Shown piece by piece: positions 1-38,053 of a stretch of DNA of 38,053 nt. Each line of letters starts with the position of its first letter. Positions within the stretch are counted from its first letter, which is position 1. The notes beneath the pieces are model-generated. The model had not been told where the DNA came from and ran no database searches. It saw only the letters and a list, made by a program, of their open reading frames with translations. Where the stretch lies: the NCBI GenBank assembly GCA_017882765.1, contig JADGOW010000002.1:1-38053 (forward strand). Reading direction: 5' to 3'. Both the position numbers and the translations under genes were made by a program. The DNA is from Frankiaceae bacterium (GTDB lineage Bacteria; Actinomycetota; Actinomycetes; Frankiales; Frankiaceae).

Positions 1-1
1 C

Positions 2-1057
2 TACCACGCCAATGGCAACGGCCCCGCAGACCAGTACGTGGTCGCCTGTGACAAGGACAACCAGGTCAAGTACCTGCTCGCGCCGGCCAAGGTCGTGGGC
101 ACCGACGTGAAGTCCGCCACGGCAACTGTGCGGCAGACGAACGGAACCGTCACCGGCGACTGGATCATCTTGGTTTCTTTCACCGGCGGCGGGCAGCAGA
201 AGTTCACCAAGCTCACTGAGGAGACCACGAACAAGCAGGTCGCCGTCGAACTCGACGGGGTGGTCCAGTCGGCGCCCACGATTCAGAACGTCATCCCCGG
301 TGACGCAGAGATCAGCGGGACGTTCACTCAGCAGCAGGCCGAGGACCTTGCGAACGTCCTCAAGTACGGTGCCCTGCCGTTGGCCTTCAAGCCGGACAAG
401 GCGCAGACCATCTCACCGACTCTCGGCAAGGCCTCCCTGCATGCCGGCCTGATCGCCGGGGCGATCGGCATCGGCCTCGTCATCCTGTACTCGTTCCTTT
501 ACTACCGGGCGCTGGGCGTGGTCACGATTTCCTCGCTGCTCGTGAGCGGGTCGCTCATCTACGCCTCGGTCTGCCTGCTCGGCGCCGCCATCGGCTTCAC
601 CCTGACCCTCGCGGCTATCGCCGGCCTCATCGTCGCCATCGGAATCACCGCGGACTCGTTCGTGGTGTTCTACGAACGGCTCAAAGACGAGGTCCGGGAT
701 GGACGCTCGGTGCGAACGTCCGTAGAGCGCGGCTGGGTGAGCGCCAGGCGCACGATCCTGTCCGCGGACACGGTCTCGTTCTTGGCGGCCGTGATCCTCT
801 ATATAGTCTCGATCGGTGACGTGCGAGGCTTCGCCTTCACGCTCGGCCTGTCCACGCTGCTGGACGTCGTCGTCGTGTTCATCTTCACCAAGCCGGTGGT
901 CACGTTGCTCGTGCAGCGGCCCTTCTTCTCGACGGGTCGCTACAGCGGGCTGAGCGCCAGGGCCATGGGCATGAAATCCATACCACCCGCCGAGAGGTCC
1001 GTCATACGACGGACTACTCGTCCCAAGCGGCCACGCCCGGCCGGTGGGGAGATCTGA
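2..1057 (+). CDS. secD: Protein translocase subunit SecD, C-terminal part (cut by window edge)
   Basis: SecD is an RND-like membrane subunit that works with SecF to drive the late, proton-motive-force-dependent step of Sec protein export. The open frame runs from the window edge, so the N-terminus lies outside; the first Met inside (position 38) is not the start. Visible are the end of the large periplasmic P1 domain (VDGVVQSAPTIQ, then the TQQQAEDLANVLKYGALPLAF region) and about five membrane helices. The conserved helix-4 signature GLIVAIGITADSFVVFYERL and the following DEVRDGRSVRTSVERGW segment are present. The C-terminus is a short basic Pro-rich tail. The stop at 1055-1057 is two bases before the secF ATG, so the two are surely cotranscribed. 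Confidence 0.97.
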   Translation, partial: YHANGNGPADQYVVACDKDNQVKYLLAPAKVVGTDVKSATATVRQTNGTVTGDWIILVSFTGGGQQKFTKLTEETTNKQVAVELDGVVQSAPTIQNVIPGDAEISGTFTQQQAEDLANVLKYGALPLAFKPDKAQTISPTLGKASLHAGLIAGAIGIGLVILYSFLYYRALGVVTISSLLVSGSLIYASVCLLGAAIGFTLTLAAIAGLIVAIGITADSFVVFYERLKDEVRDGRSVRTSVERGWVSARRTILSADTVSFLAAVILYIVSIGDVRGFAFTLGLSTLLDVVVVFIFTKPVVTLLVQRPFFSTGRYSGLSARAMGMKSIPPAERSVIRRTTRPKRPRPAGGEI

Positions 1058-1059
1058 CG

Positions 1060-2397
1060 ATGTCTCTGGCAGCCCGGCTCTACCACGGGGAAGTCTCCGT
1101 CGACTTTGTCGGACGGCGGCGTATCTGGTATGCGATAAGTGGCGTGATCATCGTGCTGGGCATCGTCAGCATGATCTTCCGCGGTTTTGACTTCGGCATC
1201 GACTTCAAGGGCGGTGTCAGCGTCGTCTTCCCCGCCAACGGTCACTCCATCTCCCAGGTGACGTCGGCTGCGGAAGCCGGCGGGATCACGGACCCGGTCG
1301 TGCAGTCGATCGGCGAATCCCAGGTTCGGGTGCAGGGGCCGCCGATGTCCGCCGAGCAGACCAGCAAGGCCGTCCAGTCCATGAGTGCCGCGGTGGGCGA
1401 GCCGGCGAGCGCGTTCAGTGTCGACACCGTGGGAGCGTCCTGGGGCAAGTCGATCACGACGAAGGCCTTGCAGGGCCTCATCCTGTTCCTGATCGCTGTC
1501 ATGATCTATATCTCGCTGCGGTTCGAACCCAAGATGGCCCTGGCCGCGATGTTGGCCCTCATTCACGACCTGGTCATCACCGCGGGCGTGTACTCACTGG
1601 TGGGCTTCGAGGTCACCCCCGCCACGGTGATCGCGGTGCTCACGATTCTCGGCTTCTCGCTCTATGACACCGTCGTGGTCTTCGACAAGGTCCGAGACAA
1701 CACCATGAAACTCACCTCCACGAGCGTTATCACGTATAGCCACGCGGCCAACCTCGCGGTGAACCAGACGTTGATGCGCTCGATCAACACGTCGATCATC
1801 GCGTTGCTGCCCGTCGCCTCACTGCTGTTCATCGGGGCGGGGCTGTTGGGTGCCGGCACGCTCAAGGACCTGGCCCTCGCCATGTTCGTCGGCCTCGCGG
1901 CCGGTACCTACTCGTCGATCTTCATCGCGACACCGTTCCTCGTGCAGCTCAAGGAGCGGGAACCCCGTTACCAGAAGCTGACTGCCCGGGTCGCTCGTCA
2001 GCAGGCAGCCGCCAAGCCCGAGTCCCCGGCAGGCGCGGCCGCCGAAGCGCCCGGCGAGGGCGGCCCCCGTGACGGTGGCGCCGGCGATTCCGATGACGGA
2101 TCTCGCGCAGGAAAGGACGCTGCCGGCAAGCGCACCGGCGCCCGCGCGGCGGTCGCGGCTGGCGCGGTTGCCGGCAAGAGCGCTTCCGCGGCGGGAGCCC
2201 GCACCACCGGGACCTCCCGAGGCGGCGCGTCCGCGCCACGGTCGACGTCGTCCGCCGAAACCACGCCGGGTGACGGTCCGCCCGAGGCGCAGGGCGGTGA
2301 CGACAGCTCGGCTGCGGCACGGCCCGCCCGCCAGCCCGCTCGCTCCCCGCAGCGCAAGGGAGGCCGTCCGGGTCGACCCAGCGGAAAGCGTCGATGA
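1060..2397 (+). CDS. secF: Protein translocase subunit SecF
   Basis: SecF pairs with SecD in the plasma membrane to assist Sec export. Of 445 residues, the first 300 are a normal SecF: TM1 at about 22-40, the signature GFDFGIDFKGG at 42-52, a periplasmic loop, and five further helices between about 135 and 297 with the conserved ILGFSLYDTVVVFDKVRDN at 196-214. Residues from about 305 to 445 form a low-complexity tail of Ala, Gly, Pro, Ser and Arg ending in basic residues, cytosolic by topology and much longer than in E. coli. The ATG at 1060 follows the secD stop by two bases. The stop TGA overlaps the apt ATG (ATGA), indicating translational coupling. Identification is certain; the tail function is unknown. 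Confidence 0.98.
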   Translation: MSLAARLYHGEVSVDFVGRRRIWYAISGVIIVLGIVSMIFRGFDFGIDFKGGVSVVFPANGHSISQVTSAAEAGGITDPVVQSIGESQVRVQGPPMSAEQTSKAVQSMSAAVGEPASAFSVDTVGASWGKSITTKALQGLILFLIAVMIYISLRFEPKMALAAMLALIHDLVITAGVYSLVGFEVTPATVIAVLTILGFSLYDTVVVFDKVRDNTMKLTSTSVITYSHAANLAVNQTLMRSINTSIIALLPVASLLFIGAGLLGAGTLKDLALAMFVGLAAGTYSSIFIATPFLVQLKEREPRYQKLTARVARQQAAAKPESPAGAAAEAPGEGGPRDGGAGDSDDGSRAGKDAAGKRTGARAAVAAGAVAGKSASAAGARTTGTSRGGASAPRSTSSAETTPGDGPPEAQGGDDSSAAARPARQPARSPQRKGGRPGRPSGKRR

Positions 2398-2930
2398 CGC
2401 TGGCTCCCGACGTTGCGACGATGGTTCGCGCCAGGCTGCGCGACATCCCCGACTTTCCCCGGCCAGGAATCGTCTTCAAGGACATCAGCCCGGTTCTCGC
2501 TGATCCCGCGTCTTTTCGCGCGGTCGTGGACGGCCTCGCCCTGCAGGCGCTCGCCTCGGGTGCGGACATCCTCGCCGGCATCGAGGCGCGCGGCTTCCTG
2601 CTGGCCGCTGCGGCCGCGTACGCGACGGGACGCGGCGTGGTGCCGCTGCGCAAGCCCGGGAAGTTGCCGGGGGAGACCCTCGACCAGTCCTACTCCCTCG
2701 AGTACGGACAGAGTTCCCTGCACGTCCAGGTTGACGCCCTTCAGGCAGGGACCAAGGTTTTGATCGTTGACGATGTTCTGGCGACGGGGGGGACGGCCGT
2801 TGCCGCCCGCACGCTCGTGACCCGGACCGGAGCGCATGCGGCGGGGCTCGCGGTCCTGCTCGAGCTCGAATTCCTCGGGGGACGGCGCCGCGTGGGCGAT
2901 ATGCCCGTCACGGCGCTGCTCACGGAGTAA
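2394..2930 (+). CDS. apt: Adenine phosphoribosyltransferase
   Basis: This enzyme salvages adenine by transferring ribose-5-phosphate from PRPP to give AMP, in the cytosol. The 178-residue length is normal. The family start PRPGIVFKDISPVL is at 22-35, the base-contacting region GIEARGFLLAAA at 62-73, and the PRPP-binding loop VLIVDDVLATGGTA at 122-135 with the two acidic residues and the TGGT turn. The ATG overlaps the secF stop by four bases. The secD-secF-apt-rel order is the classic actinobacterial arrangement and places purine salvage beside (p)ppGpp metabolism. Confidence 0.97.
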   Translation: MTLAPDVATMVRARLRDIPDFPRPGIVFKDISPVLADPASFRAVVDGLALQALASGADILAGIEARGFLLAAAAAYATGRGVVPLRKPGKLPGETLDQSYSLEYGQSSLHVQVDALQAGTKVLIVDDVLATGGTAVAARTLVTRTGAHAAGLAVLLELEFLGGRRRVGDMPVTALLTE

Positions 2931-2979
2931 AGGTCGGTACTGGAAAGATCGGCACTGGGAGCCGGCCCGGCCGAGGAGC

Positions 2980-2985
2980 TACCCT
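2980..2985 (+). promoter_or_regulatory. Possible -10 element upstream of rel
   Basis: TACCCT fits the actinobacterial TANNNT -10 pattern and lies in the 144-bp apt-rel gap, 89 bases before the rel ATG. I see no convincing -35 at 17-18 bp. Downstream is a small hairpin (GTCCG/CGGAC, 3003-3018) and an 8-codon mini-ORF (3027-3053). Tentative. Confidence 0.3.
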
Positions 2986-3074
2986 GAAGTAGGTAGCCGA
3001 AGGTCCGTTGGCGCGGACGCCCGGCAATGAACGCGCCGCTGGAGATGAACTGACCAAGCACCGAGGAGCCGCCC

Positions 3075-5648
3075 ATGCCTGAGGCAGCCGCGCCTCACGG
3101 TGTCGAACCTGCCACGACCCGAGTAGACGACCGCTTGGGGGAGGACACGGCCCCGGCGAAGGCGACCCGTCAGGATCAGCGGGCCCGTCCCAAGCGGGAC
3201 GGGGGTGCAGAGCGGGTCTCCGGTGACGATCTCGCAACCGAACAGGGGCTGGCTCCCGCACCCGACGTTGAGGTCGATCTCGGCCTGAACGACCGGGAGG
3301 TCGCGGCGCCTGAGGTCGTCGACGTCGAGTCGACTGAGGCCGCATCGCACTCCCAGGTGCTTCCCCGGCTGGGCAGCGAAGAGCCTGCTACCGGGCACCG
3401 TCGCCGGCGCTCGGCCCTGCTGCGTCTTGCGTCGTCACGGTCGGGGCCGCCGCTGCTGGAACCCGTGGTGCGGCGACTGCGTGACAGCCATCCGAAAGCC
3501 GATCTGGCCCCTGTCCAGCGGGCGTTCGAGCTCGCCGAAGCCGCGCATGCAGGCCAGCTGCGCCGAAGCGGTGAGCCCTACATCACGCATCCGGTGGCCG
3601 TGGCGGGAATCCTCGCCGACCTGGGCATGGACGTCCCGACTCTGTGCGCGGCCCTCTTGCACGACACCGTTGAGGACACCAACGTCCGCCTCGATCGGAT
3701 CCGGGACGAGTTCGGGGAGCTCGTCGCTGTCGTGGTCGACGGGGTGACCAAGCTCGACAAGGTCAAAGCCGGGGACGCGGCGGAGAGCGAGACCATCCGG
3801 AAGATGGTCGTCGCGATGGCCAAGGACCCGCGCGTCCTGGTCGTCAAACTCGCCGACCGCTTGCACAACATGCGCACACTGCGCTTCCTGCCCGAGCACA
3901 AGCAGGAACGCAAGGCACGCGAAACCCTGGAGATCTACGCGCCCCTGGCCCACCGGCTCGGCATGAACACGATCAAGTGGGAGCTGGAGGACCTGGCCTT
4001 CGCCACGCTGTACCCGAAGCGGTACGACGAGATCGTCCGCTTGGTCGCTGAGCGGGCCCCGAGCCGCGACACCTTCCTGCACACCGTCGTCGAGCAGGTC
4101 AGCCGCGTCCTGCGGGACGAGAAGATCCGCGCGGAGGTGACCGGGAGGCCCAAGCACTACTACTCGATCTACCAGAAGATGATCGGCCGTGGCCGCGAGT
4201 TCGCCGATATCTACGACCTCGTCGGGCTGCGAGTCCTGGTGGACACCATTCGCGATTGCTACAACGTCCTCGGCTCCGTCCACGCGGACTGGCAGCCGGT
4301 TCCGGGCCGGTTCAAGGACTACATCGCGATGCCCAAGTTCAACATGTACCAGTCGCTGCACACGACCGTGATCGGCCCGGAGGGCAAGCCGGTCGAACTG
4401 CAGATCCGTACGCACGCGATGCACCACCGGGCCGAGTACGGCATTGCCGCGCACTGGAAGTACAAGGAAGGCAGCAAGGGCACCCTGCACCGCGCGGCCG
4501 CGGGGATACAGGCGGGCGCTGCTGCCGACCAGATGGTCTGGCTGCGCCAGATCCTCGACTGGCAGCGGGAGACGAGCGATCCCGGTGAGTTCCTCGACTC
4601 GCTCCGGTTCGACCTGCAGGCCGCCGAGGTCTTCGTCTTTACCCCGAAGGGCGACGTGGTGTCCTTGCCGGTGGGAGCCTCCCCGGTGGACTTCGCCTAC
4701 GCGGTGCACACCGAGGTGGGACACCGATGTATCGGAGCCCGGGTGAACGGCCGGCTGGTGCCCCTGGAGAGCTCCCTCGACAACGGGGACGTCGTAGAGA
4801 TCTTCACGAGCAAGGCACCCAATGCGGGTCCCAGCCGGGACTGGCTGACCTATGTCAAGAGCGGCCGGGCCCGATCCAAGATCCGGGCGTGGTTCGCGAA
4901 GGAGCGGCGCGAGGACGCGATCGAGGAGGGCCGGGACGCCCTTGGCCGGGCGCTGCGCAAGCAGGGTCTCCCGCTGCAGCGGCTGCTCGGCGGGGACGCC
5001 ATGCTCACCATCGCCAAAGACCTCCGCTATACCGACGTTTCAGCCCTCTACGCCGCCGTCGGGGAGGGGCACGTGGCGGCGCAGGCTGTGGTGCAGCGCC
5101 TGGTCCAGTCCTACGGCGGGCCGGAGGGCGCCGTCGAGGACATCGCCGAGACGGCGGTGCCCACCAGGCCCTCGCGACCTCGATCGGTGGGTGATCCCGG
5201 GGTCGTTGTCCGGGACGCCTCCGATGTCTGGATCAAGCTCGCCCGTTGCTGCACCCCCATGCCGGGAGACCCGATCTGCGGGTTCGTCACTCGCGGCAAC
5301 GGGGTGTCCGTGCACCGCACGGACTGCGCCAATGTGCTCACGATGCGGCCCGGCCAGCGCGAGCGCATGGTCGACGTGGACTGGTCGCCGACGGCAGAGT
5401 CGGTCTTTCTCGTGGCGATCCAGGTGGAGGCGCTGGACCGCACACGGCTGCTCTCCGACGTTGCCCGGGTCCTGTCAGATCACCACGTCAATATCGTGTC
5501 GGCGATGGTCTCGACGACGCGCGACCGGGTCGCCGTGAGCCGGTTCACTTTCGAGATGGGTGACACCAAGCATCTCGGGGTCCTGCTGAAAGCGGTGCGG
5601 TCCATCGAGGGTGTGTACGACTGCTATCGGGTCGGCGCCACCCGTTAA
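3075..5648 (+). CDS. rel: Bifunctional (p)ppGpp synthetase/hydrolase Rel
   Basis: Makes and degrades the stringent-response alarmone (p)ppGpp. The 857 residues contain, in order: a poorly conserved acidic N-terminal extension (1 to about 125), the HD hydrolase domain (HDTVED at 196-201), the synthetase domain ([13 protein letters not shown] at 357-369, YQSLHTT at 425-431), a TGS domain (about 515-580), a Cys-containing segment ([14 protein letters not shown], 723-736) and a C-terminal ACT domain (about 778-850). The synthetase motif reads RFKD (412-415), the charge form typical of bifunctional Rel rather than synthetase-only RelA (ExDD). Both active sites look intact. The ATG at 3075 has a GAGGAG ribosome-binding site 7 bases upstream. 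A 5-10-codon-rich leader region lies between apt and this gene. Confidence 0.97.
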
Positions 5649-5668
5649 TAGCGGAAAACCGCGGCCGG

Positions 5669-5701
5669 TTGCGATCGGGCACACGGCGTGCCTGGCCGCA
5701 A
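5669..5701 (+). terminator. Imperfect hairpin after rel
   Basis: Arms TTGCG/CGCAA and GGGCAC/GTGCCT (one G-T pair) separated by a 3x3 internal loop, 20 bases after the rel stop. There is no T-tract, as is usual for actinobacterial terminators. Its 3' half overlaps the left arm of the 128-bp inverted-repeat unit. Confidence 0.4.
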
Positions 5702-5818
5702 CTGCATGCATGCCCTCGCCGATAACAAGATCTATCGTCTGGTCTATCCATGTTTGTCAGTACAAACCGGGCGGTCGGAGGCCTTGATCCGAAGAGCATG
5801 CATGCAGTTCCGGCCAGG
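5691..5818. repeat. 128-bp unit bounded by 23-bp inverted repeats
   Basis: The left arm is 5691-5713 (begins CCTGGCCG, ends GCATGCATGC) and the right arm is 5796-5818; they match as inverted repeats at 22 of 23 positions. The 82-bp interior looks less GC-rich than its surroundings and has a near-central GTTTGT-CAGT-ACAAAC palindrome (5752-5767). No gene is evident inside. It lies between the convergent rel and metallophosphoesterase genes. It could be a MITE-like element, a bidirectional terminator or a folded RNA; I see no clear target-site duplication. Confidence 0.65.
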
Positions 5819-5857
5819 ACCCCTGGCAGCCGGCCGCGGACCCGCACGTGGCTCCGG

Positions 5858-7609
5858 CTAGAACCCCTGCGGCTTGGCAACCAGCAGTTCCGTGTTGCGA
5901 TCTGTGGCCGCGCCGCGCCGGCCGTCGACCGTCGCCGTGTACCCGGTGCGGTCCTGCCAGTCGTTGGCCGCGAACTCGCGGGCCACGGACGCGATGGCCG
6001 CAGGTGTGTCCAGCTTGTCGTAGGCGGGGGCGGGGGCGGCGAAGTCCACGATCGTCGAGAAGATGGACAGCGTCCCGTCCTGGTTGTCGACCACCTCGAT
6101 CAGCCGTGACTGCGACGGCCAGTCGATGTGGGATGCCGTGTTGATTTCCCAGAAGCCTCCGCTGGCCCCCGACTTCGGGCGGGCCCAGATGTTGTTGTCG
6201 TGCGTGTGCCCGTTGACCCACGCAATGGCGTTCGGATACTCCAGCAACAGCTCCCTGACCTGGTCGCCGGTCACTCGCGGCTGTTGGGTCTTCGGGTCGG
6301 CCAGCTTCCCGTTCTCCATCGTGGTGATCGTGTGATGGCTGAAGACGATGACCAGCTTCTCGTCCGTCCGGGCCGTGTTGAGCTGGTCCTTGAGCCAGGA
6401 GAACTGTGCGGCGTCCAGCGACCCGTCTGCGCCCCCGTTCGGGTTGACCGTGTCCAGCGAGACAGCCCGGATCTGCGGCACCGGGTTGAACGTGTAATAG
6501 CCCGTGTCGCTGTCGATGTTGGCCTGGGTGAAGCCGTGGCCCACGGGCGTGCCCGTCGTCGTGAAGTGATCCTGGATGAATTCCCTGTGCGTGAGCACCT
6601 GGCGGGCCGGGTCTGCGGCGACGGTCCGGATTCGGGTGCCCTGAGGGATCTTCCCGGTCGCGACGAAGGAGGCGAGGAACGCCACTGCGGACATGCCCGG
6701 GGGCGGGTCCCAGACCTTCTGGTCGCCAACCGCGATCTCACGCAGTCTCGGGATGTCGGGGGGAATGTTGCCCTGAATCTCCCCGTCGTGATTGCCGAAC
6801 GTCACATACCACGGCATCCCGATCCCGGTGGACGTGAAAGGCCGCATCGCCGCGTCCATGAGGCCGGAGACGGTGGGGTATCCCCAAGTGGTCTTCGGCA
6901 GGTCTTCGGGCTTTCCGGCTGGGGTGCCATCGGGATGCCAGTAATGGACGTCATACCATTCGGGGTCGTCACCCTGCACGCCCTCCCACGTGCCCTTCTT
7001 GCCGCTGTCGGCGACGACTTGGTGCGCGCCGTCCAGGATGTCGATCTGCCAGCGCAGCTCGTTTTGCTGGCAGCTGTCGGCGATGTCGCCAGTGGAGATC
7101 GTGAATCCGAACTTCAGCCCGGAAACCGGACCGGAACCGATTGCGTTGATCGTCGCGGCCATGGTGTCGGCGACCTGCGCGGTGAGCATCTCCTGCGGGC
7201 GGTAGGCGGAGTTGAAGGTCGTATTGGTGCTCGGCGGGTCGCCGATGCGGTCGGTGTATTCCACCCGCAGCGGGGACTGGGCGTCGACGACGTGGACGTC
7301 GGTGATTTGGGCGAAGGCCAGCGTGCCCGTCCTGCGGTTCTCGCGACCTGCCTGCGCCTTGATGCCCAGGTCGGTACGCACGATGTAGGCCTCACCGGGA
7401 GAAGGCACCAACGGCACGTAACCGCCCTTGCCGGGCTTGCCGCGCAGCAAGGTCTGCTGGACGGTCGTGACCGGCTTCGGTCCGGTGGGAGTCGGCGTCG
7501 TCCCGCCGGAGTTCCCCGAGCCCGAGGCGCACGCGCCGATCCCGCCTACAGCTCCCACAGCAGCGGCGGCTGCGCCGCCTTTGAGCAGGTCGCGACGAGT
7601 GAATCGCAT
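5858..7609 (-). CDS. Tat-exported lipoprotein metallophosphoesterase (TIGR03767-like)
   Basis: A 583-residue calcineurin-like phosphoesterase, probably acting outside the membrane. The N-terminus has a twin-arginine motif (TRRDLLKGG, 4-12), a hydrophobic stretch and a lipobox IGAC with Cys27, followed by a Gly/Ser/Thr/Pro linker. The metal-binding motifs are complete: DVH (104-106), GD (174-175), GNHD (272-275), SHH (424-426) and GHTH (467-470). The substrate is not predictable. The ATG at 7609 is preceded on its strand by GGAGG at 6-7 bases. It reads towards rel and is preceded by a 36-codon membrane peptide gene that may share its transcript. Fold and motifs are certain; family name is from memory of similar actinobacterial proteins. 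Confidence 0.9.
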   Translation of the reverse strand: MRFTRRDLLKGGAAAAAVGAVGGIGACASGSGNSGGTTPTPTGPKPVTTVQQTLLRGKPGKGGYVPLVPSPGEAYIVRTDLGIKAQAGRENRRTGTLAFAQITDVHVVDAQSPLRVEYTDRIGDPPSTNTTFNSAYRPQEMLTAQVADTMAATINAIGSGPVSGLKFGFTISTGDIADSCQQNELRWQIDILDGAHQVVADSGKKGTWEGVQGDDPEWYDVHYWHPDGTPAGKPEDLPKTTWGYPTVSGLMDAAMRPFTSTGIGMPWYVTFGNHDGEIQGNIPPDIPRLREIAVGDQKVWDPPPGMSAVAFLASFVATGKIPQGTRIRTVAADPARQVLTHREFIQDHFTTTGTPVGHGFTQANIDSDTGYYTFNPVPQIRAVSLDTVNPNGGADGSLDAAQFSWLKDQLNTARTDEKLVIVFSHHTITTMENGKLADPKTQQPRVTGDQVRELLLEYPNAIAWVNGHTHDNNIWARPKSGASGGFWEINTASHIDWPSQSRLIEVVDNQDGTLSIFSTIVDFAAPAPAYDKLDTPAAIASVAREFAANDWQDRTGYTATVDGRRGAATDRNTELLVAKPQGF

Positions 7610-7720
7610 GGCAACCTCCGCAACTGCCTGCGCCTGGACGCGCGAGCGGCTGCCGACACGCTAGTCAGGGCGCGATCGGCTGTTCCAGCGGAGTCCGTTC
7701 AACGCCGAAGAGCCAGGATC

Positions 7721-7831
7721 TCAGACGAAGACCACGATGAGCAGCAGAAGCAGGGGCAGAAGGTAGGCGGCCTTCCCGTCGTACCAGCGAGGTGCGGGCT
7801 CGTCGTCCACGTAGGGGATGCGCACGATCAT
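7721..7831 (-). CDS. 36-aa single-pass membrane peptide, hypothetical
   Basis: An open frame of 36 codons starting MIVRIPYVDDEPAPRWYDGK, then a run of hydrophobic residues (YLLPLLLLLIVVFV) to the end: a short acidic N-terminal segment and one transmembrane helix. On its strand the ATG is preceded by an AAAGGGGAAGGG tract, a credible ribosome-binding site. It lies 111 bp upstream of the metallophosphoesterase on the same strand, so it may be the first or second gene of that unit. I do not recognise a family. The clean signal sequence-like composition and RBS argue that it is real. Confidence 0.55.
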   Translation of the reverse strand: MIVRIPYVDDEPAPRWYDGKAAYLLPLLLLLIVVFV

Positions 7832-7844
7832 GACCCTTCCCCTT

Positions 7845-7910
7845 TCACCCGAATGGCGGATTGCCAGAGTCATCGGTGGTTCTCTCGGAGAACTTGAGGG
7901 CGTCGTCCAT
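7845..7910 (-). CDS. Possible 21-aa mini-ORF upstream of the membrane peptide
   Basis: ATG followed by 20 codons (MDDALKFSERTTDDSGNPPFG) ending 13 bases before the start of the 36-aa gene. An AAGGA lies just upstream but only two bases from the ATG, which is too close to be ideal. It could be a leader peptide or a chance ORF. The internal palindrome GTTCTC-TCG-GAGAAC (7879-7893) falls inside it. Confidence 0.22.
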   Translation of the reverse strand: MDDALKFSERTTDDSGNPPFG

Positions 7911-7929
7911 GATCCTTATTGGCCGTCTC

Positions 7930-7943
7930 GGGGGGCGCCCCCC
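7930..7943. promoter_or_regulatory. 14-bp perfect GC palindrome between divergent genes
   Basis: GGGGGGCGCCCCCC is its own reverse complement. It lies 24 bp upstream of a -10-like TAGGCT on the plus strand and 20 bp upstream of the minus-strand 21-codon ORF, the place expected for an operator shared by divergent promoters. No binding protein can be named. Confidence 0.4.
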
Positions 7944-7966
7944 GGCACCCTCCACCGGCGTGCCGA

Positions 7967-7972
7967 TAGGCT
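7967..7972 (+). promoter_or_regulatory. Possible -10 element for the DUF349 gene
   Basis: TAGGCT, preceded by GA, fits the actinobacterial -10 pattern and lies about 80-105 bases before the candidate start codons. The -35 region is not recognisable. Confidence 0.35.
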
Positions 7973-8072
7973 GCGCCCGGTCAGGGGGAGGGTCGCGGTG
8001 ACGGCCGGGAAGTGATGGACCGCCGCCGCTTCTCGGACCGATGGGCGGGTGACGAGGCGCTGGGAAGGTGCG

Positions 8073-9617
8073 GTGGCGCTGGTGACTGACCCCGCGACGG
8101 AACCGCAGGAAGAATCGAGCCTGGTCACCGAGTCGGGTGAGTCGGCCGTGCCGGTTGACGCAGCGGCCGAGCAGGCCGAGCCGGCCGAGCAGGCCGAGCA
8201 GGCCGAGCCGGCTGAGCCCACGGCCGAGGCGGCTGAGCCCACGGCCGAGGCGGCTGAGCCCACGGCCGAGGCGGCTGAGCCCACGGCCGACCAGGCCGAG
8301 CCCACGGCCGAGGCAGCGGAGCCCACGGCCGAGGCAGCGGAGCCCGACGGACCGTACGCGCCGGCCGGAGTTCAGCACGCACTGCCGGTGCCGCCCATGG
8401 CGGCGCACGTGTATGAGGACCCGGCTGACTGGGGGCGGGTGGCCGAGGACGGCACGGTCTACCTGCGGACGGCAACAGGGGAGCGCGCCGTCGGTTCATG
8501 GCACGCGGGGTCCCCGGAGGAGGGCCTGGCCTACTACGGCCGCCGGTACGACGATCTCGCCACTGAGGTGGACCTCCTGGAGCACCGGGTGCACGGCAGC
8601 GAAGGTGAGCTGCGCAGCGTCCGGCAGGCTGCCAACCGGCTGCGGCAGGCTCTGCCCACAGCACATGTTGTAGGCGACGTGGACGGGCTGGACAGGCGTC
8701 TGAGCGCTGTCCTCGATCAGTTGTCGCAGCGCCAGGCACACAGTGAGGCAGCGAAGGCGGCGGAAGCCGCGCAGGCGGTGGCGGCCAAACAGGAGGCCGT
8801 TTCCGAGGCCGAGCGACTGGCGGAGACCACGGACTGGAAGGCGGCGGGGGACCGATTCCGCGAGATCGTCGAATGGTGGCGGACGGTCCGGATCGATCGG
8901 AAAACCGAGTCCGAGCTCTGGCGGCGCCTCACGGCCGCGCGTGACGAGTTCACCCGCCGCCGCGGGGCCCACTTCGCCGCACTTGATGATCAGCGTAAGG
9001 CGGCGCAGGCGAAGAAAGAAGCGCTGGTCGAGGAGGCCGAGAAGCTCGCTTCGAGCACCGAATGGGCGGCGACGGCCGGCCGCTTGAAGGCGCTGATGTC
9101 GGAATGGAAGGCAGCCGGCAGGGCCCACAAGGCAGCCGACGACGCCCTCTGGGCCCGGTTCCGGGCCGCCCAGGACGCGTTCTTCGCCCACCGGTCTGAG
9201 ACGTTCAACCAGCGCGAGGAGACCTACCGCAGCAACCTGAACGCAAAGGAAGGGCTACTCGCCGAGGCCGAGGCCCTGGACCCCGCCGCGGATCTTCCCA
9301 CGGCACAACGCCGCCTCCGCGACATCGAACGACGGTGGGAGGCTGTCGGCAAAGTTCCCCGCGAAACCGTCGCCTCGCTCGAGCGCCGGCTGGAAGCTGC
9401 CGCACAGCGAGTTCGCGCCGCTGCGGACACGAAGTGGCGACGCGAGCAATCCTCCCAGTCCCAACTGGTCATCCGGCTTCGCGAGTCGGTTGGGAAGCTG
9501 GAAACCCGAGCTGAGCGCGCCCGGGCGGAAGGCCGCACCGGGGATGCGGAGAAAGCGGAGGCCCAGCTGGCGACGCAGCGTGAGTGGCTCGCGCAGGCGG
9601 AGCGCACCCGGCGCTGA
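8073..9617 (+). CDS. DUF349 domain protein with N-terminal acidic repeat
   Basis: About 514 residues. The N-terminal 100 are low complexity, dominated by AEPTAEA repeats encoded by a 21-bp tandem DNA repeat. After a short conserved segment (YEDPADWGRVAEDGTVYLR) the rest is a highly charged helical protein with three successive DUF349-type helical repeats, each with a W-x-x-x-G/A-R centre (TTDWKAAGDRF, STEWAATAGRL, ERRWEAVGKV), and a C-terminal coiled coil. DUF349 proteins are widespread in actinobacteria beside rel; their role is unsettled. Start choice: GTG at 8073 follows GGGAAGG; an in-frame GTG at 8049 (8 codons longer) and one at 8082 are alternatives. Transcribed divergently from the small membrane peptide gene. 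Confidence 0.88.
   Translation: MALVTDPATEPQEESSLVTESGESAVPVDAAAEQAEPAEQAEQAEPAEPTAEAAEPTAEAAEPTAEAAEPTADQAEPTAEAAEPTAEAAEPDGPYAPAGVQHALPVPPMAAHVYEDPADWGRVAEDGTVYLRTATGERAVGSWHAGSPEEGLAYYGRRYDDLATEVDLLEHRVHGSEGELRSVRQAANRLRQALPTAHVVGDVDGLDRRLSAVLDQLSQRQAHSEAAKAAEAAQAVAAKQEAVSEAERLAETTDWKAAGDRFREIVEWWRTVRIDRKTESELWRRLTAARDEFTRRRGAHFAALDDQRKAAQAKKEALVEEAEKLASSTEWAATAGRLKALMSEWKAAGRAHKAADDALWARFRAAQDAFFAHRSETFNQREETYRSNLNAKEGLLAEAEALDPAADLPTAQRRLRDIERRWEAVGKVPRETVASLERRLEAAAQRVRAAADTKWRREQSSQSQLVIRLRESVGKLETRAERARAEGRTGDAEKAEAQLATQREWLAQAERTRR
8211..8336 (+). repeat. Six in-frame 21-bp tandem repeats
   Basis: The unit GCTGAGCCCACGGCCGAGGC plus one base begins at 8211, 8232, 8253, 8274, 8295 and 8316. 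The first three are identical and later copies drift. It encodes AEPTAEA and is preceded by a related EQAEPA run from about 8168. The unit length keeps frame, so copy number can change without frameshift. Confidence 0.9.
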
Positions 9618-9672
9618 TGGCTGAGATGAAGAACAACGGTGCCGGCCCGCCAGGTCTGCCTCGCGGCGAGTA

Positions 9673-9687
9673 GTCGCTCGAAGCGAC
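9673..9687 (+). terminator. Small hairpin after the DUF349 gene
   Basis: GTCGCT-CGA-AGCGAC is a perfect 6-bp stem with a 3-base loop, followed by AAAGTTGGG, 56 bases after the stop. A weak terminator candidate. Confidence 0.35.
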
Positions 9688-9810
9688 AAAGTTGGGTCCG
9701 GGGGCCATGGAACGAACCGGCACCAGCTGTGTCAACGCCGAGCGGGATCCAGCTGTTCCACGTCGGCTGAAAAAGGTGGCGCGGCAGGCGAAATTCCTCC
9801 GCCGGCCGCC

Positions 9811-9868
9811 GACGTCAGTCGGCGAAGGCCCACCACCCCGACGTCAGTCGGCGAAGGCCCGCCACCCC
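9811..9868. repeat. 29-bp tandem duplication at the apbE-like 3' end
   Basis: Two adjacent 29-bp copies (9811-9839, 9840-9868) beginning GACGTCAGTCGGCGAAGG differ at one base. The copy nearer the gene supplies the last codons (GWRAFAD) and stop; the outer one is a duplicate lying just past the gene. Confidence 0.9.
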
Positions 9869-10725
9869 GTGGTGGGCCGGCACGTCCCGTCGGTGAAGCA
9901 GAACAGGGCGGCTCCGCCTGCGCTCTCGACCAGCGCCTGGCCGCGGCGATACCCAGCGCGCAACGCTGCCCGGGCGATCGCCTTGGCGTGCCAGGCCGAC
10001 GCGCCCACTACGGTGACTGCCACGAGCCCAGGGGTCTCCTGCGCGCTCGCCCGGCCGGTGTAGGCGGTGCGCGCGCTCGTCCCGACGGCGCCTCCGCGCA
10101 ATCGCAGGCTGGCCACCGGCAGCGGGGCGAGGGGATGCTCGACAGCTAATACCCAGCCGTTCCGGCACGGTGCCGCCCCCGCAGCGCGCACGTGACCGCC
10201 GACGTCCACGCAGACTCCATACGCCCCTGCGTCGAGAGCGTCGGCCACGACGAGATCGGCTGCGAGCCCTCGATCGATGCCACCGAGATCGAGAGCCGCA
10301 CATGGCGGGATCCCGACAGTCCCGGAACGGGGGTCGACGACGAACCTCTCGATCCACTTGGTGGTGGAGTCGTCTCGGCCGAATCCGCCGACGCCGTCGA
10401 GCACTCGGGGCAGCGCGCGCGGGTCGTAGCCGCCACGGGTCTCCCGGGCAGCCTGCAGGGCGAGGCCCACCAGCAACACGGTCTCCGGCGAAGCGGGTAC
10501 CGGAGCTCCGCTCCCGGTGTTGATCCGCCCGATCTCGCTGTCGGCAGCCGCGCCGTCCCATCGTCGCGCGAGTTCGAGTAGCCGGGCCCGCGCGTCCTCC
10601 GCCATGCCGGCGTCGCCGCCCACCACACAGATCCGGGCGCTGGCCGACATGACCTCGGTGCGTATCTCGTACAGCGGGACGCCGGTCAGCTCGACGTCAT
10701 CCTTCGTGGCGCACTGAATGGTCAT
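9844..10725 (-). CDS. ApbE-like (FAD:protein FMN transferase family) protein, divergent active site
   Basis: 293 residues with the ApbE fold signatures: RWDGAAADSEIGRIN (55-69), ALDLGGIDRGLAADLV (144-159), CVDVGGHVRAAG (172-183), W191 with VEHP, and AVGTSA (213-218). ApbE normally moves FMN from FAD onto a Thr of exported redox proteins using Mg2+. Here two usual catalytic segments are changed: the HIIDPxTG stretch is missing (GTSARTAYTG runs on into TPGLVAV), and the Mg2+-binding ADALAT-type motif reads AKAIAR (247-252), with Lys and Arg in place of Asp and Thr. No signal peptide is seen and no flavinylation target lies nearby. An upstream GTG (10743) is in frame, but the ATG at 10725 has GGGAG upstream. 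Fold sure, activity doubtful. Confidence 0.82.
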   Translation of the reverse strand: MTIQCATKDDVELTGVPLYEIRTEVMSASARICVVGGDAGMAEDARARLLELARRWDGAAADSEIGRINTGSGAPVPASPETVLLVGLALQAARETRGGYDPRALPRVLDGVGGFGRDDSTTKWIERFVVDPRSGTVGIPPCAALDLGGIDRGLAADLVVADALDAGAYGVCVDVGGHVRAAGAAPCRNGWVLAVEHPLAPLPVASLRLRGGAVGTSARTAYTGRASAQETPGLVAVTVVGASAWHAKAIARAALRAGYRRGQALVESAGGAALFCFTDGTCRPTTGWRAFAD

Positions 10726-10760
10726 CGAGGCACTGCTCCCCACGCGTATCGAGTTCTGGT

Positions 10761-11081
10761 TCAGCCCCGGCTGACTGAGGTTCGTTCCCGCACCGCCGGA
10801 TCGGGGATTGCCGTCATCGCGACGTCATTGCTGGCTGCGGCGCCCACTCCGGTCGAGGGTTGGCCCGTCGGCGCGGCGGGCGAGCCGAGGAGGACGAGAG
10901 CCAGGCTGGCCATCCCGCCTACCGCAGCCGCCGCGCTGACCGCGCGGGAGCGTCGCTCGCGCTGCTCCCGGGCTCTTCGGTCCAGCTCGGCGCGCGAGGC
11001 CGAAACCGCGTCGCGTTCGGTGGGCCGCTGCGCTTCCCGCGGGACCTTGCCACCCTGGCCAGCCTGACCGTGGCGTCTCAT
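10761..11081 (-). CDS. Small single-pass membrane protein, hypothetical
   Basis: 106 residues: a very basic cytosolic N-terminus rich in Arg and Glu (likely helical, 22-46), one transmembrane segment (about 47-68), then a short Pro/Thr/Ala-rich exterior tail. The ATG at 11081 has AGGAAG five bases upstream; an in-frame ATG 14 codons earlier lacks a site. It precedes the ApbE-like gene by 35 bp on the same strand, so they are probably cotranscribed. I do not recognise a family and see no S/T-G-A-T flavinylation motif, so it is not an obvious ApbE substrate. Confidence 0.6.
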   Translation of the reverse strand: MRRHGQAGQGGKVPREAQRPTERDAVSASRAELDRRAREQRERRSRAVSAAAAVGGMASLALVLLGSPAAPTGQPSTGVGAAASNDVAMTAIPDPAVRERTSVSRG

Positions 11082-11158
11082 GCCGCTTCCTCTCTCTCGC
11101 GGTTGGTTCCAGGGTCGGCGCACGGGCTGAGAGCTGCCTGGGCGCTAGCTGTGCACGC

Positions 11159-11222
11159 GCTGTGAGCCGGGCCGTCCGGTTCGGCCGGGCCGCCGGCTCG
11201 TCCCTCACAGCCGGCTCACAGC
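11159..11222. promoter_or_regulatory. Perfect 12-bp inverted repeat between divergent genes
   Basis: GCTGTGAGCCGG (11159-11170) is exactly repeated in inverse as CCGGCTCACAGC (11211-11222), with 40 bp between. It lies in the 294-bp gap between the minus-strand membrane protein gene and htrA, so it may be a two-site operator or a stem-loop. The rest of the gap shows only the 17-bp repeats. Confidence 0.5.
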
Positions 11223-11256
11223 TAAGCCTCAGCCCCCGCACAGACGAGGTCGCGAC

Positions 11257-11358
11257 AGTGCTTGTAGACGCACAGTGCTTGTGGACGCCCAGTGCTTGTG
11301 GACGCCCAGTGCTTGCAGACGCCCAGTGCGTGCAGGCGCACGGTGCTTGCAGACGCCT
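11257..11358 (+). repeat. Six 17-bp tandem repeats upstream of htrA
   Basis: Units start at 11257, 11274, 11291, 11308, 11325 and 11342 with consensus AGTGCTTGTGGACGCCC; copies 2 and 3 are identical and the rest differ at a few positions. The array ends 17 bases before the htrA ATG, just ahead of its AGGAGG. It has no spacers and so is not a CRISPR. Iterated binding sites or a slippage-variable leader are both possible. Confidence 0.92.
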
Positions 11359-11375
11359 AACAGCAGGAGGAAGCC

Positions 11376-12677
11376 ATGTCCGACCAGCAGCCTGACTTTC
11401 CCGGTGTGGGGGGCCCGACCGGCGCCGGCCCGTCGGGCACGCCGACGGTGCTGCCGCCCTCGGAACTGCCTCCCATGGCTCCGCCGCCGCCGGCGGTCCC
11501 GATCACCCCTTCCGCGCCGGTATTCGACGCTCCCCACCCGTCGAACCGGCCCCATCGGGCTCGGCGACTCGGCGCGGGAGTTGTGGCGCTGAGCCTCACC
11601 GCCGTGCTCGCCGGCGTCGCCGGCGGCGGGATCGTCGCGGCGATGGACAACAGCTCCTCGTCAACGGGCAGCCCGACCGCGAGCACCTCGCCCGCGCCCG
11701 TGGCCTCGGCAGGCGGGGACATCAGCAAGGCCGTCAGCACGATCGAGCCGTCCGTCGTCAACATCACGGCGGAGATCTCGGGGGGTTCGGGCCAGTTCGG
11801 TGGCGGCTTCCGCGGTCAGGGCGGCGGCACGAGTGCCGGCACCGGCATCATCGTGACCAGCGACGGCCAGGTCGTCACGAACGCGCACGTGGTGGCCGGC
11901 GCGACGTCGATCTCAGTGCAGGTGCCCGGGCACAACGGGGCGGTGTCCGCCACGGTCATCGGCAGCGACAGCAATGCTGACCTTGCGCTACTGCAGCTGA
12001 AGGGGGTCTCCGGCCTGACGGCCGCCACCTTCGCGGCGTCGAGCACCGTGCACGTGGGCGACAGCGTCCTGGCGGTAGGCAACGCCGAGGGCTATGGCGG
12101 TTCGCCCACTGTGACGCTCGGGATCGTGTCCGCAACGAACCGGTCGCTGTCCGGCTCCTCCTCCGACAGCGGGAGCAGCCTGACCGGCCTGATCCAGACT
12201 GACGCGGCCATCAACCCGGGCAACAGTGGCGGGCCGCTCGTCGACACGGCCGGCCGGGTCGTCGGGATCAACACGCAGGTCGCGACCGGCGCCGACACCT
12301 CCCGGGCCGCGCAGAACATCGGGTTCGCGATCCCGTCCGACAAGGTGCTTGCCGAGCTGCCCAAGCTGCGGGCCGGCGGCGGGTCGTCGACGTCCCCCTC
12401 GGGTGGTGCGTACCTGGGAGTGTCGGTGGAGAACGGCACCGGCGGCGCCGTCATCGCGCAGGTCGTGCCGGGCGGCGCGGCGGCGAACGCCGGCTTGCAG
12501 GCCGGGGACGTCGTCACCGCGGTCGGTGGCACTCGGGTTGGTTCCGCCGACGAACTGCAGGCCGCTATCGCCCAGCACAATTCGGGGGACAAGGTGACGG
12601 TCACAGTGACCCGCGACGGCCAGCAGCACACCGTGACGGTGGAGCTCGGCAGCCGCAGCGACGGCACGACTCAGTAA
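11376..12677 (+). CDS. HtrA/DegP-type membrane-anchored serine protease with PDZ domain
   Basis: 433 residues. A Pro-rich cytosolic N-terminus (1-60) leads to one membrane helix (about 66-90), a Ser/Thr-rich linker, a trypsin-like protease domain (about 115-330) and a PDZ domain (about 345-425). The catalytic triad is visible: His171 in TNAHVVAG, Asp202 in DSNADLALL, Ser284 in NPGNSGGPLV. The topology puts protease and PDZ outside the membrane, where such enzymes degrade misfolded envelope proteins. A strong AGGAGG lies 4-5 bases before the ATG. Next downstream are a response regulator and kinase, the association seen with MprAB-PepD in mycobacteria, so stress control by that pair is a reasonable inference. 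Confidence 0.95.
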   Translation: MSDQQPDFPGVGGPTGAGPSGTPTVLPPSELPPMAPPPPAVPITPSAPVFDAPHPSNRPHRARRLGAGVVALSLTAVLAGVAGGGIVAAMDNSSSSTGSPTASTSPAPVASAGGDISKAVSTIEPSVVNITAEISGGSGQFGGGFRGQGGGTSAGTGIIVTSDGQVVTNAHVVAGATSISVQVPGHNGAVSATVIGSDSNADLALLQLKGVSGLTAATFAASSTVHVGDSVLAVGNAEGYGGSPTVTLGIVSATNRSLSGSSSDSGSSLTGLIQTDAAINPGNSGGPLVDTAGRVVGINTQVATGADTSRAAQNIGFAIPSDKVLAELPKLRAGGGSSTSPSGGAYLGVSVENGTGGAVIAQVVPGGAAANAGLQAGDVVTAVGGTRVGSADELQAAIAQHNSGDKVTVTVTRDGQQHTVTVELGSRSDGTTQ

Positions 12678-12710
12678 GCAGGGGGAAGGAGGCCGCTGCA
12701 GGACCGTGCT

Positions 12711-12742
12711 CCGCCACCCCGCCACTTGGGCCAGGGTGGCGG
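12711..12742 (+). terminator. 9-bp stem-loop between htrA and the response regulator gene
   Basis: CCGCCACCC (12711-12719) pairs exactly with GGGTGGCGG (12734-12742), loop 14 bases. No T-tract. It could end part of the htrA transcripts or act as an attenuator or processing site ahead of the regulator gene. Confidence 0.5.
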
Positions 12743-12782
12743 TGCGCGGATGATCGAGGTTGTGAAAGAAGGGGCAGGACCA

Positions 12783-13502
<720 letters not shown>

Positions 13503-13540
13503 CCCGTCCTGAACAGCGCATCGAACGGCCGGTGGGTGCC

Positions 13541-14992
13541 ATGAGAACCTCGGTTCGCAGCCGCCTGGAGCGGCTGACGATCCGTCGGCGCCTGGCGGTC
13601 GGGCTCGTCGTGCTGGTGGCCGTCGTGCTGGCCGGGGTCGGGTTCGCCACGGCCCGGGCCCTGGAGGCGTTCCTGCTCGGCCAGGTCGACCAACAGCTCG
13701 CGCAGACCAGCGACAGGGTGCACCTCGGCCCGCGGCCGGCCGTCGGCGATCTTCGCGGCCAGCCGCTCGGGACGCTGGGCGTCCTGATCGGGCCGGCCGG
13801 CGCGGTCGAGGCGGCCGTCCTGGCTGTGCCAGCGGGCGAGACGTCGCCACCCCCGTCGCTCAACGAGGCGGACAAGTCGGAGCTGATCTCGGCGTCGCAG
13901 CAGGCCCTGCGCGCGCCCCAGACCGTGGACCTGTCCAGCGGGCTGGGCAGCTACCGGGTGACGGCGGACGCGCTTCCCACCGGCGAGATACTCGTCACCG
14001 GCCTGCCGCTGGAGACGGTCCACAAGACGGTCGGCCGGCTGCTCCTGGTCGAGGTTGTCGTGTTCGCTGCAGCCCTCGTGGTGGTCGGCGTACTGGGGGC
14101 CTGGCTCGTCCGCCTCGGCCTGCGCCCGCTCGACAGGATCACGGTGACCGCCCGCCGGGTCGCGGCGCTACCTCTGGACCGGGGCCAGGCGTCCCTTCCC
14201 GACCGCGTGCCGGTCGAGGCGCCGAGTACCGAGGTCGGCCAGGTCAGCGAGGCCCTGAACGTGATGCTCGGCCACGTGGACAGCGCGTTCGCGGCCCGGG
14301 CGGCCTCCGAGCAACGGCTGCGGCGCTTCGTCGCGGACGCCAGCCACGAGCTGCGGACGCCGCTGGCCAGCATCCGCGGCTACGCCGAGCTGTTCCGCCG
14401 CGCGCCCACGGCCGACCCCGACGACCTCGCGCGGGCGATGCGCCGGGTCGAGGGCGAAGCCGACCGGATGGGTGAGCTGGTCGAAGACCTCCTGCTGCTG
14501 GCCCGGCTCGACCAGGGCCGGCCGTTGGAACGCAAACAGGTCGACATGGCTCTGCTGGCCGCTGACGCGGTCTCCGACGCCCAGGCAGCGGACGTGGCGC
14601 ACCGGTGGGGCCTGGACGTGCCAGCGGAGCCGCTGCTGGTCTGCGGCGACGAGCACCGGCTGCGGCAGGTACTGGCGAACCTGCTGTCCAACGCCCGCAT
14701 CCACACGCCGGCCGGGACGTCGGTGCGGGTCGGGGTCTGGGCGGAGGGGCCGTGGGCCGTGCTGGCCGTGCACGATGACGGGCCGGGCTTCCCGCCGCAC
14801 CTGATGCCGCGCGCGTTCGACCGTTTCACCCGAGCCGACACCGCCCGCTCGCGGGACCGGGGCGGCGCCGGCTTGGGGCTGGCGATCGTGGCAGCGGTCG
14901 TGTCGGCGCACGGCGGCCAGGTCACGCTGACGTCGGTGCCGGGGGACACGACCATGACGGTGCGACTGCCCAGGGACGGGACACCCCGCTGA
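13541..14992 (+). CDS. Sensor histidine kinase, partner of the upstream regulator
   Basis: 483 residues in the standard EnvZ/MprB-like layout: TM1 (about 18-38), an extracytoplasmic sensor of about 125 residues with no family I recognise, TM2 (about 167-190), a HAMP linker, a HisKA domain with phospho-acceptor His269 in FVADASHELRTPLASIRGY, and a HATPase domain with N-box NLLSNARIHTP, G1 VHDDGPGF and G2 GAGLGLAIV. All catalytic motifs are intact. ATG 13541 is taken as start; an in-frame GTG nine bases earlier is possible. Its stop is 13 bp from the convergent cyclophilin gene stop. Confidence 0.95.
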   Translation: MRTSVRSRLERLTIRRRLAVGLVVLVAVVLAGVGFATARALEAFLLGQVDQQLAQTSDRVHLGPRPAVGDLRGQPLGTLGVLIGPAGAVEAAVLAVPAGETSPPPSLNEADKSELISASQQALRAPQTVDLSSGLGSYRVTADALPTGEILVTGLPLETVHKTVGRLLLVEVVVFAAALVVVGVLGAWLVRLGLRPLDRITVTARRVAALPLDRGQASLPDRVPVEAPSTEVGQVSEALNVMLGHVDSAFAARAASEQRLRRFVADASHELRTPLASIRGYAELFRRAPTADPDDLARAMRRVEGEADRMGELVEDLLLLARLDQGRPLERKQVDMALLAADAVSDAQAADVAHRWGLDVPAEPLLVCGDEHRLRQVLANLLSNARIHTPAGTSVRVGVWAEGPWAVLAVHDDGPGFPPHLMPRAFDRFTRADTARSRDRGGAGLGLAIVAAVVSAHGGQVTLTSVPGDTTMTVRLPRDGTPR

Positions 14993-15005
14993 CCGTCCGA
15001 GGTGG

Positions 15006-15818
15006 TCAGCCCTGGGTCACCGTGACCGTGTTGAGGTAGATCCGCTTCAGCGGCGCGCCGTCCCCGGTCTGGTTGCTGTTGTCCTGCCCGGCCGCCATGA
15101 GCTTGTCGAGGACGGCAAGGCCAGCCGGGCTGTTGATGTGGCCGACGACGGTGTACTGGGGGGGCAGCGTGCTGTCCTTGTCGACGAGGAAGAACTGACT
15201 ACCGGTGGAGTGGGGCGCCGACGACTTGGCCATGGCCATCGTCCCGCGCGTGTACTTGGCGCCTGTGAGGTTCTCCTCAGGGAGCGTGTAGCCGGGGGTA
15301 CCGCTACCGGTCCCGGTCGGGTCACCGCACTGCAGTACCGTCAGCGACTCGGACTGGACGAGCCGGTGACAGGGCGTGCCGTTGTAGTAACCCTGTCCCG
15401 CGAGGAAGTTCAGCGAGTTGACCGTCTGCGGCGCTTGCTTTGCCTCCAGGGCGACCACGATCGTCCCGCAGGAGGTATTCATCGTCATGCTGTAGTTCGC
15501 GTTCGTGTTGATCGTCATCGGCGGCGGGCTGGGATAGGTCTTCGGTGCGCTCGACGGCGGGACGGGCCCGTTGCAGGCAACGGGTCGGGTGGTCGGTGTG
15601 GGGGTGGGGGTTGTTGTGACCGGCGTGGCCGGGCCTGCCTTGTTGGACGAGCTGTTCAGGCCGATGATCAGCGCGGCGACGCCCGCGATGACCAGCACGG
15701 ACAGGCCCGCGACGATGGCGATGGTTCGCTGCCGCCGCTTGTGCTTCTCTGCTCGCCGGACTGCCTGTCGCTGGGCGCGCTGGCGGGCCAGTTCGCGCTG
15801 CCGCCGACTGCTGGGCAC
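15006..15818 (-). CDS. Membrane-anchored cyclophilin-type peptidyl-prolyl isomerase
   Basis: 270 residues. A strongly basic N-terminus (RQRELARQRAQRQAVRRAEK region) precedes one transmembrane helix (about 32-53), a Thr/Pro linker (about 60-80) and a cyclophilin domain (about 110-268) facing the cell surface. Visible family motifs are HRLVQSE, QCGDPTGTGSGTPGY and GSQFFLVDKDSTLPPQYTVVG. The usual FHRV appears as CHRL, and several Cys residues suggest disulphides. It should speed proline isomerisation in secreted proteins. The GTG start at 15818 has AGGAGA upstream. A cyclophilin between rel and the MBL-hisS pair is standard actinobacterial synteny; it is divergent from the MBL gene. Confidence 0.93.
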   Translation of the reverse strand: MPSSRRQRELARQRAQRQAVRRAEKHKRRQRTIAIVAGLSVLVIAGVAALIIGLNSSSNKAGPATPVTTTPTPTPTTRPVACNGPVPPSSAPKTYPSPPPMTINTNANYSMTMNTSCGTIVVALEAKQAPQTVNSLNFLAGQGYYNGTPCHRLVQSESLTVLQCGDPTGTGSGTPGYTLPEENLTGAKYTRGTMAMAKSSAPHSTGSQFFLVDKDSTLPPQYTVVGHINSPAGLAVLDKLMAAGQDNSNQTGDGAPLKRIYLNTVTVTQG

Positions 15819-15912
15819 CGATGTCTCCTGCCGGCATAGGGACGCCGGTCACCGGGCCGGCCTTCCTGGGAACGCCGTGGCAGTCTACGCACCGGCTTCC
15901 GGGCAGGGACGT

Positions 15913-15918
15913 TAGCCT
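15913..15918 (+). promoter_or_regulatory. -10-like TAGCCT eight bases before the MBL start
   Basis: TAGCCT followed by 8 bases and then GTG 15927, with no Shine-Dalgarno, is consistent with a leaderless or near-leaderless transcript. The -35 is not clear. Confidence 0.45.
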
Positions 15919-15926
15919 CGGTTGTC

Positions 15927-16673
15927 GTGCTGGTCGACGGCTTCTCCGCAGGTCCCACCGATACGAACTGCTACATCGTGGCGCCCGGCCCGGGGCAGGA
16001 ATGCGTCGTCATCGACCCGGGCATCGGCGCGGACGACGACGTCGACGCGCGCCTGCGCGAGCACCGCCTCAAGCCGGTCGCCGTGATCCTCACCCACGGG
16101 CACTTCGACCACACGTTCTCGGTGGTGCCCGTGTGCGGCGCGCGCGACATCCCCGCCTACATACACCCAGCGGACCGCGGCCAGCTCACCGACCCCTGGT
16201 CGCCCGTGGGCCTGCCGAAGGGCATCCCCTTGTTCGGCCGCCTGCAATGGACCGAGCCCGACGACGTCCGGGAGCTGTCCGGCGGGCAGGTGCTCGACCT
16301 TGCCGGGGTTCGGCTGCGGGTCGACCTCGCGCCGGGCCACACGCCCGGTTCGGTGACGTTCGCCACGACGGAGCCGGTGGAACTCAGGCGGGGCGAGCCA
16401 ACCCCGGTGCTCTTCTCCGGTGACCTCATCTTCGCCGGCAGCGTCGGCCGCACCGACTTCCCGGGCGGCTCGTATGCCGCCCTGCTGGAGTCGCTCGCCC
16501 GGGTCGTCCTTCCGCTGCCCGATGACACGATCGTGCTCAGCGGCCACGGCCCCGCGACCTACGTCGGCCACGAGCGGGCCGCCAACCCCTTCCTGGCCGA
16601 GGCCGGGCCGGACCGCGCCGGCCCTGCTCGGTACGGGCTGGACCCCAGCGGCCCTGCTCGGTACGGGCCGTGA
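15927..16673 (+). CDS. MBL-fold metallo-hydrolase (glyoxalase II-like)
   Basis: 248 residues of the metallo-beta-lactamase superfamily. The dinuclear zinc motif THGHFDHT is at 56-63, followed by His in [10 protein letters not shown] and Asp in [20 protein letters not shown], then a last His in [12 protein letters not shown]. Such proteins hydrolyse thioesters such as S-lactoylglutathione-like compounds; the true substrate here is unknown. The C-terminus ends in an imperfect 30-bp DNA duplication giving GPARYG twice. GTG 15927 is the only start giving the normal N-terminus. Its TGA overlaps the hisS GTG (GTGA), so the two are coupled. Confidence 0.92.
16621..16667 (+). repeat. 30-bp period duplication at the MBL gene 3' end
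   Basis: GCCCTGCTCGGTACGGG occurs at 16621-16637 and again at 16651-16667, exactly 30 bases apart and in frame, with weaker similarity extending upstream. The second copy runs into the hisS start. Confidence 0.85.
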
Positions 16674-17920
16674 CCACTTCTTTCACCGCCCCCAAGGGCA
16701 CCTTCGACCTGCTCCCGCCGCGCTCGGCGACCTTCCTCGCCGTGCGGGAGGCGATCGCCGCGCCCCTGCGGCTCGCGGGCTACGGCTACGCCGAGACGCC
16801 GGTGTTCGAGGACACCGCCCTGTTCGAGCGTGGCGTCGGCGAGTCCACCGACGTGGTGAGCAAGGAGATGTACACGTTCCTGGACAAGGGCGGGCGCTCG
16901 ATCACGTTGCGCCCCGAGGGGACCGCCTCCGTGCTGCGCGCGGCGCTGGAGGCCGGCCTGCAGAAGGGGCCGCTGCCGGTCAAGCTCTGGTACGCCGGGT
17001 CGTTCTTCCGCTACGAGCGCCCACAGGCCGGCCGCTACCGCCATTTCAGTCAGGTCGGGGCGGAGGCGCTCGGGCTGGACGACCCGGCGCTGGACGCAGA
17101 GCTGATCTGGCTGGCCGCGCAGGGCTACCAGCGCCTCGGGCTGCGCGGGGTCCGGCTGCTGCTGAACTCGCTCGGCGACGCGACCTGCCGCCCGGTGTAC
17201 CGGGAGCGGCTGCAGCACTTCCTCCGCGGGCTCGACCTCGACGACGAGACCCGCCGGCGCGTGGAGATCAACCCGTTGCGGGTGCTCGACGACAAGCGGC
17301 CGCAGGTACGCGACCAGCTGGCGGGCGCCCCGCTCGTGGCCGACGCGCTGTGCGAGCCGTGCCGCGAGCACTACGACGAAGTGCGCGCGATGCTGGCCGA
17401 CGGCGGGGTGTCCTGGGAGGAGGCGCCCCGCCTGGTACGCGGGCTGGACTACTACACCCGCACGACGTTCGAGTTCGTGCATGACGGCCTGGGGGCGCAG
17501 GCGGCCGTCGGGGGCGGCGGGCGCTACGACGGGCTCTCCGAATCGATCGGAGGACCGCCGCTGCCCGGTGTGGGGTGGGCGGTCGGCGTCGACCGCACGG
17601 TCCTGGCGCTGGAGGCCGAAGGCGTCGAACTGGTCCCGCCGGGCCGGGTTCGGGTGTTCGCCGTGCCGCTGGGCGAGGCGGCCCGCCGCGAACTGGTCCG
17701 GCTGGTTGCGCGGTTGCGAGAGGCCGGCGTGGCCGCCGACCTCGCCTACGGGCAGCGGGGCATGAAGGGTGCGATGAAGGCGGCGGACCGCAGCGGAGCC
17801 GCCCACGCCATCGTCGCCGGAGACCGCGACCTCGCGGCCGGGGTCGCCCAGGTGAAGGACCTGCGTACGGGGGAGCAGCGGTCCGTGCCGCTCGATCGAC
17901 TGGTGGAGGAGCTGTCGTGA
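16670..17920 (+). CDS. hisS: Histidine-tRNA ligase
   Basis: 416 residues, class II synthetase charging tRNA-His. The HisRS start [13 protein letters not shown], motif 1 region, motif 2 ([19 protein letters not shown]), HisA signature [15 protein letters not shown], and motif 3 ([11 protein letters not shown], then [10 protein letters not shown]) are all present, with a C-terminal anticodon-binding domain ([14 protein letters not shown] onwards). The GTG start overlaps the MBL stop by four bases; its own TGA overlaps the aspS GTG. No T-box or other leader is possible at this start because it is inside the operon. Confidence 0.97.
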
Positions 17921-19713
17921 TCCGCACGCACGAGGCCGGGACGCTGCGCCGTTCCGACATCGGCACCTCCGTGGCGCTCGCCGGGTGGGTGGCCCGCCGG
18001 CGCGACCACGGCGGCGTGGCGTTTGTCGACCTCCGGGACGGCAGCGGGATCGCGCAGGTCGTCGTCCGCGATCTCGACCTGTCCGTGCAGCTGGAGTCGT
18101 GTGTGCGGGTGACCGGCACCGTCCGGGAGCGGCCCGCCGGCAATGCGAACCCGGACCTGCCCACGGGCGAGGTGGACGTGGTCGCCGACTCGCTGGAGGT
18201 GCTCAGCCGGGCTGCCCCGCTGCCGTTCCCGGTGGCCGACGCGGGGGGTCACGAGGTCGGCGAGGAGGTCCGGCTCAAATGGCGCTACCTGGACCTGCGC
18301 CGGCCCGCGGCGGCGCGGCTGCTCCGGCTGCGCTCGGACGTGACCCGCGTCATCCGCGCCGTCATGGACGAGAACCGCTTCGTCGACATCGAGACGCCCT
18401 ACCTGACCCGCTCGACGCCGGAGGGGGCGCGCGACTTCCTCGTCCCCGTCCGCCTGCAGCCAGGGTGCTGGTACGCGCTGCCGCAGTCACCGCAGTTGTT
18501 CAAGCAATTGCTGATGGTCGCGGGAATGGAGCGCTACTACCAGATTGCCCGGTGTTTTCGCGACGAGGATTTCCGGGCGGACCGCCAGCCTGAATTCACC
18601 CAGCTCGACATCGAAATGAGCTTCCTCGACGAGGAGGATGTCTACGCACTCACCGAGCAGCTGATTTCCCGGGTCTGGGGGACTGTGCTGGGGGTCGACG
18701 TCCCCACGCCGTTCCGCCGGATGGCCTACGCCGAGGCGATGACGCGCTACGGCACCGACAAGCCCGATCTGCGCTACGGGCTGGAACTGGCCGATCTGAC
18801 GTCCTATTTCGCGGGTACGGAATTCCGGATATTCGCCGCGGCGGAGCACGTCGGGGCGCTGGTCGTGCCCGGCGGCGCGTCCTACCCCCGCAAGCAACTG
18901 GACGCCTGGCAGGAGTGGGCCCGGGGGCGCGGCGCGAAGGGCCTGGCGTACGCGCTGTTCAGCACGGCCGGGGTCCCCGGCGGGGGCATCGCCAAGAACC
19001 TGGCCGAGCAGGAGCTGCGGGGGTTGCGCGCGGCGGTGGGGGCCGAGCCCGGCGACGCCGTGTTCTTCGCCGCCGGCCCGCGGCGGGAGTCGCTGGAGCT
19101 GCTCGGCGCCTTCCGCGCCGCCGCCGCGCGGGAGCGGGGCCTGGTGCCCGACGGGCGCTGGGAGTTTCTCTGGGTCGTCGACTCGCCGATGTTCGAGCCG
19201 ACCGACGAGGGCGGTTGGACGTCGGTGCACCACCCCTTCACCGCGCCCAAGCCCGAGCACGAGGCGGGTTTCGCGGACGCCCCCGGGCAGGCACTGTCGC
19301 GGGCCTACGACGTGGTGCTCAACGGGACGGAGATCGGCGGTGGCTCCATCCGTATCCATCGGGCCGGCGTGCAGCAGCGCGTGTTCGACGTGCTCGGCCT
19401 GTCCCGCCAGGATGCCGAGGCCAAGTTCGGCTTCCTCCTGGAGGCTTTCCGGTATGGACCGCCGCCGCACGGCGGGATCGCGTTCGGGCTGGATCGCGTC
19501 TGCGCCCTGCTCGGGGGGGCCGAATCGATCCGGGACGTGATCGCATTCCCGAAAACGGCGTCCGGTAGCGACCCGCTGACAGGTGCACCCACGCCGATCA
19601 CGGCGGGGCAGCGCCGGGATGCGGGTATCGACGCCACCCCATCGGCCCGGGCGCACGCCGGGGGGCCGCCCAATCTGCCGGCGGGGGAGACCAGGCCCGA
19701 CGAGAAACGCTGA
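17917..19713 (+). CDS. aspS: Aspartate-tRNA ligase, probably non-discriminating (Asp/Asn)
   Basis: 598 residues of bacterial AspRS type: N-terminal OB anticodon-binding domain, class II catalytic core with motif 2 ([23 protein letters not shown] region), inserted GAD domain, and motif 3 GGIAFGLDR near the end, followed by a 50-residue Pro-rich tail. GTG 17917 overlaps the hisS stop and has GGAGGAG upstream; the open frame before it is only the hisS shadow. His31 in RRRDHGG and Gly75 in ERPAGN match residues known to permit tRNA-Asn recognition in the non-discriminating Pseudomonas enzyme (E. coli has Leu at the His position). This would fit GatCAB-dependent Asn-tRNA formation; inference. Confidence 0.97.
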
Positions 19714-19779
19714 GGTGACGGTTAGACCGACCGCGTGATTCCCCGCGTGGCTATTCCGGATATGTCAGGACACAGCCGA

Positions 19780-19785
19780 TAGCCT
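19780..19785 (+). promoter_or_regulatory. -10-like TAGCCT six bases before the Ymh-like gene
   Basis: TAGCCT, then exactly 6 bases, then ATG 19792, with no ribosome-binding site: the standard spacing for a leaderless actinobacterial mRNA. The -35 is not recognisable. Confidence 0.5.
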
Positions 19786-19791
19786 GGCCCG

Positions 19792-20847
19792 ATGCTATCG
19801 CCGGAGCTGCCCAGGACGGTCGCGACGCCCTGGCCTGTGGGCAAGTTGCGCAGCGAACTCGACCGGCTCACGGGCGAGCTCGCAAGGTGGCAGCGGTACC
19901 CGCATTTCGGGCTCGGCGAGGAGTTCTGCCACCGGGCCAACCGGATTCTGACGCACCTCCGCGGCCAGCCCCACGCCCCGGACGTGGAATGGCCGGAGCA
20001 GTTCTCCTTCGAACGGTCCGACCTGGGCAAGGACCGGCTGACGATCGATCCGGAGTCGGTGCAGCGCATGCTCGACTGGGTCAAGAAGCTCAACGACCTG
20101 CTGCCCGCGCCGCGTGTCCCGGACGTGGTCGGCGGGGACGGCGTCTTTCAGGGGACGGTGTGGCCTGAGGGACGCATCCGCATCGAGCTGCGCCGCCTCC
20201 TCGACGATCTGAACCTGTGGCGGGGCTACCCCCACGTCGGCCTGGCGGCCGACCTGGCCCGGCGCGCCAACCGGGTCCTGACCCAGCTGCGCAGCCAGCC
20301 AGGCGCGCCGACGCGCAACTACCCCTCCAACTGGCAGTTCGACTCCAGTGACCTCGGTCCGTCCGGAGCCACCCTCACCGATGCCGCCACCACCCGGCTC
20401 ACCTCGTTCATCGAGGCGCTGGCGGAGATGGTGCCCGGGTTCGGTCCGGGCGCGCGTACCGCCCTCGCGCTCTCCTGTCTGCATCCGCGCGTCCAGTCCG
20501 CTGCCGCGTTCAGCTGGCGGGAAGGGCGGATGGCAGCCGCAGTCGCCGGGGCGGCGGAGACCGTGTGCGCACGCCTCCGCCAGATCAGCGGGCTGAGCGG
20601 CTCGGGAGAAGAGCTCGTCGAGGCCGCGCTGAACCACGATGCTCCCAAGGTGCTCATCGCCGGTCTGGACACCAGGGCAGGCCGCAGCGCCCAGAACGGG
20701 TGCCGGCATCTGGCGCTGGGGCTCGTCCAGAGTGCGACGGGCCTCGCGCGGCCGGCTGCTCCGCCGGTAACCGCGGACCGCGCCTACGAGATGCTGGCGC
20801 TGGCCAGCCTGGTGTTGCACCAGCTGGAGTTCGCCCGGGTGGCCTGA
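19792..20847 (+). CDS. Two-repeat protein with degenerate Ymh (TIGR02391-like) C-terminal domain
   Basis: 351 residues of unknown function. Residues 18-105 and 128-215 are an internal duplication with a period of exactly 110: KLRSELDRL/RIRIELRRL, RWQRYPHFGL/LWRGYPHVGL, RANRILTHLRGQP/RANRVLTQLRSQP, SDLG/SDLG. Residues 229-350 resemble the Ymh family in order: LHPRVQSAAA, REGRMAAAV, RLRQISGLSGSGEELV, APKVLIAG, then a C-terminal helix AYEMLALASLVLHQLEFARV. The family RNPxAH-type motif is not kept; the region reads SATGLARPAAP. Ymh-type proteins occur in phages and defence-linked loci, but their function is not settled. It is a stand-alone gene with a leaderless-type start, flanked by aspS and an acyl-CoA ligase. 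Confidence 0.75.
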   Translation: MLSPELPRTVATPWPVGKLRSELDRLTGELARWQRYPHFGLGEEFCHRANRILTHLRGQPHAPDVEWPEQFSFERSDLGKDRLTIDPESVQRMLDWVKKLNDLLPAPRVPDVVGGDGVFQGTVWPEGRIRIELRRLLDDLNLWRGYPHVGLAADLARRANRVLTQLRSQPGAPTRNYPSNWQFDSSDLGPSGATLTDAATTRLTSFIEALAEMVPGFGPGARTALALSCLHPRVQSAAAFSWREGRMAAAVAGAAETVCARLRQISGLSGSGEELVEAALNHDAPKVLIAGLDTRAGRSAQNGCRHLALGLVQSATGLARPAAPPVTADRAYEMLALASLVLHQLEFARVA

Positions 20848-20880
20848 GGGCGGCGCGACCCGACGGGTCGGCGGCCCGGC

Positions 20881-20944
20881 GAAGCGGTGGCGTAATGAAG
20901 CGGTGGCGCAGTGGAGCGGTAGGCCCTGGGAGGAGTGGCGTAAT
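20881..20944 (+). repeat. Four degenerate 16-bp tandem repeats
   Basis: Units at 20881, 20897, 20913 and 20929 follow GAAGCGGTGGCGTAAT with increasing divergence (unit 4 GGAGGAGTGGCGTAAT). They fill much of the 162-bp gap between the Ymh-like gene and the acyl-CoA synthetase. Confidence 0.75.
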
Positions 20945-21009
20945 GGTCCGCCCGGCGCCAGGATCGTCCTGGCGGCTCCGGGTCCCCGGGGCCAGGAGGG
21001 ACCGCACTC

Positions 21010-22641
21010 ATGCAGGCCACCATGCAGGATGCCCCGCTGACGCTGACCGCTCTGTTCCGACACGGCGCGACGGTGTACCCGGACAGTCGCGTCGTGACCG
21101 CCACGGCGGAGGGCTCGCGCAGCGCCACCTACACCCAGGTCGCGAACCGCGCCGCCCGGTTGGCCGCCGCGCTGGCGCGACTTGGCATTCAGCGTGACGA
21201 CCGGGTTGCCACGTTCCAGTGGAACAACCAGGAGCACCTGGAGGCCTACCTCGCCGTCCCCTCCATGGGAGCGGTGCTCCACACGCTCAACATCAGGCTC
21301 TTCCCCGAGCAGGTCGTCTACATCGCCAACCACGCCGAGGACCGCGTGGTCATCGTGGACAGCTCGCTGGCGCCGGTGCTGGCCCGCATCCTGCCCGAGC
21401 TCAAGACCGTTGAGCATGTGCTCGTGGTGGGGGAGGCCGACCGCGCGTCGCTGACCACGGCCAGCATCAGGGCGCACGGCTACGACGACCTGCTGGCCGC
21501 CGAGTCGGGCGAGTTCGATTGGCCGGCCGACGTGGACGAGCGGGCGGCGATGGCCATGTGCTACACGAGCGGGACGACGGGCAACCCGAAGGGCGTCGCC
21601 TACAGCCACCGGTCCACCTACTTGCACTCGATGGCCGCGTGCATGGGAACCGCCTTTGCGCTCAGCGAGGGGGACCGGGTGCTCCCGATCGTTCCCATGT
21701 TCCATGCGAGCGCGTGGGGCCTTCCTTACGCGGCCTGGATGTCCGGCGCCGACCTGCTGATGCCTGATCGGTTCCTGCAGGCCGAGCCGCTGTGCCGGTT
21801 CATGACCGCCGAGCGGCCCACCATGTCCGGGGCGGTTCCCACGGTGTGGAACGACGTACTCCGGCATGCAGTCGCCGAAAATGTGGATCTGTCCTTCTTC
21901 CGAGTGGTCGCCTGCGGAGGTGCGGCCGTCCCCCGAGCCCTCATGAAGGCTTTCCAGGAGCGGCTGGGCGTGACGGTCCTGCAGGCGTGGGGGATGACCG
22001 AGACGTCGCCGTTGGGCGCGATCGCAGCGCCGCCGAAGCAGGCATCAGAGGCGGAGCAGTGGACGTGGAGGTCCAAGACCGGGCGCGTCATCCCCGGGAT
22101 GGAGATCCGTCTGGTCGGCGATGACGGGACCGTCCTGCCGCCTGATGGCGAATCGGTCGGGGAGTTCGAAGCGCGCGGCCCCTGGGTGACCGGCGCCTAC
22201 TACAAAGGCGAGGACACGAGCCGGTTCCACGACGGCTGGTTGCGCACCGGCGACGTCGGGATCTTCGACCGCTACGGCTTCATGCAGATCACCGACCGCT
22301 CGAAGGACGTCATCAAGTCCGGCGGTGAGTGGATCAGCACGGTCGAACTGGAAAACGCCCTCATGGAGCACCCCGACATCCTGGAGGCCGCGGTGGTCGG
22401 CGTCCCCGACGACCGGTGGCAGGAGCGCCCGTTGGCCTCCGTGGTCGTCCGCCCCGGCGCGACCGTGGACTCCCAGACGTTGCGCGCCTTCCTCGCCGAG
22501 CGGATCGCGTCCTGGCAGATCCCGGAACGGTGGTCCTTCATCGACGAGGTACCCCGTACCTCGGTGGGCAAGTTCGACAAGAAGGTGCTGCGCACCCGCT
22601 ACGCCGACGGCGGGCTGCCTGTCGAGACAATCGGCGGGTAA
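21010..22641 (+). CDS. AlkK-like medium/long-chain acyl-CoA synthetase
   Basis: 543 residues of the ANL adenylating superfamily, activating a carboxylic acid to its CoA thioester with ATP. The P-loop [12 protein letters not shown] lies at about 185-196, the A5 motif AWGMTETSP follows, then GWLRTGDVG (about 408-416) and the C-terminal catalytic Lys in [11 protein letters not shown] (about 515-525). The [18 protein letters not shown] segment is characteristic of AlkK-type fatty acyl-CoA ligases; chain length cannot be told. ATG 21010 follows GGAGGG by about 10 bases; ATG 21022 is an alternative. Its neighbourhood includes a transporter and a dehydrogenase, so its acid may be an imported compound. 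Confidence 0.93.
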
Positions 22642-22657
22642 GGGAGCGCCCGAAGTC

Positions 22658-22681
22658 CCGGCCGGGAGGGGCTCCGGCCGG
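22658..22681 (+). terminator. GC-rich hairpin after the acyl-CoA synthetase gene
   Basis: CCGGCC (22658-22663) and GGCCGG (22676-22681) form a stem that can be extended inward with one bulge; it lies 16 bases after the stop and before the antiporter gene. No T-tract. Confidence 0.4.
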
Positions 22682-22734
22682 CCGCGCGTCCGGCGCAGTG
22701 CGCTCCTCGGGTACTTCGTGGGACGGGGGTCGGC

Positions 22735-23967
22735 GTGGTCCTCGTCCTCATCTACGGGGTCACGTTGCTGCTCGTGGTCCTGGTCTCGGGGCTGGCCGCG
22801 CGGACCGTGCTGTCCACGTCGTTGATGTTCCTGCTGGCCGGGGCCATCGCCGGCGATGGCGGTTTCGGCTGGCTGTCGCTGACCCCCGACAGCTCGATCG
22901 TGTCGACGCTGGCCGACCTCGCCCTGTTCACAGTGCTGTTCACCGATGGGCAGCGGGCCGGTATCCCTGAGCTGCGGCAGGCCTGGCGGCTGTCCGGGCG
23001 GGCCTTGCTGCTGGGGATGCCCTTGACATTCCTCGGCGTCGCCGTGCTCGCCCACTACGTAGCCGGCCTGGACGCGACGACCGCCTTCCTCGTCGGGGCG
23101 GTGCTCAGCCCGACCGACCCGGTGTTCGCCTCGGCGATCGTGACCCGCCAGGACGTGCCCGAGCGGCTGCGCCAGCTGCTCAACATCGAAAGCGGTCTCA
23201 ACGACGGGCTGGCGCTTCCCGTCGTCGTTGTGCTCATCGCCGCGGCCTCCAACGCCACCAGCGGCTCCGGCGCCTCGATCAGCACCGTGTTGCTGGAACT
23301 GGTTGCCGGCCTCGCGCTCGGCGCCGCGCTCCCCGTCGCGGCCGCGCTGCTGGTGAAGCTGCCGCTGCTGGGCAGCGAGCCGCGATTCCAGCCCCTCGGC
23401 CCCTTCGCCCTGGCCGTGACCCTGTACGCGCTGTGCCACCTCACCGGCGCGAACCCCTACCTCGCTGCCTTTGCCGCCGGCTCGATGGTCGCCACGTTCA
23501 CTCCCGAGGGCAGCGACGCGTTCGAGGAGTTCGGAGACCTGCTCGCGGAACTGGCCAAGTTCGCGGCGGTCCTGGTGTTCGGAGCTTTGTTGACCCCAAC
23601 GCTGTTCGCCGAGACGTCGGTGGGGGCCTACGTCGTCGCGGTGCTCACTTTGGTCCTCGTCCGGCCGGTGAGCCTGCTGCTGTCGCTGATCGGCGCGCGC
23701 CTGTCCCGGCGGGAGAAGGCTGCCGCGGCATGGTTCGGGCCCAAGGGATTCGCCTCAGTCGTCTACGGGTTGCTCGTGCTGCAGTCGGGGGTGCCGCAGG
23801 CGGTGCCGGCCTTCGATCTCATCGCCGTGACCATCACGTTGTCGATCGTGTTGCACAGCTCCACGGACGTTCCGGTGGCCAGGCTGTTCCACCTGGAGGG
23901 CCTCGCCGGCCTGCCGGACGACGAGCACGGGGGCGGGACCGCCGAGCCCGACGCTGCGCCGCCCTAA
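22735..23967 (+). CDS. CPA1-family Na+/H+ antiporter
   Basis: 410 residues, mostly hydrophobic, about 12 membrane helices. The ion-binding signatures are present: SPTDPV at 125-130 and the ESGLNDG motif at 152-158, both typical of CPA1 (NhaP/NHE) exchangers, and a late GPKGFASVVYGLLVL helix. There is no long C-terminal regulatory domain, so it is a minimal antiporter exchanging cytosolic Na+ or K+ for H+. The GTG start lies 93 bases after the acyl-CoA synthetase stop with GGGACGGGGG upstream. Ion preference is not predictable. Confidence 0.92.
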   Translation: MVLVLIYGVTLLLVVLVSGLAARTVLSTSLMFLLAGAIAGDGGFGWLSLTPDSSIVSTLADLALFTVLFTDGQRAGIPELRQAWRLSGRALLLGMPLTFLGVAVLAHYVAGLDATTAFLVGAVLSPTDPVFASAIVTRQDVPERLRQLLNIESGLNDGLALPVVVVLIAAASNATSGSGASISTVLLELVAGLALGAALPVAAALLVKLPLLGSEPRFQPLGPFALAVTLYALCHLTGANPYLAAFAAGSMVATFTPEGSDAFEEFGDLLAELAKFAAVLVFGALLTPTLFAETSVGAYVVAVLTLVLVRPVSLLLSLIGARLSRREKAAAAWFGPKGFASVVYGLLVLQSGVPQAVPAFDLIAVTITLSIVLHSSTDVPVARLFHLEGLAGLPDDEHGGGTAEPDAAPP

Positions 23968-24179
23968 CGACCGCGAACCGCATGAGATTGCCAACCTCGC
24001 GTGCCTGCGCTGTCGTGAGGCTCTCGGCACGGGGGAGGCTCTGCAGGTGGCGCCGGCGCGGCGTCGCTTCTGAGGTCCGGTGTAACCGTGGGAGACCGCG
24101 GCCCGCGCAGGCGTTACCGTCGGTGGTGGCCGGATGTCCCGTCCGGTCCCGGTCAAGCGTGTGGTCGGAGGTCGCCTCG

Positions 24180-25562
24180 ATGCGGAGGTTGTCGCCGGTG
24201 GCCTGGGCGCCGACGGGGGCGCCGATGGGGGCGCTGGTTGCGGCGCTGTCGGCTGTGCTGGTGCTCGCCGCGTGCGGGACACGCCTGCCCGACAGCGCCT
24301 TCGCCACCCCCACACCCGCCCCGCAGACGCCGGGGTCGGACGGGAGCGGGAACTTCGCCTCCGACACGGGCGTCACGGCCAACACGGTCAAGGTCGGGGT
24401 AATCGTGAGCAAGACCAGTGCTCTCGGCCCGTACACGTTCTCCGGCTCCTACTACGGCGCGACGGCTTTCTTCGACGAGCTCAACCGCAGCGGCGGCGTG
24501 CACGGCCGGAAGGTGACCGTCGACTTCTGCGACGACGAGGGCACGGGGGCGGGCAACGTCGACTGCGCGCACAAGCTGATCGACCAGGACAAGGTCTTCG
24601 CACTTGCCGGCGTGACGGCCTTCCAGTACGACGGGGCTGGCTACGTGCAGTCGAAGGGCATGCCCGACATCGCGGGGCAGCCAATCGGCAACGAATACGA
24701 CCAGTACCACCACCTGTGGAACCTGTACGGCAGCGACGAGCCACGGGACGGGACCATCGGCTGGGACGGCAAGCTCTACGGCGGCACCGAGGTATATCGG
24801 TGGTTCAAGGAGCGCGTCAGCGCCCGGCGCGCGGGCGTCGTCTTCTACAACGTGGCCCCCTCCCAGCGCTTCGCCCAGTACCAGGAACTCGGGCTGCGGG
24901 CCGAGGGGTACGACGTCCGAATGGAGCAGATCAACCTCGGCCTGTCCAACTTCGACGGCGCTGTCGCCGACATGTCGGCGCACGGCGTCGACGTCGTCTT
25001 CGACGCCTTGGACGAAGGGGGCAACGTCCGGTTGTGCCAGGCCATGGACGCGCATGACTTCGCGGTCAAGGCGAAGGTCACGACGACCCAGAGCTGGTCC
25101 CAGCGGATCGGTGGCACCTACGCCAACGCCCCGAAGTGCCGCAACACGATCTACGCCACGGGCAACACCCGCAACTACGCCGACCAGCAGTACGAGCAGG
25201 TGGCGAAGTTCCGCGCCGCCATGTCGCGCCTGTACCCGGACCAGGGCCCCAACCTGAACATGTGGATGCTGGAAGGGTGGGCATCGGCGCTGTGGCTGAC
25301 CGATGCCATGGCGAGTTGCGGGCCCAGGCTGACCCGGGGCTGCGTCGAGACCTACATGGCGCGCAAGGAGCCCTACGACGGCCACGGGTTGCTGACTCCC
25401 CGGGGCTTCATCGTCAATCATCCCGGCCCGACGTCGAACAACTGCCTCAACGTGGCTCAGTGGCAGGACTCGGCTGAGGGCGGCAAGGGCGGGTGGGTCA
25501 CCCGAGTCAAGGACATGAACACCGAGTGCTTCGACGTGCCCGAGGTGTCCTACACCCCGTAA
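24180..25562 (+). CDS. Lipoprotein substrate-binding protein of a branched-chain-type ABC transporter
   Basis: 460 residues. Signal peptide with lipobox LAAC (Cys32), Pro/Thr linker, then a periplasmic-binding-protein type 1 fold of the leucine/amide-binding class (VKVGVIVSKTSALGPY start, FFDELNRSGGVHGRKV, ALAGVTAFQYDGAGYV). Several Cys residues suggest disulphides. ATG 24180 has an ideal GGAGGT seven bases upstream; the much longer open frame before it is a shadow of the antiporter gene and gap. The ligand is unknown. It is convergent with the SDR-livFG-livHM operon on the other strand, and is the probable binding partner of that permease; the 212-bp upstream gap shows no clear promoter. Confidence 0.92.
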   Translation: MRRLSPVAWAPTGAPMGALVAALSAVLVLAACGTRLPDSAFATPTPAPQTPGSDGSGNFASDTGVTANTVKVGVIVSKTSALGPYTFSGSYYGATAFFDELNRSGGVHGRKVTVDFCDDEGTGAGNVDCAHKLIDQDKVFALAGVTAFQYDGAGYVQSKGMPDIAGQPIGNEYDQYHHLWNLYGSDEPRDGTIGWDGKLYGGTEVYRWFKERVSARRAGVVFYNVAPSQRFAQYQELGLRAEGYDVRMEQINLGLSNFDGAVADMSAHGVDVVFDALDEGGNVRLCQAMDAHDFAVKAKVTTTQSWSQRIGGTYANAPKCRNTIYATGNTRNYADQQYEQVAKFRAAMSRLYPDQGPNLNMWMLEGWASALWLTDAMASCGPRLTRGCVETYMARKEPYDGHGLLTPRGFIVNHPGPTSNNCLNVAQWQDSAEGGKGGWVTRVKDMNTECFDVPEVSYTP

Positions 25563-25568
25563 AGGGCG

Positions 25569-25599
25569 CGCGACCAGGGTCGGTATCGCGACCAGGGTC
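25569..25599. repeat. Repeated 13-mer between convergent stops
   Basis: CGCGACCAGGGTC occurs at 25569-25581 and 25587-25599; the second copy touches the SDR stop codon. Confidence 0.75.
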
Positions 25600-26413
25600 A
25601 GCCCGGGGCTGGTGGTGGGGTTGTGGCCGCGCTACCGATGACCCGGTCGCGCCAGCGCGCCATGCCGGCGATCCAGTTGTCCCGGTCGGCTACTCGCTTC
25701 TGCTCGAACCCGGCGACCTCCGGGTGCGGTAGAACCAGGAACTGTCCCGCACGCAGGGCCTTGACGACAGAGTCGGCCACCTCCTCGGGTTCGAGGAGCG
25801 CGCCAGCGGCGAGCGTCGACGGCCCTATACCCTCCGTTTCGATCATGGGGGTGCGCACACCCTGCGGGCAGAGGCAGTGGAACCCAACCCCGGCGCCGGC
25901 GTAGGTGATCGCAAGCCACTCCGCCAGGGCGACCGCGGCGTGTTTGGTCGCTGCGTACGGGGCGCTGTCCAGGCTGGTCAGCAGACCCGCCGCCGACGCC
26001 GTGACGAGAAAGGCGCCCCCTCCCCGGGAGGCCATGTCGGGCAGGACCGCGCGGGCGAGGTTCACGACACCGAGAACGTTGACCTCCCAGCACTTCTGCC
26101 AGACCGCGTCCGGTGCGGCCAGACCGGTGCCGATCGCGACGCCGGCGTTGGCGCAGGCGAAATCTACGGGACCGAACCGGCTGACCGACGCTGCGACGGC
26201 TTCGGCCAGCGCGCTCCCGTCGGTGACGTCGTTGACCACGCCCACGCTCTCGGCGCCGCCCGCCTCCACCTGCTGGGCGGTGTCGTGGGCGGCGTCGCCG
26301 AGGTCGAGCACCGTGACGGCGCGTGCGCCCTCGCTCGCGGCGCGCAGCGCGAGAGACCGTCCGATTCCGCTGCCGCCCCCGGTTACCAGCACGTGTGTGC
26401 CCCGCAGCTCCAT
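25598..26413 (-). CDS. Short-chain dehydrogenase/reductase
   Basis: 271 residues, classical SDR with the NAD(P)-binding TGGGSGIG at 11-18, NAG at 89-91, catalytic Ser140, Tyr153 and Lys157 (YAATK). The C-terminal stretch after about 200 (LLEPEEVADSVVKAL, PHPEVAGFEQKR) is typical of actinobacterial SDRs of unknown alcohol or ketone substrate. The ATG is one base after the livF stop, so it is the last gene of the Liv operon, suggesting that it oxidises or reduces the imported compound or a CoA-linked derivative. Confidence 0.92.
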   Translation of the reverse strand: MELRGTHVLVTGGGSGIGRSLALRAASEGARAVTVLDLGDAAHDTAQQVEAGGAESVGVVNDVTDGSALAEAVAASVSRFGPVDFACANAGVAIGTGLAAPDAVWQKCWEVNVLGVVNLARAVLPDMASRGGGAFLVTASAAGLLTSLDSAPYAATKHAAVALAEWLAITYAGAGVGFHCLCPQGVRTPMIETEGIGPSTLAAGALLEPEEVADSVVKALRAGQFLVLPHPEVAGFEQKRVADRDNWIAGMARWRDRVIGSAATTPPPAPG

Positions 26414-26414
26414 C

Positions 26415-27079
<665 letters not shown>

Positions 27080-27083
<4 letters not shown>

Positions 27084-27823
27084 CGGGGCTCGCCCGCCTT
27101 CGCGATGACCTCGGCGTCGGCCAGCTCGTGTGGGGCTCCTTCTGCGACGATCCGGCCGGCGGCCATGAGCAGCACCGAGTCCGCGACGTCGAGCACAAAC
27201 CGGAGATCATGCTCGATGGCCAGTACCGAAACGTCGCGTCCCGCCACTTCGCGGATGAGATGGCCGACGGCGTCGCTCTCCCTCCGGTCCAGGCCACTGG
27301 TCGGTTCGTCCAGCAGCAGGACGCCGGGCTGAGCACACAGGGCCCGGCCGATCTCCACGAGGCGGCGCGTGCCGGTGGGCAGCGAACCCGCGAGCGTGTC
27401 CCCGACCTCGGCCAGGCCGAGGTCGTCGAGGACGTGGCGCACGATCCCGGCGGTGTCCGGGGCCGCAAGGTGGACGAACCCGTGCAACAGGTTGCGCCGG
27501 TGCCGGTGCTCCGCGCCTACCTGCAGGTTCTCCCGCACGGTCAGAGTCGAGAACACGGCCCCGGTCTGGAAGGTCTGGACGAGGCCGCGCCGCGCCCGCG
27601 CGTCCGGGGGGAGCGCGGTGACGTCCCGGCCGTCGAGGACGACCCGGCCCGTGTCGGGTTGCATGCTGCCGCTCACGCACTGGAGCAGGGTGCTCTTGCC
27701 GGCGCCGTTGCGGCCGAGCACAGCGACGACGGCGCCCCCCGGCACCGACACCGTGACGTCGTCGAGGGCCACGACCCCGCCGAAGCGCTTGCTCAGGTTT
27801 GTGGCGCCGAGTCGCGGGTTCAC
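27080..27823 (-). CDS. livG: LivG-type ABC transporter ATP-binding protein
   Basis: 247 residues: Walker A GRNGAGKST (37-45), signature LPTGTRRLVEIGRAL, Walker B VLLLDEPTSGLD. The signature lacks the canonical LSGGQ but Liv-type G subunits commonly read LPxG, so this is ordinary. GTG 27823 overlaps the permease TGA; upstream in-frame codons belong to the permease gene shadow. It pairs with livF to power the fused permease. Confidence 0.93.
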
Positions 27824-29784
27824 CGCCGTACCCGCATGAGCAGCTCGCGGCCACGGGGGGACAGCCGCCGCGGGCGCGTCGGCGTCACGTCGGGACCCGG
27901 GAGGGTCTCGCGCGGCCGCCACGGGCTGGCAAGTGATGCCGCGGGGACCGGGCCGGCCGCATCGGCCGGCCAACGTCGAAGCATCCCGGCGACCCCCCCG
28001 GGCATCCGTCCCAGGAGCACGGCCAGCAGGCCCACGACAAACGTCGACGTGCCCGGTCCCTCCCGGTAGTCGATGAAGACGAGCAGCGCCGCCGCGCCGA
28101 CGGCAGCTGTCGTGCTCTCCGCCCCGGCGACGAGCACGACGGCGAACCACACGAGTCCCTGCAGGGGACTGAAAGCGTCTGCGTCGAAGGAGCCACTGGC
28201 CTGGGCCAGCAGAGCGCCACCGAGCCCGGCCATCGCGGCGCTGACCGTGAAGGTCAGCAGTTTGAGGGCCCGGATGTCGATCCCGACCGAGCGCGCGCCG
28301 TCCTCACTGTCGCGCATCGCCCGAAGTGCGCGCCCGGCCACTCCGGTGGACAGCATCCACAGCGCGCCCAGGCCGACCGTGAGCAAGACCAGCTCGGCGA
28401 GGTAGAACGCTTTGTGGCCGGGGAAGAGCCGCAGGACGTGCAGCCCGTCGACGACGGCGGGCTGCTCGAACAGGAAGCGGGTGGCAACGGTCCCGACCGC
28501 GAACGTGGTCAGCGCCAGCGCCAGGCCGGTGCGCCGCACGGCGGCAAACCCGGTCACGAGCCCCGCCACACCGGCCAGCAGCGCACCGACCGCTAGCGCG
28601 GTGCCGGCGGGCAGAGCCGGAATCCCGAGCCGGCCCTGGACGAGCATTACCGAGAACAGCGCGCCCATGCCGGCGTACCCGGCCTGACCCAGGCTGATCT
28701 GGCCGCTGATTCCGGTCAGGAGCACCAGCGACAGGAAGATCAGGGCCAGCGCGGGCACGACCTCGGCCGCGCGCAGGTCTTCGGGTTGGAACGTCAGCGG
28801 GGCGAGCAGCGCCAACGCGCCGAACAGGATCCACAGCCGGTGGCTGCGCCCCCGGGGGCTGGGCGCGAGCAGTGCCGGCGTGCCTGTCTCGCCGACCTCG
28901 GCCAGGCGCGGTCGCAGCAGCAGGCCGACCAGCAGGGCGACGACGAACAGGTTCGACTGCAGCGCACCCAGCGCCTGCTGGGCGTCCGGGTCGCTGAACT
29001 GCACCTGCTGCAGCTCGGACTGGGCGATGCCGAGGGCGAACGCGGCCAGAACGCACACCGTCGGGCTCTTCAGTTTGGCGATCACGACGACGGCGAGTGT
29101 CTCGAGCACGATGAGCGTGAGCCCGAACGGTGTCAGCTGCACGCTGGGTGCGAGCAGCACCCCGGTGAGCCCGGCGAGGCCGCCTCCGACGCCCCAGCCG
29201 ATGGCCGCGACACCGTCGGCGTTCACCCCGGACAGCTCCGCCAGCTCCCGCCGGTCGACGACGGCCCGAACGTAGAGGCCGATGCGCGTGTACCGGCTCA
29301 GCAGCCATCCCGCGAGCCCGATCACCACGAGGACGCCCAGGATCTCAACCGTGCTGGTGAGCACCGTCGCCCCGCCCGGCAACTTGATCGCCCCGCTCGG
29401 GAAGATCGACGGCGCGTCCAGGTGGGCCTGGCCTCCCCACACCTGGAACGCGACGCCCATCAGCAGGACGAGCACACCGAGGGAGGCGACCAGCGACTCC
29501 GAGGGCCCCGCTCCCCGGTGGCGCAGCGGCCGGAACACCATGAGATCGGCGAGCAGCCCGAGCCCCGGCCCGACGACGAAGATGGCCAGCGGGGCCGCGA
29601 TCTGCAGCGGCCAGCCCCATCCCCGCACGGCCTGCCACAGCAGGTAGGCAGTCATCATCGCGAAGGCGCCGTGGGCTAGGTCCAGGACGCCGGTCGTCCG
29701 GTAGGTGACGAGCAGCCCGAGCCCGGACAGCGCGGCGATCGCGCCAATGGCCAGCCCGGCCAGAGCCAGATTCAGCGTGAGCAC
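27820..29784 (-). CDS. livHM: Fused LivH-LivM permease
   Basis: 654 residues joining two permeases that are usually separate. The LivH half (about 1-300) contains GLLVTYRTTGVLDLAHGAF and the coupling region GLYVRAVVDRRELAELSGVN. The LivM half (about 315-600) contains GISGQISLGQAGYAGMGALF and GRALRAMRDSEDGARSVGID, the ATPase contact loop, ending in a 50-residue Arg/Pro-rich cytosolic tail. Together about 16 membrane helices form one transport channel. The GTG start is seven bases after the preceding gene stop, with no strong ribosome-binding site, suggesting coupling. Confidence 0.92.
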   Translation of the reverse strand: MLTLNLALAGLAIGAIAALSGLGLLVTYRTTGVLDLAHGAFAMMTAYLLWQAVRGWGWPLQIAAPLAIFVVGPGLGLLADLMVFRPLRHRGAGPSESLVASLGVLVLLMGVAFQVWGGQAHLDAPSIFPSGAIKLPGGATVLTSTVEILGVLVVIGLAGWLLSRYTRIGLYVRAVVDRRELAELSGVNADGVAAIGWGVGGGLAGLTGVLLAPSVQLTPFGLTLIVLETLAVVVIAKLKSPTVCVLAAFALGIAQSELQQVQFSDPDAQQALGALQSNLFVVALLVGLLLRPRLAEVGETGTPALLAPSPRGRSHRLWILFGALALLAPLTFQPEDLRAAEVVPALALIFLSLVLLTGISGQISLGQAGYAGMGALFSVMLVQGRLGIPALPAGTALAVGALLAGVAGLVTGFAAVRRTGLALALTTFAVGTVATRFLFEQPAVVDGLHVLRLFPGHKAFYLAELVLLTVGLGALWMLSTGVAGRALRAMRDSEDGARSVGIDIRALKLLTFTVSAAMAGLGGALLAQASGSFDADAFSPLQGLVWFAVVLVAGAESTTAAVGAAALLVFIDYREGPGTSTFVVGLLAVLLGRMPGGVAGMLRRWPADAAGPVPAASLASPWRPRETLPGPDVTPTRPRRLSPRGRELLMRVRR

Positions 29785-29790
29785 GGCGGC

Positions 29791-30315
29791 TCAGGGCCCG
29801 TCGGCGAGTTGTCCGGTCTCGGTGGCCGGCTGAGGCTCGGATGGCTGCGGCGCGGATGGCTGCGGTGCGCAGACGGGGCAGGGGGTCAGCCCTTGTTTCG
29901 CGATCTCGGCTGGGGTCAACGCCTCGACGCCGGGCTTGTCGCGGGCCAGCTGGCAGTCCGGCCGGTGGTACCACTGCCCGCCGGGCACCGCGACCAGGCC
30001 GCCCTCGATCGGCTCGATCGGCTCGGTCAGCAGATCGACAAGCTGCATCAACTGCCGTTCGACGGCGGCGGTGTGCGCGGCGGTGCGCTCCGCGATGAGA
30101 AGCGCCCCGCCGACGCCGACGAAGGCCAAGCCGCCCAGCCCGCCCGATACCAGGTAGGGAATCTGCTTGGCGACGATGGCTTGGCGGGAGGCGCCCAGGT
30201 AGGCGAGGACGATCAGGACCGCGCCCGCCGCGACGCACGCCCATCCCACGGCCCATCCCACCCGGCTCAGCAGCTCGACGGCCGGTGGCTTGGCCTCCCG
30301 CTGGTCATTGGCCAC
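29791..30315 (-). CDS. Two-TM protein with C-terminal Ada-like zinc site
   Basis: 174 residues if started at GTG 30315 (MANDQREAKPP). Two transmembrane helices (about 19-40 and 52-75), a short helical linker, then a Cys/His module: H117, C121, C146, C149 in the arrangement YHRPDC ... GLTPCPVCAP, spaced like the zinc-binding domain of Ada and related nucleic-acid-damage proteins. A Pro-rich tail follows. An in-frame GTG at 30324 and longer starts exist; 30315 is favoured because a -10-like TAGCGT lies 7 bases before it. It is the first gene of the Liv operon, seven bases before livHM. The function is unknown. Confidence 0.68.
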   Translation of the reverse strand: MANDQREAKPPAVELLSRVGWAVGWACVAAGAVLIVLAYLGASRQAIVAKQIPYLVSGGLGGLAFVGVGGALLIAERTAAHTAAVERQLMQLVDLLTEPIEPIEGGLVAVPGGQWYHRPDCQLARDKPGVEALTPAEIAKQGLTPCPVCAPQPSAPQPSEPQPATETGQLADGP

Positions 30316-30322
30316 GATCAAC

Positions 30323-30328
30323 ACGCTA
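30323..30328 (-). promoter_or_regulatory. -10-like TAGCGT before the Liv operon
   Basis: On the minus strand TAGCGT is followed by 7 bases and then GTG 30315, the spacing of a leaderless transcript. -35 not identified. Confidence 0.35.
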
Positions 30329-30395
30329 GAGCATGGCGCGCGGCGATGGATCCAGGGAACCACGGTCTCCGAGGCCTCGCCCCGGCAGGCAGGTG

Positions 30396-30411
30396 CGGGA
30401 CTGACGTCCCG
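30396..30411. promoter_or_regulatory. CGGGAC-TGAC-GTCCCG palindrome
   Basis: Perfect 6-bp arms with a 4-base gap in the 240-bp region between the divergent Liv operon and the 47-codon ORF. Candidate operator or small hairpin; nothing else coding is seen in this gap. Confidence 0.3.
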
Positions 30412-30555
30412 GGATGTACGGGCGTCCGCCTCCTGACCGCCGACACCAACACACCGATCGTCGGACGGGATGAAAGGCGCCTCTATAGCGGCCCAGATGT
30501 TGCGACGACATCGCCGTCGCTCGGGACCGCGGCGCTCAGGAAAAGCGGAGGCACA

Positions 30556-30699
30556 ATGCAACAGACCCAGCTACGCCTCCGCCGGCGTTGCGACGACCCC
30601 GAGGAAAGCGTCGACGTGCCCCGAAAGCGGGCAAGCGATACCAGCGCGGCACGAGCGCTGATAGCCGAGATCGATCGGGCGCTCGCGAGCTACCGGTAG
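30556..30699 (+). CDS. 47-aa charged small protein, hypothetical
   Basis: ATG 30556 with GGAGG four to five bases upstream opens 47 codons (begins MQQTQLRLRRRCDDPEESVD, ends RALASYR): a basic start, then an acidic/charged helix-prone C-terminal half (ARALIAEIDRALASYR). It ends 30 bases before rarA on the same strand. I do not recognise a family; the RBS and neat placement favour a real gene. Confidence 0.5.
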   Translation: MQQTQLRLRRRCDDPEESVDVPRKRASDTSAARALIAEIDRALASYR

Positions 30700-30717
30700 C
30701 ACGACGCCGCGCCGCCG

Positions 30718-30723
30718 TACCTT
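30718..30723 (+). promoter_or_regulatory. -10-like TACCTT six bases before rarA
   Basis: TACCTT then CGCTGG then GTG 30730, with no Shine-Dalgarno: leaderless spacing. Confidence 0.4.
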
Positions 30724-30729
30724 CGCTGG

Positions 30730-32061
30730 GTGAACCTCGACGACCCGACCCTCTTCCACCCCGGCGGGCTGGACCAGCGCGTCCCGCTCGCGGTTCGGAT
30801 GCGGCCGCGCACCCTGGACGAGGTGGTGGGCCAGGACCACCTCGTCGGAGCGGGCACGCCGCTGCGCCGTCTCGTCGACGGGGACGCTGTCGCGTCGCTC
30901 CTGTTGTGGGGCCCGCCCGGCTCGGGCAAGACCACGCTGGCCTACGTCGTGAGCCAGGCCACCGGGCGCAATTACCGCGAGTTGTCGGCCGTGAGCGCTG
31001 GAGTACGGGACGTGCGGGCGGTAGTGGACGAGGCACGCTCGGCATTGGGAGGGACGGGCACGCGCACCGTCCTTTTCCTCGACGAAGTGCACCGTTTCTC
31101 GAAGGCGCAGCAGGACGTCCTGCTGCCCGCCGTCGAGAACGGCTGGCTGACGCTCGTCGCCGCCACGACCGAGAACCCGTCGTTTTCGGTCATCGGGCCG
31201 CTGCTGTCGCGCCTGCTGCTGCTTCGCCTGCAACCGCTCACCGACGAGCAAGTTCGCCTCGTGGTTCACCGTGCGCTCGACGACCCACGCGGCTACGGCG
31301 GACGGCTGCGCCTGGCGCCCGAGGCGGAGCAGCACCTGCTGAGCATCGCCGGCGGGGACGCCCGGCGGGCGTTGACGGCACTTGAGGCGACCGGACTCGT
31401 CGAGGGGGTTGTCGACCTGGCCACCCTGGAGGCGGCGGTGGACCGGGCAGCGGTCCGCTACGACAAGGACGGCGACGTGCACTACGACGTCGCCAGCGCC
31501 TTTATCAAGTCGCTGCGGGGCAGTGACGTCGATGCGTCCCTGCACTACCTGGCCCGGATGCTCGAGGCGGGTGAGGACCCGCGGTTCGTGGCCCGCCGGA
31601 TGGTCATCCTCGCCAGCGAAGACGTCGGGATGGCCGACCCGAGCGCGCTTCAGGTGGCGATCGCGGCAGCGCATGCCCTTGAGCTGGTGGGGCTGCCCGA
31701 GGCGCGGCTGAACCTCGCGCAGGCGGCGGTGCACCTGGCTTTGGCGCCGAAGTCGAACGCGGTGTACCGCGCGTACGAGGCGGCTGCGGCCGACGTTCGC
31801 GCCGGCCGATCCGGCCTGGTGCCCCGGCACCTGCGGGACGCCTCGTATGCCACCGCCCGCCGCTACGGCCACGGTCGCGGGTACCGCTACCCGCACGATG
31901 ATCCCGCGGGCGTGGTGCGCCAGGAGTATCTGCCGGAGCAGCTGCGAGACGCCGCCTATTACTCGCCGTCCGGTCATGGGGCTGAGGCCGTGGCCCGGCA
32001 GCGGTGGGAGCGACTGCGCCCTGCCGTGCGGGGTTTGGCGGAGGACCCGCACCTCCGGTAG
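30730..32061 (+). CDS. rarA: Replication-associated recombination protein A (AAA+ ATPase)
   Basis: 443 residues of the RarA/MgsA/WRNIP1 family, a clamp-loader-like AAA+ ATPase acting at stalled replication forks. Walker [10 protein letters not shown] (61-69), Walker B LFLDEVH with D118-E119, sensor 1 AATTENPSF, and the C-terminal tetramerisation part ([20 protein letters not shown], then [23 protein letters not shown]) typical of the family. GTG 30730 is the start. It lies before alaS as in other actinobacteria, though rpsD-like genes sometimes found there are absent. Confidence 0.96.
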
Positions 32062-32156
32062 CGGTCGGCGTGGGCGGTGGCTGTCTCGGTCGAGCAGCGC
32101 CCGACGACGGGGAGGTTCTGGGAATGTGGGAAGACCTGTAGGGTCCCGCCGACAGG

Positions 32157-32196
32157 GGGCAGGGCTCGACGCCGACGGGCAGGGCTCGACGCCGAC
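32157..32196 (+). repeat. Perfect 20-bp tandem duplication in the rarA-alaS gap
   Basis: GGGCAGGGCTCGACGCCGAC at 32157-32176 is repeated exactly at 32177-32196. No coding frame is evident in this gap. Confidence 0.9.
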
Positions 32197-32238
32197 CTGG
32201 CACGCCACCGAACTTGGCCACAGCGGCGGCGGCCACGC

Positions 32239-32325
32239 TAATAGGCTGAGAGTAATCGGAGGTATCCGGCGGTTGCGGGTACCCGGGTCGTGTGCCGAGC
32301 CCCGGGGCGCGGGTCGGTACCCCGC
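32239..32325 (+). promoter_or_regulatory. alaS promoter candidate and structured leader
   Basis: TAATAGGCT (32239-32247) offers overlapping -10-like hexamers about 107-115 bases before the alaS ATG; TTGGCC lies at about 19 bp upstream of TAATAG. In the leader, GCGGGTACC (32275-32283) pairs with GGTACCCCGC (32316-32325) apart from one extra base, enclosing a GC-rich inner region. No T-box conserved box is seen. The 292-bp gap otherwise holds only the 20-bp duplication. Confidence 0.4.
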
Positions 32326-32353
32326 GTGCGGGCCAGAGTAGTGCCAGGGAGCG

Positions 32354-35035
32354 ATGGGCGTTCTTCCGGAGATGGACTCGGCGGAGATCAGCCGCCGTTT
32401 CCTCGCGCACTTCGTGGCGCGCGGTCATACGCGCGTGCCCAGCGCCAGCCTGGTCGCAACCGACCCTACGTTGTTGCTCGTCAACGCCGGAATGGTGCCT
32501 TTCAAGCCGTACTTCCTGGGGACGGAGCCGCCACCGTGGCCGCGGGCGACGAGCGTCCAGAAGTGTGTCCGCACCGTGGACATCGACAACGTCGGGAAGA
32601 CGGCCAGGCACGCTTCGTTCTTTCAGATGTGCGGCAACTTCTCCTTCGGTGACTACTTCAAGGAAGGCGCCATCCCGTTCGCCTGGGAGTTGCTCACCGA
32701 TGCCGGTACCGGCTTCGGGTTTCCGCCGGAGCGGTTGTGGGTCACCGTCTACACCGATGACGACGAGGCCGCCGAAATCTGGCGCGCCTTCGTGCCGGCG
32801 GAGCGCATTCAGCGGCGGGGTAAGTCCGACAACTTCTGGTCGATGGGCGTTCCCGGCCCCTGCGGCCCCTGCAGCGAGATCTATTACGACCGGGGGGCGA
32901 AATACGGCCGGGACGGCGGGCCCGTCGCCGACGAAGAGCGCTTCCTGGAGGTCTGGAACCTCGTCTTCATGCAGTACGAGCGGGGCGAGGGTGCGGGGTA
33001 CGACTACCCGATCGTGGGCGAGTTGCCCAACCGCAACATCGACACCGGGCTCGGCCTGGAGCGGATGGCCACGCTGCTGCAAGGCGTGGAGAACCTCTAC
33101 GAGATCGACACGTCCCGCCCTTTGCTCGACCGGGCAGGCGAGCTGACCGGGCACCGCTACGGGGCGGACCCGCGCGCCGACGTCTCACTGCGCGTCATCG
33201 CCGACCACACCCGCACCGCGGTCATGCTCATCGCCGACGGTGTGGTGCCGGGCAACGAGGGCCGCGGCTACATCCTGCGCCGGATGCTGCGCCGGGCCGT
33301 CCGCAACATTCGCTCGCTCGGCGGCCACGACGCGGTCATGCCCGAGTTGGTGCCGGTGGTGCGTGACCTGCTCGGGCCGCTCTACCCCGAGCTGGTGAGC
33401 GACCATGACCGCATCAACCGGTACGCGGTCAGCGAGGAGGCGGCGTTCCTCGACACCCTGCGAACGGGGACGACGATCTTTGAGTCGACGGTGGCGGAGC
33501 TGCGTTCCGGTGGCGGGACGAAGCTGAGCGGCGCGCGAGCCTTCGAATTGCACGACACCTACGGTTTCCCGATCGACCTGACCCTGGAGATGGCTGCCGA
33601 GCAGGGGCTCGCAGTCGACGAGGCGGAGTTTCGCCGGCTGATGAACGAGCAGCGCGAGCGCGCCCAGCGCGATCGCGTGGGTCGCGGGATCGGGCACGGT
33701 GACCTGTCCGCCTACCGCGGGATTCTCGACGAGGCCGGCGAGTCGGCGTTCACCGGCTACGTCGAGCTGGCGCGCGAGTCAGCCGTCACCGGTCTGCTCG
33801 GCCGACACGGCGGGTTGCAGGCCGCCGAAGAGGGCGACGAGGTCGACGTCGTGCTGGATGTCACCCCGTTCTATGCGGAGGGCGGCGGCCAGCTCCCCGA
33901 CAGCGGCCGCATCCGCTTCGATGGCGGTGAGCTGGCGGTCTACGACGTCCAGCGGCCCGTGGCCGATTTGATCGTGCACCGGGCGCGGGTGATCCGCGGA
34001 GAGGTCCGGCTGGGGGACCTGGTGCATGCCGAGGTCGACGGGCAGCGGCGCGCGGCGATCTCCCGCTCCCACACCGCCACCCACCTGGTGCATCAGGCGT
34101 TCCGCAACGCCCTCGGCGAGTCAGCCACCCAGGCAGGGTCGGAGAACGCGCCAGGCCGGCTGCGGTTCGACTTCGCCAACCCCGGTGCGGTGCCGCCCGG
34201 CGTGCTGGGCGATGTCGAGAGCGAAGTCAACGCCACGTTGCTCGACGATCTCGCCGTCCGGGCGTTCGTGACGTCCCAGGACGAGGCGCGCCGGATCGGC
34301 GCGATGGCCCTGTTCGGGGAGAAGTACGGCGACGCGGTACGGGTCGTGGAAGTCGGGGATTACTCCCGCGAGCTGTGCGGCGGCACGCACGTGGCCCGCT
34401 CGGCCCAGCTGGGCGCGGTGAAGCTGCTGGGGGAGGCCTCGATCGGCGCGGGGGTGCGGCGAGTGGAGGCGCTCGTCGGCCTGGACGCGTTCCGGTTCCT
34501 CGCCCGGGAGCACGTTCTGCTCAATGCGGTCGCGACGCTGTTCAAAGTGCCGCCGGAGGAGGTCCCCGACCGCGTTGCCGCCACCGTGGCCCGGCTGCGC
34601 GATGCTGAGAAGGAGCTGGAGCGGCTGCGGGTGCAGGCCTTGCTGGCCTCGGCCGGCGAGCTGGCGGCCTCGGCGGAGGACGTCGTGGGCGTCGTGGTCG
34701 TCGCCGCGACCGTCCCACCCGGCACGCCGGTCGGCGACCTGCGCCGGCTCGCTGTCGAGGTCCGTGGCCGGCTCCAGCAGCGACCGGCGGTCGTCGCGCT
34801 GGGCACGGTGGCCGAAGATCGTGTCAATCTGGTGGTTGTGACGAACGAGGCCGGCAGAGACCGGCGGCTACGCGCCGGTGACCTCATCCGGGAGGCTGTG
34901 CGCCACGTCGGCGGTCGCGGTGGCGGCAAGCCCGACCTAGCCCAGGGCGGCGGGTCGACCCCGGAAGGCCTGCCGGCAGCGCTTCGCCAGATTCGTGACT
35001 CGGTAGCGGATGCCGCCTTCGGAGCACCACGGTGA
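32354..35035 (+). CDS. alaS: Alanine-tRNA ligase
   Basis: 893 residues, full length. Class II core at the N-terminus ([21 protein letters not shown]-type segment, [38 protein letters not shown]), middle tRNA-recognition domain, editing domain with [14 protein letters not shown] (about 571) and the zinc-site CGGTH (about 675), and the C-terminal C-Ala domain ending in [15 protein letters not shown] 32354 has AGGGAGCG upstream; the next ATG (32372) gives the usual actinobacterial N-terminus MDSAEI but has no site. Stop TGA overlaps the ruvX GTG. Confidence 0.97.
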
Positions 35036-35517
35036 CCGCGAGTGCCACCGGCGCCGGCGGCCCGGCTGCCCCCGATGGGGTGGTGACGGGCGTGATCATC
35101 GCTGTGGACGTGGGTACGGTGCGTGTCGGCGTGGCGGCCAGCGACCCCGAAGGCCGCATGGCGTTCCCTGTCGTGACCTTGCCCCGCGACCCCGCCGGGG
35201 GCTCCGACCTGGCTCGGCTGACCGAGCTGATCCGGGAGCGCCGGGCCGCGGAGGTTCTCGTCGGTCTTCCCACCGGCCTGTCCGGGGTGGAGGGCAGGGC
35301 CGCCCGAAGCTGCCGGGAATACGCGCGGCAGCTTGCCGAGCGTGTCGCCCCGGTGCCCGTCCGCCTTACGGACGAGCGATTGTCCACAGTGACCGCGAAC
35401 CGCCAATTGGGTGCGGGAAGCAGACGCGGGCGGGAACGCCGAGAGGTCGTGGACCAGGCGGCAGCCGTGGTCATCCTGCAAGCGGCCCTCGATGCACGAG
35501 CAAGGAGCGCGACGTGA
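35032..35517 (+). CDS. ruvX: Putative pre-16S rRNA nuclease / Holliday junction resolvase-like RuvX (YqgF)
   Basis: 161 residues, RNase H-like fold. Catalytic-site motifs [16 protein letters not shown] (Asp26), [21 protein letters not shown] and [10 protein letters not shown] are all present. The N-terminus has about 20 extra residues (Ala/Gly/Pro). GTG 35032 overlaps alaS, and its TGA overlaps the mltG GTG: alaS-ruvX-mltG are coupled. Confidence 0.95.
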
Positions 35518-36617
35518 GCATTCTCGACAGCATGGAGAGCGAGCGGGGGTACTCACCGCGGGGTCCGAACCGGCGCCCTCGGTGGCTGGGGTTGGTCCTG
35601 GTCCTGCTCGTCCTCATGGTCGTGCTCGGTGGGGTGATCTTGGGCGTCGGGGCACTGCTGGGCAACGTCACCGGCGGCAGTTCCGCCCCGGATTACAGCG
35701 GTGACGGTCAGGGCAGCACCACCGTGGCGGTCGCCTCGGGCGCGACCTCAGCAGAGATCGCGCGGGCGCTCGTCGACGCGAAGGTCATCAAGAGCGTGAC
35801 GGCGTTCACGGCGCTGGCGGCCGCTGATGAGCGGACGCGGTCGATCCAGCCCGGCTATTACCAGTTGCACCAGCACATGAGCGCCCAGTCGGCGCTCGAC
35901 CTCATGCTCGACCCGGTGGCCCGGGTCAACTCGGTGGTCATTCCCGAGGGCATGACCACGGCCAAGGTCCTTGCCCGCATCTCCGAGCTGACCAAGATTC
36001 CGCTGGGGGATCTGCAGGCGGCTGCCGCGAACCCGCAGCAGATCGGCGTCCCCGACTACGCCCGGACGGGGACGGAGGGCTACCTCTTCCCGGCGACCTA
36101 CGACATCGCGCCCGGGACGTCGGCCGTGGACGCGCTCAAGATGATGACGACGCGGTTCAAGGCGGAGGCCGCCGCGTTCGACCTGGAGAAGCGCGCCGCC
36201 GCGATGGGCTACCGCCCCGATGAGATCGTGACGATCGCTTCGATCATCGAGGGCGAGTCGGGCCGGCCCGATGACCGGGGCAAGATCGCCCGCGTCGTCT
36301 ACAACCGGCTGGAGAATGCGGCGAACTGGCCCTACCTCGACATGGACTCCACGACCTGCTACGCGATCGGCGGCTGCAACGGGCCGCTGACGCAGTCGCA
36401 GATCGATACGGACAACCCCTATAACACCCGCAGGGTGAGTGGTCTCCCGCCGGGCCCGATCAACAACCCGGGAGGGGCGGCCCTGAGCGCCGCGCTCGAC
36501 CCGACGCCGGGGCCCTGGTACTACTTCGTGACCCTCAACGACCAGACCGTCTTCTCGGTGACGCAGGCCGAGCACGACCGGGCGGTCAGCCGGTACAACC
36601 AGGAGAACCCGGGCTGA
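35514..36617 (+). CDS. mltG: Endolytic murein transglycosylase MltG
   Basis: 367 residues, a membrane-bound glycan-strand cleaving enzyme that ends nascent peptidoglycan chains. One TM helix (about 24-50), a LysM-like region, EGYLFPATYDI (188-198), catalytic Glu246 in SIIEGES, and GLPPGPINNPGGAALSAAL with a C-terminal YYFVTLND. GTG 35514 has AAGGAG six bases upstream and overlaps the ruvX TGA; longer in-frame starts are ruvX shadows. Confidence 0.95.
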   Translation: MSILDSMESERGYSPRGPNRRPRWLGLVLVLLVLMVVLGGVILGVGALLGNVTGGSSAPDYSGDGQGSTTVAVASGATSAEIARALVDAKVIKSVTAFTALAAADERTRSIQPGYYQLHQHMSAQSALDLMLDPVARVNSVVIPEGMTTAKVLARISELTKIPLGDLQAAAANPQQIGVPDYARTGTEGYLFPATYDIAPGTSAVDALKMMTTRFKAEAAAFDLEKRAAAMGYRPDEIVTIASIIEGESGRPDDRGKIARVVYNRLENAANWPYLDMDSTTCYAIGGCNGPLTQSQIDTDNPYNTRRVSGLPPGPINNPGGAALSAALDPTPGPWYYFVTLNDQTVFSVTQAEHDRAVSRYNQENPG

Positions 36618-36637
36618 CCGAAGAGCGGGACGGGCGG

Positions 36638-37582
36638 TTGCGGCGGTGGGCCGCCGTATGCGGCAAGCCCATCGCGCACTCGCTGTCGCCCGTCCTACAC
36701 CGCGCCGCCTACCGGGCGCTGCGCCTGGACTGGTCCTACGAGGCCCGGGAGTGCGGCGCGGACGGGCTCGCGGCGCTGCTGGCCGGCGCGCGAGACGATC
36801 CGTCGTGGGCGGGCTTCTCGCTGACGATGCCGTTGAAGACGCCCGTCCTGCCGCAGCTGGACGAAGTGGACCCACTGGCCGCCGCTGTGGGTGCGGTGAA
36901 CACGGTCGTGCCCGCTGGGCCCGCTGGGCCCGCTGGGCCCGTCCGGCCCGCTGGGCCCGTCCGGCTTGTCGGCTTCAACACCGATGTGGCCGGGATGCAG
37001 GCGGCGCTGGACGAAGCCGGCGTCCGTAAGGCCGGTCCTACGGTCATTCTCGGTGCCGGGGGTACCGCGCAGGCGGCCCTGGCAGCTCTCGCCGGGCTCG
37101 GTCAGCGCAATCCCGTGGTTGCCCTTCGGGACCGCGCGCGGGCGGGGGCGCTGCTCGACGCCGCTCATCGGCTCGGCGTCGCCCCCGAAGTGGTGGCGTG
37201 GCCGGCGCTGGACGCTTTGCTGCAGGCCGATCTGGTCATCAGCACCGTGCCGGCCGGGGCGGCGGATGGGCTGGCGCACGAGCTGGCGCGCCAGTCGGGG
37301 CCGCGGGCCCAGGTCGACGAGCCTGGCTCCGCGGGTGGGGGACGCAGCGGATCCGCGGGGACACGCGGCGGCTGGTCGGCGCGGACGTGTCTTTTCGACG
37401 TCGTCTACTCCCCGTGGCCGACGGACTTGGCGGCTGTGGCCGGGGCGTCGGGGGCAGTCGTGATAGGCGGGCTCGATCTCCTGGTCCACCAGGCGGTGCG
37501 CCAGGTGGAGCTCATGACGGGGCGAATGGTCGCCGCCTCCGTGCTGCGCGCGGCCGGGCAGGCAGCGATCCGCCACCGGTAG
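36638..37582 (+). CDS. aroE: Shikimate dehydrogenase (NADP+)
   Basis: 314 residues from TTG 36638; reduces 3-dehydroshikimate in aromatic amino-acid synthesis. SLSPVLHRAAY (15-25), catalytic Lys67 in TMPLKTP, Asp116 in FNTD, the dinucleotide loop GAGGTA, and C-terminal GGLDLLVHQAVRQVELMTG are present. Two low-complexity insertions stand out: PAGPAGPAGPVRPAGPV just before FNTD, from repeated 9-bp CCCGCTGGG units, and a Gly/Ser-rich stretch near 230-250. The start is unusual: mltG ends CTGA, so an in-frame CTG at 36614 sits where sister genes have GTG; TTG 36638 with a GAAGAGCGGGA tract upstream is the alternative chosen here. Confidence 0.92.
   Translation: MRRWAAVCGKPIAHSLSPVLHRAAYRALRLDWSYEARECGADGLAALLAGARDDPSWAGFSLTMPLKTPVLPQLDEVDPLAAAVGAVNTVVPAGPAGPAGPVRPAGPVRLVGFNTDVAGMQAALDEAGVRKAGPTVILGAGGTAQAALAALAGLGQRNPVVALRDRARAGALLDAAHRLGVAPEVVAWPALDALLQADLVISTVPAGAADGLAHELARQSGPRAQVDEPGSAGGGRSGSAGTRGGWSARTCLFDVVYSPWPTDLAAVAGASGAVVIGGLDLLVHQAVRQVELMTGRMVAASVLRAAGQAAIRHR
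36908..36965 (+). repeat. 9-bp repeats inside aroE
   Basis: CCCGCTGGG-type units, alternating with CCCGTCCGG, encode a run of PAGP/PVRP. Units of nine bases keep the reading frame. Confidence 0.85.
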
Positions 37583-37594
37583 CACAGCGGTATG

Positions 37595-37621
37595 CCGGCG
37601 GCGACCGTCGGGCGCCGCCGG
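37595..37621 (+). terminator. 9-bp hairpin after aroE
   Basis: CCGGCGGCG and CGCCGCCGG pair perfectly around a 9-base loop, 13 bases after the aroE stop. The best terminator shape in the window, though without a T-tract. Between it and the IS end nothing coding is seen. Confidence 0.55.
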
Positions 37622-37733
37622 GGGAGGTGATCTACCACTCCGATTCCACTCAGACCGCCTGCGCCGAGCTTCTCCCTCGCCCGGCAGTGTTCGTGCTACG
37701 GGGTGACGCGGACGACCGCGTGGGTGTAGGGGG

Positions 37734-38053
37734 GGCGCTGTTGCGTTGTGCGGGGGCGGGGCAGGCGGAGGCGGCTGACGCGCCGGGTCGATCAGATGGC
37801 GAGGGCGAGTTCGGTGAACGCGACTGCCACGCGATCCAGGGCGGCGGCCTCGGTCGCGAGTTCGTAGTGGCCGCGTCGCAGGTTCTGCACGAACGCGTGT
37901 CCGGTGGCGACGATCCGCAGCGAGCGGTCCCGTTTCAGGCCGCGCATGGGCCCAAGCCGGGCCTTGAGCCGGCCGTGGTCGGCCTCGACCCGGTTGTTCG
38001 CGTAGGGCACGGTGACGTGGTTGGCGGCAGGCAGCAGCTCGTCGAGCACTCGT
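37734..38053 (-). mobile_element. IS6-family insertion sequence, right part (cut by window edge)
   Basis: Carries the C-terminal part of an IS6-type transposase. At 37734-37750, GGCGCTGTTGCGTTGTG resembles the family terminal repeat (GGxxCTGTTGCAAA type), so the element end is probably near 37734. The other end and any target duplication are outside the window. Confidence 0.75.
37792..38053 (-). CDS. IS6-family transposase, C-terminal part
   Basis: An open frame running off the window edge; the visible 87 residues end at the stop at 37792. They match the end of an IS6/IS240 DDE transposase: VLDELLPAANHVTVPYANNR, VEADHGRLKARLGPMRGLK (carrying the last Glu of the DDE triad), then HAFVQNLRRGHYEL. 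No frameshift or stop is visible. The first residues and the two catalytic Asp are outside, so activity cannot be judged. Confidence 0.9.
   Translation of the reverse strand, partial: RVLDELLPAANHVTVPYANNRVEADHGRLKARLGPMRGLKRDRSLRIVATGHAFVQNLRRGHYELATEAAALDRVAVAFTELALAI

Follow-up and report, generated by a model that had tools for sequence, protein, structure and literature searches.

A low-copy family of 136-bp non-coding elements with inverted arms at near-constant spacing in a Frankiaceae genome

What is the short unit with inverted ends that lies between two convergent genes, rel and a phosphoesterase gene, in a Frankiaceae bacterium, and what has kept it in shape? The usual description of small bacterial repeats is that of decaying hairpins. 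For this one the first-pass annotation of the window (the whole stretch of DNA analysed here, 38,053 nucleotides) had offered two readings, a MITE-type element or a large folded 3' UTR RNA shared by the two convergent transcripts. Our best reading is that it belongs to a family of small non-coding DNA elements that is old, low in copy number and found only in this lineage.

The element at the rel/phosphoesterase junction

The rel gene, whose product carries HD, RelA_SpoT, TGS and ACT domains, has its stop codon at 5648, and the gene for a TAT-type (TAT-exported) metallophosphoesterase has its stop at 5858; gene and domain calls confirm that the two genes converge with the element between them. 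Direct comparison also bears out the annotated inverted arms, which match at 22 of 23 bases (5691-5713 vs 5796-5818) and both contain the palindrome GCATGCATGC. The arm match extends to 26 nt at 92% (5691-5716 and 5793-5818), and the interior is less GC-rich, as had been noted (53% vs 70.5% for the whole window). The inverted repeat of the annotated 128-bp unit thus stands, but its extent does not. In the 26 arms compared, conservation rises and stops sharply at GGTG/CACC (position -4), and this cross-copy conservation sets the true boundary 4 bp further out on each side. The conserved unit is 136 bp long (5687-5822) and of the form GGTG...CACC, which reads CGTG...ACCC in the window copy.

Inverted-repeat search and 26-arm conservation define a left arm at 5687-5718 on the forward strand, with the consensus GGTGnCTGGCCGGAACTGCATGCATGCCC, and a right arm at 5791-5822 on the reverse strand, in which the left-arm motif is inverted. 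About 28-30 bases are conserved per arm. The interior (5717-5792) is constant in length and contains two forward-strand blocks conserved in alignments A1 and A2, CAAGATC (5726-5732) and CCTTGATC (5782-5789). The most widely open reading frame is open in 8 of the 13 copies, and a coding element was rejected because no frame is conserved throughout.

The window copy is enclosed by a second, GC-rich inverted repeat of 14 bp (13 of 14 bases matching; pair I2), with its left half at 5659-5672 on the forward strand and its right half at 5826-5839 on the reverse strand, an arrangement that looks like an insertion of the element into a terminator loop; the outer repeat is possibly an older terminator hairpin. 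The other copies do not show it, their mean score being equal to the null, and insertion into hairpin loops as a feature of the family was rejected because the repeat is confined to the window copy.

Copies, their surroundings and their distribution

The genome is a draft assembly (2.99 Mb, 292 contigs). Within it, BLASTN with the element as query returned 23 matches, and an arm search returned 29 sites at no more than 3 mismatches. Read with their flanks, these represent 13 full copies, each on a different contig. There is also one half-copy (contig C79:1355-1411; L098), which comprises a right arm and a TTGATC block and directly follows the stop codon of a gene converging with its neighbour. 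The sequence-only model R1 was built from the 13 copies and scores them at 75-101 bits, values that hold by construction; the next match in any genome, the half-copy, reaches 17.9 bits. Because of this difference the element is far beyond a chance hairpin. With R1, no decayed copies of intermediate score were seen apart from the one half-copy, and solitary arms in the genome were not clearly above control.

Using gene calls from a simple codon-score script rather than a full annotation, 12 of the 13 copies are wholly intergenic and the remaining one overlaps the ilvD stop by 8-9 bp, whereas only 5.2% of 128-bp placements in the window, which is 90% coding, fall wholly in non-coding DNA. Neighbouring genes are convergent for two copies, divergent for two and codirectional for seven, with C83 and C175 ambiguous on one side; where the genes are codirectional, the element points with them about as often as against them. 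No common theme was found among the flanking genes (rel, dapC/dapD, hisN-like/GDPD, alpha-mannosidase/GPI, ubiD/ccsB, ilvD and others). A regulon of one transcription factor was rejected on the lack of a common theme and on the copies between convergent genes, and a promoter role cannot be general because some copies have convergent neighbours and others divergent ones. At copy C271 (L097:1-342) the ilvD stop codon lies inside a degenerate left arm, so that the element and the end of this biosynthetic gene overlap. The product of the gene beside copy C248 (L092:2412-3431) has a match of AbiEi type at its N-terminus and is weakly MTES_1575/DUF559 endonuclease-like at its C-terminus; the gene is divergent from an SLOG/DprA-like gene.

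Outside this genome the searches were negative. BLAST found no copy in 34 genomes of the same family, a comparison in which this genome is the only one of its genus, and the arm pattern gave a single isolated 2-mismatch site among them (in G020), read as chance. Across 394 Actinomycetes genomes (this one, the 34 same-family genomes and a sample of 359 others of the class) no match was found outside this genome, and R1 yielded chance-level matches only in 21 same-family and 13 same-class genomes. Exact arm patterns had 0 matches in GTDB220 and IMG/VR. A two-arm gapped pattern had 16 scattered matches from unrelated sources (11 GTDB, 5 viral), all without the GGCCGG context, which we read as chance; in the plasmid and the phage collections there was a single insignificant match each. 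With pattern, R1 and plasmid/phage matches all null or at chance level, relatives of the element elsewhere were rejected. The first-pass annotation had held that the lack of any other copy, in this or in related genomes, would count against its interpretation. Such a lack is what the relatives show, but this genome contains 12 more full copies.

Intergenic regions across genomes of this bacterial family differ strongly in length and sequence. At the rel/phosphoesterase junction no empty site was seen, rel not being found within the fetched flank in relatives with the phosphoesterase gene. The one junction conserved in relatives, dapC-dapD, has a gap that ranges widely in length and often contains an ordinary hairpin in place of the element. 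In four relatives (L111, L112, L114 and L129) the dapC stop is followed by ordinary GC-rich hairpins, and a TAGGGTC/TAAGGTC-like motif resembling a leaderless promoter immediately precedes the dapD start; in the present genome a similar CATAGGCT motif at dapC-dapD comes directly after the element.

Arms, spacing and the explanations weighed

The arm-to-arm spacing is 103 bp in 11 of the 13 copies (102 in C83, which is one base short between the arms, and 104 in C280), and, as cut for alignment, 12 copies of the unit measure 136 bp and the remaining one 137. Pairwise identity is about 80% for the arms and 50% for the 80-column interior. The interior of C35 is 0.31-0.44 identical to those of other copies, compared with a reversed-orientation background of 0.32, with arms and spacing intact. 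On a star tree, the probability that 11 of 13 copies show no length change is about 4e-7 at an indel:substitution ratio of 0.05 and 0.013 at a ratio of 0.02; the size of this length-constancy result is uncertain because the ratios and the tree are assumed.

Arms kept as a stem would be more alike within copies than between them. They are not (identity 0.752 within and 0.760 between copies, permutation p = 0.69, with the left arm of C83 one base out of register, which slightly lowers the within-copy value), and arm conservation therefore acts at the DNA level and not as a conserved RNA fold. RNAalifold found compensatory change in 0 of 16 arm pairs, a scan of all possible helices gave no interior stem clearly above cross-pairing controls, and among the Rfam 15 covariance models none matched at gathering score (two sub-threshold chance matches only). 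A role at gene ends as a transcribed hairpin, either a terminator or an mRNA-stability element, could draw on the strong fold of the window copy (-68.4 kcal/mol, z = -5.9 vs shuffles), on several copies that lie 9-43 bp past a stop codon and on the ordinary hairpins found in relatives after dapC, at the place of the element. Such a fold, however, would be expected from the inverted arms alone, and the arm comparison, the missing compensatory change, the two copies between divergent genes, the mixed orientation and the absence of an Rfam match make this explanation very improbable. As a general role, RNA hairpin or terminator was rejected on the covariation, arm-pairing, orientation and context tests, and the folded 3' UTR RNA of the first-pass annotation goes with it on the arm test, the lack of compensatory change, the divergent neighbours of two copies and the mixed orientation.

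Several features of bacterial MITEs are present: terminal inverted repeats (arms of ~28 bp at both ends of 13 copies), multiple dispersed copies (13 full and one half) and no coding capacity. Target-site duplications are missing, none standing above shuffled pairs at k = 2-10 bp for any boundary tried, and for this reason we do not file the family as a MITE. No arm-like ends were found at four transposase loci in the draft genome (searched for the two DDE-domain families PF01609 and PF00665). As an autonomous parent, the one inverted arm-like pair examined (C140, 1.5 kb apart) was rejected; it spans ordinary genes. What survives of the MITE suggestion is the dispersal, the long inverted ends, the intergenic and non-coding nature and the restriction to a single genome; duplications, an empty site and, in the two families searched, a matching transposase were not found.

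The ends are conserved, inverted and of the size of a binding site, the interior drifts and the spacing is constant; together these features suggest a protein complex that grips both ends across the 136 bp. We favour an old MITE-like, non-autonomous mobile element whose ends are putative protein-binding sites at fixed spacing for synapsis, and give this explanation about an even chance of being right. The unit would consist of two inverted putative end sites of ~28-30 bp, 103 bp apart, around an AT-richer and largely free interior. Both ends would be bound, and drawn to each other, by a transposase or recombinase provided in trans. The persistence length of DNA is ~150 bp; 136 bp lies below it, and synapsis over this distance would therefore require a fixed spacing and helical phase of the ends. 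Length would be kept while the interior drifts because the ends, as proposed, must synapse at a fixed spacing. The data themselves show a dispersed family with paired arms, a fixed spacing, a diverged interior, an intergenic position and no RNA covariation; mobility, the protein and synapsis as the cause of the spacing are what we infer here. Against the MITE-like element, the copies are too diverged for recent movement, and 13 full copies with one half-copy are fewer wrecks than expected from a decaying mobile family.

Fixed spacing and conserved arms around a drifting interior would also suit a host architectural or regulatory site pair, in which the inverted arms are contacted by a cellular dimeric DNA-binding protein, perhaps a nucleoid protein or a transposase that has been domesticated, with bending or looping of the intervening DNA; the copies would then be selected, functional chromosomal sites that are not mobile today. 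The missing target-site duplications fit this, as do 13 intact copies next to one half-copy and no intermediate decayed ones. However, flanking genes without a theme, positions between both convergent and divergent genes, and a restriction to one lineage that is unusual for a core chromosome system leave such a host site unlikely. A little less likely again, in our estimate, are lineage-specific chromosomal site pairs of helically fixed spacing at which a putative protein would loop ~100 bp, as a domesticated transposase or a new architectural element, with selection keeping the spacing and not the interior. A dead MITE family without present constraint, that is, old neutral relics of equal length owing to a low indel rate, would agree with the highly diverged interior, the missing duplications and the lack of an autonomous partner at the PF01609 and PF00665 loci. 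Yet the arms are much more conserved than the interior, length should have drifted at common indel rates, and a range of truncations would be expected where one half-copy is seen; we consider dead relics improbable. The MITE-like element is favoured over the host looping site, the dead relics and, last, the RNA hairpins.

Significance and comparison with known systems

The constraint appears to lie on end-to-end spacing and not on sequence or RNA fold, which would point to a complex joining the ends across less than a persistence length of DNA. The family is thus a compact natural test of whether end synapsis limits miniature elements. Were it a host site, the element would represent a chromosomal architecture system so far unrecognised.

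The Correia elements of Neisseria and bacterial MITEs are likewise small, non-coding, dispersed and intergenic, with long terminal inverted repeats; they usually have a TA terminus, target-site duplications and A+T-rich sequence (PMC10969869, PMC2229807). In contrast, the present element has GGTG/CACC termini, no duplication seen, an eroded interior and a spacing that is kept. ERIC (RU-1, 127 bp, enterobacteria) is nearly equal in size, intergenic and an imperfect palindrome, with short (7 bp) TIRs, TA termini, target-site duplications and a spread over many genera (PMC2229807), whereas our family has GGTG/CACC termini and ~28-bp arms and is known from one genome. YPAL (RU-2, 168 bp, Yersinia) shares the lack of TA ends, an overall composition that is not A+T-rich and the intergenic position, but has duplications of 3-26 bp and internal inverted repeats of its own (PMC2229807). 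The internal eliminated sequences of Paramecium are also very short transposon-derived units, although eukaryotic and excised by a domesticated piggyBac transposase; we claim no sequence relation (PMC3408717). They offer a mechanistic analogy only, in that their lengths show a 10-bp periodicity that has been attributed to looping and helical phasing between bound ends (PMC3408717).

Follow-up and report, generated by a model that had tools for sequence, protein, structure and literature searches.

Ymh-type HEPN Domains

Ymh domains constitute a family of HEPN RNases in which the catalytic motif is present (Anantharaman et al., 2013, PMC3710099). They are described there either as standing alone or as fused to paraMORC, AbiJ-NTD1, or AbiTii, and some Ymh genes adjoin restriction-modification genes. 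HEPN domains without the conserved polar residues are proposed in the same survey to be nucleic-acid-binding domains, and for some HEPN families the use of alternative residues is suggested. The HEPN domain of Swt1 and part of the MtlR family are thought there to be inactive, the R..H site having been lost, and RNA binding has been proposed for them (PMC3710099). A search of the open-access literature on inactive HEPN domains found nothing on Ymh pseudoenzymes.

The stretch of DNA analyzed here, 38,053 nucleotides of a Frankiaceae bacterium contig and hereafter the window, contains a gene for a protein in which two helical repeats precede a Ymh domain whose catalytic motif is gone (Table 1). 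A link of this protein to RNA, suggested in the initial annotation, follows from the placement of Ymh among the HEPN RNase families (PMC3710099). The only repeat-bearing relative found is encoded on contig JAVEDQ010000097.1 of Frankiaceae bacterium isolate BP_180, a metagenome-assembled genome (one locus, recorded as both L002 and L012). We lean toward reading the protein as a lineage-restricted, catalytically dead HEPN protein that has been repurposed as an adaptor binding RNA or a partner.

Table 1. Positions of the gene, its candidate promoter element, and the parts of its product.
Feature	Position in window	Strand	Basis
351-aa protein, two helical repeats and a C-terminal Ymh (HEPN) domain	19792..20847	+	open reading frame, coding GC pattern, BP_180 homologue
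TAGCCT, candidate -10 hexamer for leaderless transcription	19780..19785	+	6 nt before the ATG
Repeat R1 (residues 12-105), modeled as three helices	19825..20106	+	alignment with R2; helices 16-35, 42-58, and 87-103 in the model
Repeat R2 (residues 122-215), modeled as three helices	20155..20436	+	alignment with R1, and the model
Ymh domain PF09509/TIGR02391, residues 230-345	20479..20826	+	profile scores
Place of the lost motif, residues 316-321, TGLARP against RNPxxH in relatives	20737..20754	+	alignment

Coding Status and Start of the Gene

The reading frame is a genuine coding sequence, since the GC content of its three codon positions (0.73/0.52/0.89) is like that of its neighbors and a homologous frame is found in another genome. 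A long antisense frame at 19795-21867 was rejected as an artefact of high GC content, as it shows the mirrored codon-position pattern. The leaderless-type start recognized in the initial annotation was upheld. The ATG has no obvious Shine-Dalgarno sequence ahead of it, and the TANNNT pattern of the candidate -10 element has a background of 0.0006 (0.06%) per position in the window. In the BP_180 homologue the start giving the matching N-terminus is Met20, preceded at 7 nt by TACCGT, with no clear ribosome-binding site. The two upstream sequences would fit leaderless mRNAs for both genes, although a consensus scan of the window found no -35/-10 pair, and no -35, before the window gene.

The Ymh Domain

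The window protein scores 58 bits against Pfam PF09509 (Hypoth_Ymh; cut-off 25, E 1.1e-15) and 42.4 bits against NCBIfam TIGR02391 (cut-off 39.45). Because both curated cut-offs are passed, the C-terminal domain is, by profile, a true member of the Ymh family; its earlier description as "degenerate Ymh-like" was correct as to the order of segments and the loss of the motif, while "like" is too weak a word. The BP_180 homologue also lies above the PF09509 cut-off (27.2 vs. 25), and within its own genome the window protein is the only PF09509 match.

In an AlphaFold2 model of the full protein (13 sequences, mean pLDDT 75.9), residues 231-351 have pLDDT values of 81-97 per block, the Ymh part being mostly at about 90 or higher. 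The modeled C-terminal part matches the ROQ domain of Roquin (4qik; Z 8.4, 117 residues aligned, rmsd 4.2), a domain that holds a HEPN fold. Matches to HepT (7ae6; Z 6.0, 104 aligned, rmsd 4.2) and to Csm6 (8jh1; Z 5.6, 105 aligned, rmsd 4.0) are below the level called clear, and a Foldseek search with this part gave no match at E ≤ 0.001. These numerically weak matches of a predicted structure would agree with a HEPN fold without proving it.

The Repeat Module

Two 88-residue repeats with a period of 110 residues had been proposed from the initial inspection of the sequence. The period stands, with 36 of 91 residues identical at an ungapped offset of 110; when the whole protein is compared with itself this offset yields 47 identities, and the runner-up among offsets 100-120 yields 26. 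The length is instead 94 residues by local alignment of R1 with R2 (score 209, against a maximum of 56 over 1000 shuffles). The single repeat of the BP_180 homologue is 46% identical to R2, R1 and R2 are 37% identical to each other, and 26 repeat positions are invariant across all three copies.

Three main helices are seen in each repeat of the full-length model, and a repeat modeled alone, from only three sequences, reached a pLDDT of 78.9 and a pTM of 0.74. The best structural matches of the modeled repeat, to Bpa (5lfj) and a designed binder (9had), have a Z of 7.2, which is typical of helical bundles. Similarities to HEPN proteins, including Csm6 (8jbc, Z 6.0; 5fsh, Z 5.9), Las1 (7y16, Z 4.7), and an archaeal HEPN protein (1wol, Z 4.1), were likewise dismissed as helical-bundle noise. 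The possibility that the repeats are degenerate Ymh or HEPN copies was rejected on sequence, since an hhalign comparison of their profile with 17 Ymh domains gave a probability of 0.2%. Neither a Pfam family (up to E 1) nor a PDB sequence (up to E 10) matches the repeat part, in line with the earlier view that the repeats belong to no known family. With only three copies to judge from, the repeat has no match above the helical-bundle background.

Loss of the Catalytic Motif

At the positions where R, N, and H stand in Ymh proteins, the window protein has T316, G317, and P321 (T-G-x3-P vs. R-N-x3-H), and the catalytic site of active HEPN RNases, whose loss had been noted in the initial annotation, is indeed missing from the protein when it is aligned. 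The BP_180 homologue keeps the R, has S in place of N, and lacks the H. Thus N and H are gone from both repeat-bearing proteins and R from the window protein only. A frameshift as the source of the loss was rejected, the other frames through the site containing no RN..H.

The state of the motif in relatives, proposed earlier as a check, was surveyed with PF09509 across 393 class genomes. The search returned 37 matches in 34 genomes, and all 37 were read. These comprise the window protein, the BP_180 homologue, and 35 others, two of which (L127 and L128) end before the site. N-x3-H is kept in all 33 of the other matches that span the site and in neither of the repeat-bearing proteins, and RN-x3-H is intact in 11 of 11 Ymh domains from viral contigs. 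The residue before N is R or K in 30 of the 33, the exceptions being L039 (SNVDRH), L125 (GNGHRH), and L126 (GNLHRH). In these three S/G-N-x2-R-H replaces R-N-x3-H, another possible active-site change among HEPN domains.

The survey also bears on whether the protein might be an active enzyme with a moved site, formed by other polar residues (e.g., H231, H343, or D329/R330), in which the repeats would sense a trigger as in abortive-infection HEPN proteins. Such a site would accord with the alternative residues suggested for some HEPN families (PMC3710099). H231 and H343 are common to both repeat-bearing proteins, and the change of R in the three exceptions indicates that the site drifts in the Ymh family. 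However, those exceptions retain N and H whereas the repeat-bearing proteins have neither, H231 is not a convincing new catalytic residue because it belongs to an LHP segment conserved across Ymh, and a defence context is absent. We therefore regard a moved site as improbable. Weighing against the preferred reading of a catalytically dead protein are the R that still occupies the position of residue 316 in BP_180, the chance that other residues such as the shared H231 and H343 act in catalysis, the numerically weak structural matches to HEPN folds, a modest dN/dS, and evidence that is two sequences deep.

Distribution and Shared Origin

The spread of the repeat is narrow within the collections searched, with one other genome carrying it. 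A repeat profile applied to the 393 class genomes at E ≤ 0.001 gave three matches, in the window genome, the BP_180 genome (G015), and G387; the last (9.6e-4) was put down to chance, as it contains three stops in 50 codons. The same profile matched only the window genome among 346 genomes of the phylum and only the BP_180 locus in genome_contigs, where a scan with the single protein found no locus. Searches at the order and family levels covered the same 35 genomes. The repeat was not found in viral contigs, and phages gave only six weak matches to tape-measure proteins (E 0.4). It was not seen at the N-termini of other Ymh proteins (best E 0.47, n = 29, and 0.51 among six more), and the 11 matching plasmid records all matched inside the Ymh part (best E 0.03). 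Scans of viral contigs with the window Ymh part, L019, and A6 as queries returned nothing, PHROGs gave nothing beyond phrog_6297 (E 0.032), PDB sequence searches gave no credible match, and a BFVD fold search gave no match at E ≤ 0.001.

The BP_180 homologue consists of one repeat and a Ymh domain and is 42% identical to the window protein, a level at which the frame is open in both genera. Comparison of the two genes (NG86) gave a dN of 0.58 and a dS of 1.07, the dN/dS near 0.54 being modest and dS near saturation; constraint is weakly measured because only two proteins are known. In a tree of Ymh domains the two proteins are grouped on one side of a branch with support of 97/93, and of 97/94 when six motif columns are removed. 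The tree was built without L041, a second run also without L039 and L043, and neither six later-fetched matches nor the 11 viral ones were included. As the two repeat-bearing proteins group together even with the motif columns excluded, N and H would best be read as lost once, in connection with the gain of the repeat, which is the simplest account of the sequences.

The AspS protein of the window (17905-19713) is 69% identical to that of the BP_180 genome and 43-51% identical to those of the other 33 genomes of the family, which places the two genera far apart from the rest of it.

Genomic Surroundings

The gene lies 78 nt after aspS and 162 nt before a gene for an AMP-binding ligase, alone among core genes as initially described. 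The BP_180 gene is flanked by an HNH gene, a homologue of which occurs in every one of the 35 family genomes, and by malQ. In the window genome HNH and malQ are again close, with an amidase-like frame (named from sequence) and no copy of the gene between them, and in the BP_180 genome the end of aspS is followed by an unrelated frame on the other strand. The gene therefore does not share its location between the two genomes and lies among ordinary genes in each. No defence genes or island were seen beside it in either known context; whether homologues cluster near phage or defence genes had been proposed earlier as a check. A partner gene of PD-Lambda-3 was absent from both sets of neighbors, and no MNT nucleotidyltransferase was found among the ten window frames and two BP_180 neighbors scanned.

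Other features of the window were recorded in passing. The gap between the gene and the AMP-binding ligase gene holds three near copies of a GTGGCGYARTG-type sequence in a row (20884-20945), matches to which are not above chance in the window as a whole though three cluster here. A 30-nt head-to-tail direct repeat (16604-16663, 87% alike) lies just before hisS, and the end of an IS240-type DDE transposase (37792-38049) is found at the window edge. Near neighbors in many actinobacteria, aspS and rarA-alaS are here separated by genes for the AMP-binding ligase, a Na+/H+ exchanger, and branched-chain amino-acid transport (21010-29784).

Two further explanations are touched by these surroundings. 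The protein could serve as an antidote, a dead HEPN domain pairing with a live HEPN RNase or titrating its target, and so giving immunity against toxins or elements from elsewhere. HEPN domains often form dimers, the PF09509 search revealed no active Ymh partner in the window genome, as would fit an outside target, and an active-looking Ymh protein (L009, RNLVSH) is found in another genome of the family. This role is nevertheless unlikely, a toxin gene adjoining in neither genome. The gene could also be what is left of a mobile RNase gene that is in decay and no longer has a function, as its differing location, lost motif, and modest dN/dS might suggest. Against decay stand the open frame in both genera, the gene-typical codon-position GC content, the invariant positions of the three repeat copies, and the leaderless-type start in both genomes, which together make a relic quite improbable.

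Proposed Origin and Function

Under the preferred reading of a disarmed HEPN adaptor, a solo Ymh-type HEPN RNase would have acquired a three-helix domain at its N-terminus and been stripped of the RNxxxH residues N and H. Both changes would fall in an ancestor common to two genera of the same family, with the added domain now present twice in the window genome. RNA cutting by the usual HEPN mechanism would be abolished by this loss. The remaining HEPN fold, probably dimeric, would most likely bind RNA or a partner, while a second binding surface may be supplied by the tandem helical domains; it is from these two surfaces that an adaptor role is proposed. The product, translated from a leaderless mRNA, would then be an adaptor or regulator that performs no catalysis. 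More tentatively, the helical domain may be a new one, as yet seen in a single actinobacterial lineage, whose fusion to HEPN was accompanied at or near that time by loss of the site, turning a former RNase toxin into a non-catalytic RNA-binding regulator. If the preferred reading is right, a HEPN RNase of the phage-defence or toxin kind has lost its cutting function yet been retained, joined to a new partner domain and away from any defence island, offering a simple system in which to ask what inactive HEPN domains do.

Comparison with Known Systems

With the Ymh family the window protein shares, beyond its profile scores, the order of segments, from the LHP start through a helix with G before the motif to the A-xx-L-SL end. 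It differs in lacking RNxxxH and in carrying a new tandem helical N-terminus in place of the paraMORC, AbiJ-NTD1, or AbiTii fusions described for the family (PMC3710099). Protein B of the anti-phage system PD-Lambda-3 is a second point of comparison, PADLOC reporting a match to PD-Lambda-3_B (39.5 bits). This match is confined to residues 248-348 of the Ymh part, whereas the N-terminal part is unmatched, the motif is lost, and no partner gene adjoins; with no defence genes in either context, the immune role first suggested for the protein is not supported. The presumably inactive HEPN domains of Swt1 and of part of the MtlR family belong to other HEPN families and have other partner domains. 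By analogy only, they may nonetheless resemble the window protein in that the R..H site is gone, the domain is retained, and an RNA-binding role has been proposed.
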